NCBI GenBank assembly: GCA_913056125.1
Contig: CAJXNC010000007.1
Coordinates: 1-64,000, forward strand
Source: an uncultured Altererythrobacter sp.
GTDB taxonomy: Bacteria > Pseudomonadota > Alphaproteobacteria > Sphingomonadales > Sphingomonadaceae
Length of the DNA: 64,000 nucleotides
Direction of reading: 5' to 3'
The notes under the pieces are model-generated. The model saw only the letters and a list, made by a program, of their open reading frames with translations, had not been told where the DNA came from and did not search any database. Each line of letters opens with the position of its first letter. Positions within the stretch are counted from its first letter, which is position 1. Position numbers and translations under genes: made by a program. Shown here one piece after another: positions 1 to 64,000 of this stretch.

Positions 1-37
1 ACACACCGTGGTAATGCCTACGCCAGAACAAAGGGCC

Positions 38-769
38 ATGACACAGACACTGGGTATCATTACCGCCTTCGGGGCCGTTGCAGTGCTGGCTTGGCTGGCC
101 GTGCTCTTATACCCTCGCCTGATACCCTCTGCCGCGCCCCTTGCCGGGGAAAATCGCGTGCGCCCCGCTATCCTGTTCATCGTCGCGGCAGCCCTGGCCT
201 TTGGCATCGCCATGACGGTCGGCGCGGGCGGGCCGCTTGCCGGTGACGATCCGATCTCGCTGACCCTGGCGCAGGTCGCCATCTATACGCCTTTCATCGC
301 CCTGGCCGGATTCTTGCGCACGCGCGCCTCCCTGCTCGTCCCGCAACGCAACACGCTGCGGTCCGTCGCCATCGGGATCGGCATTACCGTTCTCGCGCTT
401 GCCGCGTATTACTCATCCACCGATGGATGGAAGCACGTGCCATTGCTGGGCGACGCTCTGCTGAGCGGGAATGCGGCGGCGATTGCCTTGCGTTCCACCC
501 TGCGTTGCCTCGTTGTCGGTATGTTCCTGGCGATATTCTCCGCCGCATGGTCGATGCGCGCAGTCCTCTTGATCGGGGCCGTGGCCATCGCGCTTACGCA
601 GGTTCCCTCGCTCCTGGCAGAAGGTTTCTCCGCCGCCTGGCTCGGTGTACTTATTGCTCATATCGCGCTGGTAACGGGCCTGCTCTCGGCCATTCTCGCC
701 ACCCGCAACATCGTATGGTTCTGGCCGGTCCTGGCAGGCCTGAACCTGCTGTTGTTCTCCCTTCCCTAA
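38..769 (+). CDS. Polytopic inner-membrane protein of unknown function
   Basis: Translates to about 243 residues made almost entirely of hydrophobic helices; I count roughly seven possible membrane spans separated by short polar loops. No catalytic or transporter motif is recognisable. The ATG at 38 is chosen because AAAGGG (30-35) sits just upstream and the first helix starts a few residues later. An in-frame GTG at 8 and ATG at 14 also exist, and the frame stays open to the window edge, so the start could lie further upstream. It precedes cobA by 69 bases on the same strand, which may place it in or just before the sulfate-reduction operon. Function unknown. Confidence 0.6.
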   Translation: MTQTLGIITAFGAVAVLAWLAVLLYPRLIPSAAPLAGENRVRPAILFIVAAALAFGIAMTVGAGGPLAGDDPISLTLAQVAIYTPFIALAGFLRTRASLLVPQRNTLRSVAIGIGITVLALAAYYSSTDGWKHVPLLGDALLSGNAAAIALRSTLRCLVVGMFLAIFSAAWSMRAVLLIGAVAIALTQVPSLLAEGFSAAWLGVLIAHIALVTGLLSAILATRNIVWFWPVLAGLNLLLFSLP

Positions 770-838
770 AGCTGACCTACAGCCCTGCCAAACCTTTCTC
801 ACTGGCAGTCTGGCAGCAGCGGGCGCAGTTAGGCCCGC

Positions 839-1597
839 ATGGAAAAAGGGAAAATCTTTCTCGTCGGCGCAGGTCCGGGCGATCCTGACTTGCTCACGCT
901 GCGCGCCGCGCGCCTGATCGGCAGCGCGCGCCTGATCGTGCATGACGGTCTCGTCGATCCGGAAATTCTCGAAATGGCGCGGCCCGATGCGCGCCTCGTC
1001 AGCGTCGCCAAGAGCCGTGCCCGCCACACCCTGCCGCAGGACGACATCAACGCCCTGCTGGTGCGTGAGGCGCTGGCCGGAAACGACGTGGTGCGCCTCA
1101 AGGGCGGCGATCCCTTCGTCTTTGGACGCGGCGGCGAAGAAATGGAAGAAGCCCGCGCATTCGGCGTGCGCGTCGAAGTGGTGCCCGGCATCAGCGCCGC
1201 CAATGGCGCGGCGGCCGCAGCACAGATCCCGCTCACCCATCGCGACCATGCCTCGATCGTCAGCTTCGTCGCCGGCCAGTGCAAGGGCCTGGCCGAGCAA
1301 GACTGGGCGGGCCTCGCCGGCAAAGGCCGCACGCTGGTGATCTATATGGGCGTGAAGACCGCCCCGCAGATTGCCGACAAGCTGATGGCGGACGGGCTCG
1401 CTCCCGATGTCCCGGTGGCAGTGATCGAGAATGCGGCTCGACCCGATATGCGCGTGCTGCGCGGCTTGCTCGCCGCCCTGCCCGACCTCGTCGAGCATGA
1501 AGAAGTGAAAAGCCCCGCCCTGATCGTGATCGGCGATGTCACCGCACAGGTGGTGGCCGAAGGCGCGAAACTGGCAATCGGAGTGGAAGAACAGTGA
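839..1597 (+). CDS. cobA: Uroporphyrinogen-III C-methyltransferase (SUMT)
   Basis: Uses S-adenosylmethionine to methylate uroporphyrinogen III at C2 and C7, giving precorrin-2, the branch point to siroheme and cobalamin. The 252-residue product carries the family signatures: GAGPGDPDLLTLRA near the N terminus, GGDPFVFGRGGEE around residue 85-95, and VVPGISA shortly after. It is a stand-alone methyltransferase: the dehydrogenase/chelatase part found in CysG is absent and must be encoded elsewhere. It overlaps the next gene by 4 nt (ATGA-type) and heads a run ending in sulfite reductase and cysH, so its likely main job here is providing siroheme for CysI. Confidence 0.95.
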   Translation: MEKGKIFLVGAGPGDPDLLTLRAARLIGSARLIVHDGLVDPEILEMARPDARLVSVAKSRARHTLPQDDINALLVREALAGNDVVRLKGGDPFVFGRGGEEMEEARAFGVRVEVVPGISAANGAAAAAQIPLTHRDHASIVSFVAGQCKGLAEQDWAGLAGKGRTLVIYMGVKTAPQIADKLMADGLAPDVPVAVIENAARPDMRVLRGLLAALPDLVEHEEVKSPALIVIGDVTAQVVAEGAKLAIGVEEQ

Positions 1598-1893
1598 AGA
1601 TCCTTACGGGTAACGACCTCAAGACCGGTGCGGTCGTGTGGTGGGACGGCCAGAACTGGTCGCTCCATGTCGAGGACGCGGTCGATGTTGGCGACCGGGC
1701 AGAAGAAATCCTTGGCCGCGAAGAAGCCGCACGCCGGGTCAATGCCTCCTATGCCATCGATGCCACGCGCGACGAGGATGGCGGCGTGCGCCCGGCCCAT
1801 ATCAAGGACCGCGTGCGAGCACTCGGCCCGACCGTGCGTCCCGACCTGACGCTCAAGCCGGCCGAACCCGAAGCGCTTAACTGGGTGATCTGA
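1594..1893 (+). CDS. DUF2849 domain protein of the sulfite-reductase operon
   Basis: A 99-residue soluble protein matching what I know of the DUF2849 family: an early GAVVWWDG motif, then an acidic stretch and the ending LNWVI. Its biochemical role is not established. It is fused by overlaps to cobA upstream (4 nt) and to the sulfite reductase downstream (its final A is the first base of the next ATG). This placement is recurrent in alphaproteobacteria and suggests an accessory role in sulfite reduction or siroheme delivery. No cysteines or other obvious metal ligands are present. Confidence 0.85.
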   Translation: MKILTGNDLKTGAVVWWDGQNWSLHVEDAVDVGDRAEEILGREEAARRVNASYAIDATRDEDGGVRPAHIKDRVRALGPTVRPDLTLKPAEPEALNWVI

Positions 1894-3527
1894 TGTACAA
1901 GTACGACAATTACGACCAGGCGATGGTCGATGCCCGCGTGGAGGAATTCCGCGACCAGGCCCGACGCCGCCTAGAAGGCAAGTTGACCGAAGACCAGTTC
2001 AAGCCGCTGCGGCTGATGAACGGCCTCTATCTCCAGCTGCACGCCTACATGCTACGCGTCGCCGTGCCTTATGGCACGCTCAATGGCGAGCAGATGCACG
2101 CGCTGGCCGATATCGCCGACAAATATGACCGCGGTTATGGCCATTTTACCACCCGCCAGAACATCCAGTATAACTGGATCAAGCTGGAGGATGCGGGTGA
2201 TATCCTGGCCGATCTCGCCAAGGTCGAGATGCATGCCATCCAGACCAGCGGTAATTGCATCCGCAATATCAGCTCGGACCATTTTGCCGGTGCTGCGGCA
2301 GACGAACTGGTCGATCCGCGCCCCTATGCCGAAATCCTGCGCCAGTGGTCGAGCTTCCACCCGGAATTCAGCTACCTGCCGCGCAAGTTCAAGATCGCCG
2401 TGATTGCTTCGGACACCGACCGCGCAGCCATGCGCCTGCACGACATCGGCATCCAGATCGTCAGGAACGAGGCAGGCGAGATCGGCGCTGCCTTTTACGT
2501 CGGTGGGGGGATGGGCCGCACGCCCATGGTCGCACCCTGCATCCACGACTTCGTGCCACTCGACCAGCTGGTAACCTATTCGGAAGCTTGCTTGCGGGTT
2601 TATAACCGATATGGACGGCGCGACAATAAGTACAAGGCGCGCATCAAGATCCTCGTCCACGAGCTGGGCAAGGAGGAATATGCCCGCCAGGTCGAGGAAG
2701 AATTCGCCCATATGCTGGAGCAGGGGATTGAACCGCCCCTCGCCGAGCTGGAGCGGATCAAGACCTATTTCGCCGACCCCGCCTTCAAGACCGACCTGCC
2801 GACCGAGGCAGATCGTTCGGACCCCGAATTCGCGCTGTGGATGGATCGCAATACCCATCCGCACAAACAAGCTGGCTATGTTTCTGCGGTGATAAGCCTC
2901 AAGCCGGTTGGTGGCATCCCCGGCGACGCCTCGGCCGAGCAGATGCATTTGATGGCGGAGCTGGCAAAGGAATACAGCTTTGACGAGTGCCGCGTCATGC
3001 ATACGCAAAACATCGTCCTGCCGCATGTCGAGATCGGCCGCTTGCACGAGCTGTGGAGCAAGCTGGAAGCTGCCGGCCTCGGCACGCCCAATCTCGACCA
3101 GATCGACGATATCATCGCCTGCCCCGGCCTCGACTATTGCAGCCTCGCCAATGCCCGCTCAATCCCGGTCGCGCAGAAGATTTCGAAGCGCTTTGCCGAG
3201 ACCGGCAAGGGTGACGAGCTGGGCCAGCTCAAGCTGAAGATTTCCGGCTGCATCAATGCCTGCGGGCATCACCATGCCGGCCATATCGGCATCCTCGGCG
3301 TCGATCGCAAAGGCGTCGAGAACTACCAGCTGCTGCTGGGCGGCAGCGAGGCCGAAGATTGCTCGCTGGGCAAGATCACCGGCCCCGGCTTCGATGAGGA
3401 CGGCATTGTCGACGCAGTCGAAAAGGCCACCGATGTCTATCTGGCCAACCGCGAAGGAAGTGAGCGCTTCCTCGATACCTATCGCCGCATCGGCATGGAT
3501 CCGTTCAAGGAGGCGCTTTATGGCTGA
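1893..3527 (+). CDS. cysI: Sulfite reductase hemoprotein (nitrite/sulfite reductase family)
   Basis: Six-electron reduction of sulfite to sulfide in the cytoplasm. The 544-residue protein has the duplicated ferredoxin-like/siroheme layout. The siroheme-[4Fe-4S] cysteines are visible as C410-x5-C416 (CPGLDYC) and C453-x3-C457 (GCINACG). The partly conserved TRQNIQYNW segment near residue 90 matches the substrate/siroheme-binding region. No flavoprotein subunit (CysJ) is encoded nearby, so the electron donor is probably ferredoxin or another reductase; the small downstream DUF934 protein may take part. Its last 8 bases overlap the DUF934 gene. Nitrite reductase activity is the alternative, but linkage to cysH favours sulfite. 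Confidence 0.92.
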   Translation: MYKYDNYDQAMVDARVEEFRDQARRRLEGKLTEDQFKPLRLMNGLYLQLHAYMLRVAVPYGTLNGEQMHALADIADKYDRGYGHFTTRQNIQYNWIKLEDAGDILADLAKVEMHAIQTSGNCIRNISSDHFAGAAADELVDPRPYAEILRQWSSFHPEFSYLPRKFKIAVIASDTDRAAMRLHDIGIQIVRNEAGEIGAAFYVGGGMGRTPMVAPCIHDFVPLDQLVTYSEACLRVYNRYGRRDNKYKARIKILVHELGKEEYARQVEEEFAHMLEQGIEPPLAELERIKTYFADPAFKTDLPTEADRSDPEFALWMDRNTHPHKQAGYVSAVISLKPVGGIPGDASAEQMHLMAELAKEYSFDECRVMHTQNIVLPHVEIGRLHELWSKLEAAGLGTPNLDQIDDIIACPGLDYCSLANARSIPVAQKISKRFAETGKGDELGQLKLKISGCINACGHHHAGHIGILGVDRKGVENYQLLLGGSEAEDCSLGKITGPGFDEDGIVDAVEKATDVYLANREGSERFLDTYRRIGMDPFKEALYG

Positions 3528-3969
3528 GGACTTCACCAGCCCCGACGACGTGCAATTCCGCTTCCGCGATGACGAAACGGTCGCGGTCCCGGCAGTGACG
3601 GTCGATTCCTTCATCGACCAGACCAATGCCAACGCCGTGCGCATCGAGCCGGGCGACGATGCCCGCGACCTGCTGCCTCATCTCGATCACATCGCTTTGG
3701 TCGAAGTGAACTTCCCCGCCTTTGGCGATGGTCGCGGCTATTCGGCTGCGCGGATCCTGCGCGAGGCCGGCTATGAAGGGGAATTGCGCGCAGTGGGCGA
3801 CGTGCTGGTGGATCAGATCGCCTATATGCGCCGCTGCGGCTTCGACAGCTTCGCCCCGCAGAAGCGACTGGACGAGGCCGATGTCGAGCGCGCCCTGTCG
3901 CACTGGCCCGAAGTCTACCAAAAGACCGTCGATGGCCGCGCGCCGATCTGGAAGCTTCGTCATGGCTGA
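3520..3969 (+). CDS. DUF934 protein, sulfite-reduction accessory
   Basis: A 149-residue protein of the DUF934 family, usually annotated as an oxidoreductase probably involved in sulfite reduction. It starts at ATG 3520 inside the end of cysI (8-nt overlap) and itself overlaps cysH by 8 nt, so the three are translationally coupled. The conserved core is the stretch VEVNFPAFGDGRGYSAARIL near residue 62-81, followed by GELRAVGDVLVDQI. The frame continues open upstream of 3520, but that part lies inside cysI in another frame and is not coding. There are too few cysteines for an iron-sulfur cluster, so any redox role would have to be indirect. Confidence 0.87.
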   Translation: MAEDFTSPDDVQFRFRDDETVAVPAVTVDSFIDQTNANAVRIEPGDDARDLLPHLDHIALVEVNFPAFGDGRGYSAARILREAGYEGELRAVGDVLVDQIAYMRRCGFDSFAPQKRLDEADVERALSHWPEVYQKTVDGRAPIWKLRHG

Positions 3970-4762
3970 AGCCGCCCGCCAGCGTGACCTGATCGATACC
4001 GCGCCTGCTTTCACACAGGCCGAAGCGGACGCGCTCAATGCGCGCTTCGCGGGCGTGGATGCGGGCACCATGCTGGCCGAACTGTTCGCCGAAGGCTCTT
4101 TGGGCAAGGTCGGCGTGGTCTCGAGCTTTGGTACTGAAAGCGCCGTATTGCTGCACCTCGTGGCCAAGGCCGACCGGACGGTACCGGTTGTCTTTGTCGA
4201 TACGCTCAAGATGTTCGAAGAGACGCTGCAATATCGTGAAACGCTGATCGAAACCCTCGGCATCGTGAACAGCGAAGTCGTCCAGCCCGATGAGGCAGTC
4301 CTCGCCGCCAAGGACGAGAACGGCCTGCGCTGGAGTTGGGACCCCGATGGCTGCTGCGAGATCCGCAAGGTCGAACCGCTCAAGCGCGCCAAGCAGGGCC
4401 TCGACGCCTGGATTTCGGGCCGCAAGGCGTTCCAGTCGGTAACAAGGCAGAACCTGCCGCGTTTCGAAGTCGAGGACGGACGGCTCAAGATCAACCCGCT
4501 CGGCGATTGGACCAAGGACGATCTCGAAGCCTATTTCGAGGAGCACGACTTGCCGCGCCATCCGCTGGAGGCGCAAGGCTATCTTTCTGTCGGTTGCGCA
4601 CCCTGCACCAGCAAGGTCAAGCCGGGCGAGGATCCGCGCGCCGGACGCTGGCGTGGATGGGACAAGACCGAGTGCGGAATCCACTCGCCCAACAACCCGC
4701 AATCGGGCGGCAATGATGGCGATGGGGGCGAACTGCCACCCGGTTATGAGCCCGCGTTCTGA
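3962..4762 (+). CDS. cysH: Phosphoadenylyl/adenylyl-sulfate reductase
   Basis: Reduces activated sulfate to sulfite using thioredoxin or glutaredoxin. The 266-residue product has the PP-loop-like SSFGTESAVLLHL segment. It has the paired-cysteine signature C131-C132 (CCEIRKVEPL), C212-x2-C215 (GCAPC) and the reactive C238 in KTECGIH. The CC...CxxC set marks the [4Fe-4S] class that uses APS rather than PAPS; no kinase gene is adjacent. The start is ATG 3962, overlapping the DUF934 gene by 8 nt; upstream in-frame codons lie inside that gene. It is the last gene of the operon, followed by a structured non-coding region and a terminator. Confidence 0.94.
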   Translation: MAEAARQRDLIDTAPAFTQAEADALNARFAGVDAGTMLAELFAEGSLGKVGVVSSFGTESAVLLHLVAKADRTVPVVFVDTLKMFEETLQYRETLIETLGIVNSEVVQPDEAVLAAKDENGLRWSWDPDGCCEIRKVEPLKRAKQGLDAWISGRKAFQSVTRQNLPRFEVEDGRLKINPLGDWTKDDLEAYFEEHDLPRHPLEAQGYLSVGCAPCTSKVKPGEDPRAGRWRGWDKTECGIHSPNNPQSGGNDGDGGELPPGYEPAF

Positions 4763-4786
4763 ACGCATTGTGACGCATCAAATTCC

Positions 4787-4923
4787 GCTGTTGAAAATTA
4801 TGCAACAGCAGGTGCGTTTATCTCGTTTGAGTGAATCGGAGAGGGTCCGCATAAGGAACGGGCCTTTCAGGCATCCTCTCCCAAAACTTCCCAGGCCCGG
4901 TTGGCGACAACCGGGCCTTTTTT
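4787..4923 (+). ncRNA. Candidate structured small RNA or long 3' UTR after cysH
   Basis: Three stems are visible between cysH and the convergent oxygenase gene. The first is GCTGTTG (4787-4793) with CAACAGC (4803-4809). The second is a 9-bp stem, GGAGAGGGT (4838-4846) with ATCCTCTCC (4873-4881). The third is a terminator hairpin (4893-4918). CGGGCCT at 4859-4865 could alternatively pair with the 5' terminator arm (4893-4899). TTGAAA (4791-4796) with GTTTAT (4816-4821) is a weak possible promoter that would give a transcript of about 95 nt. No known RNA family is recognised; it could simply be the cysH 3' end. Confidence 0.3.
4893..4923 (+). terminator. Rho-independent terminator after the cys operon
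   Basis: An 11-bp perfect stem, AGGCCCGGTTG (4893-4903) with CAACCGGGCCT (4908-4918), closes a GCGA loop and runs directly into six T residues (4918-4923). It ends plus-strand transcription just before the 3' end of the convergent minus-strand gene. Confidence 0.85.
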
Positions 4924-4950
4924 CTTCGCCTCTGCCCGGAGGGCAGGATG

Positions 4951-6159
4951 TCAGGCGCGTTCGAGCAGGCCGAAGGCGACGAGGGTTTCCACCGTGTCGC
5001 GCAAGTCCTGTTCGTCCTCCACGCTGAAATCGCTGATCGCGAGGTCGCCCCTGGCCAGCCGTTCGGCAAGCTGCGGTGCCAAATCCTCGGCCAGCGGGAT
5101 GGAGGAACCGGCGATGGCCAGTTGCGGCTTCTCGCCCGAAACGTCGAGCGAATAGAGGATGCTTTCACGCAGCTTCAGGCGATCATCCCGCCCGATACCC
5201 TTGATAAGCGCATTGAGCGCTCCGCGCACGCGCGGCCCCTGGTCGCTGACGAAATTGCTGCCAAAGGCCGACAAGGTGGCCTCGAAATCGGCCTTCTCCC
5301 GAATCTTGTCGACCATGGCGTGGAACATGGCGGCATTCTCTTCGCGCCTGCTCTCGTCGAAATAGAGCGAACGCGGCAGCGAATGGCGCATTTCAGGGAT
5401 GCGCAGGCTCGCCTCTGCGACCGCTTCGAGCATGAACTCCGCCCAGGTCTGCACGAGGATACCCACGGTGATGTGCAGGCTTGCCTCGTCCCCCTCGGTC
5501 AGTGCGCGATGGGCCAGGCCCCGCGGCACGTAGAGGCATTGGCCGGGTTCGAGCACGAAGGTCTCCTTCAGCTCGCCGACATCGTCATGGTCCTTGCGGA
5601 AGTTCTCTCCCTTGTAAGGAAGCTCATCGCGCTGGCCGTAGATCTCCCACTTCTTGCGCCCGGAGACCTGCAGCACGAACACGTCATGGTCGTCATAGTG
5701 AATGCCGAAGCCATGCGCATTACTCGGCGTGAGGTAGATATTGGTCTGGATGCGCGCCCCGAAATCGCGCTCCAGCGAGAGGCAAAAGGTGTAGAGCTTG
5801 CCATCGGCAAAGTGCAGCTGCGGCAGGACGATAGTTGCCCCTTCACGGAAGTTGTCGAGCACCGATCCGCGATCGATCACGCCATTGGGATGCGTGTAAT
5901 CCTCCGGCGGCAGGCCCTGGCCTGACTTGGCCATGGTGATCGAAGTCGGCGGCAATTCGGAATCGGAGATGATCTCGTCGATCCGGTCTATGCTCAGCAG
6001 GTCGCCGAGTTCGGCCACGGGCTCCGGCGTGCAGTACCAGTCCCGCTCGTAATATTGCTCGAAGAACTCGTCCGGCGAGAGCGGCGCGATGAGGCTCTGC
6101 AACGGGCTGTGCCCGGTAACGATCATGGCAGTGGAACTCATTCCCGGTGGTACCGGCAC
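4951..6159 (-). CDS. JmjC/cupin-type 2-oxoglutarate-dependent oxygenase
   Basis: The 402-residue protein has the cupin-like JmjC fold of the RoxA/YcfD and MINA53/NO66 group. An N-terminal SPDEFFEQYYERDW segment leads to the metal-binding H-x-D (HYDDHD) followed by the distal histidine in PRGLAHRA, with the strand YLTPSNAHGFGIHYDD between. A helical C-terminal half follows. Family members hydroxylate protein side chains (YcfD acts on ribosomal protein L16 arginine). The annotated start is GTG 6159, 8 nt after the stop of the repeat-protein gene; ATG 6141 is an equally plausible start. This spacing implies co-transcription with a protein rich in Asp, Asn and Arg repeats, an obvious candidate substrate, though a ribosomal substrate is the conservative reading. 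Confidence 0.82.
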   Translation of the reverse strand: MPVPPGMSSTAMIVTGHSPLQSLIAPLSPDEFFEQYYERDWYCTPEPVAELGDLLSIDRIDEIISDSELPPTSITMAKSGQGLPPEDYTHPNGVIDRGSVLDNFREGATIVLPQLHFADGKLYTFCLSLERDFGARIQTNIYLTPSNAHGFGIHYDDHDVFVLQVSGRKKWEIYGQRDELPYKGENFRKDHDDVGELKETFVLEPGQCLYVPRGLAHRALTEGDEASLHITVGILVQTWAEFMLEAVAEASLRIPEMRHSLPRSLYFDESRREENAAMFHAMVDKIREKADFEATLSAFGSNFVSDQGPRVRGALNALIKGIGRDDRLKLRESILYSLDVSGEKPQLAIAGSSIPLAEDLAPQLAERLARGDLAISDFSVEDEQDLRDTVETLVAFGLLERA

Positions 6160-6167
6160 GCTCTCGC

Positions 6168-6617
6168 TTAGCGACCCGTCCCGCGACCGCGGCCATAACC
6201 GGCATTGTCCGAATCGTCGGAATCGGTCAGCCCGCTGCGGCCGTAGCCGGCGCGATCATTGGGATCGCTGTCGGTGCGCCCGGTACCCGAACCGCGTCCG
6301 CGGCCCGCAGCATCCGAATTGGAACCGGAATCGGCATCCGTGATGCCCGAACCGGACGACTTGCCGCCGCCGCGGCCATAGCCGGCGCGATCATTCGCAT
6401 CGGCATCGGTAAAGCCAGTACGTCCGTGACCGACGCTGTCATTGGGGTCGCTGTCGGAAACGCCAGTACGGCCATAGCCGGAACGGTCATTGGGATCGCT
6501 GTCCGTGCGGCCGGTGCGCTGTGCCTTGGCAGGAGAAGCGACCATTGCAGTCGCCGCAGCTCCCGAAACGAGTGCAACAAAGGAACGACGCGAAACGCGA
6601 CTGGCTTTCTTCGACAT
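6168..6617 (-). CDS. Tat-signal secreted protein with 16-residue DSDPND repeats
   Basis: A 149-residue protein with no family I recognise. It opens with a twin-arginine signal: S9-R10-R11-S12-F13-V14, then a hydrophobic stretch and an AKA site before Q33. The mature part is low-complexity and built from about six units with a period near 16 residues. The consensus is T/S-D-S-D-P-N-D-x-x-G-Y-G-R-x-G, with acidic clusters starting at residues 39, 55, 71, 94, 116 and 132. The D-x-D-x-N-D spacing resembles calcium-binding loops. Glycine, arginine and aspartate dominate and there is no cysteine. It lies 8 nt upstream of the oxygenase gene. Tat export would imply folding or cofactor loading before transport. 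Confidence 0.7.
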   Translation of the reverse strand: MSKKASRVSRRSFVALVSGAAATAMVASPAKAQRTGRTDSDPNDRSGYGRTGVSDSDPNDSVGHGRTGFTDADANDRAGYGRGGGKSSGSGITDADSGSNSDAAGRGRGSGTGRTDSDPNDRAGYGRSGLTDSDDSDNAGYGRGRGTGR

Positions 6618-6782
6618 GGCAAACCCCCGATTATGCCCCGGAACGCGCGTGCATCCCCTTTCTCAGCGACCTCGCGGTCTTGCATACCAGTTAGCCACCG
6701 AAAAGCGAACTTTGTGTGAAATTTTCGGATAGTTTTGCTGGAATGAGGAGAATGAATCATGCCCGGAGCATGATAGATCCCG

Positions 6783-7691
6783 TCAAAGCCACTCCCTATC
6801 GCGATACCATTGGGCCGTGGCGCGGATCCCCTCCTCGGTATCCACTTGCGCCTGCCAAAGCTGGGCAGGAACAGCGCGCTCGGTGCGGCAGACCCAGTCG
6901 GGATGGCACATGTAGCGCGCCCGGTCGGGGGTCAGCTTGGCGGATTTGCCACGCAGCAAACGGTCTGCCCGCGCAGCCAGCTTGAGCAGGGCAGCGGGCA
7001 TGGCAGGCGCCCAAACGTCTTTCCCCATGGCCTTGCCGATCAGGCGGGCCAGATCGGCATGGGCCCAACCGCCATCCGCACCGTCATCAGGTTCGAAGAT
7101 ACGGTGCAGCGAATGTTCCCCTTCTCGCGCAATGGCGAGCAGCAACCGGGCGAGATCATCCACCTGGATCATTGAGGCCCTGCCCGGCGGTGGCATCGGG
7201 ATCACGCCGAACTTCGCCGCGCGGTAGAGATCGAGCATCTCGGTGTCGCGCGGGCCATAGACGGCCGGCGGACGGACAATCGTCCAGTCGAGACCGCTGG
7301 TCTGCACCGCTTCCTCCGCCAGCCGCTTCGAGCGCCCGTAATCGGACAGGCCCGGCTCTCGCGCAGACAGGCTGGAAACACACACGAAACGCGTGACATC
7401 TGCGTCGCGCGCGGCCTGCAACACGTTCTGCGTACCCGCCAGGTTGCCCTTGAGAAAACCTGCTTCGTCGGGGGCATTGACGAGGCCGGCAATGTGCAGG
7501 ACCGCGTCGCTGCCGTCGACCAGTTGGAGGAGAGCGGCATTGTCATGCAGGTCACCGCGAATCCACTCTATGCCTTCGCGATGCTCCTGCTCCCGGCGGG
7601 TCAGCGCCCGGACCGCGATCCCCTGCTGCACGGTGGCATCCAGCACCGCCTGACCGACGAAGCCCGTCGCACCGGTCACGGCAATGGTCAA
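6783..7691 (-). CDS. NAD(P)-dependent epimerase/dehydratase (atypical/extended SDR)
   Basis: The 302-residue protein opens with the Rossmann dinucleotide motif VTGATGFVGQAV. It continues with DAVLHIAG, a catalytic serine region VSSLSA, and the active-site pair Y-x3-K (YGRSKRLAEE). These define the extended SDR family, close to NDUFA9-like and sugar epimerase proteins. The substrate cannot be told from sequence. The start is TTG 7691, whose TTGA overlaps the stop of proB, so it is translated behind glutamate 5-kinase. A sugar-nucleotide, flavonoid-type or quinone-related role are all possible. Confidence 0.85.
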   Translation of the reverse strand: MTIAVTGATGFVGQAVLDATVQQGIAVRALTRREQEHREGIEWIRGDLHDNAALLQLVDGSDAVLHIAGLVNAPDEAGFLKGNLAGTQNVLQAARDADVTRFVCVSSLSAREPGLSDYGRSKRLAEEAVQTSGLDWTIVRPPAVYGPRDTEMLDLYRAAKFGVIPMPPPGRASMIQVDDLARLLLAIAREGEHSLHRIFEPDDGADGGWAHADLARLIGKAMGKDVWAPAMPAALLKLAARADRLLRGKSAKLTPDRARYMCHPDWVCRTERAVPAQLWQAQVDTEEGIRATAQWYRDREWL

Positions 7692-8821
7692 AGCAGCACC
7701 AGCTGGTCGCGGTGGATCACAGCGGAACGCGGCGCATAGCCGAGCAGGTCCTGCTGCCCTTCAGTCCTTACGCCGACGATCTTGGCAATTTCGACAGCGC
7801 CATATTCGACGAGGCCCTGCGCCAGCGGGCGCCCCTGCATGTCGCGTACGCCAACGGCATCGCCGCGCTCGAATTCGCCTTCGATCGAGGTAATGCCCGT
7901 CGCCAGCAGGCTGCCGCCCTTGGCCAGCGCCTTGGCACAACCGCTATCGACAACGATCACCCCAGCCATGCGCTGCCTGCCACCAAGCCAGGCCTTGAGC
8001 GCTCCGTCATTGCGGCGCGGCAGGAACAGCGTACCCCGCCCCGCCCCCAAAGCGCGGGCGAGCGGCCTGTCATACTTGCCATTGACGATCGCCAGGGCAA
8101 TCCCGGCGCGTTCGGCAATCTCGGCCGCCTGCAGTTTGGAGGTCATGCCTCCCGATCCCATGCCGGAAGAGGAATTGCCACTCGCCATGTCATGAATCGC
8201 CTGCGTCACGCCTTCCACAAGCGGCAACAACTCCGCTCCCGGCTCGCGCGGATCGCGATCATAGAGGCCGTCCACATCGGACAGGAGGACCACCGCATCG
8301 GCCCTCGAGGCCTGCGCCGCTCGCGCTGCCAGCCGGTCATTGTCACCGAAGCGGATTTCCTCGGTAGCAACCGAATCGTTCTCGTTGATTACCGGCACCG
8401 CGCCCGCCTTGAGCAGCTTGCCGATCGTAGCCGAGGCGTTGAGGTATCGCCTCCTGTCGTCGAGGTCTTCCAGCGTCACCAGCAATTGCGCGGCAACCAG
8501 CCCGCTCTTGCCGAGCAGGTCGGACCATAGGCCAGCCAGCGCGATCTGCCCGACCGCTGCAGCTGCCTGCGCATCGGCAAGGCTACCCCTGCCACCCTTG
8601 GCCAGCCCCAGCCGCGCCGCGCCCAGCGCCACTGCACCCGAACTGACCACGATCACCTGCTGTCCGCGCCTGCGTGCCTCGGCAATCTCCTGCGCCAGCA
8701 ATTCCAGCCAACCGCGATTGGCTTGCCCGTCCTTGCCGACCAGCAGGGACGAACCGACCTTCACCACGAGGCGCGGTGTCTTGGCAGGATCGGCCAGGTC
8801 AGGGAGGCGTTCGATACTCAT
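7688..8821 (-). CDS. proB: Glutamate 5-kinase
   Basis: Phosphorylates glutamate to gamma-glutamyl phosphate, the first and feedback-inhibited step of proline synthesis. The 377-residue product shows the amino-acid-kinase fold: VVKVGSSLL near residue 20, VSSGAVALG, INENDSV around residue 150, and the SDVDGLYDRDP loop. A C-terminal PUA domain begins after about residue 280, the usual length for the family. It lies 60 nt downstream of obgE on the same strand, an arrangement common in alphaproteobacteria. proC, the last step, is about 4 kb away, also on the minus strand; proA is not in this window. Confidence 0.96.
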   Translation of the reverse strand: MSIERLPDLADPAKTPRLVVKVGSSLLVGKDGQANRGWLELLAQEIAEARRRGQQVIVVSSGAVALGAARLGLAKGGRGSLADAQAAAAVGQIALAGLWSDLLGKSGLVAAQLLVTLEDLDDRRRYLNASATIGKLLKAGAVPVINENDSVATEEIRFGDNDRLAARAAQASRADAVVLLSDVDGLYDRDPREPGAELLPLVEGVTQAIHDMASGNSSSGMGSGGMTSKLQAAEIAERAGIALAIVNGKYDRPLARALGAGRGTLFLPRRNDGALKAWLGGRQRMAGVIVVDSGCAKALAKGGSLLATGITSIEGEFERGDAVGVRDMQGRPLAQGLVEYGAVEIAKIVGVRTEGQQDLLGYAPRSAVIHRDQLVLL

Positions 8822-8881
8822 GCGGATCGCTTAGCGAATGGCGAGGACAAGGCAAATGGCCCTGCACAGGTTAGGCACCGC

Positions 8882-10066
<1,185 letters not shown>

Positions 10067-10213
10067 TTACCCGGCGTTACGACCAAGATCGGTTCACGAC
10101 AAGCGAACCGCAAGGCCTACCGGCCGTCCGCAGCTGCCCCGCAGCGAAGGCATAGCCGAGCGCAAGGAATAGCAGCGAGGATGATCGCGCGGATGCGCGA
10201 TCGCAATTCAAAC

Positions 10214-10289
<76 letters not shown>

Positions 10290-10376
10290 GTTCCAGTATT
10301 CGTGCAGGCGCTGCCGCACGCGAAGAGCGAGGCTATTAGCGAAACGGAAAAGCGCTTGGAAGAAAAAACGTCGCGC

Positions 10377-11273
10377 CTATTCGGGCGCGGCATTGACCTC
10401 TTCACTCTGCGGAATTGGCTGGATCACGGGGGTCCGCACCGCATTTTCGGGCACTGGTACGATTGGGACGGCAACGCCCGTATCCGGATCGATCACGGTG
10501 CCTGCAACCTCCGGCTGGTCTCCCACCAGCGCCTCACCCACCGTGCGCTGTTGCGAACCGTAGATCGCGACATAGCCCGGCTGCGAGGCACCATATTGCG
10601 CGCCGTATTGGCGGTCCCATTCACCGGACAACTGTTGATATTCCTCATAAGCCTCGAAGAACTGGACCAGGGCGTTCTCGAACAGCGGCAGATGTGCGGC
10701 CGCATAGTCCTTCACCTGGTCGCCTTCCCAATTGGGGAATTCGACGGAGATCTGGCGCGCGACGGCGCACAAATCCGCCCGGGCCCCTGGCTGAGTGAAG
10801 TAGTTGTAGACCTGCGTCGAATGGGTTTCGCGCGCGCGAATGGCCTGCGTGCCCCCGCCCACCTCCTCGCGGAAGCGCTGGTCCAGCGCGCGATTGGCCG
10901 AGGCAAGCCCGTTGGGGAAGCTGCGCAGGAAATCGCCATAGGCATCGACGATCACCTGGTCTTCCGGTCCAAGGCAATTGAGCGCAGCGACATTCCAGGC
11001 GGAACGCAGGTGCCACACGGTCTCGGTCTCATCGAGGCCGTGATTGATCGTAAGCCACTCTCCCGACGCGTTCTTGGCCGGCATTTCCATCCGGTATGCC
11101 GCACCGCGCGGCGGGATCGGCCGGTAGGGGATCGGTTCAACCTCAACCACGGGCGCCGGAGGAGGCGGTGGTGGCGGTGGCGGTGGAGGAGGCGGGGGCG
11201 GAGGCGGCGTGCAGCCTGCGAGCAACGCCAAGCCGGCTGCGATGACGGCGAATTTCCAGTTCCTGGTCAACAT
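10377..11273 (-). CDS. Poly-proline outer-membrane lipoprotein, unknown function
   Basis: A 298-residue predicted lipoprotein. A short basic N terminus and a hydrophobic stretch end in the lipobox LLAGC with lipidated C21. The mature protein starts Cys-Thr and is followed at once by 17 consecutive prolines, encoded by a mixture of all four proline codons. A proline/valine-rich spacer leads into a soluble, mostly helical domain rich in tryptophan, tyrosine and glutamine, which I do not recognise. The rigid proline stretch could hold the domain away from the membrane. ATG 11273 is preferred over the TTG at 11279. Translation of such a run should depend strongly on elongation factor P. Confidence 0.75.
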   Translation of the reverse strand: MLTRNWKFAVIAAGLALLAGCTPPPPPPPPPPPPPPPPPAPVVEVEPIPYRPIPPRGAAYRMEMPAKNASGEWLTINHGLDETETVWHLRSAWNVAALNCLGPEDQVIVDAYGDFLRSFPNGLASANRALDQRFREEVGGGTQAIRARETHSTQVYNYFTQPGARADLCAVARQISVEFPNWEGDQVKDYAAAHLPLFENALVQFFEAYEEYQQLSGEWDRQYGAQYGASQPGYVAIYGSQQRTVGEALVGDQPEVAGTVIDPDTGVAVPIVPVPENAVRTPVIQPIPQSEEVNAAPE

Positions 11274-11362
11274 GCCCAAAGCTTGTCCTCTTCCAGTGCG
11301 GCCACGACAGAAATGACCAACCGCACATGAATCATGCGTGACTGACTAGCTTGGGGATTAAC

Positions 11363-11401
11363 CAAAAGAAATGCCCGGGATGCTGTAATGCACCCCGGGC
11401 A
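11363..11401 (-). terminator. Rho-independent terminator after the Bax-inhibitor-1 family gene
   Basis: On the minus strand TGCCCGGG (11401-11394) pairs with CCCGGGCA (11379-11372). The stem continues past one mismatch through 3 more pairs around a six-base loop. It is followed by a T-rich run, TTTCTTTT (11370-11363). Confidence 0.8.
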
Positions 11402-11439
11402 CGTCCAAATGAATCGCTATTGCGACGAAGTGCTGGCGA

Positions 11440-12219
11440 TTACTCGCGTGCCGCACCCATGAAGCGCAGCAGGAACAGGAACATGTTGATGAAGTCGAGA
11501 TAGAGGCTCAGGGCACCGAGGATCACCATCTTGCCCAGCGGAAATGCTGCAGCGACGCCGGGATTGGTCACCTTGAGGTGCTGAATCTGCAAATACTCGC
11601 TCTTCAAACGCTGCGTGTCGTAGGCCGTCAGGCCGGCAAAGATCAGTACACCGATCGCGCTGATGGCCCACATGAGGGCAGGCGACTGCAGGAAGATGTT
11701 GAGCAGGCTCGCCACAATCAGGCCGACAACGCCCATGATCAGGAAGGTACCGAAGCCCGAAAGGTCCTTCTGCGTCGTATAGCCGAACAGGCTCAGGCCC
11801 GCGAAAGCCGCTGCCGTAGCGAAGAAGGTCAGGGCGATCGAAGCGCCCGTGTAGACCACGAAGATCGTCGACAGGGACAGGCCCATCAGTACGGCAAAGC
11901 CCCAGAACATCGCCTGTAGCGTACTGGTCGAGAAACGGTCACGCCCGAAACTCATCGCGAACACGATCGCCAGCGGCGAAAGCATCACGATCCAGCTCAG
12001 AAGACCGCCCGACATGATCGTGTAGACGAAACCGGTATTGGCGGTGAGCATTGCGACAATGCCCGTCAGCAACACACCCGATGCCATGTAATTGTAGATG
12101 GACAGCATGTGCTTGCGCAGGCCCGCATCCATGGTGGTGCGGCCGGCGACATCGCCTGCCTGGGCCGGCGACACGCCGAAACCCTGGCGGGTCGTCTGGT
12201 CGTCGTTCCAATTTGCCAT
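11440..12219 (-). CDS. Bax inhibitor-1/YccA family membrane protein
   Basis: The 259-residue protein has a polar N-terminal tail (about 30 residues) and seven closely spaced membrane helices. It shows the family traits: YNYMASGVLLTGIVAML in the first span, LSTIFVVYTGASIALTF in the middle, and the terminal LSLYLDFINMFLFLLR with its conserved aspartate. Members are inner-membrane proteins linked to proton or calcium leak and to FtsH substrates; the exact role here is not known. ATG 12219 is preferred to the TTG at 12228. It is monocistronic in appearance, with its own terminator at 11363-11401. Confidence 0.93.
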   Translation of the reverse strand: MANWNDDQTTRQGFGVSPAQAGDVAGRTTMDAGLRKHMLSIYNYMASGVLLTGIVAMLTANTGFVYTIMSGGLLSWIVMLSPLAIVFAMSFGRDRFSTSTLQAMFWGFAVLMGLSLSTIFVVYTGASIALTFFATAAAFAGLSLFGYTTQKDLSGFGTFLIMGVVGLIVASLLNIFLQSPALMWAISAIGVLIFAGLTAYDTQRLKSEYLQIQHLKVTNPGVAAAFPLGKMVILGALSLYLDFINMFLFLLRFMGAARE

Positions 12220-12338
12220 TTGATCCAAAACTCCATTTACCCGGCCTCACAAAGCGGGCCGGAATGGACACAATATCGAGCTTGCGGGACCGATTTTCAA
12301 GGAAAACCGGACTCTCGGGCATTAACCGTGAAACTGGC

Positions 12339-13136
12339 TCAGTCGCGGGCTTCGCGGGCCATTTCCGCGCTGCGATCACGCGCTGCGCGCAAGCATTCGG
12401 TCACCAACCTGAGCAGCGCGACGTCCTCGTCGAGCACGTCCAGCCCGGCCCTGGTGACCCCGCCCTTGCTCGCCACCATGTCGGCCAGTTCGCCCGGCGA
12501 ATGCTCGGATTGCGCAGCCAGCGCCGCCGCGCCTTCGACCATGGCGATGGCCAGCTCGCGCGCCTGAGCTTCGGACAGGCCGAGCCGGGTCGAGGCTGCA
12601 CCCAGCGCATCGATGAAGCGATAGACGAAGGCAGGTCCGCTGCCGGCAAGCGCGGTGACAAGGTCGAACTTGTCTTCCGCAATCCATTCAGGGGTGCCAA
12701 GCGGGTCCATCAGCGCCTTGATGGTACCCTTGTGTCGCTCCTCGAGGCTGTTGGCGGCGAGCGCTATTGGCGCCTTTCCCAGCGAAACGGCAAGATTGGG
12801 CATGACCCGAACATGGCCAAGGGCATCGGGAAAACTTGCCTTGAGCGTCTCTAGCTCAATCCCGGCAAGGAGCGAGAGCACTACCGTCCTTTCACCCGCC
12901 AAAGGCGCAACCTGCGGCGCTACCTCCTTGAGGTTCTGGGGTTTTACGCCGAGCAGAATGGCATCGAACGAACCGCTGGCCGGCAGCTCGCGCGCCACGG
13001 CAATCCCGCCGGGCGCCTCCTCGCGCAGCGGATCGACCACAGTGAAATGCCCGGCATCCACGCCGGATGCCAACCAGCCCTCCAGCATGGCACCCGCCAT
13101 ATTGCCACAACCGACAAGGAGAATTTTCTCGAACAT
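12339..13136 (-). CDS. proC: Pyrroline-5-carboxylate reductase
   Basis: NADPH-dependent last step of proline synthesis. The product of 265 residues begins MFEKILLVGCGNMAGAML, the Rossmann motif at its normal distance from the start, which sets the ATG at 13136 (upstream in-frame codons are not used). The family signature ALAGSGPAFVYRFIDALG lies around residue 155-172, and the C-terminal helix contains VASKGGVTRAGLDVL. It is 13 nt downstream of the YbjN gene on the same strand and likely co-transcribed with it. Confidence 0.95.
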   Translation of the reverse strand: MFEKILLVGCGNMAGAMLEGWLASGVDAGHFTVVDPLREEAPGGIAVARELPASGSFDAILLGVKPQNLKEVAPQVAPLAGERTVVLSLLAGIELETLKASFPDALGHVRVMPNLAVSLGKAPIALAANSLEERHKGTIKALMDPLGTPEWIAEDKFDLVTALAGSGPAFVYRFIDALGAASTRLGLSEAQARELAIAMVEGAAALAAQSEHSPGELADMVASKGGVTRAGLDVLDEDVALLRLVTECLRAARDRSAEMAREARD

Positions 13137-13149
13137 AGGAAGCCGATTA

Positions 13150-13656
13150 TCAGGCTTCGCCCGCTGCATCCACCAAAGCTGCAGACAGCGCCTCGCGCGC
13201 ATCCTTGTCGCCCCACAGCACGAACTGGAAAGCGGGGTAGAAACGGTCGCATTCGGAGATCGCGGTCTCCACCGCCAGCTGCGCGGCGGAAAGGCTCAGC
13301 ATGCCGTCGTTGCCCACCAGCAGGCCGTGGCGATAAAGCAGCACGCCGCCCTGCGACCAGACATCGAAATGGCCGAGCCAGAGCTGTTCGTTGACCAAGG
13401 CCAGCAGCTCGTAAGCGGCACGCTTCTTGGCTTCGGGCACGCGCACTTCGGGCAGGCACAGCAATTGCAGCACCTGGTCCTCCTTGCGCCAAATTCCGCG
13501 CAGCTGGTAGGTGGTCCAACTACCTGGAATCTCTCCACAAACTTCATCGTCATTGACGAATTCATAGGTCCAGTCATGCGCCTCAAACATGGCTGCGAGC
13601 ATCTCAACCGGTGCTGCGTCTTCGCCTACGTCAATCGGCTCGGGGCCAGTCTTCAT
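13150..13656 (-). CDS. YbjN domain-containing protein
   Basis: A 168-residue cytoplasmic protein with the YbjN fold, which resembles type III secretion chaperones. Recognisable elements are YEFVNDDEVCGEIPGSW near residue 31-47, then the beta-strand pattern TYQLRGIWRKEDQVLQLLC, and the ending FYPAFQFVLWGDKDA. YbjN proteins affect motility and stress responses in enterobacteria, but no activity is proven. The gene pairs with proC in many alphaproteobacteria, and here it precedes proC by 13 nt, so a shared transcript starting near 13700 is likely. Confidence 0.85.
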   Translation of the reverse strand: MKTGPEPIDVGEDAAPVEMLAAMFEAHDWTYEFVNDDEVCGEIPGSWTTYQLRGIWRKEDQVLQLLCLPEVRVPEAKKRAAYELLALVNEQLWLGHFDVWSQGGVLLYRHGLLVGNDGMLSLSAAQLAVETAISECDRFYPAFQFVLWGDKDAREALSAALVDAAGEA

Positions 13657-13825
13657 ATAGGTAATGTCCCGTCGTCTTCCTGCGGGCAGTCAATGCACAA
13701 TGCCATGGTAAAAGCGCAATGAACCACCCCATCCAAGCGGGGCAAAACTCGACTAGCCTGTTGGCAATATGTGCACAAATTTCTGGGGAATTGCCGCGCA
13801 AATCGCCCAGAAGCCCTTGCGCCCC

Positions 13826-15175
13826 TCAGTCGAGCGCGAGGACTTCTTCGCCCTCGCTGCTGGTCCATCGGAAGGTCCGCACGCCTTCGCGCCGAAGTGC
13901 CGTGACAAGGTCCTGCGCCTCATCCGCGTTCTCGAAAGGACCGGTCACTAGGCGGTTGGTGCTGTTCCAGCGTGCACGGTACGGCTCCTGATCGTCGAGG
14001 AGCCCACCCGCATTGCGCACGATTCGACGCCAGTCGAAACGGAAGGCGGAAACATTCTGCCCCGTCGCCACCTGCACCCAGTGCCTGCTCGGATGGACCG
14101 GCGGCGGCGGTGCCTCGCGTGCCGGCTCGATCGTGGTGATGTCCACCGCACCTGCTGCGTTCACCGGAGCTGTATCGGCAAGATCGAAATCGGCAAATGC
14201 GTCGGCGAGATCGGCCCGCTCTTCTGCGGCCAGCAGGGCGGGCAATTCCTCGCCCGAGACTGGCGCAGGATCGGCCACCGCAAGCTCTGCGGACTGGCTG
14301 CTTGATGGAGCCAGCGGCTCGCCCGTCGGTACGAGCCGCGAATCCGCTGTTCGCGATGGCGTCGCGGGAGGTTCCGTGCGCGCCAGGCGCGGATCCTCGA
14401 TGCCGATTTCCGCTGCGTCGGGGAAACGGCCGAGATTGGCCGCCATCGCCTGTTGCGCCGGCGTCAGGCGCGTCATGTAGCGCAGGTAAGGCCCCATGCG
14501 CCGCGCGAGCCGCGCAGGTAACATGGTTTCGGCAATGGCAACGGCCTCGTCCTCCCGACCGAGAATGGCCAGCGCAAAGGCGCGCGTACGATAAGCCGCC
14601 AGATCGCGCCTCTGCAGCAACGGTAGAAGAGTCGCCTCGGAAGCGTCCTGGTCACCCGAAATGGCATAGCTGAGCGCCAGTCTGCGAACGGTCTCCGAAC
14701 TGTCGGGATTGCGCGACAGGGCAATGTCGTAAAATTGCCTGGCCTGCACGTTCTCGCCAACAAGGTCATAGGCAAGGCCCCTGTCCGCGGCGTGCTCCGG
14801 AACCGATGCGCCCGCGGCATCGGCAAGGTCGAAAAAGTCGAGCGCCAATCCCGGATCGCCTTGCTTGAGCGCAACCAGCGCCAGCCCGGACATGACGCGG
14901 TGATCGGAAGGATCAACACCCCTCGCACGGACAAAAAAGCCCTCCGCCGCGTCGGGGTCATCGAGTTCGATCGAAGCGCGCCCGGCGGAGATGAGTGCGG
15001 GTAGCGATTCCGGGTTCTGCGCGAGGCGTCGCAGCGCCTCGTTCAATTGCTGTGCGGCGGCACTCGGCATGGGCTGCACCACTTCCTGTGCAGCAAGCGT
15101 GACGGAACAGAGCGGTACTGAACAAGCAGCCGCCAGCGCGATGAAACGGACAATCACCGGTCGGAAAAAGGACAT
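13826..15175 (-). CDS. Exported TPR protein with C-terminal SPOR domain
   Basis: The 449-residue product carries an N-terminal signal sequence (FIALAAACSVPLCSVTLAAQ). Several tetratricopeptide-like helices follow (roughly residues 40-240, with repeats around AGRASIELDDPDAAEGFFVRA and ALVALKQGDPGLALDFFDLA). A proline/alanine-rich linker then leads to a C-terminal SPOR domain of about 75 residues starting at HWVQVATGQN. SPOR domains bind denuded glycan strands at the septum, so a periplasmic role in cell division or peptidoglycan remodelling is inferred, fitting its place next to ftsZ. ATG 15175 is preferred over TTG 15184. Its partner is unknown. Confidence 0.85.
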   Translation of the reverse strand: MSFFRPVIVRFIALAAACSVPLCSVTLAAQEVVQPMPSAAAQQLNEALRRLAQNPESLPALISAGRASIELDDPDAAEGFFVRARGVDPSDHRVMSGLALVALKQGDPGLALDFFDLADAAGASVPEHAADRGLAYDLVGENVQARQFYDIALSRNPDSSETVRRLALSYAISGDQDASEATLLPLLQRRDLAAYRTRAFALAILGREDEAVAIAETMLPARLARRMGPYLRYMTRLTPAQQAMAANLGRFPDAAEIGIEDPRLARTEPPATPSRTADSRLVPTGEPLAPSSSQSAELAVADPAPVSGEELPALLAAEERADLADAFADFDLADTAPVNAAGAVDITTIEPAREAPPPPVHPSRHWVQVATGQNVSAFRFDWRRIVRNAGGLLDDQEPYRARWNSTNRLVTGPFENADEAQDLVTALRREGVRTFRWTSSEGEEVLALD

Positions 15176-15221
15176 TGCGGTCAATTAGGCGCGTACACCT
15201 GAACCGCAACCTACCATGCGA

Positions 15222-16862
15222 CTACTGGTTGTTCTGGCGGCCCAGGAAGCGTGGAATCCGCATAGCACGGCCGACATCTTCCTCCTCGCTTTCGGCAGCT
15301 TCTTCCTCGGCGGTGCCGCGCGAGAGATTGGCCATGCGTTCGAACAGCGTGCTGCCACCTGGCGGAGGTGCTGCGGAAGCAGCCTTCTCCTCCTTCGGCG
15401 GAGGCGCAGCCTTGACCGATTCGCCGAACATCCGGCGTTCGCCAGTAGGCGTTTCGGGCTCGGCTACAGGTTCGTCCGCGTCAACGAGGCGGCTTGCATC
15501 GAGCAGTAACTCGTCCTGCTCCTCGTCCTCATCGGCAGCCGGTTCCTCGGCCACCTCCTCGGTCAGTTCGAACATGTCGTCAGCACCGGACGATTCTTCG
15601 TCCTCGTGGAATCCCGGCCTGGGCGTTGGCGCGAAGCCATGGCCGCCAGTCTGGCCGAACCCCGCATCCTCGGCCGGAGGCGTGAGCGATTTCTCTTCGG
15701 CTGGTGCTGCCTCCTCTTCGGATGCAGCAGGCTCTTCGGAAACGTCGGGCATGGTGAAGGAGACATCGACACTTGCGCTGTCGTCCACTTCCTCTTCTTC
15801 AACCTCGTCAACTTCCTGCAGCGGCAGGACCGGTTTGCGCGGCCCGCTGGAAGTCGAGAGGCTCGGTGCTTCGCTGGCGGGACGCGGGCGCTCGGCACCC
15901 TGCTCGATACCCGTTGCCACGACGGATACGCGGATCTTGCCGTCGAGCTCGGGATTGAAGGCCGAACCCCAGATAATGTTGGCTTCGGGGTCGACCAGTT
16001 CGCGAATGTGGTTTGCCGCTTCGTCTACCTCGAGCAGCTTCATGTCCTCGCCGCCGATGATCGAAATGATCACACCCTTGGCGCCTTGCATGGAAACGCC
16101 ATCGAGCAGCGGGTTGGCAATGGCCCGTTCGGCCGCTTCGAGCGCGCGATTGTCGCCCTCGCCTTCGCCCGTACCCATCATCGCCTTGCCCATCTCGTTC
16201 ATCACGGAACGAATATCGGCAAAGTCGAGATTGATCAGGCCAGGCATGACCATGAGGTCGGTGATCGAGCGAACGCCCTGCTGCAGCACCTCGTCGGCCA
16301 GCTGGAAAGCTTCCTTGAAGGTGGTTTCCGCCTTGGCAACCAGGAACAGGTTCTGGTTGGGAATAACGATCAGCGTATCGACGTGCTTCTGCAATTCCTC
16401 GATCCCTGCCTCAGCAGCGCGCATGCGGCGCGTACCTTCGAACAGGAAGGGCTTGGTCACCACGCCGACAGTCAGGATGCCCTTCGCGCGAGCAGTCTCG
16501 GCAATCACCGGCGCAGCGCCGGTACCCGTACCGCCCCCCATGCCGGCGGCGATGAAGACCATGTTCACGCCTTCCAGCGCCCGTTCGATATCATCGACGG
16601 TTTCTTCGGCCGCTGCCCTTCCGACCTCGGGACGCGAACCCGCGCCGAGGCCCTGCGTGATTTCCGGGCCGAGCTGGATGCGGTGTTCCGCCGCGGCGTT
16701 GTTGAGCGCCTGGGCATCGGTGTTTGCGACGATGAAATCGACACCTTCGATTTCCGACGAGATCATGTTGGCAATGGCATTGCCGCCGGCACCGCCAACA
16801 CCGATCACGGTGATGCGGGGGCGAAGTTCGTCAACCGAAGGGGGACCGATATTGATACTCAT
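15222..16862 (-). CDS. ftsZ: Cell division protein FtsZ with very long C-terminal linker
   Basis: Tubulin-like GTPase that forms the division ring. The GTP-binding glycine loop GGGTGTGA lies near residue 110 and the T7-loop region [11 protein letters not shown] about 100 residues later. The globular core ends near residue 320. About 210 residues of acidic, proline-rich linker follow, very long compared with the roughly 50 residues of E. coli. The conserved C-terminal peptide [10 protein letters not shown] ends the protein and would bind FtsA and FtsZ partners. The product is 546 residues in total. A good AGGAGAG site precedes ATG 16862. It is the last gene of the dcw cluster and is separated from ftsA by 118 nt that may hold its own promoter. 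Confidence 0.97.
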
Positions 16863-16980
16863 GGCATGGCTCTCCTGGGGAGCACGTTGAAACTGGTCAG
16901 TCGCGCTTGTGCCACAAAGCGAATCGCGAGGTTAATAGGCATTTCGATGTATCCACAGCCATGCGCGGCGAAGCAGCAGG

Positions 16981-18270
16981 CTAAAAGTAGTCCTTCATTG
17001 CGGTCCAGACATGGCGCACCAGCCCCAGTCCGGACATTCTTGTCGTGTCGGTGAAGCGCGATCCGACCGAGCGGATGTCAACCGGGTCTTCCGCCGCGTA
17101 AAGCACCAGCCCCGCCAAGGTCGCGAATCCAGGCACGGAATGCGCCTCGGGAAGACCACGCAATTGCGGCGGCCTGCCGATCCGAACCGGTGTACCGAGC
17201 ACGCTCTGCGTATAATCGGCAAGTCCTGCCAGCTCCGCCCCGCCACCGGTCAGCACGACCTGGCGCGGCGTCGACTTGCCTCCCGTGAAGCCCATGCTCT
17301 CGAGCGCGCGGCCGACATCGCGCATCAGCAGGTCGAGCTCTCCCGTCACGACCGAAATCAGCTCCGCACGGGGGATGCGTCCGCGATCGTCCGCCCCGCG
17401 CGCATCGCTGGCGCTCCCTTCCTCGCCCGGCCCCGCCACGGGAATCATCTCGCGATGGTCGGTCGGACTGGCAATGGCCGAGCCGGACACGCATTTGAGC
17501 CGTTCCGCCTGAAAGCGACGGATACCGAAGGCCGACGCGATGGAATCGGTAATGTCACCCGCGCCGCGGGGAATGGACTTGAGGCCCACAAGCATACCGC
17601 CTGCATAAACCGCAACATTGGTAACCTCCCCGCCCAGCTCGACCAGGGCGACGCCAAGATCGCGCTCCTCTCCGGTCAGACAGGCATAGCCCGCCGCCAG
17701 CGGGGTGGCGACGATGCCGTCCACTTCGAGATGAGCATTCTGCACCGCCTCGGTGACGTTGCGCATGGGTGCGCCCTCGGCAAACATGACATGCACGTCC
17801 ACGCCCAAGCGCTCGGCATGCAGTCCCTTGGGATTCGCCACGCCATCCGCGCCATCGAGGAAATAGCAGGCCGGCTGGGCGTGGAGCACCATGCGGCCAT
17901 CGGGATTGAGGCTCTCGCGGGCGGAGACGAGCAGGTGCTCGATATCCTCTTCCTCGATACGCCTGCCGCCAATCTCGATCTCGACAGGCATGATGGTACT
18001 GGTCAGGCTGGCGCCCGAACAGCCGATCCACACGCTGGAGACGGACGTGCCGGCCATCTTCTCTGCCCGCTCGACGGCATCGCGCACGGCATAGGTCGCC
18101 GCCGCCATGTCGGTTACGTAGCCACGCTTGATCCCCTGGGCGGCGCGGTGGCCGCTGCCCAGCACCTGCATCTCGCCATTCTCGGTCAAGCCGGCAATCA
18201 TGGCGGATATGCGGAAGCTGCCGATATTCACGGCGCCGAAAATGCGGGCAATGCGCGACTGGCTGGCCAT
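16981..18270 (-). CDS. ftsA: Cell division protein FtsA
   Basis: Actin-like ATPase that anchors FtsZ to the membrane. The 429-residue protein shows the actin-fold phosphate loops (GSFRISAMIAGL near the start and VELGGEVTNVAVYAGG in the second half) and the adenosine motif VVLTGGGAELAGL. It ends with an amphipathic helix, LVRHVWTAMKDYF, that inserts in the inner leaflet. A mid-protein insert rich in Gly, Asp and Ala (around GPGEEGSASDARG) is somewhat longer than in E. coli. The start ATG overlaps the ftsQ stop by one base. Confidence 0.96.
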   Translation of the reverse strand: MASQSRIARIFGAVNIGSFRISAMIAGLTENGEMQVLGSGHRAAQGIKRGYVTDMAAATYAVRDAVERAEKMAGTSVSSVWIGCSGASLTSTIMPVEIEIGGRRIEEEDIEHLLVSARESLNPDGRMVLHAQPACYFLDGADGVANPKGLHAERLGVDVHVMFAEGAPMRNVTEAVQNAHLEVDGIVATPLAAGYACLTGEERDLGVALVELGGEVTNVAVYAGGMLVGLKSIPRGAGDITDSIASAFGIRRFQAERLKCVSGSAIASPTDHREMIPVAGPGEEGSASDARGADDRGRIPRAELISVVTGELDLLMRDVGRALESMGFTGGKSTPRQVVLTGGGAELAGLADYTQSVLGTPVRIGRPPQLRGLPEAHSVPGFATLAGLVLYAAEDPVDIRSVGSRFTDTTRMSGLGLVRHVWTAMKDYF

Positions 18271-19178
18271 CAGCTTTCCTCTCCCACTTCGAGTTCACGA
18301 TCCGCCCTGCCGGGCACGCGCATATACATGCGTGGCGGGTTACGCATGTCGAATGCGACAACCTCACCACCGATCAAGCGGTGCACGCCATCGGCCTCGG
18401 CAAAGCTGATCAGCGCAGCCGCAGCGCGGTCCTCGCCTTCGGGCAGGGCAAGGCGCTGGTCGGTCGAGAAGGTGATGTTCCAGCGGCGATTGCCGACCCA
18501 TTCCGCGCCCACAATCTGCGGGCGCAGGGCCGGTGCGGCATCGAGCAAGTCGGTGAGCGCCTCGACCTGGCTTTGCGCGCCTTCTCCCTCGATCAGCAGC
18601 ATATCCTCTGCGTTCTCGGCGGAGATCGGCTCCAGCTCGACTCCTGTCGGATCGATCAGCATCAGCCGGTCAGCACGGCGCAGCACGGCATGCGGCTCAC
18701 GCTCGACGATATCGATCACCAAGGTATCGGGAAGCTGGCGCGAGACCCGCGCATCCTTGACCCAGGCAATGGACAGTAGCTCGTCGCGCAGTTCGCCAAG
18801 GTCGACCAGCGCCATCGACAGATCCGTGCGCGCCATCGCCTTTTCATAGACGCGCATTTCGTTGAGGCGATTGGTCCCCTGCGGGCGAATATGGACGACC
18901 TTGTAGCCGGCATTGGCAGCCATCTGGGCGAAGCGCTCCTGCGCCACGGCGGTCGCACCCGAAACGCTGGCGACGAACCAGACGAGCGCCACACCGGCAG
19001 CAAGGATCAGCACGGTGAAGAATTTGTGCCACTGCTCCTCGGTAAAAGGCAGCGCATTGATGATCCGGTCGAGCAGCGAATTGGTGGTCGCGCGCGCCTT
19101 GCGCATCTGGCCCTTGCGGCCCTGAGCCTTGGCCTGCCTGCGTACCCCGGTCGCCTTGCGCTTGATCGTCTGCGCCAT
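18270..19178 (-). CDS. ftsQ: Cell division protein FtsQ
   Basis: Bitopic inner-membrane divisome scaffold. The 302-residue product has a basic cytoplasmic tail of about 50 residues (rich in Lys, Arg and Gln). One membrane helix (FFTVLILAAGVALVWFVASV) follows. The periplasmic POTRA domain starts with the recognisable VAQERFAQMAANAGYKV and VRQLPDT-type region, and a beta domain ends the protein. The order ddl-ftsQ-ftsA-ftsZ is the classical one. Start and stop codons overlap those of the neighbours by one base. Confidence 0.94.
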   Translation of the reverse strand: MAQTIKRKATGVRRQAKAQGRKGQMRKARATTNSLLDRIINALPFTEEQWHKFFTVLILAAGVALVWFVASVSGATAVAQERFAQMAANAGYKVVHIRPQGTNRLNEMRVYEKAMARTDLSMALVDLGELRDELLSIAWVKDARVSRQLPDTLVIDIVEREPHAVLRRADRLMLIDPTGVELEPISAENAEDMLLIEGEGAQSQVEALTDLLDAAPALRPQIVGAEWVGNRRWNITFSTDQRLALPEGEDRAAAALISFAEADGVHRLIGGEVVAFDMRNPPRMYMRVPGRADRELEVGEES

Positions 19179-20167
19179 CAGCCGACCTCCGCCTCTGGTG
19201 CGGGCAGCTTGCCGAAGAAGCGCAGCGCGTCCTCAATGATCAATTCGACCAGCTCGGGATAGGAAATATCGCAATAGCTGGCCTGTTCAGGCACGAGGCT
19301 GAGCGGCGTCATGCCCGGCTGGGTATTGGTTTCGAGCAGGAACAGCCCGTCCTCACCGCGCTCGTCGTCCCAGCGATAGTCCGAGCGGCTGACGCCGCGA
19401 CATCCCAGCTTCTTGTGCGCGCGTTCTGCATAGCGTCGGCACAGGGCGGCGATATTGTCGGGCACGTCGGCCGGAAAGACATGGGTCGTCTTCCCGTCGG
19501 TATATTTGTGCTCGAAATCGTAGAAGCCGCTATCGATGATCAATTCGGTCACGCCCAAGGCTCGCGGGCCGTCCGCCGTATCGATGACGGCGGTGGTGAG
19601 CTCGCGCCCGCGAATATAGGGCTCGGCCAACAGGCTCTCGAATTGCTGCCACGGACCTGCGGCGTCGCGGCTGATCGGATTGCCGCAATTGCTCTCATCG
19701 GTGATGATAGCCACGCCGACCGAGGAACCCTCATTGACGGGTTTCAGGACATAGGGCCGCGCGATCGGATCGGCATCGTAGAGCTCCGCGCTCTTGACGA
19801 TGCGACCGCCAGGCATGGGAACACCGTGCGGGACCAGCGCCTGCTTGGTCAGCTCCTTGTCGATAGCGACGACAGACGTGGCGAGGCCCGAATGCGTATA
19901 GGGCACGCCCATCAGGTCGAGCATGCCCTGCACAGTGCCGTCCTCGCCCGGAACGCCGTGTAGCGCGTTGAACACCACATCGGGCGCAGCCTCGGCAATG
20001 CGCGCGGCAACCTGTCGATCCATGTCGATCGCGGTGACCTGATGACCGAGGCTCTCGAGCGCCTCGATCACACCTTTGCCCGAGGAGAGCGAGACCTCGC
20101 GCTCATTGGCCCAGCCACCCATCAGGACGGCGACATGGAGCTTGGGGAGGCGACTTGTGTAGCTCAT
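19178..20167 (-). CDS. ddl: D-alanine--D-alanine ligase
   Basis: ATP-dependent formation of the D-Ala-D-Ala dipeptide for peptidoglycan. The 329-residue protein starts [27 protein letters not shown] at ATG 20167; the longer open frame upstream lies inside murB and is discarded. Family features are HGVPGEDGTVQGMLDLMGVPYTHSG, the ATP-grasp segment RPYVLKPVNEGSSVGV, and the C-terminal metal-binding LLETNTQPGMTPLSLVPEQA. The start overlaps the murB stop by 4 nt. Confidence 0.96.
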   Translation of the reverse strand: MSYTSRLPKLHVAVLMGGWANEREVSLSSGKGVIEALESLGHQVTAIDMDRQVAARIAEAAPDVVFNALHGVPGEDGTVQGMLDLMGVPYTHSGLATSVVAIDKELTKQALVPHGVPMPGGRIVKSAELYDADPIARPYVLKPVNEGSSVGVAIITDESNCGNPISRDAAGPWQQFESLLAEPYIRGRELTTAVIDTADGPRALGVTELIIDSGFYDFEHKYTDGKTTHVFPADVPDNIAALCRRYAERAHKKLGCRGVSRSDYRWDDERGEDGLFLLETNTQPGMTPLSLVPEQASYCDISYPELVELIIEDALRFFGKLPAPEAEVG

Positions 20168-21129
20168 GGCCGCCCCACCCGCTTGATTTCCCATTCGAGC
20201 GTCACGCCCGTCTTCTCTGCCACGCGGCGGCGCACTTCCTCGCCCAAATTCTCGATATCCGAACTGCTGGCCTCGCCTGTATTGATGAGGAAATTGGCGT
20301 GCTTCTCGCTCACCTGCGCTCCGCCCATCTTGAGGCCACGGCAGCCCGCCTCGTCGACCAGTTGCCAGGCCTTGTGGCCCTCGGGGTTCTTGAAGGTCGA
20401 GCCACCGGTCTTGGTGCGCAAAGGCTGCGAGGCCTCGCGCTCGGCGGCGATGCGATCCATTTCCTTGCCGATTTCCGCCGGGTCGCCCGGATCGCCCTGG
20501 AAGCGCGCGGCAACGACAATGGCATCGTCGGGCAGCTTGGAGTGACGATAGGTATAACCAAGGTCCTGCGCCGGGATATTGACGCAATTGCCATCGGGAA
20601 ACACCACGTCGCAATCGACGAGGATGTCTGCCACCTCGCGGCCATAGGCCCCGCCATTCATGCGCACGAAGCCCCCCACCGTGCCGGGAATCCCGCGCAG
20701 GAATTCCAGCCCGGCGATGCCCGCATCGCGGGCCGTGGTGGCCACGAGGATACCCGGGGCACCGGCCCCGCATTCGAGGATATTGTCGCGTCGCACCTCG
20801 ACGCTGGCAAAGGGCTTGCCCAGACGCACCACCACGCCGGGAACCCCGCCATCGCGGATGATGAGGTTGGAACCCAGGCCAAGCGCCATGACCGGCGTTC
20901 CCTCATCCAGCTTGGAAAGGAAAGTGGTCAGATCCTCAAGGTCGGCAGGTTCGAACAGATAGTCCGCCTTGCCGCCACTCTTGAACCAGACGAGCTTGTC
21001 GAGCGGTGCGTCCTTCTTCAGTTCACCGCGCACCTTGCTTTCGACGACGCTGCTTTGCGGATGGACTTCGTCCGACCCGGGTGCATTCTGGCCAATAAAC
21101 TGCTCGTCGATCTGCATTGCTCCGCTCAT
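20164..21129 (-). CDS. murB: UDP-N-acetylenolpyruvoylglucosamine reductase
   Basis: FAD- and NADPH-dependent formation of UDP-MurNAc, the committed second step of precursor synthesis. The 321-residue product shows the type I-like motifs: [13 protein letters not shown], then [21 protein letters not shown], and [18 protein letters not shown]. The C-terminal [12 protein letters not shown] carries the catalytic serine. The ATG at 21129 overlaps the murC stop (ATGA), so the longer upstream open frame is not used. Confidence 0.96.
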
Positions 21130-22541
21130 GCCGCGCGCGCTCCGGCCTTGGCTATCGCCTCGGCAAGGCCCGCGGCCCATTTGGTAATATCACCCGCTCC
21201 TAGGCAAACGACCATGTCCCCAGCCTGAAGCAGGGCAGAAAGCTGGAGCGCGAGGTCTTCAGGCCCCGTCACTTCGGAAGCCTGTCGATGACCGCGCGCC
21301 TTCATACCGGCGACGAGTGCGGCGGAATCGACGCCTTCGATCGGCTCCTCGCCTGCAGGATAGACGGGTGTCGCATAGACGATGTCCGCATCGCTGAAGG
21401 CGCCTTGGAATTCCTCCATCAAGTCGCGCAGCCGCGTGTAGCGGTGCGGCTGGACCACGGCGATCACCCGGCCTTTAGCGGCATCGCGCGCAGCGGAGAG
21501 GACAGCGCGAATTTCCACCGGGTGATGGGCATAGTCGTCGATAATCTTGGCGCCCTCGACCTCGCCCACCAGCGTAAAGCGTCTCCGCACGCCGCCGAAA
21601 CGGGCAAAACCGGTGCGGATCGTATCGTCGCTGCAACCCATCTCCACCGCCACGGCAATCGCTGCGAGCGCGTTCTGGACATTGTGCTTGCCCGGCATGG
21701 GGAGGAGGACGTCGGAAATTCGCCTTTCCTTGCCATCGCGATCGCGCATCACCGCATTGAAGCGCGAGGCGCTGCCATCGGTGCGGATATTCTCCGCACG
21801 CATGTCCGCATGGGGCGAGAAGCCATAGGTGATCACGCGCCGGTCGCGCACCTGCGCGATCACGTTCTGCACTTCGGGATGGTCGATGCACAAAACCGCA
21901 GCGCCATAAAAGGGCACGTTCTCGATGAACTGGACGAAGGCCGCCTTTACAGCGTCGAAATCGCCATAATGGTCAAGATGCTCGGGATCGATATTGGTGA
22001 CGACAGCGATCGTCCCATCGAGCCGCAGGAAGCTGCCGTCGCTCTCATCGGCCTCGACCACCATCCAGTCGGAATCGCCGAGACGGGCATTGGAGCCATA
22101 GCTTTCGATGATCCCGCCATTGATTACGGTCGGGTCGATCCCGCCTGCATCGAGCAGCGTGGCGACCATGGAAGTCGTCGTCGTCTTGCCATGCGTACCA
22201 GCCACGGCAACCGTGTTCTTCAGCCGCATCAGCTCGGCCAGCATTTCGGCGCGGCGGACCACGGGAATGCGCTTTTCGAGCGCGGCGGCCACTTCCGGGT
22301 TGTCGCGCTTCACCGCGGTGGAAGTCACCACCACGGCAGCATCGCCAATATTATCCGCCTTGTGGCCGATCATGACCTTGATCTTGCGCCCCCGCAGCCG
22401 CTCGACGCTGGCGCCCTCGGCAATATCGCTGCCCTGCACCGAATAGCCGAGATTGTGCATCACCTCTGCAATGCCGGACATGCCGATGCCGCCAATGCCG
22501 ACAAAGTGGATCGTGCCGATATCGGTGCCGATCGCCTTCAT
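21126..22541 (-). CDS. murC: UDP-N-acetylmuramate--L-alanine ligase
   Basis: Adds L-alanine to UDP-MurNAc using ATP. The 471-residue protein has the N-terminal [15 protein letters not shown] dinucleotide-like motif and the Mur-ligase P-loop [15 protein letters not shown]. The central domain carries EADESDGSF and the C-terminal domain [14 protein letters not shown]. Length and motif order are normal for MurC. Four-base ATGA overlaps join it to murG and murB. Confidence 0.97.
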
Positions 22542-23824
22542 GCGCGATCCTTCGCACTGGCTGTGGCACTGGTCTTTGCGGTGGCAGCGGCGGTTCCTTC
22601 ACTGGGCTTGGCCTTGCCGCCCACGCGGATCACGTCCTGGATCGGCGTTGCGCCGAAACCCTCGACAAGGTCTGCGAGCTTTTCCGCCGCATCGGGACGG
22701 CCACAATTCCACGCGGCATGGGCAGCGGTCGCCAGCGTATCGGGACGCTGCGCCATGGCCTGGATCTGACGGCTAATTTCTGTCGACATCTTTTGAAGGA
22801 TATCTTCTTGCTGCTTCTGCAACCTGTTCGCCTTTTCCGAAGTGCCGCGACGATAGGGATCGGCGACAGTGCTCATCGGCTGCCTGATTGACCGTGCCCC
22901 ACCAGCCTTCACCATTTCCCGTGCATTCACGGTCTGGTGATCGTCAGTAGCAATCGGCAAGGGAATGAGGATGGCAGGGCGGCCGACAGCTGTAAGTTCG
23001 GCAATTGTCGAAGCACCCGCGCGGCCGATAAACAGATGCGCGTCGGCCAGCCGCTCCTGCATGTTCTCGAAATAGGTGCCCAGCTCAGCCGGAATGTCAT
23101 AGTCTGCGTAACGATCGCGAACCCGCTCCATGTCCTCGGGGCGGCATTGCTGCGTCACCTGCAGGCGAGAGCGCAGTGCGGGCTGCAACATCGAAAGAGC
23201 GTCGGGGATCACGTCCGACAAAATTCGCGCGCCCTGGCTTCCGCCCGTCACCAGCACGCGGAACAGGCCGTCGGCGGTGAATGCGGGAAATTCCTCGTCT
23301 CGCAGGGCGAGTACTTCGGGCCGCACGGGATTGCCGACAAGGTGGACCTTGGGAAAATGCTTCGCCTTGAGCCGGTCGACATCGGGATAGGCGGTCGCGA
23401 TGGCGTTGACGCGGCCGGCCAGCAGGCGGTTGACCCTGCCGAGAACGGCGTTCTGTTCATGGATCACCGAAGGGATCTCCATGCTTTTTGCCGCCAGCAG
23501 GGCAGGCAACGCCGGATAGCCGCCGAAGCCGACGACGGCGCTGGGCTGGAAGGTCTCGTAAAGCCGCTTGGCCATGCTGCGTCCTTGCATCACGGCAGAG
23601 ATTCCCGCGGGCCAGCGCAACGGGTTCTTGCCGAAGCGCCCGGCGGGCAGGACATGGGCAGGCAGGAAATCGGGCTTGCCGGGAATGGCGGCGCCGCGCT
23701 CATCGGTGATCAACGCGACGTGATGCCCGCGCTTTTCGAGCTCCGCCGCCAGCGCGAAGGCCGGCGTCAAATGGCCGCCGGTTCCGCCTGCGGCGAGGAC
23801 ATAGTGGCAGGAAACCGAACTCAT
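22538..23824 (-). CDS. murG: MurG, lipid II glycosyltransferase with an internal insertion
   Basis: Transfers GlcNAc from UDP-GlcNAc to lipid I on the inner face of the membrane. The N-terminal domain has [16 protein letters not shown] and the C-terminal domain [11 protein letters not shown] and [10 protein letters not shown], followed by the sugar-nucleotide loop [14 protein letters not shown]. At 428 residues it is longer than usual. Residues about 317-351 form an extra charged, glutamine-rich segment (from [11 protein letters not shown] to QKMSTEIS) between GGARSIRQP and the closing helices. The last 40 residues are an Ala/Thr/Lys-rich tail. Both neighbours overlap by 4 nt, so the reading frame is secure. 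Confidence 0.93.
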
Positions 23825-25044
23825 CGACCCGTCTCTTTCTCAAGCGAACCGCGCAGGTTGAACTCCTCGCGGCTCAAGAACGGATTGCGCCGGGTGATCG
23901 CCAGCAGCAATCCGATCGTGAAACACTGCGCGATGGTAGACGATCCGCCATAGCTCACCAAAGGCAGCGTCATGCCCTTGGAGGGAAAAAGTTGCAGGTT
24001 GACGAGAATGTTGATGAAAGCCTGCCCGCCGAACAGGGCGACAAGGCCGGTGGCGGCAAGGATGATGAACAGGCGATCTTCCTGCACCAGCCGCACCAGC
24101 ACGCGCATCACGATGGCGAGGTAGAGCACCACGATTACCCCGCAAGCGACGAGGCCGAATTCCTCACCCACGACCGAGAAGATGTAGTCAGTATGCGCTT
24201 CGGGCAGGCGCATCTTGTTCGTGCCGAGGCCGAAGCCGGTGCCCGTCCAGCCGCCACCCATCAGCGTCCTGCTGGCAAGATCGACCTGGTCGTATGCCGT
24301 GCCTCCGCCAAGGAAGGAATCGATGCGCATGCGCGCATTCTCGTAGAAGGCATAGGCCATGACGAGGGCACCCAGCCCCACGCCGGTAAGGATGCCGATC
24401 CGCTGCATGGGCAGGCCCGCCAGCATGACCAGCACGAACCACGTCCCAACGAAGAGGATTGCGGCACCCAGATTGGGCTGGGCCATCAGCAGGATCACGA
24501 TGGTACCGAGCAAGGCGCCCGAAATGCCGATCACCGGCAATTGCGGGTCACGCACCTTCCAGGACAGGATCCAGGCAAGCAGCACGGCAAAGGCTGGCTT
24601 GAGGAATTCCGAAGGCTGGAACGCAATGCCAAGGTCGATCCAGCGCGTCGCGCCGTTGCGCTCGAAGCCGATCAGCGGGACGAGGACGAGCAGTGCCAGC
24701 ATACCCGCGCCGAGCAATATCCCGCCGCGCCGCGCCAATTCGCTTGGAACCATGGATGTGCCAACCAGCACCGCGATGCCAAGCACCTGCCAGCGGATAT
24801 GCAGCCAGAAGAAGTAAAGGTCCGAAAGCTGGACCTCCGAAGTCGATAGCCGCCTCGCACTGGCCGGCGACGCGGCAGCGACCGCGATCGAGCCGAGCAC
24901 CATGAGGATGATGACCAGCATCAGCAGCACGCGGTCGATTTCACGCCACCAGACCTGCACTTGCCGCTTGCGGTCCTGCGGAAACTGCGCCGGTTTGGCG
25001 ACGCCGTTGCCTGGCCTGGGAATATAGGGGCGCGCGGCGCTCAT
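23821..25044 (-). CDS. ftsW: FtsW, SEDS-family septal peptidoglycan polymerase
   Basis: Integral membrane glycosyltransferase that polymerises lipid II at the septum together with FtsI. The 407-residue protein begins with a basic cytoplasmic tail of about 35 residues and then has around ten membrane helices. SEDS signatures visible are GATRWIDLGIAFQPSEFLKPAF, MAQPNLGAAILFVGTWF, the EAHTDYIFSVVGEEFG segment with its essential acidic residue, and the terminal LPLVSYGGSS. It sits between murD and murG with 4-nt overlaps. Confidence 0.96.
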   Translation of the reverse strand: MSAARPYIPRPGNGVAKPAQFPQDRKRQVQVWWREIDRVLLMLVIILMVLGSIAVAAASPASARRLSTSEVQLSDLYFFWLHIRWQVLGIAVLVGTSMVPSELARRGGILLGAGMLALLVLVPLIGFERNGATRWIDLGIAFQPSEFLKPAFAVLLAWILSWKVRDPQLPVIGISGALLGTIVILLMAQPNLGAAILFVGTWFVLVMLAGLPMQRIGILTGVGLGALVMAYAFYENARMRIDSFLGGGTAYDQVDLASRTLMGGGWTGTGFGLGTNKMRLPEAHTDYIFSVVGEEFGLVACGVIVVLYLAIVMRVLVRLVQEDRLFIILAATGLVALFGGQAFINILVNLQLFPSKGMTLPLVSYGGSSTIAQCFTIGLLLAITRRNPFLSREEFNLRGSLEKETGR

Positions 25045-26396
25045 GCGGCCGACCTCGCGGCGAAGCCCGATGTCGTGAGTTTCTCACCCGTCAGCTGGGA
25101 GACGATATCGCGGAAGATCTTGCTGCGTAGCTCGTAGTCGCGGAACTGGTCGAAGCTGGCGCAGGCCGGAGAGAGCATCACCACCTCGCCCGGCTTCGCC
25201 GCGGCGAGCGCGCGGGTAGTCGCCTCGAACAGCAATTCACAATCTTCTACCTTCATGTGTGGCCGCAGGATCTCCCCGAACATCGGCCCCGCCTCGCCAA
25301 TCGTGTAGGCGGCAGCGACATTGCCGAAATAGGGCGCGCAATCGTCAAGATTGTCTTCCTTGGGCAAGCCACCGCAAATCCAGTGGATGCGCGGCTTGGG
25401 ATTGGGCGGGAAGGCAGCCAGCGCCGGAGCGGTCGAGGCCGGATTGGTCGCCTTGCTGTCGTTTATGATCGTCACGCCGCCGAAGGTACCGAGCAGCTCC
25501 ATGCGATGCGGCAGGCCCTTGAAGCTCGCCAGGCCGGAAAGAATCTGCTTGTCGGTCAGGCCCAGTTCGCGGGTCAGCGCAGCGGCGATACCGGCATTCT
25601 GAAGGTTGTGCGGGCCCTGCAGGCTGGGCCAATCCTTTTGGAACCTGGCCAGTTGGACGGTGGTGAGGCAGATCGCGCGGCCATCCGGGCGGCGAGCGGC
25701 CTCGACCTTCTGCACGGTTCGCGTGGGATCGTCCTCGCAACCGAAGACGGCGAACTGATCGTCCTCCTGCATGGCGAACAGCCGCCCTTTGGAGAAGGCA
25801 TAGTCGGCAAAACCTTCATAGCGATCGAGATGGTCCGGCGTGATATTGGTCAGCGCCGCCGCATCGCAGGCGAGCGTGTGGGTCAGGTCGATCTGGTAGC
25901 TCGACAATTCGAGCACATAGACTCCGCCTTCAGGCAGGGGCTCGCTACCAAGGATGGGCAGGCCGATATTGCCGCCCATGCGCGCGGCTACGCCAGCTTC
26001 ACTGAGAAGGTGATGAACCAATGCGGTGGTCGTCGACTTGCCGTTCGTGCCGGTAATGCCGACGACCTTGTGCGACGGCAGTTCGGCACGCGCCATCGCG
26101 AAAAGCTCGATATCGCCGATCAGCGGAACGCCTGCCTCGCGTGCCTTGGCAGCCAGCGGATGGGTGTTGAGCGGCACGCCCGGCGACATGACCACTCCGA
26201 AGTAACCGTCAAGGTCGATCTCCATCGGATCGGCAATCTGCGCACGCCCTTCCAATTTCTTGCGCGGACCATCCTGGCGATCCCAGGCGGTGACCTGTGC
26301 GCCGCTCGCAAGCAGGCTTTCGACGACAGCCATTCCCGAGCGCGCAAGGCCGAGAACGGCAAATTTCTTGTCGGAGAAGACGCGTGCCGTGATCAC
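25041..26396 (-). CDS. murD: UDP-N-acetylmuramoyl-L-alanine--D-glutamate ligase
   Basis: Adds D-glutamate to the growing stem peptide. The product of 451 residues has the N-terminal [20 protein letters not shown], the P-loop [18 protein letters not shown] and the central [11 protein letters not shown] with the following [12 protein letters not shown]. The C-terminal ligase domain includes [16 protein letters not shown]. It starts with GTG 26396, which overlaps the stop of mraY by 4 nt (GTGA). Nothing unusual in length. Confidence 0.96.
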
Positions 26397-27463
26397 CTGA
26401 GCTTCAACGTGGCAAGTCCGATGACTGCGAGGACGATGGCAATGATCCAGAAGCGGATCACCACCGTGGACTCCTTCCAGCCAAGTTGTTCGAAATGATG
26501 GTGGATGGGCGCCATGCGGAAGATTCGCCGGCCAGTGCGCTTGAACCAGAATACCTGGATGATGACCGATGCGGTCTCCATGACGAACAGCCCGCCAATG
26601 ATCAGCAATACGATCTCGTGATGGCTCGCCACAGCGACCGCGCCTAGAGCTCCGCCCAGGGCTAGGCTACCCGTATCTCCCATGAAGACGGCAGCGGGCG
26701 GCGCGTTGAACCACAGGAAAGCGAGCCCTGCCCCCATGATCGCCGCGCAATACAGCGCCAGTTCGCTGGCATAGGGGACGTGCGGAATTCCGAGATATTC
26801 CGAATAGTCGACGCGGCCGACCAGATAGCAGATGACCATGAAGGCACCCGCGGCGATGACCACCGGCATGGTCGCCAGCCCGTCCAGCCCGTCGGTCAAA
26901 TTCACCGCATTGCCCATACCCACGATCACCGTGGCAGCGAAGAGGTAGTAGAAGGGCCCGAGCGGGATCACGCGGTCGCTGAAAAAGGGCACATAGAGAT
27001 TGGTGCTTATTTCGCCCACGATCAGCCAGGAGGCGATGCCGGCCACGATGAATTCGGCAAGCAGGCGCACCTTGCCCGAAACGCCCTTGTGGCTGCGCTT
27101 GGTGACCTTGTCGAAATCGTCGAGGAAGCCGATCGTCCCGAAACCGACCGTCACCGCGATGCAGGCCCAGACGAAGGGATTGGCAAGGTCCATCCACAGC
27201 AGCATGGACAGGAGCAGCGAGGTAAGGATCATCAACCCGCCCATGGTCGGCGTGCCGACCTTGGCCTGGTGCGATTGCGGGCCGTCGCTACGGATCGGTT
27301 GCCCTTTGCCCTGGCGGACGCGGAGCATGGAAATGAACTTCGGCCCGATCACCAGGCCGATGAAGAGCGCGGTCATCATCGCCGCGCCCGCACGGAAGGT
27401 CTGGTAGCGGACCAGGTTCAACAGGCCTTCGAAATCCAGCCATTGGGCAATCAAGTAGAGCAT
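26393..27463 (-). CDS. mraY: Phospho-N-acetylmuramoyl-pentapeptide transferase (lipid I synthase)
   Basis: Membrane enzyme that moves phospho-MurNAc-pentapeptide onto undecaprenyl phosphate. The 356-residue protein has about ten membrane helices. The conserved cytoplasmic loops are present: GTPTMGG near residue 70, the catalytic GFLDDFDK, the [13 protein letters not shown] loop, [11 protein letters not shown], and the C-terminal [13 protein letters not shown] histidine cluster. It lies 12 nt after murF. Confidence 0.97.
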
Positions 27464-27475
27464 CGTACCGCGCGA

Positions 27476-28933
27476 TCAGCCTTCCCTGGCTCCGAAATGC
27501 GCCACGAGGCGCGCCAGTCCAACCGAATTGGAACCCTTCACCAGCACTGCATCGCCACCTGTGAGCCCGAATTCCTCCAGCTCGGCGATGGCTTCACCGG
27601 CATTGCCGCAATGGGCAAAGCGCAGGGGCTTGCCAAGCGTATTGGCAGCGCCTTTCCCCAGTTCCCGCGCAAGGGCCACCATCTCCTCGCCCACCAGCAC
27701 GGCGAAGTCGGTATCGCTGGCGAGCAATGGCTCGAGAAGCTGCGCGTGGAATGCCGGGGCGAAATCGCCCAGTTCCTTCATCGCGCCGAGTACGGCGATG
27801 CGCCGCGTGGCAGGCGTCTGGCCCAATTGCGAGAGCGTGGCGCGCATTGAAGCCGGGTTGGCGTTATAGCTTTCATCGATCAGCAGGGCATGGCCGCCGG
27901 GAACCGGAACACGCAGCCGTGCGCCTCTTCCCTTCAGCCCCCCCATTTCGGCGAGGGCAAGCCCGGCAGAACCGAGGTCCCCGCCTGCTGCATGGACAGC
28001 GGCCATCACGCAGAGCGCATTGGCAATCCAGTGTTCGCCCGGCTCGGCGACATTGAAACACAGGCGGTGCCCGCCCATCGCCGCTGTCACCAGGGAGCCA
28101 CCGCTGGCGAGAGGGATCGCATCGAGCAAGCGCATATCGGAATGATCAGCCTTGCCGAAGGAGATAACACTGGCGCCCTTGGCTTGCGCCGCATCGCGCA
28201 ACCTTTCGAAATGCGGGCTATCGGCCGGGATCACGGCGGTGCCATCCTTTTCCAGCCCCTCGAAGATTTCCGCCTTGGCATCGGCAATCGCTTCTTCGCT
28301 GCCGAGGTTCTCGATATGCGCGGGCGCGATCGTGGTGATGACCGCGACATGCGGGCGTACCTGTGCGGTCAGTCCGGCGATTTCACCGGCGTGGTTCATG
28401 CCCATCTCGAAGACGCCGAATTTGCTGCGCGGAGTCATGCGCGAAAGGCTCAAAGGAACGCCGACATGGTTGTTGTAGGACCGGATCGAGCGATGCGCCG
28501 CACCCCTGCTGGTGCGTTCGAGCGCCGCAAAGATTGCCTCCTTGACGCCGGTCTTGCCAACCGAACCGGTAACGCCAATCACCTTGGCGGAGGCGCGGTT
28601 TCGCGCGGCTTTCGCAAGAAGTTCAAGTGCGCTTGAGGTGTCTTCGACAAGCACATGCGGCTGTTCGATCGGCCTGTCGACCAGTGCTGCGACCGCCCCA
28701 TTTGCGAAAGCCTTGTCGAGGAACTTGTGCCCGTCCATGCTTTCGCCCTTGAGCGCCACGAACAAGTCCCCCGAGCGCACATCGCGCGAGTCCATCTCGA
28801 CCCCGGAAACCTGGAATTCACCATAAGCGGTCCCGCCGGTTGCTTCGGCGATCTCGCGCGCGGTCCACAAGGCCAGGCGCAAACGGTCCGACGGTGCGGA
28901 CGGCCAGCGAAGGATTTCTGCAAGCGCGTTCAT
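27476..28933 (-). CDS. murF: UDP-N-acetylmuramoyl-tripeptide--D-alanyl-D-alanine ligase
   Basis: Adds the D-Ala-D-Ala dipeptide made by Ddl. The 485-residue product begins MNALAEILRWPSAP at ATG 28933, whose ATGA overlaps the murE stop; upstream in-frame codons fall inside murE. Mur-ligase features are the N-terminal GDLFVALKGESMDGHKFL, the P-loop GVTGSVGKTGVKEAI (a MurF-like variant), FEMGMNHAGEIAGLT, and LIDESYNANPASMRATL. Length is slightly above the E. coli enzyme. Confidence 0.95.
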   Translation of the reverse strand: MNALAEILRWPSAPSDRLRLALWTAREIAEATGGTAYGEFQVSGVEMDSRDVRSGDLFVALKGESMDGHKFLDKAFANGAVAALVDRPIEQPHVLVEDTSSALELLAKAARNRASAKVIGVTGSVGKTGVKEAIFAALERTSRGAAHRSIRSYNNHVGVPLSLSRMTPRSKFGVFEMGMNHAGEIAGLTAQVRPHVAVITTIAPAHIENLGSEEAIADAKAEIFEGLEKDGTAVIPADSPHFERLRDAAQAKGASVISFGKADHSDMRLLDAIPLASGGSLVTAAMGGHRLCFNVAEPGEHWIANALCVMAAVHAAGGDLGSAGLALAEMGGLKGRGARLRVPVPGGHALLIDESYNANPASMRATLSQLGQTPATRRIAVLGAMKELGDFAPAFHAQLLEPLLASDTDFAVLVGEEMVALARELGKGAANTLGKPLRFAHCGNAGEAIAELEEFGLTGGDAVLVKGSNSVGLARLVAHFGAREG

Positions 28934-30402
28934 TGCGGAATTGCTCCTGCCAGTTCGGCCGCACATTCGCGTGCCACTGTCACGTCGTCGAAGGGCAGAA
29001 CCTTCATTCCCTCTCCCCTCCCGATAATCTGTCCCTGTTCGTGGCCCTTGCCGGCGATGAGGACGATGTCCTGCCCGCTCGCTTCGGCAATGGCCGCGGC
29101 AATGGCCTTGCGCCGGTCTCCGATCTCGCGCGCCTCGGGCGCTCCCTTGAGTACTTCGAGGCGGATCGATGCCGGGTCCTCCCCGCGCGGATTGTCGTCG
29201 GTCACGATCACCACATCGGAACCTGCCATGGCTGCCGCACCCATCGGTGCACGCTTGCCGGTATCGCGATCCCCGCCGGCACCGAATACGGTGATGAGGC
29301 GCCCCATCACATGCGGGCGCAGTGCGGCAATGGCAGCCTCTAGCGCATCGGGCGTATGTGCATAGTCGACATAGACCGGCGCACCGTTCTTGGCGATGAC
29401 CGCCCGCTCCAGGCGTCCGCGCACCGGCTGCAGGCGCGCAAGCGCATCCATCACCTGCTCGGTCGGTGCTCCCGTCGCCAGTGCGAGGGCGGCAGCGACC
29501 AGTGCGTTCGCCACCTGGTAGGCCCCGATCAGCGGAAGGCGGATCGAATAGGCACGGCCATCATAAATAATCTTGAGATCCTGCCCCAAGGGGCTGGGAG
29601 TCCGCGAGATGAGGCGAATGGCCTCACCCGCCTTGCCTACGGTCATGAGCTTCAGACCGCGCGCCTTCGCCACTTCCAAGGCACGCTGCGACCAGGGATC
29701 GTCCGCCCAGATAACCGCTGTTCCGCCATCGTCCACGACCTCCGTGAAGAGGCGCATCTTGGCGGCGAAATAGTCTTCCATGTCGGCGTGGTAATCGAGG
29801 TGATCGCGCGACAGATTGGTGAAGGCGCCCGCCATCACCGGCAGGCCTTCATTGCGATATTGCGAGAGGCCGTGGCTCGATGCCTCATAGGCGACATGGG
29901 TCACGCCCTCGCGCGACAGGCCGGTCATGTTGGACAGGAAGGTAACGATGTCGGGCGTGGTCAGCCCTGTCGAAACGCTCTCGTCCGGCGTGGTTACGCC
30001 CAGCGTACCGATACTCGCCGCCCGTTCGCCACAAATACGCCAGATCTGGCGCGTCATTTCGACCGTGGAAGTCTTGCCATTGGTCCCGGTGACGGCGACC
30101 ACATTGGCGGGGACGGGCTGGAAGAACTTGGCAGCGAGGCGGGCAAAGGCGCGGCGCGGCAAGGGATCGGCAAGGTGCAACGCACCCTCGACCCTGGCCT
30201 GTGGCGCGGCAACAACAGCAATCGCTCCCGAAGCCACCGCGGCAGGAATGAAGTCCTCTCCATTCACGGCCATTCCCTGGAAAGCCCCGAAGACATTGCC
30301 GGGCGCCACTTTGCGGTGATCGATCGCGAAACCGGTCACGCGCTCGGCCCCTGCCTCGCCGGCTTCGATACCCAGTTCGGAGGCGAGATCGGACAGCAGC
30401 AT
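28930..30402 (-). CDS. murE: UDP-MurNAc-L-Ala-D-Glu--2,6-diaminopimelate ligase
   Basis: Adds the third stem-peptide residue. The 490-residue protein starts MLLSDLASELGIEA at ATG 30402, overlapping the ftsI stop by one base; the longer upstream frame is part of ftsI. The P-loop is VTGTNGKTSTVEMT. D403-N404-P405-R406 is the DNPR motif that selects meso-diaminopimelate rather than lysine, so the cell wall is predicted to be of the usual Gram-negative type. EASSHGLSQYR is also typical. Confidence 0.96.
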   Translation of the reverse strand: MLLSDLASELGIEAGEAGAERVTGFAIDHRKVAPGNVFGAFQGMAVNGEDFIPAAVASGAIAVVAAPQARVEGALHLADPLPRRAFARLAAKFFQPVPANVVAVTGTNGKTSTVEMTRQIWRICGERAASIGTLGVTTPDESVSTGLTTPDIVTFLSNMTGLSREGVTHVAYEASSHGLSQYRNEGLPVMAGAFTNLSRDHLDYHADMEDYFAAKMRLFTEVVDDGGTAVIWADDPWSQRALEVAKARGLKLMTVGKAGEAIRLISRTPSPLGQDLKIIYDGRAYSIRLPLIGAYQVANALVAAALALATGAPTEQVMDALARLQPVRGRLERAVIAKNGAPVYVDYAHTPDALEAAIAALRPHVMGRLITVFGAGGDRDTGKRAPMGAAAMAGSDVVIVTDDNPRGEDPASIRLEVLKGAPEAREIGDRRKAIAAAIAEASGQDIVLIAGKGHEQGQIIGRGEGMKVLPFDDVTVARECAAELAGAIPQ

Positions 30403-32171
30403 CAGTGGTCCCCTGCCTCGGGTTCGTTTTCGACGAGCGGGCGCAAATCGGTAAGATCGATATCGCGATCGGCGTCGGGCAAGATGCCAAGCTGGGGACC
30501 GATACGCGGGATCAGGCGGCCAACGATGGGCGCGGCGTTCCATGCGGCGGTACGTTGGTAGGAGCTGGCGATGGTACCCTGGGGCTCATCCAGCATGGCA
30601 ATGACCACATAGCGCGGACGATCCATCGGGAAGGCCGCGGCAAAGGTGGAGACCAGCGTGGTACGGCGATATCCGCCGGCACCCGGCTTTTCAGCGGAGC
30701 CGGTCTTGCCGCCCACACGGAAACCCGCGGCATCGGCATTGCGGCCCGTACCGTAGACCGCGATCATGCGCAGCAACTGGTTCATGCGCGCGCTCGTGCT
30801 GGCCTTGAACACGCGACGACCGCGCGGGGCATCGCCCGGCTCGATCCGCTGCAAGGTGGCCGGGCGCCAGATCCCGCCATTGACCATCGCGGCATAGGCG
30901 CTGGCAAGGTGAAGCGGGGTCACGGCGATACCATGTCCATAACCGACCGTGTGCGCCCGCAAGCGCCGCCAATTGCCGTCGACCCAGAGCGGATGGCCGC
31001 GAGCGGGAAGCTCGATATAGGGCCGCTCGTTCATTCCCAGTTGCCGCATATAGTCCTGCAGGACCGACGGAGTCATCTGGTCGACGATCTGCGCGGTGCC
31101 GACATTCGAGGAATGGATCAGGATTTCCGGTACGTTGATCGTCTGGCCGATCACGTGGCTGTCGCTGATCGTATAACCGTCGACGCGCATGGGCAGGCCC
31201 GAATAGCGGCGCGAAAGATCGGTCACCGCGCCGGAATCGATGGCGGCAGCCACGGTCAGCGGCTTGAAGGTCGAACCAAGTTCGTAGACCTGGTTGGTGA
31301 CGCGGTTGAAGACCGGCGGCGTCATGCCCTGCGCATGCTGCTCCTCGGTCACGCGAACATCCGACTCCTGCACGCGATTGGGATCGAATTCGGGCATGGA
31401 AGCCAGTGCCAGCACCTCGCCAGTGTCGACATCGAGGACGATACCGGCAGCACCTACGGCGTTCACCGCCAGCATTCCGCGGCGCAGTTCGTCTTCCAGG
31501 GCGCCCTGCACGCGCACATCGATCGACAGGGCCGATGCCTCGCCGCGGTGGCTGGGGCTGAGCAATTGCTCGTCGAGCACCGATTCCATACCCACGCGGC
31601 CATGGCCATCCGCCGCGACATAGCCGAGGATATGGGCCGCCAGCGTGCCTTGCGGATAGTGCCGGTCGGTTTCGCGCGGAAGTTCCAGCGCCAGTTCGCC
31701 CAGTTCCATCACGCGGTTGGCATCTTCCGGCAGGACGCGGCGGCGCAGATAGGTTGCCTCGCCCGCGCGCAGCTTTTCGGAAAGCTCCACCTGATCGAGA
31801 TCGGGAAAAATCGATTTGAGCGCGGCGGCAATATCTTCCGGGTCCCGGACCAGCGGCGGGCCGCCATCATCCATCGCAGCCGGGTTGAACCACAGCGCAT
31901 AAGCAGGGAAGGCGCGCGCCAGCGGCACGCCATTGCGATCGGTGATCTCGCCGCGCGGTGGCAGCAGTGCATCGGCCATGCTGCGTTCTACCGGGGCGGG
32001 CTGGACCACGCCGATCCAGGCGATGCGCATGATGGCGGCGAGCGCGACGAGCAGGAAACCGAGCGCAATCAGCAAAACACGAAGCCGCGCGACCAGGAGT
32101 GCGCGGCGGCGGAAGTCGACAAGGCGGATGCGCCCGGAGCCTAGCGGCCGCGGAGCGGCATAGGCGGTCAC
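30402..32171 (-). CDS. ftsI: FtsI/PBP3, septal peptidoglycan transpeptidase
   Basis: Class B penicillin-binding protein that cross-links septal peptidoglycan with FtsW. The 589-residue product has a cytoplasmic tail, one membrane helix (LLIALGFLLVALAAIMRIAWI), and the dimerisation/pedestal region. The transpeptidase domain has S300-x-x-K303 (GSTFKPL), the SSN motif (HSSNVGTAQ) and KTG (GGKTGSAEK). The start is GTG 32171, overlapping the ftsL-like stop by 4 nt. Confidence 0.96.
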   Translation of the reverse strand: MTAYAAPRPLGSGRIRLVDFRRRALLVARLRVLLIALGFLLVALAAIMRIAWIGVVQPAPVERSMADALLPPRGEITDRNGVPLARAFPAYALWFNPAAMDDGGPPLVRDPEDIAAALKSIFPDLDQVELSEKLRAGEATYLRRRVLPEDANRVMELGELALELPRETDRHYPQGTLAAHILGYVAADGHGRVGMESVLDEQLLSPSHRGEASALSIDVRVQGALEDELRRGMLAVNAVGAAGIVLDVDTGEVLALASMPEFDPNRVQESDVRVTEEQHAQGMTPPVFNRVTNQVYELGSTFKPLTVAAAIDSGAVTDLSRRYSGLPMRVDGYTISDSHVIGQTINVPEILIHSSNVGTAQIVDQMTPSVLQDYMRQLGMNERPYIELPARGHPLWVDGNWRRLRAHTVGYGHGIAVTPLHLASAYAAMVNGGIWRPATLQRIEPGDAPRGRRVFKASTSARMNQLLRMIAVYGTGRNADAAGFRVGGKTGSAEKPGAGGYRRTTLVSTFAAAFPMDRPRYVVIAMLDEPQGTIASSYQRTAAWNAAPIVGRLIPRIGPQLGILPDADRDIDLTDLRPLVENEPEAGDH

Positions 32172-32686
32172 GGCACGACATCTCCCAATGAAGCCGAAGC
32201 GGCGAGCGGGATTCGCAAGGTCGCCTGCGTGGCACTTGCGGCCAGCGTCACGCGGCGGGGCGCGGGAGGTTCGACAAGGGCAACATCAAGCGCTTCCCCG
32301 GTCAGCGGAGAGACCAGCGCAGGAAAGGCCGGCACTTCCTCATCCGCATCGAAGCGGGCGAGGCGCACTTCAGCCGACCGGCCATCGCCCTGCGGACCGG
32401 AGAACCGTGCCAGCTGGCGTTCGCCTTCGATGAATTGGTCGGCCGCAGGAGCAACATAGCCGAAATCGACGCGGTTCCAGCTCGCCAGCTGGATCTGGCT
32501 CGAGCGGGTGAGGAATTCGGTTTCGAGCAGCATGTTCTGCTCTTCCAGCTGGACGATCTGGCGTTCGGCCTTGACCACTTCGCTGACCACGGAATGCACC
32601 TTGAAGTGCAGCATCAGGTAGAGCGCGGTACACAGGGCAAGGGCTGCGAACCAGCCGATGCGGCGGATGCGTGCTTGCGGTGTCAT
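32168..32686 (-). CDS. ftsL: FtsL-like bitopic divisome protein
   Basis: Encoded exactly where ftsL belongs, between rsmH and ftsI, with 4-nt overlaps on both sides. The 172-residue protein has a short basic N terminus and one membrane helix ([17 protein letters not shown]). A coiled-coil/leucine-zipper-like stretch follows ([20 protein letters not shown]). About 90 further residues, rich in Ala, Val and Pro, form a periplasmic tail not seen in E. coli FtsL. Sequence conservation of FtsL is low, so the call rests on topology and position. Confidence 0.8.
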
Positions 32687-33636
32687 GCGACCTTCTCCTG
32701 ATATTGTGCGGGGGCAGCGGTACGGGTGGCGGCCCGCAAGGTGGCGGAGCGGGCTCGGGGGTTGCGCTCGGTCTCCGCACGCGAGGGGCGGATCGCCTTG
32801 GACAGGTCCCCGAAGCGCGGAGGGGAAAGGGATTGCGCCTCGGGGAGATGACGCGAGCCGCGTGGGTTGGCATTCGCAGCGTCGCGCAAAAAGCTCTTCA
32901 CGATACGGTCTTCAAGGGAATGGAAGCTGACCACGGCAAGGCGCCCGCCTTCGCGCAGCAACTGCTCCGCAGCGGAAAGGCCCGCCACCAATTCGTCCAG
33001 TTCACCATTCACATGGATACGGATGGCCTGGAAGCTGCGCGTGGCCGGATCCTTGGGAGCGCCCGCGTGATAGCCGAGCGCCTTGCGCACGACATTGGCA
33101 AGCTGCCCCGTCGTCTCCAGCGGGCGGGCCGCGACGATGGCCCGGGCGACACGGCGCGACTGGCGCTCCTCGCCATATTTGTAGAGCACGTCGGCGATTT
33201 CGCTTTCGCTCGCCTCGTTGACGAAATCGGCGGCATTGGGACGCTGGCGATCCATGCGCATGTCGAGCGGACCATCCATGGAGAAGGCGAAGCCGCGCTC
33301 GGCCTGGTCGAGCTGCATGGAAGACACGCCGATATCCATCGCAACGCCATCGACCTGCGCCACACCGGCCTCGGTCATGGCCTCGACCATTTCGGAGAAG
33401 CGGCGCGGATGCAGGACAAGGCGCGGCGGGTCTTCGCGGGTCTCGGGCCAGGCCTGCCCTGCGGCGATGGCATCGGGATCGCGGTCGAAGGCATGGACGG
33501 TGGCGCCCGCATCGAGGAAGGCTCTTGTATAGCCGCCTGCGCCGAAGGTTGCGTCGATCAGCACGTCACCGGGCTGGATGGCGAGCGCCTCGATCACTTC
33601 GTCGAGCAGGACGGGGATGTGCGGCGCTTCGGTCAT
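32683..33636 (-). CDS. rsmH: 16S rRNA (cytosine-1402-N4)-methyltransferase
   Basis: Methylates C1402 in the ribosomal P-site using S-adenosylmethionine. The 317-residue protein opens [18 protein letters not shown], with the SAM motif [18 protein letters not shown]. It continues with [33 protein letters not shown] (given in two overlapping parts in the family description) and [16 protein letters not shown]. The ATG at 33636 overlaps the mraZ stop by 4 nt. The C-terminal basic tail ([18 protein letters not shown]) is characteristic. Confidence 0.96.
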
Positions 33637-34127
33637 TTCCGTTTCGCCTCCGCCGCAGCCATTTCGGCGCGGCACTTCGCCTTGGGGCTGGCAAAAGCCT
33701 TGCCCTCCTGCGCGAACAGGATGTCCGGAACCCAGATGGCGAAATAGTCGCCCATGCCCTGGAAGTAGATAGCATCGCCGATATCGCCCACTTCGCTGAC
33801 ACTGCCGGGCATGACGAAGCGGCCGCTGGCATCGAAGGGAACTTCCTCGAAATCCCAGAGCTGCATCATCATTTCATCGCGGTCGAAGACATGACCGAGG
33901 CTGGTAGCCTTGGCCTCTTCTCGATCGAGGATGGAATCGAAGCGCAATTTGCGATCGACACCGAAGCCGATCATGCAGGGCCAGTTGACATGCGGGCCGA
34001 TGCAAAGAGTTCGCTCGCCGCTCTGTTCGGCCAGCGGGTTACGGAGCTTGGGCGGCAGCACGAAGCGGTCTTTCTCGCCACGAAGCGAGAAGCCCTGTCC
34101 TCCATATCCTGTCGGCCGTTCCGCCAC
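33633..34127 (-). CDS. mraZ: Transcriptional regulator MraZ
   Basis: Double SpoVT-AbrB-type DNA-binding protein that usually represses its own dcw operon. The predicted 164 residues begin [29 protein letters not shown], using GTG 34127 as start behind GGGGAC. Two AbrB-like halves are recognisable: [14 protein letters not shown] and [15 protein letters not shown], the second containing the D-x-x-GR-x-x-hP pattern. The open frame reaches 34229, but the extra residues are unlike the family. It is the first gene of the dcw cluster and lies about 145 nt downstream of four phased repeats. Confidence 0.88.
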
Positions 34128-34270
34128 GTCCCCAAAACCCCCACTGGCACCACACCATCCGGACAAAGCTTCCCTTGACGGTGCCGCGCAGATGCGCGGC
34201 CCGTCCGCCCCAGCCAAGGGACGCAACACGGGCTACATGTCCGATTCAGTCGTTACTTAACGCGCGCCGC

Positions 34271-34310
34271 TTCGGGATGGAAGGGGAAATTACGGGAAAT
34301 TTGGGGAAAC
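34271..34310 (-). promoter_or_regulatory. Putative MraZ operator: four GGGA repeats with 10-bp period
   Basis: On the plus strand the decamers TTCGGGATGG, AAGGGGAAAT, TACGGGAAAT and TTGGGGAAAC follow each other without gaps, placing GGGA at 34274, 34284, 34294 and 34304. MraZ is known to bind TGGGN-type repeats with 5-nt spacers (10-bp period) upstream of mraZ in E. coli. The orientation here is opposite to the gene. A weak promoter (TTGTAG then CGTAAT on the minus strand) would overlap the repeats. Confidence 0.6.
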
Positions 34311-34348
34311 GCCTACAATTGACTGTTTTTACGTAGCTTTCATGCAGG

Positions 34349-35194
34349 TCAATGCTCCATTCCATGCGCATCGCCATGATGCGAAATCGGCGGATTTCCG
34401 TGGGTTCCGACGTGCTGTGCAGGCGCTTGGACGGTGCTTCCCGCATTTTCCCCGAAATCTCCGAAAATATGCAAAGCCAGCATGCTCACCGCCTGCTCCG
34501 AGGAGGGATAGGGCCCGGCAATATCGAGCATGGCAGCGTCCGCCACCACCAGCACCTGACCCTGGCCGACCACACAATGGGCGAGCAACGCCTCTTCCAT
34601 GGGAATCGAGCACTCCTGGTGTCCGGGGAGGACTTCCAGCCGTCCCGGAAGATTGACGGGAAGCGCGTCACCGAAATGGTCGAGCATGTGCAGGCCCGGC
34701 GCCTGCTGTTCGTCAAACTGCAGTTCCAGCCCCCAGCGCGCGAGAATCGGGGAAAGCAGCGCCACATCCTGCGGCCTGCGCCTGTCGCCCAAGCCAAAGC
34801 GCGAATCCCCGGTCATCATCGGGTCGACGAAAAGCAGCAGTCTACCGCCCGCGCGTACCCATTCATCGAGCGCGACATTCTCTTCCGCCGCCAGCGCGCG
34901 CGGTTGCGCCAGCAGCAGGAAACGCTGCCCGGACAGGGCCTCCGCACTGAGGAAGTCCAGCGGCTTGAGCGTAAAGTCCTGTTCGATCACAGCGCGCGCC
35001 CAATGGGCATGGTCGGCACTGTCGAGTAGCTCGGCAAAGCCGTCCGCCTCCCCCCAGTAGATAGGGATCGTGCCCATCAGGGCGAGCACGGGCTGCACTT
35101 CGACATCGTGCTCTTGCTGTGCAGCAAGCGGCATGGCGCCGAGCAGCACCGCACTCGCCAGCGCGAGACTAGTCTTGCGCAGGTGGAGGAACAT
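34349..35194 (-). CDS. Exported DUF4350/GldG-like protein
   Basis: A 281-residue protein with a signal peptide (ALASAVLLGAMPLAAQ). The body resembles the GldG/DUF4350 group, glutamine-amidotransferase-like domains often linked to ABC-type systems. Typical stretches are LLLAQPRALAAEENVALDEWVRAGGRLLLFVDP, then GQGQVLVVADAAMLD. The C terminus is histidine-rich (HVGTHGNPPISHHGDAHGMEH), possibly metal-binding. Its start overlaps the end of the small membrane-protein gene upstream by 26 nt, so the two are probably one operon. No ABC transporter is nearby. Function unknown. Confidence 0.65.
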   Translation of the reverse strand: MFLHLRKTSLALASAVLLGAMPLAAQQEHDVEVQPVLALMGTIPIYWGEADGFAELLDSADHAHWARAVIEQDFTLKPLDFLSAEALSGQRFLLLAQPRALAAEENVALDEWVRAGGRLLLFVDPMMTGDSRFGLGDRRRPQDVALLSPILARWGLELQFDEQQAPGLHMLDHFGDALPVNLPGRLEVLPGHQECSIPMEEALLAHCVVGQGQVLVVADAAMLDIAGPYPSSEQAVSMLALHIFGDFGENAGSTVQAPAQHVGTHGNPPISHHGDAHGMEH

Positions 35195-35549
35195 CGCCGG
35201 TCAGCGGCAAGCTTGGCGCGGGCGCGGGAGCAACGGTCGGCTCGGGCTCGGCCGGCAAGTCGGGCACGACTCCCGCATCGGCCAGCGGATCACGCGGCGG
35301 AGGCGGCGGCACATCCTCGGTCGGTGTTGCCGCCAGTTCCTCGGGTACGCTGGCCTGGTTCTGTTGCGCAGTCGTCATGATGATATTGGCGAGCCCGACC
35401 AGCAGGATCATCGAGCCAAGGCCGAACAGGCCGATCTGCAGACGCTGGACGCGCTCCTGCCGCGACCCACCCAGCGGGGCGGCCTTCGCGCCGCGTTTGC
35501 CGATGCCGGCGCGCAGCAATTCCCTTGGATCGAATGCCATGGCGGGCAT
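35169..35549 (-). CDS. Small single-span membrane protein with Pro-rich periplasmic tail
   Basis: A 126-residue protein not recognised as a named family. A basic cytoplasmic segment (about 38 residues, many Arg) precedes one membrane helix (LQIGLFGLGSMILLVGLANIIM). A tail of about 65 residues, rich in Pro, Ala, Glu and Asp, follows. The layout resembles membrane-anchored linkers. Its 3' end overlaps the downstream DUF4350-like gene by 26 nt. ATG 35549 is used; ATG 35540 is an alternative. It starts 15 nt after cysteine synthase on the same strand, so it may be the middle gene of that transcript. Confidence 0.6.
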   Translation of the reverse strand: MPAMAFDPRELLRAGIGKRGAKAAPLGGSRQERVQRLQIGLFGLGSMILLVGLANIIMTTAQQNQASVPEELAATPTEDVPPPPPRDPLADAGVVPDLPAEPEPTVAPAPAPSLPLTGDVPPPAQD

Positions 35550-35564
35550 TCTAGCGATGCTAGA

Positions 35565-36560
35565 TTAACGCAGCCAGTCGAAAACGGGCAGCTGTTTGGA
35601 AGCCAGCCATTCGGCATTGTAGAGACTGGAGAGATAGCGGAATCCGGTGTCGCACAGGATCGTCGCAACGCGCTTGCCGGATCCAAGTTGCTTGCCCAGG
35701 GCCACGGCACCGGCGACATTGATGCCAGAGGACAAGCCAAGGCACAGCCCTTCTTCCCGCAGCAGGCGAGCGACCCATTCGAGGCCTTCCTCATCCGACA
35801 TGCGGAACTGCGTATCCACCGGCGCGCCTTCGAGATTGGCGGTGATGCGCCCTTGCCCGATTCCTTCGGCAACCGAAGACCCTTCCGCCTTCAGCTCGCC
35901 ATTGGCGTAGTAATTGTAGAGCGCAGCGCCGAAGGGATCGGTCAGCGCGATCTGCACATTCTCGTCGAAAGCCTTTAGGCCCATGCCCACGCCGGCCAGC
36001 GTCCCGCCCGTGCCCACGGCGCAGGTAAAACCGTCGATCCTGCCTTCCATCTGTTCCCAGATTTCGGGAGCCGTTCCTTCGATATGGGCGCGGCGATTGG
36101 CGACATTGTCGAACTGGTTGGCCCAGACTGCGCCCTCGGTTTCCTCGGCAATTCGGCGCGAGGTGTGCACGAAGTGATTGGGGTCAGCAAACTTGGTCGG
36201 CGGGACGAGAACCAGCTCCGCGCCCAGCGCGCGCAGAGTGTCCATCTTTTCCTTGGACTGGTTGTCCGGCATGACGATGATCGTCTTGTAGCCCTTGGCA
36301 TTGGCGACCAGCGCAATGCCGATGCCGGTATTGCCGGCCGTGCCTTCGACAACCGTTCCGCCGGGCTTGAGCTCACCGCGCGCCTCGGCATCATTGATGA
36401 TCCACAACGCCGCGCGATCCTTCACGCTGGCGCCCGGATTGGCGAATTCGCACTTACCCCAGATCTCGCAACCAGCCGCCTCGCTCGGTCCCTTGAGCAG
36501 GACGAGCGGCGTTTTCCCGATGAGGTCTAGCGTATTGGTACGAACGGCAAGGTCGGTCAT
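35565..36560 (-). CDS. cysK: Cysteine synthase (O-acetylserine sulfhydrylase)
   Basis: PLP-dependent condensation of O-acetylserine with sulfide to give cysteine. The 331-residue protein has the PLP-lysine motif ANPGASVKDRAALWI. The phosphate-binding loop is GTAGNTGIGIALVANAKGY and a substrate-binding VGTGGTLAGVG segment follows. It completes the sulfate assimilation route begun by cysI and cysH at the start of the window, although it lies 30 kb away. A cystathionine beta-synthase-like activity cannot be excluded, but no CBS domains are present. Confidence 0.92.
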   Translation of the reverse strand: MTDLAVRTNTLDLIGKTPLVLLKGPSEAAGCEIWGKCEFANPGASVKDRAALWIINDAEARGELKPGGTVVEGTAGNTGIGIALVANAKGYKTIIVMPDNQSKEKMDTLRALGAELVLVPPTKFADPNHFVHTSRRIAEETEGAVWANQFDNVANRRAHIEGTAPEIWEQMEGRIDGFTCAVGTGGTLAGVGMGLKAFDENVQIALTDPFGAALYNYYANGELKAEGSSVAEGIGQGRITANLEGAPVDTQFRMSDEEGLEWVARLLREEGLCLGLSSGINVAGAVALGKQLGSGKRVATILCDTGFRYLSSLYNAEWLASKQLPVFDWLR

Positions 36561-36622
36561 GCGATGTCAGCTAGGCGCTCCAAACGCGTGACGCAATGCA
36601 GATGCGCTTGGGAGTGGTTTAC

Positions 36623-36940
36623 TCAGTCTTCCTTGGCGATGGTAACTTTCAGACCGTCCAGCTCCGCAGTGAAGGGAACCTGGCAGGACAGGCGCGAATT
36701 CTCATCGCGGTCGTCGGAGGAATCGAGCAAATCGTCCTCGTCCTCACTCATCGGCGGCATCTTGTCCTTGAAGGCCGGATCGACATGGACGTGGCAGGTG
36801 GCGCAGGAACAGCAGCCGCCGCACAAGGCCAGCAGCTCATCGAACCCGTTATCACGAATGGCTTCCATCACGGTCAGGCCATCCCCCACTTCGACGGTGG
36901 ACTCTTCGCCTGCACGATTGACGACGATCAGCTTTGGCAT
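36623..36940 (-). CDS. 2Fe-2S ferredoxin (adrenodoxin/putidaredoxin type)
   Basis: A 105-residue electron carrier. The cluster ligands are visible as C-x5-C-x2-C in LCGGCCSCATCHV, with the fourth cysteine in RLSCQVPF about 35 residues later. The acidic stretch SEDEDDLLDSSDDRDEN in between is the usual partner-docking region. This type serves cytochrome P450s, ring-hydroxylating oxygenases or iron-sulfur assembly. No partner is adjacent. It is read away from the DNA glycosylase gene, from which it is separated by 74 nt. Confidence 0.93.
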   Translation of the reverse strand: MPKLIVVNRAGEESTVEVGDGLTVMEAIRDNGFDELLALCGGCCSCATCHVHVDPAFKDKMPPMSEDEDDLLDSSDDRDENSRLSCQVPFTAELDGLKVTIAKED

Positions 36941-37014
36941 TGTGACAAATTTCCCTATTCCGGTTTGGACGGGCTGCTAGGCAATTGCACCCGATTAGGC
37001 AAGCTGGAGTGGAT

Positions 37015-37632
37015 ATGGGCCTGAGTGCCGAGCAGTTGAAGTCGGGGATCGACGCCATTGCCGAGCAGGAAGCTGCCTTTGCCCGCGCGCTCGAGCTGGC
37101 AGGCTATCCCGAACCGCGCATCCGCCCGCGCGGCTACAAGACGCTGCTGCGCACGATTGTCGGCCAGCAGGTCTCCGTCGCCGCCGCCAGCAGCGTGTGG
37201 CGCAAGCTCGAGGCCGAGCTGGGCGAGGACATCCACCCGCATGAATTGCTCGCGCGCGATTTCGACACTTTGCGCGCTTGCGGGCTGTCGCGGCAGAAGC
37301 AGGGCTATGCCCGCTCGCTATGCGAGTTGGTGGCGGGAGAAGAGCTCGACCTGCACAATCTGCCCGAAGACGACGAGGAAGCGATTGCCGAACTCATCCG
37401 CATCAAGGGGATCGGCCGCTGGTCGGCGGAGATCTACCTGCTCTTTGCCGAAGGGCGACCCGATATCTGGCCCGCCGGCGACCTCGCCGTGATGGCCGGC
37501 CTGGGCAAGATTCTCGGCCTGCCCGAACGGCCCGACGAAAAGGCCACGCGCGCGCTGGCAGAAGAATGGCGACCGCACCGCGGTGCGATCGCCATCTTCA
37601 CCTGGCATTGTTACGACAATCCGGCGTTATAG
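37015..37632 (+). CDS. DNA-3-methyladenine glycosylase II-like (HhH-GPD family)
   Basis: Base-excision repair enzyme that releases alkylated bases. The 205-residue product has RGYKTLLRTIVGQQVSV, the helix-hairpin-helix segment IKGIGRWSAEIYLLF, and the catalytic aspartate D156 in WPAGDLAV. It lacks the [4Fe-4S] loop of endonuclease III and the longer N-terminal domain of AlkA, so it is a compact AlkA/Mag-like enzyme. ATG 37015 follows GGAG at a good distance; a TTG at 36985 is an alternative. Confidence 0.9.
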   Translation: MGLSAEQLKSGIDAIAEQEAAFARALELAGYPEPRIRPRGYKTLLRTIVGQQVSVAAASSVWRKLEAELGEDIHPHELLARDFDTLRACGLSRQKQGYARSLCELVAGEELDLHNLPEDDEEAIAELIRIKGIGRWSAEIYLLFAEGRPDIWPAGDLAVMAGLGKILGLPERPDEKATRALAEEWRPHRGAIAIFTWHCYDNPAL

Positions 37633-37669
37633 GGCCACAGATTCCGGTAGCCCCATTTGCGCCAAATCC

Positions 37670-40225
37670 TTAGCCGCCGAGCCCTTCCCGGCTGGCCGTG
37701 ATGCTGGCCTGCATGTTCAGCGGACGAATAGGAAATTCCGGAGGACCGGCCACCAGCTTGACCCAGAGCGTGTCCCCGTCCCGGAAATAGGAAGTTTCGT
37801 TCGCTGCGCGCAATGCGGCCATGCTGCTCTGCTCGGTGCCGGTGTCCGCATTGGCAAATCCGGGCAGTTCCAGCACGACCCAGGAGCCCTCGTCCATTTC
37901 GCTCACGCTCAGAGTTACTTCCGGCCTTTCGGTCACGACCTGGACCTCGGTGCCGGCCTTCACCGTGCTCTGGTTACCGGTAATGTTGAATTCCGTGCCA
38001 TTGCGCATCAGCGAGATCGGCTGCGGAATATTGGTCTGGGCGCCGATCCGGCCATTTCGCTGTGCGAGATAGAGGCGCCCGACATCGCCCGTGCATACAG
38101 AGGCATTCCAGTCAGGATGAATCTCGCAGCTTTCGTCGGTGACAACGGAGTTGTTCTCCCCGTCATGGAGCATGATGTGGGAATCGGGAATGCCGGTCAC
38201 CGAACCGTCGAGGTCATGGATCGACAGGGTCCGGTATGCCACGCCGCCGCGATTGTCATTGTCGAAGCGGAGTGTGATGGGCGGGAAATAGACCGGCTTG
38301 GCATCGACAAACTCGGCACCTTCGATGGTGCTTGCCGTCGTGACGCCCGAACTGGTGAACAGCAGCCAGGAAAGCGCACCTGTCTTGCGCACGTCATTGT
38401 CCTGGTAGTTGACGAAAGTCGTGTCCACCACTTCATTGCGGTAATCGTAATATTCGTAGCCTCGGATCGGGAAGTCGGGGACCGCGATCTTCGGCAGGCT
38501 ACGGCCATGGGCGATCTCTTGGGCCGTGGTGGGATTGCCGACATTGTCGGTCTCACCCACGACCAGCGAATTCTGAAGGCGCGAGGTAAATGCCTGGCTG
38601 CCGAAATCGCCCGATGAAATCGTCATACCGATGGCGTTGTCGGCGAACTTCATGTTGTCAAAGATCATCAGCTCGCCGCGGCCCCAGAGACCGCCATTGC
38701 GGTTCTTGTAGCTGGTAAGGTCGCTGATGAGCGTTTCCACGAAGGGGCTGTCCGGATCGGAAGGATCCACCCGCGGCATGAAGGCGTTGCCGGCTAGGCC
38801 GAACGTGTTGTCCTCATTGATGTTCCGGTCGAACATGAAGCCGTCGAAATTGGAATGGGCCACATTGCCCCTGAATTCGCCCAACGGCATCCGGCGCGGC
38901 CAGGTGTTGAGGGCAGCCTCGGTGCCCAGATGGGCGCCATTGGGGTGCTCGGGCAGGGACAACCAGAAGCCGTTTTGGTCGGAACCGGCCGCCACATTGT
39001 CGATGTAGTGGTTGTTCGGATTGGTGATCCAGTAGGACGCCACCGTATTATCCGAAGGCAGCAAGGTGCCGCCACCGCCGAAGCTCACTGCCCGGACGGC
39101 CATGCGATTTTCGTAGGTGTAGTTGTTCTCGCCATTGGCGGCGAGGTTGGTGGGGATGCAGTCCAGCGTCGGATGACACTTGGTCTGGATCGCCAGATTG
39201 CGTTCGAAGCGGTTGCCCTGCTCGATGCCGTCCTCGAGGAAGAAACAGTGGCCGACCGTGTTGTAGGTGACGTTGTTCTCGATCTCGAGATTGTCGGTGC
39301 CGTGCACCGTCACGCAGCGGTTGAACGTATCATGGATCGAGGCATTGCGGACATATTGCCCTGCGCCTTCGCCGAGGATGTGGAAGTGGATGGGATAGCG
39401 CGCCAGCGTCAGGTGCTGGCCCATGCGCGCGAGCTCGACACTGTCGATATAGAGTTCAGCGCCGGACATCGCCATGATGTGCCCGCCGAAATGGCTGTAC
39501 GCCGCATCGTCAGAGGCCTGGATGCGGATATTGCGTGTGAGGTTCGCAACCTCGCCGCGTTCGTCCACGCCGAACGTGATCTCCCCGAAATGCATATATT
39601 CGAAAGGCGCATCCACGGTGACCGTATTGCCGTTCACTGCCGTAACGGTGCGGCGCTCTGCCTGGCGCGGGTTGAAGTCGGTCGAGGCGAGAACAACCTC
39701 GTCGCCGGCACGCCAGCCGCTCGCATCGAGCACGGTGAAGGAGGTGCTGCCTGCTTCTACCGTAGCGGAAAGCTTCGACCAGGTATGCTCGCGATTGCCA
39801 TGCAGGTTGAGCGTGCCCTGCATCAGCATGATGCCGCGATCGCCCATCGTGTTGATGTCCTCGCCCGTCACATCGTCGGTGAGGGTGATGCTGGCATTGT
39901 GCTGGTAGGGATTGTCCGCCGTGCCGATGGTCAGCGAGCCGCCCGGAACGTAAATCCACTCGCTTGAGAGGCTGATATCGCGCTCGTCGGAGAAAGTCAG
40001 GCTACCCTGGATGGTCAGGCTGCGCAGGCCCGGTGCATCCTGATCGAGCACCACATCCATGTCGCGGGTGATGGTAACGGCATCGCCCTCACCCGGAACC
40101 TCGCCCGAGGGCCAAGTGGCCGGATCGGACCACATGGACTGGGCATTTGCGGCAGTCCCGGCTCCCAAAAGGGCCGTGGCCGGCAGCAGCATGGAACTCA
40201 AGAACAAGCGAGATTGCAGGCGCAT
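37670..40225 (-). CDS. Secreted G8-domain parallel beta-helix protein (CEMIP-like)
   Basis: An 851-residue exported protein. The signal peptide ends at A28 (AANA before Q29). A G8-like domain follows (about residues 32-150), starting SMWSDPATWPSGEVPGEGD with the SLTIQGSLTF strand. A long right-handed beta-helix continues to about residue 720 (many N/D-rich turns such as NLEIENNVTYNTVGH and RYPIHFHILGEG). The C-terminal region has WVVLELPG beta strands. G8 plus beta-helix is the layout of mammalian CEMIP/TMEM2 hyaluronidases and related bacterial proteins. A polysaccharide-binding or depolymerising role outside the cell is inferred. GGGGAGGGGATC precedes the ATG. Confidence 0.8.
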   Translation of the reverse strand: MRLQSRLFLSSMLLPATALLGAGTAANAQSMWSDPATWPSGEVPGEGDAVTITRDMDVVLDQDAPGLRSLTIQGSLTFSDERDISLSSEWIYVPGGSLTIGTADNPYQHNASITLTDDVTGEDINTMGDRGIMLMQGTLNLHGNREHTWSKLSATVEAGSTSFTVLDASGWRAGDEVVLASTDFNPRQAERRTVTAVNGNTVTVDAPFEYMHFGEITFGVDERGEVANLTRNIRIQASDDAAYSHFGGHIMAMSGAELYIDSVELARMGQHLTLARYPIHFHILGEGAGQYVRNASIHDTFNRCVTVHGTDNLEIENNVTYNTVGHCFFLEDGIEQGNRFERNLAIQTKCHPTLDCIPTNLAANGENNYTYENRMAVRAVSFGGGGTLLPSDNTVASYWITNPNNHYIDNVAAGSDQNGFWLSLPEHPNGAHLGTEAALNTWPRRMPLGEFRGNVAHSNFDGFMFDRNINEDNTFGLAGNAFMPRVDPSDPDSPFVETLISDLTSYKNRNGGLWGRGELMIFDNMKFADNAIGMTISSGDFGSQAFTSRLQNSLVVGETDNVGNPTTAQEIAHGRSLPKIAVPDFPIRGYEYYDYRNEVVDTTFVNYQDNDVRKTGALSWLLFTSSGVTTASTIEGAEFVDAKPVYFPPITLRFDNDNRGGVAYRTLSIHDLDGSVTGIPDSHIMLHDGENNSVVTDESCEIHPDWNASVCTGDVGRLYLAQRNGRIGAQTNIPQPISLMRNGTEFNITGNQSTVKAGTEVQVVTERPEVTLSVSEMDEGSWVVLELPGFANADTGTEQSSMAALRAANETSYFRDGDTLWVKLVAGPPEFPIRPLNMQASITASREGLGG

Positions 40226-40484
40226 AAATTGATCCCCTCCCCAGGAAACTTTCTTTACCTAACGAATTTGCAGGAATTCATTCGCCTTGCCAAGTTGGGA
40301 TTTGCCAGACGCGCATGCAGACTTAAGGCTGGCACCCGCATCGCGGCGCAGGCGCCATCTTCATTGGGCAATACTGCGATAATCCGGCGCTTTGACACCG
40401 ACGGTCAGGTGAACTCCGCTTGTCATATTGGGGGGCTTGCGGAATAAGACGCGAATTCCATCGACCAATCGACTGGGGACAAGA

Positions 40485-42260
40485 TTGGCAACGCCCGACG
40501 TCTTTATTTCCTATGCCAGAAACGATGCCGGTACCGCGCGCCGCTTCGCAGAAGCGTTCGAGGCCGAGGGGCTCAATGTCTGGTGGGACAATTCGTTGCA
40601 GGCGGGCGAAGTCTTCGACGAGGTGATCGAGGCTGCGCTGAGCGGCGCCAAGGCGGTAGTGGTGCTGTGGTCTCCCGACGCGGTCGCGTCTCGCTGGGTT
40701 CGCGCCGAGGCCACCATGGCCGACCAGAATCGTACGCTCGTCCCGGCGATCATCGCGCAATGCAAGTTGCCCATCGTTTTCGGGATGACGCAGACGGCGG
40801 ACCTGTCCGGCTGGGATGGCGACCGGTCGAGCCCGATCTGGCAGCCATTCCTTGGCACCGTGCAGCAGATGGTCGGCTCTTCATCTCCAGCCGCGCAGAC
40901 ACTGGCACAAGCCGAGCCTGCCAAGGCGCCGACGCGCAAGAAGGGCGCATCGATCATCGTCCTACCCTTCTCCAACATGAGCGGGGACCCGGAGCAGGAA
41001 TATTTCAGCGACGGGATTACCGAAGATATCATCACCGACCTTTCCAAGGTTTCGGCGCTCAGCGTGATCTCGCGTAACTCCGCCTTCACCTATAAGGGCA
41101 AGGTGGTCGATATCCCGGAAGTGGCACGCCAGCTTGGTGTCTCGCACGTGATGGAAGGCAGCGTGCGCAAGGCTGGCAACCGCGTGCGCGTGACCGCGCA
41201 GCTGATCGACGGCCTGAACAATGACCATGTCTGGGCCGAACGCTATGACCGCAACCTCGACGATATTTTCGAACTGCAGGACGAGCTTTCGCAGGCAATC
41301 GTCAAGGCGCTGAAGGTGCGCCTCCTGCCCGAAGAGAAGAAGGCCATCGAACACCGCGGTACCGAGAATGTGGAGGCCTACAACCTGTTCCTCATGGCGC
41401 GGCAGGAAGTGGTCAACAATGTCGGGAGTACACGGCAGATCTACGAACCTGTCGTGCGTATCCTGCGACGCGCGATCGATATCGATCCGGGTTATGCGGA
41501 CGCCTGGGCCTTGCTGGCCAGCGTACAGGCGATGCTCAATTTCAGTCTTGGCGGGTTCGAGGATGATGGCCTCGCCGCTGCGAAGAAGGCCCTCGAACTT
41601 GATCCTCACCATGCAGAGGCACATTCGGTCATGGCCCATATCGCCATGGAAGCTGGCGACGTGGAAGCGGCCGACACGCTCGTCGACAAGGCATTGCAGC
41701 TGGGTCCAGAATCGTGGGAAGTGAACAATCACGCGGCGACCATTCGCTTCCGGCAGGGTCGCTTCGATGAAGCTACCACGCATTACGAGAAGAGTGTGGC
41801 GCTCGAAAGTTCGAGCTACAAGTCATGCGGCATGCTGATGACCTGCTATCGCGCGCAGGGCCACGAGGACAAGGTGCTGGAAGCGGCGCGCATGACGTTG
41901 GAACGTTGCGAAAAGGTGCTGGCCAAGGATCGCAACAATGCCGGCGCCATGGCGATGGGTAGTGACGCATTGGCCGAACTCGGCGAACAGGACCGCGCCA
42001 AGGACTGGATGAACCGCGCCATGCTGGTCGACCCGGACAACCTTACTGCGCGCTACAACTTCGCCTGCACCCTTGCTTCGGGTATCGGTGACATCGATGG
42101 CGCGATCGAAATGCTCAAGCCCGCGTTGGAGAAGATGGGTGCTGGTTACCTGCGCCATGTCGCGATCGACCCGGACATGGATCCGCTGCGCGACGATCCG
42201 CGCTTCCAGGCCATCTTCGCAGAAGCCGAAGCACGCACGGCGTCCGAAAGCGACAGCTGA
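40485..42260 (+). CDS. TIR-FlgO-TPR protein
   Basis: A 591-residue protein read from TTG 40485 (GGGGAC 5 nt upstream; an alternative TTG at 40428). Residues 1-120 form a TIR-like domain: DVFISYARND, EGLNVWWDNSL, and W71-x3-E75 in the position of the catalytic glutamate of NADase TIR domains. Residues about 150-280 match the TolB-N/FlgO-like module, with LPFSNMSGDPEQEYFSDGI and the GVSHVMEGSVRKAGNRVRVTAQLID region. From about 290 to the end, tetratricopeptide repeats follow (for example AYNLFLMARQEVVNN and AHSVMAHIAMEAGDVEAADTL). Related proteins often carry an adenylate cyclase in place of TIR. It may be an NAD-consuming sensor or signalling protein; no defence neighbours are seen. Confidence 0.85.
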   Translation: MATPDVFISYARNDAGTARRFAEAFEAEGLNVWWDNSLQAGEVFDEVIEAALSGAKAVVVLWSPDAVASRWVRAEATMADQNRTLVPAIIAQCKLPIVFGMTQTADLSGWDGDRSSPIWQPFLGTVQQMVGSSSPAAQTLAQAEPAKAPTRKKGASIIVLPFSNMSGDPEQEYFSDGITEDIITDLSKVSALSVISRNSAFTYKGKVVDIPEVARQLGVSHVMEGSVRKAGNRVRVTAQLIDGLNNDHVWAERYDRNLDDIFELQDELSQAIVKALKVRLLPEEKKAIEHRGTENVEAYNLFLMARQEVVNNVGSTRQIYEPVVRILRRAIDIDPGYADAWALLASVQAMLNFSLGGFEDDGLAAAKKALELDPHHAEAHSVMAHIAMEAGDVEAADTLVDKALQLGPESWEVNNHAATIRFRQGRFDEATTHYEKSVALESSSYKSCGMLMTCYRAQGHEDKVLEAARMTLERCEKVLAKDRNNAGAMAMGSDALAELGEQDRAKDWMNRAMLVDPDNLTARYNFACTLASGIGDIDGAIEMLKPALEKMGAGYLRHVAIDPDMDPLRDDPRFQAIFAEAEARTASESDS

Positions 42261-42329
42261 GCACAAGCCGGTTTGCATTCCCGCCTGCGCTCCCTACCTC
42301 GGTGCGGGACCTGAACTCCGGGAGAAGAT

Positions 42330-44309
42330 ATGAATTCCGTCACCACCGCCGCCGCCAAGGCGGCTTCGCGCGTCGCCGACATTCCCCTGATCACGCGTGA
42401 CGACCTGTTCGGAAATCCCGTGCGCTCGGGCGCGCAGATCAGCCCCGACGGCAAATGGCTCAGCTGGATGGCGCCCTGGGAAGGGGTGATGAATGTCTGG
42501 CTCGCCCCGTCCGACAAACCCGATGACGCAAAGCGTATGACCAGCGTCACGGATCGACCGATCCCCATGGCCTTCTTTGCACCCGACAGTTCTTCCCTGC
42601 TGTACCTGCGCGACAAGGAAGGCGACGAGAATTACCTGCTCTACAAGGCCGATGTCCTCGGCGGCGAACCGGTCTGCCTGACCCCGTTCGAGAAAACGCG
42701 CGTCCAGTTCATCGGCTCCTCCGAAACGATCAGGGACAAGGTGCTGCTCGGCCTCAACAATCGCGACGAGCGCTTCCACGATGTCCACTTGCTCAACCTG
42801 ACGACCGGCGAACTGACACTGGTGCTGGAAAACAATGAAGGCTGGGCCAGTTTCGATGCCGATGACAGCCTGACCCTGCGCTGGGCGCAGCGCCAGAACG
42901 CGGCCGGCGGCGTGGACATGCACGAGATCATCGATGGCGAGATCGCCGAAGCCCCGCGCGAAGTCGTGGGCATGGACGATGCGCTGACCACCGGCATGGC
43001 CGGCTACACGACCGATGGCAAGACACTGTTCTGGCTCGACAGCCGAGGCCGAAACACCGCCGCCCTGTTTGCGGAAGACACCGCGACCGGTTCCCGGAAG
43101 CTCATCGCCGAAGACGACCGCGCGGACATTGGCGGCACGATCCGCCATCCCAAGACCGGCGAGATCCAGGGCTATTCGGTCACCTATCTCAGGACCGAAC
43201 GCCACTTCTTCGACAAGGATATCGAGGCGAGCTTCACCTGGCTGCGCGAGCAGCTCGACGGCGATTTCGGCGTCCAGTCGCGCACCGATGACGATACCAA
43301 GTGGCTGGTGTGGAACGATCCGCTGACCGCGCCGATCCGCTGTTTCATCTTCGACCGCACGGCGCAGACGCTGGAGTTGTTCTATGTCGGCAAGCCGCAG
43401 CTCGAAGGCCAGCCGCTGCAACCCATGCATCCGCGCGAGATCAAGGCGCGCGACGGGCTCACCCTGCCCTCCTACCTCACCCTTCCGCCTGCCAGCGACG
43501 ATGATGGCGACGGCGTGCCCGATGCGCCGTTGCCGATGGTCCTGCTGGTCCATGGCGGTCCCTGGGCGCGCGACGGATACGGCTTCAATCGCACGCATCA
43601 ATGGCTCGCCAATCGCGGTTATGCGGTCCTTTCGGTCAATTACCGCGGCTCTACCGGCTTCGGTAAGGACTTCATCAATGCCGGCAATCTCGAATGGTCG
43701 AAAAAGATGCATGACGACCTCATCGATGCTGTCGAATGGGCCGTTGATGCGGGCATTGCCGACAAGGACCAGGTCGCCATCATGGGCGGTTCCTATGGCG
43801 GCTATGCCACCCTGGTGGGCCTGACCTACACGCCGGACGTCTTCGCCTGCGGCGTCGACATAGTCGGCCCGTCAAACCTCGAGACGCTGCTCGAAACCAT
43901 CCCGCCCTATTGGGAGCCGATGGTGAAGCAGTTCCACGAGCGCATGGGCAATCCCGAAACGCCCGAAGGCCTGCAGCTGCTGCGCGATTGCAGCCCGATC
44001 CACAAGGCGGACAAGATCGTCAAGCCGCTGCTGATCGGACAGGGCGCCAACGATCCGCGCGTCAAGCAGAGCGAGAGCGACCAGATCGTCTCCAAGATGG
44101 AGGAGCACGGCATCCCGGTGACCTATGTGCTGTTCCCGGACGAAGGCCACGGCTTCCACCGCCCGGAAAACAACATCGCCTTCAACGCGATTGCCGAGGG
44201 ATTCCTTGCCTCCTGCCTTGGCGGGCGCGCAGAGGCGATCAGCGACGTAGTGAGCAAATCCACCGCGCAGATTCCCACTGGCGAGGAATATGTGAAGGGG
44301 CTTGGCTAA
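42330..44309 (+). CDS. S9 family peptidase (acylaminoacyl/dipeptidyl peptidase type)
   Basis: Serine peptidase of the prolyl-oligopeptidase clan. The 659-residue protein has a beta-propeller N-terminal half (repeats such as ARPIPMAFFAPDSSSLLYLRD) and an alpha/beta-hydrolase C-terminal half. Catalytic residues are visible: S488 in GGSYGGYA, D575 in GANDPRV and H607 in DEGHGF. No signal peptide is apparent, suggesting a cytoplasmic role in peptide recycling. A strong GGGAGAAG site lies before ATG 42330. It starts 69 nt after the TIR-TPR gene on the same strand. Confidence 0.92.
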   Translation: MNSVTTAAAKAASRVADIPLITRDDLFGNPVRSGAQISPDGKWLSWMAPWEGVMNVWLAPSDKPDDAKRMTSVTDRPIPMAFFAPDSSSLLYLRDKEGDENYLLYKADVLGGEPVCLTPFEKTRVQFIGSSETIRDKVLLGLNNRDERFHDVHLLNLTTGELTLVLENNEGWASFDADDSLTLRWAQRQNAAGGVDMHEIIDGEIAEAPREVVGMDDALTTGMAGYTTDGKTLFWLDSRGRNTAALFAEDTATGSRKLIAEDDRADIGGTIRHPKTGEIQGYSVTYLRTERHFFDKDIEASFTWLREQLDGDFGVQSRTDDDTKWLVWNDPLTAPIRCFIFDRTAQTLELFYVGKPQLEGQPLQPMHPREIKARDGLTLPSYLTLPPASDDDGDGVPDAPLPMVLLVHGGPWARDGYGFNRTHQWLANRGYAVLSVNYRGSTGFGKDFINAGNLEWSKKMHDDLIDAVEWAVDAGIADKDQVAIMGGSYGGYATLVGLTYTPDVFACGVDIVGPSNLETLLETIPPYWEPMVKQFHERMGNPETPEGLQLLRDCSPIHKADKIVKPLLIGQGANDPRVKQSESDQIVSKMEEHGIPVTYVLFPDEGHGFHRPENNIAFNAIAEGFLASCLGGRAEAISDVVSKSTAQIPTGEEYVKGLG

Positions 44310-44317
44310 AGCTCGCG

Positions 44318-44608
44318 CTAGGCGATCCTGTCGATCGCCTTCGCCAGCTTCATGTCGCGGGCGGACAGTCCGCCCGCATCGTGCGTGGTGAGCGTGATCG
44401 ACACGCGGTTGTAGACATTCGACCATTCAGGGTGATGGTCCTGTTTCTCTGCGAGCAGGGCCACCTGGCTCATGAAGCTCCACGCGGCGCGGAAATTCGC
44501 AAATTTGAAGTCACGACTGATGGCGAGCCCGTCTTCGCGCAGCGACCATTCGGGCAAGCCCGCCAGCGCTTCTTCGCGTTCGGCCTCGGTCAGTTGTTCC
44601 ACAGCCAT
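44318..44608 (-). CDS. phhB: 4a-hydroxytetrahydrobiopterin dehydratase (PCD)
   Basis: Recycles the pterin cofactor of phenylalanine hydroxylase. The product has 96 residues with the canonical core [29 protein letters not shown], including the catalytic HH and H residues. ATG 44608 follows the strong GGAGGAG; the longer upstream frame is not used. It converges on the S9 peptidase gene with 8 nt between stop codons and is divergent from ccmA with a 53-nt gap. No phenylalanine hydroxylase is adjacent, so a moonlighting role cannot be excluded. Confidence 0.93.
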
Positions 44609-44661
44609 GCCGCATCTCCTCCGCTTGTAGCGATCGGGACTCTGCCCTAACGCTCCCCGCC

Positions 44662-45237
44662 ATGGAAGCCTGCCGCCTGTCAGCCAAGGATATTGCCTGC
44701 CGTCGCGGCGAGCGCCTCCTGTTCGCCAGCCTCTCACTGAAACTGGAAAGCGGGGAGGCACTGCAAATCGCCGGACCCAATGGCATGGGCAAGTCCAGCC
44801 TGATCCGCATCCTTGCCGGCCTGCTGCGCCCCTTCAACGGAACCGTCGAACGCGAAGGCATGGCCGCGCTGCTCGACGAGAAGCCCGCGCTCGACGAATA
44901 TCTTCCGCTCGGCAGGGCGCTGGCCTTCTGGGACAGCATCGACCGCGAGCCTGCCCCGCTCGACAGGTTGGGACTGGCCGATCTGGTCGACGTCCCTGTG
45001 CGCTACCTCTCGACCGGCCAGCGCAAGCGCGCGGCAATCGCCCGCATGATCGGGCAACAGGCGCCGATCTGGCTGCTCGACGAACCTCTCAACGGGCTCG
45101 ACCGCGATGCCGTTTCGATGACCGAGGAACTGGTCGCGGATCATTGCCAGGCGGGCGGGATCGCCGTGATCGCCAGCCACCAGGCCTTTGACTTGCAGGG
45201 TATGCGGACCATGAAGCTTGAGGAGTTCGCGCTGTGA
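44662..45237 (+). CDS. ccmA: Heme exporter ATP-binding protein CcmA
   Basis: ATPase of the cytochrome c maturation (system I) CcmABCD complex that loads heme on CcmE. The 191-residue protein has Walker [10 protein letters not shown], the ABC signature [13 protein letters not shown], Walker [12 protein letters not shown], and the switch histidine SHQAF. It overlaps ccmB by 4 nt (GTGA). No ccmC follows, so the rest of the system must be elsewhere. Confidence 0.95.
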
Positions 45238-45893
45238 ACGCGCTCGCCGCACTGCTCAAGCGCGACCTTGCGCATTTCCTTCCCGGCACACGCAGCGGGG
45301 GCACCCTGCTGCCGCTGCTCTTCTTCCTGGCCGTGGCCATGCTCTACCCCTTTGCCATCGGCCCCAACCCCACCCTGCTTGCCGCGACGGGCGGCGGGGT
45401 GATCTGGGTCGGCGCGCTGCTCGCCGCGATCCTCCCGCTTGACCGCTTGCTGGCGGCCGATGTGCAGCAGGGCTTCTTCGACCAATGGGCGCTACGCGGC
45501 ATATCGGAGGAGGTCGTGGTCGCCATCCGCCTGCTCGCGCACTGGCTCAGCTTCGGCCCCTTCCTCATGGTGGCTGCCCTGCCCGCCTCGGCGCTGGTCG
45601 GAATTGACGGAGAGACCTTGCACACGGTCGAACTCGGCCTGCTGGCAGGCACTCCGGGCCTTGCGGCCATCGGCGTCATTATCGCGGCAATCACTGTCGG
45701 CCTGCGCGGCAATGCTGCCTTGTCCGGCCTGCTGGTCATCCCCCTGGCCGTGCCGATCCTGATCTTTGGCGCAGGCGCATTGTCGACCGGCGGCGAAGGC
45801 GGGCTGGCCCTGACCGCGGCAATCAGCCTGCTTCTGGTCGCCATCACGCCCTTCGCCGGCGGCGCGGCGATCAGGGCCGCGCGCGAGAGCTAG
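45234..45893 (+). CDS. ccmB: Heme exporter membrane protein CcmB
   Basis: Membrane partner of CcmA. The 219-residue product begins at GTG 45234, overlapping ccmA. It starts with LKRDLAHFLPGTRSGGTLLPLLFFLAVAMLYPFAIGP, characteristic of the family, and has six predicted membrane helices. The conserved motif DRLLAADVQQGFFDQW is present in the first cytoplasmic loop. Downstream is not ccmC but a DUF123 gene, so the ccm operon is split in this genome. Confidence 0.92.
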   Translation: MNALAALLKRDLAHFLPGTRSGGTLLPLLFFLAVAMLYPFAIGPNPTLLAATGGGVIWVGALLAAILPLDRLLAADVQQGFFDQWALRGISEEVVVAIRLLAHWLSFGPFLMVAALPASALVGIDGETLHTVELGLLAGTPGLAAIGVIIAAITVGLRGNAALSGLLVIPLAVPILIFGAGALSTGGEGGLALTAAISLLLVAITPFAGGAAIRAARES

Positions 45894-45933
45894 TGTGCGG
45901 CAACGTATTGAGCCTCGGAATGAAGCGTGACTA

Positions 45934-46368
45934 ATGTTCCTCATGGAGAGGCTGCACGAGATATTTCCCGGCGCAGAGTGCTGGTCGGATAGCAACCATA
46001 CGCGGGCCCCTGCGGCGCAAGGTTCTTATCTGCTCGTCATCGATCTTGATGAACCGATCAGTGCCACGCTGGCCCGCCGGGCGATCGTGATCCTTGGCGG
46101 GCGCTATTTCTATGCCGGAAGTGCGCGGGGATCAGGAGGCATCCGCGGCCGCCTCAGCCATCATTTCCGGAGGGACAAGAAAACCCATTGGCACGTAGAC
46201 CAGCTGACATTGGCAGCCGGCCAGCTTCATGCTCTTTCCTTTCCGGGGCTCACCGAGTGCGAATTGGTGGATCGACTTGTCGGCGCGGCCGCCACCATCC
46301 CCCACCCCGGATTTGGCAGCAGCGATTGCAAGTCCTGCAAGTCGCATTTGCTGCAACTGCCTACATGA
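45934..46368 (+). CDS. DUF123 / GIY-YIG-like nuclease-family protein
   Basis: A 144-residue protein similar to the DUF123 group, distantly related to GIY-YIG nucleases. It begins near the middle with GSYLLVIDLDEP and contains the GGRYFYAGSARGSGGIRGRLSHH segment, where the first tyrosine and arginine equivalents lie. HWHVDQL and a C-terminal CKSCKSH (CxxC) follow, possibly a metal site. ATG 45934 or 45943 may be used. Its end overlaps the convergent cytochrome gene by 8 nt. DUF123 members are thought to act on DNA, but no activity is established. Confidence 0.8.
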   Translation: MFLMERLHEIFPGAECWSDSNHTRAPAAQGSYLLVIDLDEPISATLARRAIVILGGRYFYAGSARGSGGIRGRLSHHFRRDKKTHWHVDQLTLAAGQLHALSFPGLTECELVDRLVGAAATIPHPGFGSSDCKSCKSHLLQLPT

Positions 46369-46726
46369 TCGGCGGTTCGTAGTCCTCGCTCTGCATGGTG
46401 AGCATGTAGGCAACGAGATCCTCGACTTGCGGAGCATCGAGGTCGAAATCCATTTCCTCGGGATAGTTATGCGCATCGACCAGCCAGGTCGTCAGCGTCT
46501 CTTCATTGAGGCCCGAGCGGTTGACGATAAGCGGCCATTCGGGAGCCTCCGGATTGGGCGAGAGCGCATTCGCTTCCACTGCATGGCAGCCGCCGCAAGC
46601 CCCTTGGGCGAAGGCCAGCACCTGCCGGTCCACCGGCGGTGCGGAAGCCTCGGGTGCAGGCGCAGGCTGGCATGCCGCCAGCCCGGCCATTGCGACAATC
46701 GGGAATGCGCGTCTCATCGTCGGCAT
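46361..46726 (-). CDS. Monoheme c-type cytochrome lipoprotein
   Basis: A 121-residue predicted lipoprotein: the hydrophobic signal ends in LAAC (C19). The heme-binding motif is CGGCH around residue 44-48. A Met-rich C-terminal helix, VEDLVAYMLTM, offers the sixth ligand. It resembles small soluble cytochromes c that accept electrons in the periplasm. Heme attachment would need the Ccm system, of which ccmAB lies less than 1.5 kb upstream. Start could be ATG 46726 or ATG 46717. Confidence 0.82.
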   Translation of the reverse strand: MPTMRRAFPIVAMAGLAACQPAPAPEASAPPVDRQVLAFAQGACGGCHAVEANALSPNPEAPEWPLIVNRSGLNEETLTTWLVDAHNYPEEMDFDLDAPQVEDLVAYMLTMQSEDYEPPIM

Positions 46727-46727
46727 A

Positions 46728-47177
46728 TTACCGCTCTGCGTAAGTCAGGTCGACCCAGACATCACGGTCGAGCACCCATTCCTCGTCTTCCAGAACCCAG
46801 ATATGAGCGAAGCGTCCGCCGCCCAACGGCACACCGGTGTTGCGGTCGAGAACCTGGTAATTGCCGTGTACCAGCTTCATCTCCGGGTCGGAGACGGAGT
46901 CGGTCACCTGCAAGACGGTGATTGGATTGGCGCGATCCATATCCGCCGCCCAGTAGACGGAAATCATTTCACGCCCGACATAGCGCCCGTCATTATGGAT
47001 GTAGAGCTCGGCATCGTCGGCATAGAGAGCCGACAGGGCGGGCACGTCCACGCTGTTATAGGCGGCGGTCCAGCGATTGGCGAGCTGCTGCACCTCCGGT
47101 TCGGACTGGGCTGACGCAGGCAGTGCGAAAGCGGCGGCACCCATTGCGATGGCGGTAGCGAAATTGCGAAATGTCAT
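46728..47177 (-). CDS. Exported SnoaL/NTF2-like protein (DUF4440 type)
   Basis: A 149-residue protein with a signal peptide (AIAMGAAAFALPASAQ), read from ATG 47177 behind GGAGGATC. The mature part has the NTF2-like fold pattern: VQQLANRWTAAYNSVDVPALSALYADDAELYIHNDG, then strands ending VLQVTDSVS and RFAHIWVLEDEEWVLDRDVW. Such proteins form a cone-shaped pocket and can be enzymes or binding proteins; no ligand can be assigned. It lies one base upstream of the cytochrome gene on the same strand and is likely co-transcribed. Confidence 0.78.
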   Translation of the reverse strand: MTFRNFATAIAMGAAAFALPASAQSEPEVQQLANRWTAAYNSVDVPALSALYADDAELYIHNDGRYVGREMISVYWAADMDRANPITVLQVTDSVSDPEMKLVHGNYQVLDRNTGVPLGGGRFAHIWVLEDEEWVLDRDVWVDLTYAER

Positions 47178-47241
47178 GGCGATCCTCCTATGCTGTTCTT
47201 TGCAGCTTAGGCGGGCCATGCGTCACGCACATTGCTACGGA

Positions 47242-48066
47242 TCAATAAGGTGGCTTGTGCAGTCCCTTGGGGCTGGTGGTAAAAATCTCGCAGCCATCAT
47301 GGGTGATGCCGATCGAATGTTCGAACTGCGCGGACAGGCTCTTGTCGCGCGTCACCGCGGTCCAGCCATCGTTGAGCAGCTTCACCGGCGGCTTGCCGAG
47401 GTTGATCATCGGCTCGATCGTCATGAACATGCCGGGCTTGAGTTCCGGGCCGGTGCCCGCACGCGCCGCATGCACGACCTCGGGGGCATCGTGAAACAAC
47501 CGGCCAAGCCCATGTCCGCAGAATTCGCGCACCACGCCATACCTGAATGACTCTGCATGCGCCTGGATCGCCGCGCCGATATCGCCCAGCCGGGCGCCGG
47601 GGCGGGCCTGTTCGATCCCGATCATCAGGCACTCATAGGTCACATCGACCAGCCGCTTCGCCTTCAGTGGCACATCGCCGACGAGGTACATGCGACTGGT
47701 ATCGCCGTGCCAGCCGTCGAGCAGCGGGGTCACGTCGATATTGACGATATCGCCTTCCTTGAGCCGCTTGTCCGAGGGGATGCCGTGGCACACGACATGG
47801 TTGATCGAGATGCAACAACTATGCGTGTAGCCGCGATAGCCGAGCGTGGCCGGAACCGCGCCCGCATCGAGCGTCATCTCGCGCACCACGCGATCGAGTT
47901 CCTCGGTCGAGACACCCGGTTCGACGCGGGTCGTCAGTTCGTCGAGGATTTCGGCAGCCAACCGGCCAGCCTTGCGCATGCCCTCATATCCTTCGGGACC
48001 ATGCAGCTTGATCGTGCCGTCGCGATAGACGGACATGTCTTCTGTTACGTGCTGATATTCAACCAT
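47242..48066 (-). CDS. map: Methionine aminopeptidase, type I
   Basis: Removes initiator methionine from nascent proteins. The 274-residue protein has the metal-binding pattern: NIDVTPLLDGWHGDTSRMY, then REFCGHGLGRLFHDAP, MFMTIEPMIN, and FEHS, giving the D-D-H-E-E ligand set. The initiator used is ATG 48066; longer in-frame start codons lie inside the upstream lipoprotein gene region. Length and motif order are those of class Ia enzymes. Confidence 0.96.
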   Translation of the reverse strand: MVEYQHVTEDMSVYRDGTIKLHGPEGYEGMRKAGRLAAEILDELTTRVEPGVSTEELDRVVREMTLDAGAVPATLGYRGYTHSCCISINHVVCHGIPSDKRLKEGDIVNIDVTPLLDGWHGDTSRMYLVGDVPLKAKRLVDVTYECLMIGIEQARPGARLGDIGAAIQAHAESFRYGVVREFCGHGLGRLFHDAPEVVHAARAGTGPELKPGMFMTIEPMINLGKPPVKLLNDGWTAVTRDKSLSAQFEHSIGITHDGCEIFTTSPKGLHKPPY

Positions 48067-48092
48067 GCTCCGCCATGTAGCGATTGCGCGCC

Positions 48093-48893
48093 CTAATTGC
48101 GAGCCGCGAAGGCGGAACGGTATTCCTCCTTCACAGCATCGAGCACCGCCTGGTTCACATTGAGGGTGAATTCGTAGGAGCCTTCGGTATAGGGTCCGGC
48201 AACATAGGGATCCATGATGAAGCCTATCCGGTTGAAAGCCCGGCCATTGGATGAGCCGAGCAGCACGGTGCTTTCGGAAGGCTTGACGCACAAATCGAAA
48301 ATATCGCCGTCTGCCTCCACCGGCATGCCGCGCCGCTTGGCGCGCTCCGCGTTCAGCAGTGTGCAGAGCTGTTCGCCCAGCGCCTCGTCCAGCGCTGCGG
48401 GAGAGGTGAACATGTCGATTGCCTCCACCTCGATCTCGTTCGCCCTGTCCCACACCAGCGCGGAGGAGCCGTAATTGCCATGCGCCCCGCCCGTATAGCT
48501 CGATATGGCAGCGGACATGCTGAGGTAGCCGGGAAGGTCGGTGACGACCTGCCAGACGACCTCTGTAGAATACTTGTTATACGGGAAGCCATCGTCGCTC
48601 GCCGCCTCGCGGCCATCGGCGGCCTGCATGGAGAGCTCGCTGCGCGCGCGCGCCAGCCGACCGTCCAGCATGGCAGCCAGTGCAGGGATGTTCCCGGCCT
48701 CTGCCGGATAGGAATATTCGAACAGGAAATCGTCCGTCTCCTCGACCACGGCGCGCGCACCGTTGATGACGGTGACAGTCGTTTCGGTCGAGCCGGTTTC
48801 CTCGGCCGTGCTGGGCTCGGGCACCGGCGCGGGCTCTTCCCGACATGACGCCAGCACCATGGCTGCAGCCAGCATGAGCGAAACCTTACGCAT
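48093..48893 (-). CDS. Lipoprotein with DUF4163/DUF3298 (RsiV/PdaC-like) domains
   Basis: A 266-residue lipoprotein: the signal ends in VLASC. A short Pro/Glu/Thr-rich linker leads into the DUF4163-DUF3298 pair, recognised from FEYSYP, GGAHGNYG near the centre and the ending GSYEFTLNV. In other bacteria these domains occur in peptidoglycan deacetylase PdaC and the anti-sigma factor RsiV, where they bind lysozyme. Here it is a stand-alone protein. ATG 48893 behind AGAGAAG is preferred. It precedes map on the same strand by 26 nt. Confidence 0.8.
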   Translation of the reverse strand: MRKVSLMLAAAMVLASCREEPAPVPEPSTAEETGSTETTVTVINGARAVVEETDDFLFEYSYPAEAGNIPALAAMLDGRLARARSELSMQAADGREAASDDGFPYNKYSTEVVWQVVTDLPGYLSMSAAISSYTGGAHGNYGSSALVWDRANEIEVEAIDMFTSPAALDEALGEQLCTLLNAERAKRRGMPVEADGDIFDLCVKPSESTVLLGSSNGRAFNRIGFIMDPYVAGPYTEGSYEFTLNVNQAVLDAVKEEYRSAFAARN

Positions 48894-48946
48894 CTTCTCT
48901 TCCCAATGCCTTCCCAAAACGCCCCGGCGCAGGCAGAGAGGCGCCT

Positions 48947-50329
48947 ATGAGCCTAAAGACCGACCTAATCCAGCCGGATCGCGGACAAGATGCCATTGCG
49001 ATCCATCTCGTCAACAAGGATACGTTCAACGACTTTGCCAAGGGGTTGAGCGGACCACAACGTGCTGCGCTCGCTGCACAAAAGTTCACAGGTGGCGGAT
49101 ACCAGGTCGGTATCGTGCCCGATGGCGAAAGCTGGTTTGCCGTGGGCGGCATCGCCAATCCGGACGATCTTTCGAGCTGGTGCATGGCCAAGCTGGCAGA
49201 AGTCCTGCCTGCGGGCACCTATCGCCGTGCGGGTGGGGAGCCGGGTCCTTCGCTGCATGGCTGGCAGACCGCGCAATATATTTATGACCGCTATGTGCAG
49301 GACGAAGACGCCGAGGGGCCGCGAATCCTGCTGACCAATGAGGTCGGGCGCATCGCCAGCGCCCAGGCAGAGGCGCAGGCCGTCGCCATGGTGCAGGATC
49401 TCGTCAACACGCCGGCCGAGGATATGGGGCCCGAAGCGCTCGAGTCAGAGGCGAAGAAGCTCGCCGAAACGCATGGTGCGACGCTCAGCGTGGTGCGCGG
49501 CGACCGGCTGGCAAACGAATTCCCGATGATCCACGCGGTCGGCCGCGCGGCATCGCGCGAACATGCCCCGCGACTGATCGAACTCAACTGGGGTGACGAC
49601 AAGCACCCGCGCGTAGCGATTGTGGGCAAGGGCGTGGCCTTCGATTCGGGCGGCCTCGACATCAAGTCCGCCAGCGGCATGCTGCTGATGAAGAAGGACA
49701 TGGGCGGCGCTGCCCATGCGCTGGCGCTGGCTGCATTGGTCATGCAGTCGGGCCTCAAGGTGAGGCTGCAATGCCTCGTCCCCGCAGTCGAGAACGCCAT
49801 TGCCGGCAATGCCTTTCGCCCGGGCGACGTGCTCAAAAGCCGCAAGGGCTTGAGCGTGGAGATCGGCAATACCGACGCCGAAGGCCGGCTGATCCTGGGT
49901 GATGCCTTGACGCTGGCAAGCGAGAGCGATCCCGACCTCATAATCGACTTCGCCACGCTGACGGGTGCGGCGCGCGTGGCGCTTGGTCCCGACCTGCCTG
50001 CCTTGTTCACGCGCCGCGACGAGACCGCCACCGAACTGGCCGAGGCCGGAGAGGAGCATGACGACCTGTCCTGGCGCCTGCCCATGCATGCGCCCTATGC
50101 CGACTGGCTCAAATCCGAGGTTGCCGACACCAACAACACGCACAACAACTCCTTCGCCGGAGCCAGCGTGGCAGCCCTATTCCTCGACAAATTCGTGGGA
50201 GAGGACATCGACTGGGCCCATTTCGATACTTTCGCCTGGCGCCCTGCTGCCAAGCCCGGGCGCCAGAAAGGCGGCGCCGCGCTGGGTTTGCGCGCTGCCT
50301 TCCACACCCTGCGCAAACGCTATGGTTGA
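48947..50329 (+). CDS. Leucyl aminopeptidase (M17 family)
   Basis: Cytosolic di-metal aminopeptidase in peptide turnover. The 460-residue protein has K228 and D233 in GKGVAFDSGGLDIK, the DMGGAA segment, and the signature NTDAEGRL with D310 and E312. The C-terminal part contains NTHNNSFAGASVAALFL and ends GAALGLRAAF. The N-terminal domain is shorter than in PepA, so DNA-binding functions known for PepA may be absent. The start codon is ATG 48947, divergent from the DUF4163 lipoprotein gene. Confidence 0.92.
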   Translation: MSLKTDLIQPDRGQDAIAIHLVNKDTFNDFAKGLSGPQRAALAAQKFTGGGYQVGIVPDGESWFAVGGIANPDDLSSWCMAKLAEVLPAGTYRRAGGEPGPSLHGWQTAQYIYDRYVQDEDAEGPRILLTNEVGRIASAQAEAQAVAMVQDLVNTPAEDMGPEALESEAKKLAETHGATLSVVRGDRLANEFPMIHAVGRAASREHAPRLIELNWGDDKHPRVAIVGKGVAFDSGGLDIKSASGMLLMKKDMGGAAHALALAALVMQSGLKVRLQCLVPAVENAIAGNAFRPGDVLKSRKGLSVEIGNTDAEGRLILGDALTLASESDPDLIIDFATLTGAARVALGPDLPALFTRRDETATELAEAGEEHDDLSWRLPMHAPYADWLKSEVADTNNTHNNSFAGASVAALFLDKFVGEDIDWAHFDTFAWRPAAKPGRQKGGAALGLRAAFHTLRKRYG

Positions 50330-50374
50330 TGCGCAAACTTGCCGAGCGGCACGTCCCCGTCTAAGCGCCGCCGG

Positions 50375-50758
50375 ATGACGACAGAAGGCACGAATACGGA
50401 CACGGCAGCGGATACGCTGGACCTGCACGCGCAGGGACCATTCGTGCTGTCCGGACCGATCGTGAAACCTGACGAGACCAAGGTCCCGCTTCGCGGCGAT
50501 CTTGCCCATGTCGGCCTCGCCGGGAAATACTTCGTACCGCACTATGCCGTGCCCCAGCCGCGCAGCGTCCTGCCCGGCGGCGCGGCGCTGCATCAGCGGC
50601 CCGACGCCGCCTCGCCGGAATTGTGCACCCTGATGGAAGGCGACAGTTTCGAGGTTCTCGACGTAACCGGCAGCTGGGCCTGGGGCTGCCTTTCGCTCAA
50701 AGGCCCGGTGGGCTATATCCATATCGACCTGCTCGAGCCCGTTAGCCATGGCGCATAA
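50375..50758 (+). CDS. SH3-domain protein (NlpC/P60-associated type, stand-alone)
   Basis: A 127-residue protein resembling the bacterial SH3 module that precedes NlpC/P60 peptidases: SVLPGGAALHQRPDAASPELCTLMEGDSFEVLDVTGSWAWG (described here in parts: a proline-rich start, then DSFEVLDVTGSWAWGCL and VGYIHIDLL). No peptidase domain follows. The first 50 residues are polar and Thr/Asp-rich. It starts 45 nt after the aminopeptidase and overlaps argC by 11 nt. The role is unknown; binding of cell-wall peptides is a guess from the family. Confidence 0.75.
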   Translation: MTTEGTNTDTAADTLDLHAQGPFVLSGPIVKPDETKVPLRGDLAHVGLAGKYFVPHYAVPQPRSVLPGGAALHQRPDAASPELCTLMEGDSFEVLDVTGSWAWGCLSLKGPVGYIHIDLLEPVSHGA

Positions 50759-51674
50759 GGTCTTCATCGACGGCGCTGCGGGCACGACCGGCCTCGAAAT
50801 CAACGACCGGCTGGCAGGACGCAGCGAATTCGAACTGCTGGTGCTCGACGATGACAAGCGCAAGGATCCGGCCGCGCGGCGTGAAGCCCTGCACGAAGCC
50901 GATTTTGCCATTTTATGCCTGCATGACGATGCTGCCCGCCAGGCAGTCGAGCTTGCCGAGGGCAGCAAGGTACGCATCATCGATGCCTCCACCGCACACC
51001 GTACGGCGCCGGGCTGGGTCTATGGCTTTCCCGAAGTTTCGGGTCACGAGCTGGTGGCGCAGGCAGGCCGCGTATCCAATCCCGGCTGCTATTCGACCGG
51101 CTTCATCGCTCTGGTCGCCCCCCTGGTGCGCGCCGGCTTGCTGCCCGCGGACTGGCCATATTGCTGCAATGCAGTGTCGGGCTATTCGGGCGGCGGCAAG
51201 GCGCTGATTGCCCGTTTCGAGGAAGATCGCGACATCGCCTGGCGCGGCTACGCGCTCGGGCTGGGCCACAAGCACGTCCCCGAAATGCAGGCGCGTTGCG
51301 GCCTCGTCCACGCGCCCTTGTTTACCCCGGCCGTGATCCCCGCCCATCGCGGCATGGTGGTGGAAGTGCCGCTGCAGCTTTCCGCCATGCAAAGCGCCGG
51401 AACGCCCGAAGCCATGCATGAATGGCTGGCCAACTTCTATTCCTCCAGCCCGGTCGTACATATGGGCAAAGTGCCGGAAGACGGGGAGATTCTGCTGCGT
51501 GCATCCTCTGCCGCAACCGACCGGATGGAGCTGTTCGTCCTGCCCGATGCCGATGGCTCGCAAGTGCGGCTGGTGGCCGTTCTCGACAATCTCGGCAAGG
51601 GTGCCGGCGGCGCTGCGGTGCAATCCCTGAACCTGATGGCGGGCTGCGCGGAAACGGCCGGCCTGCGCCTCTGA
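50748..51674 (+). CDS. argC: N-acetyl-gamma-glutamyl-phosphate reductase, type 2
   Basis: NADPH-dependent third step of arginine synthesis. The 308-residue product starts AHKVFIDGAAGTTGLEINDRL, the short version of the dinucleotide motif that marks type 2 ArgC. The catalytic C114 lies in VSNPGCYSTGF and the histidine region in HKHVPEMQ. Type 2 enzymes are about 40 residues shorter than type 1. It overlaps the SH3 gene by 11 nt and is followed by a terminator. Confidence 0.94.
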   Translation: MAHKVFIDGAAGTTGLEINDRLAGRSEFELLVLDDDKRKDPAARREALHEADFAILCLHDDAARQAVELAEGSKVRIIDASTAHRTAPGWVYGFPEVSGHELVAQAGRVSNPGCYSTGFIALVAPLVRAGLLPADWPYCCNAVSGYSGGGKALIARFEEDRDIAWRGYALGLGHKHVPEMQARCGLVHAPLFTPAVIPAHRGMVVEVPLQLSAMQSAGTPEAMHEWLANFYSSSPVVHMGKVPEDGEILLRASSAATDRMELFVLPDADGSQVRLVAVLDNLGKGAGGAAVQSLNLMAGCAETAGLRL

Positions 51675-51699
51675 GCGAACACTTCTGCCTAAATTTCAG

Positions 51700-51720
51700 G
51701 CAGCGAGATGCTGCATTTTT
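51700..51720 (+). terminator. Probable terminator after argC
   Basis: A hairpin GCAGC (51700-51704) with GCTGC (51710-51714), loop GAGAT, is followed by ATTTTT. Just upstream CTGCCT (51685-51690) can pair with AGGCAG (51698-51703), an overlapping alternative stem. The stem is short, so termination strength is uncertain. Confidence 0.5.
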
Positions 51721-51784
51721 AAGCAAGAATAGCGCTCTTTCACAGCAGATTTATTCCAGCACCGCGCGAAATGCGATTCCATTA

Positions 51785-51806
51785 TTGCGAATCTCCCCTT
51801 TCGCAA
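51785..51806. repeat. Inverted repeat TTGCGAA-N8-TTCGCAA upstream of glnB
   Basis: TTGCGAA (51785-51791) and its exact reverse complement TTCGCAA (51800-51806) flank 8 bases. The site lies about 35 bp upstream of the sigma-54-like element and about 125 bp upstream of glnB, a plausible activator or repressor position. It does not match the textbook NtrC box. Confidence 0.5.
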
Positions 51807-51840
51807 CCGCACAACATTGTCTACGCCAGTTATCTCGACA

Positions 51841-51857
51841 TTGGCATGATTCTTGTA
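51841..51857 (+). promoter_or_regulatory. Sigma-54-like promoter of glnB-glnA
   Basis: TTGGCATGATTCTTGTA fits the -24/-12 pattern TTGGCACG-N4-TTGCW except C to T at two places, including the -12 GC, which is GT here. The predicted transcript start is near 51868, about 60 nt before glnB. Nitrogen-controlled promoters of this kind are known for glnB and glnA in other proteobacteria. Confidence 0.45.
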
Positions 51858-51926
51858 ACCCTTTGTTAGGAATCGGCTGATCGTTGCAGTTCCTGCGCAG
51901 CGAAAGGCGCGAGAGAGAACAGGTAG

Positions 51927-52268
<342 letters not shown>

Positions 52269-52315
52269 TATTTTAGCTGCCGGAATCGCCGGCAAACCAA
52301 ACCACGGACTTACAC

Positions 52316-52329
52316 GATCATTCGATCAA
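52316..52329 (+). repeat. Copy 1 of a 14-bp direct repeat flanking glnA
   Basis: GATCATTCGATCAA, 14 bases upstream of the glnA start codon at 52343 and overlapping the region before its ribosome-binding site. An exact second copy lies 9 bases after the glnA stop. Confidence 0.7.
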
Positions 52330-52342
52330 GGAAGGAAGTAAC

Positions 52343-53752
52343 ATGCCGAGTGCAAAGGAAATCGTTAAGCGGATCAAGGATGAGGAGATCGAGTGGGTCG
52401 ATGTCCGTTTCACCGATCCCAAGGGCAAGTGGCAGCACCTTTCCATGTGCGCCGGCGTTATCGACGAGGATGCGCTTGAAGAAGGCCTGATGTTCGACGG
52501 TTCGTCGATCGAAGGCTGGAAGGAAATCAACGAATCCGACATGATCCTGAAGCCGGATCTCGATGCCTGCTACATCGATCCGTTCAGCGCCACGCCGATG
52601 ATGATCATCGTCTGCGACATCGTCGAGCCGGGCGACGGTTCGCTCTACTCGCGCGATCCGCGTTCGACCGCCAAGCGCGCTGCCGCCTATGTCGGCTCGC
52701 TCGGTCTGGGCGACAAGGTCTTCGTCGGCCCCGAACCCGAATTCTTCATGTTCGACGATGTCCGCTTCGAGAACGGCTATGCCGGTGCAGGCTATGCCAT
52801 CGACGATGTCGAACTGCCGACCAATACCGGCAAGGAATATGAGAGCGGCAACCTTGGTCACCGTCCGCGTGCCAAGGGCGGCTACTTCCCCGTTCCGCCG
52901 GTCGATCCCGTCATGGACATCCGTGCGGAAATGGTCACCACCATGCTGGAAATGGGCCTGCCCATGGACAAGCAGCACCATGAAGTGGCCGCTGCCCAGC
53001 ACGAACTTGGCCTGACTTTCGGCGAGCTGGTGGAAACCTGCGACCGCATCCAGATCTACAAGTATGTCGTGCAGCAGGTCGCCCATGCCTATGGCAAGAC
53101 CGCGACCTTCATGCCGAAGCCGATCAAGGACGATAACGGTTCAGGCATGCACACCCACATGTCGATCTGGGATGGCAAGACCAACACCTTTGCAGGCAAT
53201 GGCTATGCCGGCCTGTCGGAAACCTGCTTCCACTTCATCGGCGGCGTGATCAAGCACGCCAAGGCGATCAACGCCTTCTCCAACCCGACCACCAACAGCT
53301 ACAAGCGCCTGGTGCCGGGCTTCGAAGCCCCCGTGCTGCTGGCCTATTCTGCTCGCAACCGTTCGGCTTCCTGCCGTATTCCCTACGGCACGGGCGAGAA
53401 GTCGCGCCGCGTGGAATTCCGCTTCCCGGATCCGCTGGCCAATCCGTACCTGTCCTGCTCGGCCCTGCTCATGGCCGGCATCGACGGTATCCAGAACAAG
53501 ATCCATCCGGGCGATGCCATGGACAAGAACCTCTACGATCTTCCGCCGGAAGAGCTGGCCGAGGTTCCGACCGTTGCCGGTTCGCTGCGCGAAGCGCTCG
53601 AGGCGCTGGCTGCCGATCACGAGTTCCTGACCAAGGGCGACGTGTTCACCAAGGACCAGATCGATGCTTACATCGAGCTCAAGTGGCCGGAAGTCTATGC
53701 TTGGGAAATGGCTCCGAGCCCGGTCGAATTCGACATGTATTACAGCGCCTAA
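52343..53752 (+). CDS. glnA: Glutamine synthetase, type I
   Basis: Condenses ammonium and glutamate with ATP. The 469-residue protein has the latch [17 protein letters not shown], the metal-binding [10 protein letters not shown], the ATP-site [18 protein letters not shown], and the adenylylation site Y398 in [10 protein letters not shown]. This indicates the GSI-beta type under GlnE/GlnB control. GGAAGGAAG precedes ATG 52343. A terminator follows the stop at 53777-53807. Codon use looks highly expressed compared with neighbours. Confidence 0.98.
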
Positions 53753-53760
53753 GCGCCAAG

Positions 53761-53774
53761 GATCATTCGATCAA
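53761..53774 (+). repeat. Copy 2 of the 14-bp direct repeat flanking glnA
   Basis: GATCATTCGATCAA again, between the glnA stop codon and its terminator stem. Identical over all 14 bases to the copy at 52316-52329; flanking bases differ. Confidence 0.7.
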
Positions 53775-53776
53775 AC

Positions 53777-53807
53777 AAAGGGCGTCCGGGAAACCGGGCG
53801 CCCTTTT
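53777..53807 (+). terminator. Rho-independent terminator after glnA
   Basis: A 10-bp stem, GGGCGTCCGG (53780-53789) with CCGGGCGCCC (53794-53803, one G-T pair), closed by a GAAA tetraloop. AAA precedes it and TTTT (53804-53807) follows. Confidence 0.9.
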
Positions 53808-53936
53808 CTCTTGGAGCGAAGGGCCAACCGGCTCCAAGTCGTGGGGCGCGTGCCAAGACGCGCCAGCAAGGCCAACCCTTTCCTACAGACTGGTCGTCAG
53901 CCTAGCGCGGTTGCGAATCCAACCGTGGAGGTCGAG

Positions 53937-54530
53937 ATGGCCATAGAATGCAAACCCCTTTTCGATGCCGTCTGGCGCCTGATGCGCATGACTGCTCAAC
54001 TCGATCCCGATATTTCGGCACAGGACAGTGTGTCAGGTGTGAGGGGTTCTACATCGGCCAGGCAGGTCGGGCCCGAAGGCATTGCCCTGATCAAGCAGTT
54101 CGAAGGCTGCGCGAAGAAGCGTGCGGACGGGCTTGTCGAAGCCTATCCCGATCCGGGTACGGGCGCCGAGCCATGGACCATCGGCTGGGGGGCGACCGGT
54201 CCCGGCATTGCGCGCGGCACCGTGTGGACGCAAGAGCAGTGCGATGGCCGGCTCGAAGCCGACCTGGCGCGCTATGCCGGGGATGTTCGCCGAGCGATTG
54301 GCGATGCGCCGACCAGCCAGCCACAATTCGATGCGCTAGTCAGCTTTCACTACAATACCGGCGCAATCGGCAAGGCGACACTCACGCGCAAGCATGTGGC
54401 AGGCGATTATGCAGGGGCCGCGCGCGAGTTCGACCGCTGGGTCCATGCCGGTGGCCGGGTGATGAAGGGCCTTGTGCGCCGCCGTGCGGCCGAAGCAGCA
54501 CTTTATCGGCGCGGCGAGATCGGAATCTAG
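53937..54530 (+). CDS. GH24 lysozyme-like muramidase (phage endolysin type)
   Basis: A 197-residue protein with the T4-lysozyme/endolysin domain from about residue 43. It includes ALIKQFEGC with the catalytic glutamate, then YPDPGTGAEPWTIGWGATG, and later FDALVSFHYNTG and RRAAEAALYRRGE. The segment between the catalytic Glu and YPD is longer than usual (AKKRADGLVEA). There is no clear signal peptide, and the first 40 residues are unrelated to the enzyme. No holin, spanin or other phage gene is nearby. GTGGAGGTC precedes ATG 53937. The stop overlaps the 3' end of tamB by 4 nt. Confidence 0.88.
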   Translation: MAIECKPLFDAVWRLMRMTAQLDPDISAQDSVSGVRGSTSARQVGPEGIALIKQFEGCAKKRADGLVEAYPDPGTGAEPWTIGWGATGPGIARGTVWTQEQCDGRLEADLARYAGDVRRAIGDAPTSQPQFDALVSFHYNTGAIGKATLTRKHVAGDYAGAAREFDRWVHAGGRVMKGLVRRRAAEAALYRRGEIGI

Positions 54531-57500
54531 TAATCCTTGCTGTATTCGGCGGCGACGCTGCCGCGACCGATCGTGCTCACCGTGCCGAGCAGCGAAAGCC
54601 AGCTGGTAATACGATACTCCAGCTCGGTCACATTGTAGCCCTGCCCATCGGTGATGATCTCACCGTAGAAGCTGCGCGAGATATTCTTGCCCAAAGCCAC
54701 GGCAGTACCGCGATCGAGCGCCGGATCGGGCCCGAGGATACGCAGGCGATCGAGTCCGACCGCATCGCGCAGCTGGTTGATCGGTCCGATCCCGCTTCCC
54801 CCGCGCAGGCTCGCCAAAGCAGCGCCAAGCTGGACCGCGTCGGTCGCCGAGAGGTCGGTGATCGAACCGCCGAACAGGAGACGCGCCAGCAATTCCTCTT
54901 CAGGAAGGGCGGGTACTGAGTTGAAGGCAATGTCGGGCTGGCTTGCGCTTCCTTGCACCGACACGCTCACATCGAGGCCGTCCACATCGGTCTCTGCAAT
55001 AAGGTCGATCCGCGGATCGATCGGAACGTTCTCATCGAATTCGATGCGGCCGCGCGTGATGTCGAAATAGACGCCGGCAAAGCTGTAGAAACCCTGCCGC
55101 GGCACGATCCGCGCCTCACCGCCGATGCGCGGGTCCGAAGTGGTTCCGCGCAGGCGAATATCGCCGCGCCATTCGCTATCGAGACCCATGCCGTCCACTT
55201 CGATCCCGCCCTCTGCGCTGGCATCGATCAGGTAGCGCCAAGGCTGCCCCTGGCGCGTGACGGGGGCGATATCGGCAGGCACATTGACCTCGGTAACGGC
55301 GAAGTCTGGCAAAGCGACATCTTCCTCAACCGCAGCCAATTGCCAATGCGCGGCATCGACCTGCAGGCGCCCGGCCAGCGTGCCGCCCACACCGCTGGAG
55401 ACGATGCGCATGGGCCCGGTTACGGTCGCGCTCATTTCGGGCAGGTCGAGGATGCGGGCATTGCGCGCAGCGAGCCGCAAGTCGATCTGCGGACCGCGAT
55501 TGCCGGTCATGTTGGCGAGATCGACGAAGCCGCTACCGCTCACCTGCCCGCCATTGGGCGCGGTTCCGGAGAAGCTCTGCAATTGCAGGCGCGAGCCGTC
55601 GAAGCGGCCGCGCGCCGCGACATCGTTGACCACCGTACCGGTAAGCGCGCTCTGCACGGTAAGATCGTCGCCGCGCAGATTGCCGCGGACCTGCGGTGCT
55701 TCCAGCGTGCCGCGAATATCGGTCGCAATTTCCATATCGCCGGTAATGTCGAGCAGGTCTATTGCCGCGAGGCGCCAGAGTGATTCCGCCGGTCCCTGGT
55801 AGCGCAATTGCGCTTCCAGGTTGCCGCGATAGAGCCGCGCACCGAGCGCACCATCTCGCGGCAGGTTGGCGATGTGCGTGGTCAGCCGCCCCTCCACGCC
55901 CGATCCGTCCTCGATTACCGCGCGACCCTGCAGCAATGTCGGCGAAAGTTCGAAGACGGCAGCCAGGTCAATCGGATGCGAGGTGAGCAGCAGGCCCGAG
56001 CGACGCAGGTCCTCGACCATGATGCGTGCCTCGCCCACCGGCAGGCCCGCTTCCTCGCCGAGCTCGATCACGCCCGAGACCGTTCCGCCCAGACCAAGAT
56101 CATCCAAAGCGATATCGGCCAGCGACAACGGCAGGTTGGACAGGCTAAGCCGTCCTTCGGTCGGGCCTTCGCCGCCAAAGCGACCGCGCATGATGGCATA
56201 GCCATCGCCATAGCCGATCTGGGTCGGTTGCAACTGCCAGCCACCATCCCCGGTGGCGAGCAGCACGGCGCGGCGCGGCATGGTTATAGCGCTGCCGGCA
56301 TGCGAGCCGCTGGCGACCATGGCGATCCGTTCGGGGGAGATCTCCCCATTGAGGAGCATCTCGAAACGGCTTCCCCGCCGGCCTGCAAGGGCCGCATCGA
56401 AATGCCCTGTGCCCTCGCTATACGCCGCGTCGGCGGCAAAGCGGCCGAGGAATATCGTGCCATAGCTGATGCCCTGTGCGGTGACCGTGCCGTCCAGGCT
56501 GGCATCCTCGCCACCCAGAACGCCTGCAATATCGACATCGGCCCGAGCGATGGAGATGGGAGTGGAACCCCCGAAACGGGCATTGCGAATGGCCAGCTGC
56601 GCATCGAGTCCCTGCCCGCCTCCGCGCGGGGCAAGGGTGATGGCTCCGTCCACGCCGCCACGCGCAAAGCCGAGCCTGCCATCCACCCCGCCTTCGACCA
56701 GCGCAAGCTGCCCGCTGATGCGCGTCTCAGCCACATCGAGCCGCCGCACATTGATGGTAGTTTCTCCCTCTTCGGCCATGACGAGCGAAAGCAAGCCGTC
56801 GAACGGCCCGAGCAGCGAGCCGCCTGACGTCTCGATCGCATAACCTTCGGCAGAAGGCGCAATGGCTACGCTGACATCGCTGAGCCGGGCGGCTGGAAGC
56901 GGACTGGCAAGCAGCAGTTGCGCGCGCGGCCCGTCTTCTCCGATTTCGGCATCGAGAGTGAACGGCCCGTAATCGGCATGCTCTCCGTTACCCGTCAGAG
57001 TGGTCACGCCATCGGCGAATTGACCGTCCAGCTGCAGGTCCAGCTTGGTGGCATTCACGACCAGATCGGTGAAGTCTACCGGCACGGCCTGCCCAAGTGC
57101 CAGATTGCCGGTGAAGGCGATCTCCTCTCCTGCAATGGTGGAGAGCGCAGGGCTGCTCACTTCGTCGAAGGCGCCATCGAGACGAGCCGAAAGCGTCCAG
57201 GGAGCGGAACCGCCGATTCCGAGCCCGATATCGGCCTCAGCATCCACGCGGCCGAATTCCTCCAGCACGAGGTCCGCCACGCGCACGGGCCCCGCAATGT
57301 CGAACCGGCCGCTATCGAGATTGCCGTCCATGCTGAGCCGCGCGGCCACGCCGCGGAAGCGGATCGCCAGATTGTCCGCGGACAGGCGGTTACCCGTATA
57401 GACCAGCGTGCCTTCCACGCGGCCATCGACCAGCCGCGGATCGGCTAGCTCTATGCCGCTGGTCACGCGCGCGGCTCCAAGGTCGAGCGGGAGGACAAGC

Positions 57501-58717
57501 CTTCCCTCGCTGAACCGTGCAACGCCACGCTGCGCGAGCCGATCGACGATCGTACCGCTCGCATCAAGCCGCCCGACGCGCAAATCGTGCTCGATCGCGA
57601 AATCGCGGAAAGGTCCGTCGAGCATGGCATCGAGCCGTGCGTCGTCCAGTGCAATATCCGACCCGAAAAAGCGCGGTTCGAGCAATTGGGCGTCGATGAC
57701 CAGCCCGGCAAAAGCATTGTCTGCCAGGTCGACAGCACCTTCGCCGTCCAGCGACAGAGCGTCACCGCGCAGGGCAAATTTGCCATCGAGCACGCTGTCC
57801 ACGAGCGTCCCTTCGGCAGCCAGGGTCACCACCTCGCCCAGCGCCCGCGCACTCATTCCCTCGACATAGGAACCGGGCCGGGCCTCTCCCTCCATCCGGT
57901 AGCGCCCCGCATCGTTGGCAATGTCGAAATCGAGCAATGTCCTTTCGCCCTGAATCGCCAGCAGTTCGCCATCCCACCGGCTCCAGCTACCATCGCCCTC
58001 CAAGTCGACGACAAGGTCTTCCTCAGCGCCCACCATCGTCGCGAGGAAGCCGCCGGCAGGCGCCTTCCAGTTGAGATCGAGATCGAAAATGTCGCCATCG
58101 GGCTCGGCTTCGGCGAGCAGGCTGAATTCGTCCCCACCGCCGAATTCGCCCAGCGCATCCAGGAACAGCCGACCCTGACGAATATCGGCGCTGGCGCGGA
58201 AGTCGATGACACGCTCTTCGCCCAGCAGCCCTTCGGCCACGTGCATATCATCGACCAGCAGGCGGTCCACACGGATGTCGAAATCGGGCAGGATCGGGGC
58301 ATCCGGATCACCCGGCAGCAGCACGGGCGGAGCGTAGAGCGTGGCATTGGCGACGACGAGATGACGCACGTCAAGGCCGCTGAACAGCCACCTGAACGGG
58401 CGCCAGTTCAGCTCGACGGCGGGCGCTTCGAAGAACAAGGTGCCCTCCGCATCGCGCAACTCCACATCGTTGAAAGTGGCGCTCCACAACACCGAACCGT
58501 CGATAGAGCCGACCTCCACGGAAAGGCCGGAGGCGGGGGCATACTTGCTGATCTGGTCGACGATGAACTGCCGGCCCGGCGGCGAATGCAGGAATGCCAC
58601 CACTGCCACCAGGAGCGCAAGCAGCGCAGCCAGGACATATCCGACGATGCGCGCCGCCCGGTTCCATGCAGAGCGGCGGGGCGGAACGTCTTCCGGCATT
58701 TCCTCTTCCACCGCCAT
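54527..58717 (-). CDS. tamB: TamB, inner-membrane-anchored translocation and assembly protein
   Basis: A 1396-residue AsmA-superfamily protein with the C-terminal DUF490 domain. A cytoplasmic N terminus and one membrane helix (ARIVGYVLAALLALLVAVVAF) precede a very long periplasmic run of amphipathic beta strands forming a lipid-carrying groove. The conserved end is YFDITRGRIEFDENVPIDPRIDL and then GTVSTIGRGSVAAEYSKDY. With TamA it supports outer-membrane protein insertion and phospholipid transport. The ATG overlaps the stop of tamA by one base (TGATG), so the pair is one operon. Confidence 0.93.
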   Translation of the reverse strand: MAVEEEMPEDVPPRRSAWNRAARIVGYVLAALLALLVAVVAFLHSPPGRQFIVDQISKYAPASGLSVEVGSIDGSVLWSATFNDVELRDAEGTLFFEAPAVELNWRPFRWLFSGLDVRHLVVANATLYAPPVLLPGDPDAPILPDFDIRVDRLLVDDMHVAEGLLGEERVIDFRASADIRQGRLFLDALGEFGGGDEFSLLAEAEPDGDIFDLDLNWKAPAGGFLATMVGAEEDLVVDLEGDGSWSRWDGELLAIQGERTLLDFDIANDAGRYRMEGEARPGSYVEGMSARALGEVVTLAAEGTLVDSVLDGKFALRGDALSLDGEGAVDLADNAFAGLVIDAQLLEPRFFGSDIALDDARLDAMLDGPFRDFAIEHDLRVGRLDASGTIVDRLAQRGVARFSEGRLVLPLDLGAARVTSGIELADPRLVDGRVEGTLVYTGNRLSADNLAIRFRGVAARLSMDGNLDSGRFDIAGPVRVADLVLEEFGRVDAEADIGLGIGGSAPWTLSARLDGAFDEVSSPALSTIAGEEIAFTGNLALGQAVPVDFTDLVVNATKLDLQLDGQFADGVTTLTGNGEHADYGPFTLDAEIGEDGPRAQLLLASPLPAARLSDVSVAIAPSAEGYAIETSGGSLLGPFDGLLSLVMAEEGETTINVRRLDVAETRISGQLALVEGGVDGRLGFARGGVDGAITLAPRGGGQGLDAQLAIRNARFGGSTPISIARADVDIAGVLGGEDASLDGTVTAQGISYGTIFLGRFAADAAYSEGTGHFDAALAGRRGSRFEMLLNGEISPERIAMVASGSHAGSAITMPRRAVLLATGDGGWQLQPTQIGYGDGYAIMRGRFGGEGPTEGRLSLSNLPLSLADIALDDLGLGGTVSGVIELGEEAGLPVGEARIMVEDLRRSGLLLTSHPIDLAAVFELSPTLLQGRAVIEDGSGVEGRLTTHIANLPRDGALGARLYRGNLEAQLRYQGPAESLWRLAAIDLLDITGDMEIATDIRGTLEAPQVRGNLRGDDLTVQSALTGTVVNDVAARGRFDGSRLQLQSFSGTAPNGGQVSGSGFVDLANMTGNRGPQIDLRLAARNARILDLPEMSATVTGPMRIVSSGVGGTLAGRLQVDAAHWQLAAVEEDVALPDFAVTEVNVPADIAPVTRQGQPWRYLIDASAEGGIEVDGMGLDSEWRGDIRLRGTTSDPRIGGEARIVPRQGFYSFAGVYFDITRGRIEFDENVPIDPRIDLIAETDVDGLDVSVSVQGSASQPDIAFNSVPALPEEELLARLLFGGSITDLSATDAVQLGAALASLRGGSGIGPINQLRDAVGLDRLRILGPDPALDRGTAVALGKNISRSFYGEIITDGQGYNVTELEYRITSWLSLLGTVSTIGRGSVAAEYSKDY

Positions 58718-60822
58718 CAGAAGGCCTGCCCCAAGGCGACATAGACTGCGAAATTCGCATCATTCGGCCCGGGATTGAGCGGCGCGGCCAGGTCCACGCG
58801 GATCGGGCCGAAGCTGGTATGATAGCGCAAACCGATACCCGCACCGTATTTCATGTTGCCAAGGCCGGGTGTTGAATCATCACCCACGGCACCGGCATCG
58901 AAGAAGGGCACGAAGCCAACCGCACCATCGAGCAATCCGGTGCGAATACGGGCCTCGATCGAAAACTCGGCAAGAGAGCGGCCGCCCGTCGGATCCCCGA
59001 CATCGTTGAGTGGACCGATATCCCGATAGCCATAGCCGCGTACCGACCCACCGCCACCAGCATAGAGCCTGCGCGAGGGGGCAATGGCGCTGGTTGGCGC
59101 CCCTGCAATCGAGGCGACCCTCACCCGGCCGGCCATGACCACGCTATCGCTCACCTGATTGTAGTACGACCCGTCCAACTGGGCGCGAACGTAGTAATTC
59201 TCGGTGCCCTCGTTCGCCGCAAACTCCGGTGAGACACGGGCCGCCAAGCGATAGCCCTCGGTCGGGTCCAACAGGTCGTTAGAGGTGTCGATCTGCGCGT
59301 AGCCGGGGATCGCGGCGATATAATAGGTCGTGCGATCCTGGAGCGTCCCCGTGACATCGGCCTCGCGCTCTCCCGTTGCGACGAGTTCGAGGCCGATCGA
59401 CCAGTTGAACGGCTTCTGGAACAACGCATTGCTGACCCGCTCGTAATTGGCGACGAGTGAGGCCGTCCGCGCATCATAGGCGCTGTAATCGATCGTGCTG
59501 GCGAAGGCGTCGATCGAAAGGATGCGATCGCGGCCCCGGAAATTGTTCTTGCGCAGTGTGAGGCCGAGCAATTGCTCCTGCGTCCCGACGATGGCGCGCG
59601 CGCGGACCATGCCTTCTGGCGGCAGGAGGTTGCGATGCTCCCAACTGCCTTCGAAGCGGATTCCTTCCTCGGTGCCATACCCGATATTGGCAGCAAGGGT
59701 GCGCGGCGGCGCCTCGATCATGTCTACCTGCATGTCCACAACGCCCGGCATGTCCTCGCTCGGCGGCTGGACTTCGACAGGCGTGACGGAAACAGAGCCG
59801 ACCAGGCCGGTCGCAAGCAAGGCGCTGCGCAGGTCCTGATGGTCGCTGCGTTGGTAGATATCGCCCGGATCCCAGCGGGCAATACGCTGCAGGTGCCTGG
59901 CCGACAGGAAATCGGGCTGCGCGACTACGATCTCCCCGATTACATATTTGCCGTTGGGCGCGACCGGCACTGTCACATCACCCTGCAGGCGATCATAATC
60001 GACCAGCAACTCGGGCTCGGCGAGCGTGGCGAAGGGATAGCCGCTCTCGCCCAGGGCAATGTCGAGATCATCGCGCTCGGCCTCGATCGCATCGAGCGAG
60101 AGCAGATCGCCGGACTTGATTCCGAATGCCCCGCGCAGAGCCTCGTAATCGCTGCCGGTCTGCGTCAGGTCACCAAGATCGACCGCACCCACCTTGAAGC
60201 GCGTTCCGGGAATGATGTCGAAGCGCACGGCATCCATCGCATCGTCGCCGAAAGTCCCTACCGCGCGGATGACCTGGCTATCGAAATAGCCATAGGCCCG
60301 CAGCATCCGCACCAGCAGCTCCTCGTCAGCCCTGGCTTGGGCATTGAGGCGTGCAAAATTGTCCTCCGCATCATTGCCTTCGATGCTGGATAGAGCAGAG
60401 AAGCGCTGCAGGAATTCCCTTCGTTCGGGGAACAGCGACTTGTCGCTGGGAAAGACGATGACGAGTTCGTCCGACAGGCGTTCCTCATCTCCCTCCGGTA
60501 GCGGTGCAATTACGTCCTCGAACGTGGTGAAGGAGATCGTATCGTCGGACTCGAGCGGCTCGATCTCGGGCAGAACGATGTCTTCGGGTTGCTCCACTGT
60601 GATGTAGGGGTCCGCCTCGATCGGCGTATCCATGTCGGTCGGCATGGGTCGGCTGTCGAGCAGCGGCAGTTCCGCCTGCTGCCCTTGCTCTACCCAGCCT
60701 TCGGGATCGGCAACGGCCTCATCCGGGATGAGGTCATCGGGAGATTGCGCCTCCTGCGCGGCCAGCGGCTGCGCGGCAAGCGCCAGCCAAACGACCAGCG
60801 CCGTCGCGACCTGACGTTTCAT
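58717..60822 (-). CDS. tamA: TamA, BamA-family outer-membrane protein
   Basis: A 701-residue Omp85 protein. A signal peptide (ending AAQPLAAQ, cut before Q23) and an acidic Pro/Glu-rich segment precede POTRA-like domains (about residues 130-400, e.g. AYGYFDSQVIRAVG). The 16-stranded barrel follows, with the lid-loop/Omp85 signature GGGGSVRGYGYRDIGP and the terminal strand ANFAVYVALGQAF ending in Phe. ATG 60822 is used; the longer upstream frame lies within bpt. It precedes tamB and is tightly coupled to it. The extra N-terminal acidic stretch is longer than in E. coli TamA. Confidence 0.93.
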   Translation of the reverse strand: MKRQVATALVVWLALAAQPLAAQEAQSPDDLIPDEAVADPEGWVEQGQQAELPLLDSRPMPTDMDTPIEADPYITVEQPEDIVLPEIEPLESDDTISFTTFEDVIAPLPEGDEERLSDELVIVFPSDKSLFPERREFLQRFSALSSIEGNDAEDNFARLNAQARADEELLVRMLRAYGYFDSQVIRAVGTFGDDAMDAVRFDIIPGTRFKVGAVDLGDLTQTGSDYEALRGAFGIKSGDLLSLDAIEAERDDLDIALGESGYPFATLAEPELLVDYDRLQGDVTVPVAPNGKYVIGEIVVAQPDFLSARHLQRIARWDPGDIYQRSDHQDLRSALLATGLVGSVSVTPVEVQPPSEDMPGVVDMQVDMIEAPPRTLAANIGYGTEEGIRFEGSWEHRNLLPPEGMVRARAIVGTQEQLLGLTLRKNNFRGRDRILSIDAFASTIDYSAYDARTASLVANYERVSNALFQKPFNWSIGLELVATGEREADVTGTLQDRTTYYIAAIPGYAQIDTSNDLLDPTEGYRLAARVSPEFAANEGTENYYVRAQLDGSYYNQVSDSVVMAGRVRVASIAGAPTSAIAPSRRLYAGGGGSVRGYGYRDIGPLNDVGDPTGGRSLAEFSIEARIRTGLLDGAVGFVPFFDAGAVGDDSTPGLGNMKYGAGIGLRYHTSFGPIRVDLAAPLNPGPNDANFAVYVALGQAF

Positions 60823-60841
60823 CGATTGCAGGAGTAGCCGC

Positions 60842-61690
60842 TCAGGCGAGTTTGTACTGCTTCTGCCCGCCAGGGGTTCCATCCTTGCCGCTACCATCGA
60901 TACCACCGGCGGGCTGCTTGCTGCGCGAGAGCGAAGAGATGAGGCGCGCCTGTTCTTCCTCGGTAAAGCGGCTCCAGCCGTCGGGGCCGAGCTTTTCGAG
61001 CGGCCGATAACGCACCTTGTACTGCATGCGCTGGGATCCCTCGACCCAGTATCCGAGATAGACATAGGGCAACCCCGCTGCCTGTGCGCGGCGAATGTGG
61101 TCCAGGATAACGAAATTGCCAAGTCCGCTGCGTGCCTCGGTTTCGGGGTCATAGAAGCTGTAAATCATCGACAGCCCGTCACTCTGCCGATCTGTCAGGC
61201 ATGCCGCAACGAGGCGTCCCGGCCTGCCATCCTGGGAAGGTCCCCTGTATTCAATGACAAAGCTCGAAACAGAGGTGTGTTCCACCATATCGGCATAGTC
61301 GACCTCGTCCATGGCCGCCATGCCACCGCCCGGATGGCGGCTGACGAGATAGCGCTGCAGCAACTCATATTGCTCCGTCGTCGCCCAGGGACGGCATTCG
61401 GTACCCTCCAGGTCGGCATTGCGTCGCAGATTGCGGCGCTGCGTGGAAGACGGCTTGAATTCGTCCGCCACCACGCGGACCGAGATACAGGCGCGGCAAT
61501 CGACGCAGGAAGGACGATAGGCAACCGTCTGGCTGCGGCGAAAGCCGATCCGGCCCAGCGCATCGTTCAGCTGCTCGGCATGCGGACCCTTGAGCTCGGT
61601 GAACACCTTGCGTTCGGTCTTTCCCGACAGATAAGGGCACGGCGCGGGGCTCGTGACAAAGAAGCGGGGAAATCGAACGGGGGCCGTCAC
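60842..61690 (-). CDS. bpt: Aspartate/glutamate leucyltransferase (N-degron pathway)
   Basis: Transfers leucine from Leu-tRNA to proteins with N-terminal Asp or Glu, marking them for ClpS/ClpAP degradation. The 282-residue product has the conserved N-terminal [17 protein letters not shown] and the cysteine cluster [16 protein letters not shown]. The ATE C-terminal motif is [20 protein letters not shown]. It starts at GTG 61690. A sequence TTAACCAT about 90 bases upstream resembles a CtrA half-site. It is 19 nt upstream of tamA on the same strand. Confidence 0.94.
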
Positions 61691-61899
61691 CGTAGGGCGA
61701 TCCTCTTGCCTGTTATTGGTCCTGCCGGGGCGCGCGGCCTAGTCTATGGCCAGCGGAGTCGCCCGTTGGAACAAGATTAACCATAAATTGTGGCGATGGC
61801 AGGGTTAATTTGCACAATCGCACATTCGCAGGGATCAAACGCCCCGAAACGGGGCACTCGTGAGCCAACCTGTTTCACGTTTGCAGCCGCAAGAGCGGC

Positions 61900-63189
61900 T
61901 CAATCGCCTCCGCCGGTGCGATTGAAGCGATTGCTGCGCTGACCCTGCAGCGAAATCACGTCGAACTTGTAGCCGGCGTCTTCCATTGCAGTGAGCAACT
62001 GGTCGCGCGCCTTCAGGTCGCGCACTTCGAACTCGATATCGGTCTGGGTGTTCTTGGCCGAGAGATTGCCGAAGATCCGCTGGTGCGTGACCTCGATGAT
62101 ATTGGCGCCGTACTCGGTGAACAGCTCGGCCACGCGCGACAGCGCCCCCGCTCGGTCATCCAGCATCACGCTGACGCGGCCGATCCGCCCGCTGCGAACG
62201 AGGTTGCGAAGGATGACATTGGCGAGGATGCGCTGGTCGATATTGCCGCCGGTCAGGATCACGCCGACCTTCTTGCCGCGGAAGCGTTCGCGCGGCACGC
62301 CATTGCTCGGCGGCAGCAGCGTGGCGAGGCCGACCGCGCCCGCCCCTTCGACCACCGTCTTCTCGATATCGAGCAGCAGCGAGACCGCCATCTCGATGGC
62401 ATATTCCTTCACCACGCGCATTTCGTCGATCACGTCGTCGACGATCTGGCGCGTGAAGAAGCCCGGCTCCTTCACCGCGATGCCCTCGGCAATGGTGACA
62501 TCGCCCTGCGGCAAATGCTTGCCGGTCTTGAGGTTGTAGAAGGCGGGGAATTCCGCCGTCTGCACGCCGACGATCTCGATATCGGGGTTGATCGCCTTGG
62601 CCGCGACAGCAACGCCGGAAATCAGGCCGCCGCCGCCGACAGGCACGACGATCATGTCGAGATCGGGCACGTCCTCGAGCATTTCGAGCGCGACCGTGCC
62701 CTGCCCTGCCGCAACGTTGGGATCGTCGAACGGATGGACGAAGGTCAGGCCCAGCTGCTTTTCCATGCTGCGGGCATAGGCATAGGCCTCGTCGAAATTC
62801 TCACCCTCGAGCATGACCTTGCCACCCACGCTCTCGGTCTGCATGACCTTCACCGTAGGCGTGGTCCTGGGCATGACGATGGTGACCGGCACGCCCAGCC
62901 TGGTGCCGTGATAGGACAGGCCCTGAGAGTGATTGCCGGCAGAGGCGGCGATGACGCCCTTTTCGCGCTGCTTCTCATCGAGCAGCAATAGCGCGTTGAG
63001 TGCACCGCGCTCCTTATAAGCGGCGGTGAATTGCTGGTTCTCGAACTTGAGCCAGGTTTCCGCCCCCGTGATCGAGGACAGCGTCTTGCTGTGCAAAGTG
63101 GGCGTGCGCACCACGGCACCCTCGATCCGCTGCGCGGCGGCGCGGATATCGGAAATGTCCAGCATGGCGAGGGTCGGGGCGCTACTCAT
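61900..63189 (-). CDS. ilvA: Threonine ammonia-lyase (threonine deaminase)
   Basis: PLP-dependent conversion of threonine to 2-oxobutyrate for isoleucine synthesis. The 429-residue enzyme has FTAAYKERGALNALLLL with the PLP lysine, the glycine-rich VPVGGGGLISGVA loop and a single C-terminal ACT domain (VMLDDRAGALSRVAELFTEYGANIIEV). One ACT domain rather than two suggests the shorter type, which may be catabolic or weakly feedback-regulated. A short stem AGCCGC/GCGGCT lies at the stop codon, without a T-run. It is divergent from the dehydrogenase gene. Confidence 0.93.
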   Translation of the reverse strand: MSSAPTLAMLDISDIRAAAQRIEGAVVRTPTLHSKTLSSITGAETWLKFENQQFTAAYKERGALNALLLLDEKQREKGVIAASAGNHSQGLSYHGTRLGVPVTIVMPRTTPTVKVMQTESVGGKVMLEGENFDEAYAYARSMEKQLGLTFVHPFDDPNVAAGQGTVALEMLEDVPDLDMIVVPVGGGGLISGVAVAAKAINPDIEIVGVQTAEFPAFYNLKTGKHLPQGDVTIAEGIAVKEPGFFTRQIVDDVIDEMRVVKEYAIEMAVSLLLDIEKTVVEGAGAVGLATLLPPSNGVPRERFRGKKVGVILTGGNIDQRILANVILRNLVRSGRIGRVSVMLDDRAGALSRVAELFTEYGANIIEVTHQRIFGNLSAKNTQTDIEFEVRDLKARDQLLTAMEDAGYKFDVISLQGQRSNRFNRTGGGD

Positions 63190-63290
63190 GCGCGGGGCCT
63201 ATCGCAGATTTCAGCACAAGTGAAACCCCTGTGCATGTTTCCCTTGCGCAAAGATTGCCAAGGCCCGCGTCACAGGGCAGTCAGGCGCGC

Positions 63291-64000
63291 ATGAGTGACA
63301 AGCTGAAAATTGCATTTCTCGGCCTGGGCGTGATGGGTGGTCCTATGGCCGCACACCTCGCCCGAGCGGGTCATGAAGTGACCGGGTGGAACCGCAGCAC
63401 AGCGCGCGGCGCAGCATGGCTGGAGAAGTTCACTGCCGAAGACCTGCCGGCAAAACTTGGCGCAACCGTTGTGGAGGCCGTGGCCGATGCAGACGTGGTG
63501 CTCTCCTGCCTCGGCAATGACGAGGACGTCGCCAGCGTAGTGCTTAGCGAGGACGGGGTATTCGCGGCGATGAATCCCGGCACGCTATTCATCGATCACA
63601 CCACGATCAGCCCGGCTATGGCCAAACGCCTTGCTGCCGAGGCCGAAACGCGCGGCCTGCTCTGCCTGGATGCGCCCGTATCCGGCGGACAGGCCGGCGC
63701 GGAGAACGGCAAGCTCGCCATCATGTGCGGTGGCTCGGACGAGGCGATGGCGGCCGCCGAGCCAGTCATGCAGGCCTATGCAGCGCGCATCGTCCATATC
63801 GGCCCGGCAGGCGCAGGACAGGGGGCCAAGGCGGTCAACCAGGTCTGCATTGCCGGCCTGCTTGCGGGCCTTTCCGAAGCCGTACGACTGACGCAGGCAT
63901 TGGGCCTAGAACCGGACAAGGTGTTCGAGGCGATCAGCGGCGGCGCGGCGCAAAGCTGGCAGATGGACAATCGTTGGCAGACCATGATGGCGGGCGAGTT
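63291..64000 (+). CDS. Beta-hydroxyacid dehydrogenase (3-hydroxyisobutyrate dehydrogenase family), cut at the window edge
   Basis: The 236 residues visible have the family order: the dinucleotide motif KIAFLGLGVMGGPMAAHLA, the substrate motif DAPVSGGQAGAENGKLAIM around residue 125-145, and the catalytic lysine region GAGQGAKAVNQVCIAG. The reading frame runs open through base 64000, so about 50 C-terminal residues are missing. ATG 63291 is the first Met of a good match. Possible substrates include 3-hydroxyisobutyrate, tartronate semialdehyde or glyoxylate-type acids; sequence alone does not decide. Confidence 0.92.
   Translation, partial: MSDKLKIAFLGLGVMGGPMAAHLARAGHEVTGWNRSTARGAAWLEKFTAEDLPAKLGATVVEAVADADVVLSCLGNDEDVASVVLSEDGVFAAMNPGTLFIDHTTISPAMAKRLAAEAETRGLLCLDAPVSGGQAGAENGKLAIMCGGSDEAMAAAEPVMQAYAARIVHIGPAGAGQGAKAVNQVCIAGLLAGLSEAVRLTQALGLEPDKVFEAISGGAAQSWQMDNRWQTMMAGE

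Follow-up and report, generated by a model that had tools for sequence, protein, structure and literature searches.

A JmjC-type oxygenase that occurs together with exported repeat proteins in alphaproteobacteria and may hydroxylate them

Many alphaproteobacteria encode a 2-oxoglutarate oxygenase of the ROX/JmjC_2 family and a set of exported repeat proteins, and the two were found to be almost always present or absent together in the genomes examined. We interpret the two as a dedicated enzyme-substrate system, a reading to which we give a probability of about two in three, where the oxygenase would hydroxylate the repeats, most likely at their constant aspartates, before the proteins are exported by the twin-arginine (Tat) pathway. 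The pairing suggests an undescribed way of modifying proteins before export; to our knowledge, bacterial protein hydroxylation is known mainly from a few ribosomal targets and from peptide natural products. If this reading is true, a JmjC oxygenase would serve a set of exported proteins across several alphaproteobacterial families, and proteins whose only curated family match is JmjC_2 would gain a function. The enzyme, the proposed substrate and the candidate sites can all be named and the system is experimentally addressable.

Both open reading frames of the pair were observed on the minus strand where a sequence-only reading of the window (the whole stretch of 64,000 nucleotides that was analysed) had placed them (Table 1). 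The gap of 8 nt reported between them holds with the GTG start at 6159 but grows to 26 or 41 nt with the next in-frame ATGs. The pair is flanked by housekeeping-type genes, with methylase, sulfite reductase, DUF934 and PAPS-reductase-type (cysH) genes on one side and an epimerase-type gene, a proB-type kinase and obg on the other. TatC is encoded in the same genome (G000:C7:66058-66705). An open reading frame of 190 aa was also noticed on the plus strand at 6147-6719, antisense to the repeat gene; it is probably an effect of the repeat composition and the high GC and is not thought to be a gene.

Table 1. Positions of the two genes and of their features in the window
Feature	Position	Strand	Basis
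Proposed substrate: Tat-signal repeat protein, 149 aa	6168..6617	-	sequence; homologues in co-occurrence samples
Twin-arginine signal, residues 1-32, core SRRSFVALVSGAAATAMVASPAKA	6522..6617	-	sequence; TIGR01409 13.5 bits
Repeat unit 1, TDSDPNDRSGYGR	6468..6506	-	sequence
Repeat unit 2, SDSDPNDSVGHGR	6420..6458	-	sequence
Repeat unit 3, TDADANDRAGYGR	6372..6410	-	sequence
Repeat unit 4, long form TDADSGSNSDAAGRGR	6294..6341	-	sequence
Repeat unit 5, TDSDPNDRAGYGR	6237..6275	-	sequence
Repeat unit 6, TDSDDSDNAGYGR	6189..6227	-	sequence
JmjC_2/ROX-type Fe(II)/2-oxoglutarate oxygenase, 402 aa, GTG start at 6159	4951..6159	-	Pfam, model
Metal ligands H154 and D156 (HYD)	5692..5700	-	invariant, 30/30 subfamily members aligned
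K169, expected 2-oxoglutarate-binding lysine	5653..5655	-	invariant, 30/30 subfamily members aligned
Metal ligand H217	5509..5511	-	invariant, 30/30 subfamily members aligned
JmjC_2 domain core, residues 135-241	5437..5757	-	Pfam
C-terminal domain, residues 328-402	4954..5178	-	strands/helices placed as in ROX winged helix

The repeat protein begins with MSKKASRVSRRSFVALVSGAAATAMVASPAKAQ and carries six units of the TDSDPNDRAGYGR type. The unit pattern [TS]D[SA]D..D..GxG[RH] matches it six times, whereas 10,000 shuffles of the mature sequence gave a mean of 0.0008 strict units and a maximum of one. The earlier description of a Tat-signal protein with repeats is borne out by an RR signal and six units in the open reading frame; its repeat consensus, about six copies of D-x-D-x-N-D, is right in number, but only four units fit DxDx[ND]D and the asparagine is not conserved in the wider family. 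The twin-arginine motif SRRSFVALVSGAAATAMVASPAKA, a hydrophobic stretch and an AxA are all present in the signal, cleavage of which is predicted after AKA, and the score with the curated Tat model TIGR01409 is under the cut-off of 16.7 bits. Codon differences between this gene and three relatives are concentrated at third positions (27, 15 and 63 differences at codon positions 1, 2 and 3 over 146 codons in one example comparison), which argues that it is a real, constrained gene. Known repeat families were considered and set aside, as no Pfam or NCBIfam model matched over a cut-off; at E 1, no Pfam family matched the protein at all, neither thrombospondin type 3 nor other known calcium repeats.

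Repeat proteins with at least two units each were collected, giving 70 distinct open reading frames for unit statistics and 76 from all loci. In all 76, an RR and then a hydrophobic stretch precede the first unit. The pattern used for the unit statistics fixed the first Asp together with the GxG frame but left a choice of D or N at two positions; it presupposes part of the answer and covers 415 of the 521 [TS]Dx[DN] sites. Aspartate occupies the two D/N positions in 415/415 and 414/415 units (where the pattern itself demanded D or N), R follows GxG in 392 of the 415, and spacers of 2 or 5 residues were found in 411. The repeat regions consist of 25% Gly and 14.5% Asp, with Glu and Lys nearly absent, and those of 31 of the 76 proteins contain at least two Cys, often spaced by 17-18 residues or about one unit. 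A lipobox-like pattern was observed in 17 open reading frames; three of these are truncated copies of the same genes, and at least two (L072 and L077) match falsely within N-terminal extensions. A PG_binding_1 domain is present in repeat protein L093 (67.1 bits), and among ten relatives this was the sole Pfam family over its curated cut-off, in one of them.

Variation was observed ahead of the Tat motif and in the repeats themselves. Of the 76 proteins, 11 (at L091, L093, L094, L097, L098, L103, L124, L173 and L175) carry the motif LxDx[DEQ]I shortly before the Tat RR; they belong to several alphaproteobacterial families with none from the genus of the window. The motif is possibly an enzyme-recognition leader. 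Genome G620 has two oxygenase/repeat pairs. Upstream of its second oxygenase copy, on the minus strand within 5500-6900 of L145 (G620:C15), a Tat signal and the Arg-less repeats SDYDPNDPIGGG and SDTDPVDPIGEG are found, the units having no Arg after GxG. Similarly, G497 carries TDSD and DSD stretches without GxGR. Short TDxD-motif peptides that start with LxDxDIxT and have no GxGR were noticed in f22 genomes (L180 9538-9756 and L182 9997-10236), where they adjoin repeat lipoprotein genes far from the oxygenase gene; these genomes also encode GxGR repeats.

The call of a JmjC/cupin-type 2-oxoglutarate oxygenase is upheld by a full-length protein that matches Pfam JmjC_2 (PF08007) with 93.8 bits against a cut-off of 22. 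Its predicted model matches the protein hydroxylases NO66, MINA53 and YcfD along most of its length, with the JmjC, helical middle and C-terminal winged-helix domains all present, although the C-terminal domain is a putative winged helix in that its label comes from the ROX alignment. By every defining feature testable, the enzyme belongs to the ROX/JmjC_2 (PF08007) family, and it is the one PF08007 gene found in its genome. Residues H154, D156 and H217 presumably form the HxD...H metal triad and K169 presumably binds 2-oxoglutarate, roles which we carried over from NO66. S227 was considered as the His-contacting serine of NO66 and MINA53 and was dropped because the alignment puts that serine (Ser421 and Ser257, located through the metal-ligand numbering of the two enzymes) at G233, a residue invariant in the window subfamily. 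G233 was in turn dropped as a private mark of the subfamily since 15 of 18 NO66-like homologues also have Gly.

The sequence-only reading had named an oxygenase found mostly without the repeat gene as the pattern that would count against it. In several genome samples, every genome that carries the subfamily was found to have repeat-type genes. The oxygenase was matched at E 1e-10 in 62 of the 298 genomes of the family sample, 15 of which form a separate group with scores from 199.7 bits upwards (the best of the rest has 84.3), and repeat proteins (E 1e-6, with at most ten candidates scored per genome) were found in exactly those 15. The pair is unlinked in two of them: in G186 the repeat gene lies about 152 kb from the oxygenase, and in G297 the repeat genes are either separated from it by at least 480 kb or located on a different contig. 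Among 40 congeners, all candidates of which were scored, the oxygenase was found in 27 and repeats in 28, with both in 27, neither in 12 and repeats only in one (G952), a genome 74% complete in 430 contigs where obg was not detectable either. In the class sample of 385 genomes, 12 have the oxygenase at 268 bits or more (next 155.8); repeats at E 1e-6 were detected in 10 of these 12 and in none of the 373 others, a zero that may be an undercount, as may the zero for the remaining family genomes, since the candidates scored per genome were limited in both samples (to at most seven in this one) and the real repeat gene of G311 was missed in this way. The remaining two are G311, which has an adjacent repeat gene, and G497, which has a degenerate weak one (E 2.4e-8), bringing the count to 12 of 12. 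Repeats were found in six of the 299 genomes of the phylum sample; the oxygenase was looked for in those six and was present in all of them. The four samples overlap and are not independent.

Linkage of the two genes was also observed to be close. The linkage set comprises 27 oxygenase loci, 25 of them distinct (L003/L036 and L007/L041 are from the same genomes). By the pattern used, one to four repeat genes are located upstream on the same strand in 25 of the 27, and no repeat gene was found within the 20 kb read at L044 and L045. The gap between the oxygenase and the nearest gene with at least two units is 8-180 nt in 24 of the 25 linked loci and 575 nt in one, where the 25 include the window and two genomes entered twice. 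Two f22 genomes, G835 and G860, have repeat genes that adjoin the oxygenase but are divergent from it. An all-against-all comparison of 579 open reading frames from 34 loci, made in search of a third component, showed no cluster in more than four lineage groups apart from the oxygenase and the repeat genes. One cluster present in four groups and one in three are represented by open reading frames that lie antisense to a repeat gene and antisense to the oxygenase, and the other clusters among the 25 best listed occur in at most two lineage groups each.

The order of obg, proB, epimerase, cysH and cysI is the same as in the window in all 12 congeners that are without the pair. At the site that holds the two genes in the window, the epimerase and cysH matches of these congeners are 13-807 bases apart. 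The stretches of 12-14 kb searched contain no match to the repeat protein or to the oxygenase, and neither a [TS]D[SAN]D nor a H[YF]DxHD motif was found in any frame of the epimerase-cysH gaps. Mapped on a tree of obg from 39 genomes, the pair requires six changes between presence and absence, at least five of which are forced by supported branches; a sign test of joint gain and loss had five pairs only, so that 0.05 was out of reach. A chance pairing is unlikely in view of the unlinked cases, of the several repeat genes that accompany one enzyme and of the genomes where both genes are absent.

An oxygenase tree was built from the 30 repeat-linked sequences and 24 of 33 outgroup sequences (nine were dropped), where the repeat-linked label needs two changes. 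The 30 do not fall on one side of a branch because 22 outgroup sequences, which form one supported group, sit inside a fork with eight repeat-linked ones; the other two outgroup sequences are at a distant end. Genes with at least two repeat units were not found in the flanks examined of the 33 outgroup loci. In addition, NO66-like JmjC_2-type proteins from many alphaproteobacteria (L125-L142) score about 130-156 bits with the subfamily profile, and the flanks examined at these loci contain no repeat genes. At L161 (G142:C1:518001-537900), a more distant oxygenase match (G142:C1:536210-536506) and an unlinked repeat gene were observed some 9 kb apart, a closeness that may be due to chance.

In the mechanism that we propose, a cytoplasmic ROX-type JmjC oxygenase that depends on Fe(II), O2 and 2-oxoglutarate would act on one or more small repeat proteins and hydroxylate side chains in every T-D-x-D ... 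D-x-x-G-x-G-R unit, with the beta-carbons of the constant aspartates as the most likely sites. The modified proteins would then be exported by the twin-arginine system to the cell envelope, where some of them may be lipid-anchored. We infer from the evidence above that the repeats are the substrate. Their hydroxylation most likely precedes Tat export, an order that fits because the window-type oxygenase has no evident export signal and the proposed substrates carry RR signals. Going by the motifs, the Asp of T-D-x-D is the favoured target, ahead of Arg and Asn, since there are partner proteins without the Arg motif (G620:C15 and G497); the short TDxD peptides of the f22 genomes weigh less since GxGR repeats are encoded there as well. 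Asn was rejected as a general target, the N of P-N-D not being conserved in the wider family. Counting against Asp, the Arg is more conserved than would be required of a spectator residue; moreover, His is the target of NO66 and MINA53 and Arg that of YcfD, and we know of no action on Asp by any of the three. The least certain part of the proposal is a guess, drawn from the Asp spacing and the analogy to AspH, that the hydroxylated aspartates might bind a metal such as calcium or iron. A wider version, where beta-hydroxyaspartate metal-binding arrays, including the unlinked clients, would report cytoplasmic oxygen, iron and 2-oxoglutarate to the envelope in several alphaproteobacterial families and the repeat proteins would amount to a new type of envelope protein modified after translation, is tentative and we hold it to be doubtful.

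The oxygenase could instead modify the repeats at the Arg of G-x-G-R(-G), in the manner of YcfD on uL16 or of the JmjC enzyme of biphenomycin, a choice of residue that we consider unlikely. Besides the frequency of R in the units (392 of 415), this target would agree with the Gly-rich context of the repeat Arg, which resembles ribosomal hydroxylation targets, and with the JmjC enzyme BipG, which is reported to hydroxylate an Arg-derived Orn. It is opposed by the GxGR-less partners of the same enzyme subfamily in G620:C15 and G497 and by the near-constant D where N was allowed, in a pattern that demanded one of the two.

Improbable too, in our view, is a RiPP-like system where the repeats would serve as the multiple cores of one precursor, to be cleaved into small peptides after modification and export. 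Repeated cores, several precursor genes per enzyme, a precursor gene that adjoins and co-occurs with the modifying enzyme, the leader-like motif before RR in 11 of 76 proteins and a Rhizobium homologue clustered with maturase enzymes all resemble such systems. However, no protease or transporter gene recurred beside the pair when neighbours were compared by clustering, the leader-like motif is absent from the lineage of the window itself, and the lipoprotein-like and peptidoglycan-binding versions suggest envelope proteins that are retained.

Joint occurrence alone does not establish that the repeat protein is a substrate, and the two proteins might share a process without acting on each other; for example, the repeat protein could bind metal while the oxygenase acts elsewhere under the same conditions. 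We regard this as quite unlikely, given that the oxygenase model has the fold of protein hydroxylases, several divergent repeat genes occur beside one enzyme and unlinked repeats in the family sample were found only where the enzyme occurs. A ribosomal oxygenase acting on uL16, uL2 or uL15 and placed here by chance, which the earlier reading had left fully open, agrees with the fold and Pfam family common to NO66, MINA53 and YcfD and with the sole PF08007 gene in the genome, but it is very improbable and was rejected as the main reading, since ribosomal proteins are universal whereas the subfamily is patchy (found in 15 of the 298 genomes of the family sample), follows the repeats also where the genes are not linked and is accompanied in 6 of those 15 genomes by a second, more distant oxygenase match.

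The enzyme-substrate system that we favour shares features with several known ones. No description of the pair was found among the literature matches listed, as the sequence-only reading had supposed, and no paper joining twin-arginine and JmjC was found, in a search where subscription papers were largely outside coverage. The ribosomal oxygenases NO66 (RIOX1), MINA53 (RIOX2) and YcfD/RoxA are the structural relatives, with 25% identity between the window oxygenase and NO66 in the structural alignment; unlike them, the window subfamily is patchy and tied to exported repeat proteins rather than to a universal ribosomal protein. In HxsABCD, a repeat protein also adjoins its modifying enzyme, but the maturases are radical SAM enzymes and not a JmjC oxygenase. 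The window repeat protein had no match to the HxsA model TIGR03979 (NCBIfam) at E 1, and none of ten neighbouring window proteins between 8 and 12228 matched radical SAM families at E 1e-5. Repeat protein L093 scores 34.3 bits with TIGR03979, under its cut-off of 121.65.

Peptide natural products provide closer examples of the chemistry. BipG of biphenomycin is described as a JmjC gamma-Orn hydroxylase and PbsQ as adding 16 Da when arginase is present (PMC12707348, PMC12257519). BipG/BpmG and PbsQ resemble the window pair in that a JmjC or cupin-like oxygenase, theirs adding 16 Da to a side chain, lies beside a ribosomally made substrate, and they differ in belonging to larger clusters with MNIO, radical SAM and protease genes; the BipG substrate residue is ornithine in a short core, and these descriptions mention no Tat repeat protein. 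The only plasmid match to the window oxygenase was a distant homologue from Rhizobium etli (28% identity, PF08007 83.9 bits), located in a RiPP-like cluster on L236 (CP007643.1, 3239-8541). This cluster also contains a protein resembling radical SAM/SPASM maturases (213 bits with its best model TIGR04463, under the cut-off of 525), a HExxH peptide beta-hydroxylase (47.2 bits with TIGR04267, over the cut-off of 40), a 77-aa open reading frame, a hypothetical protein and a GNAT-annotated protein, and is a different kind of cluster from the window pair. Together with BipG and PbsQ, as described in those sources, it indicates that JmjC enzymes of this kind do act on ribosomal peptides.

For the proposed reaction, AspH is a 2-oxoglutarate oxygenase that hydroxylates Asp/Asn of extracellular-type (EGF-like) domains (PMC6817910). 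This human enzyme of the ER lumen acts on EGF domains, and it is likened to the window enzyme by reaction and not by sequence. SmaO/SmaX, an Asp beta-hydroxylase with a follow-on enzyme in a bacterial graspetide cluster (PMC13097080), matches the proposal in the Asp beta-hydroxylation of a ribosomal peptide and differs in cluster type. The precursor TvgA carries a short repeated motif that is modified repeat by repeat by the radical SAM enzyme TvgB (PMC9062424); both the enzyme class and the motif (TVGG) are different from those of the window pair. Next to these systems, the enzyme family is one already known, and what looks new is the arrangement of a JmjC oxygenase with exported repeat clients.
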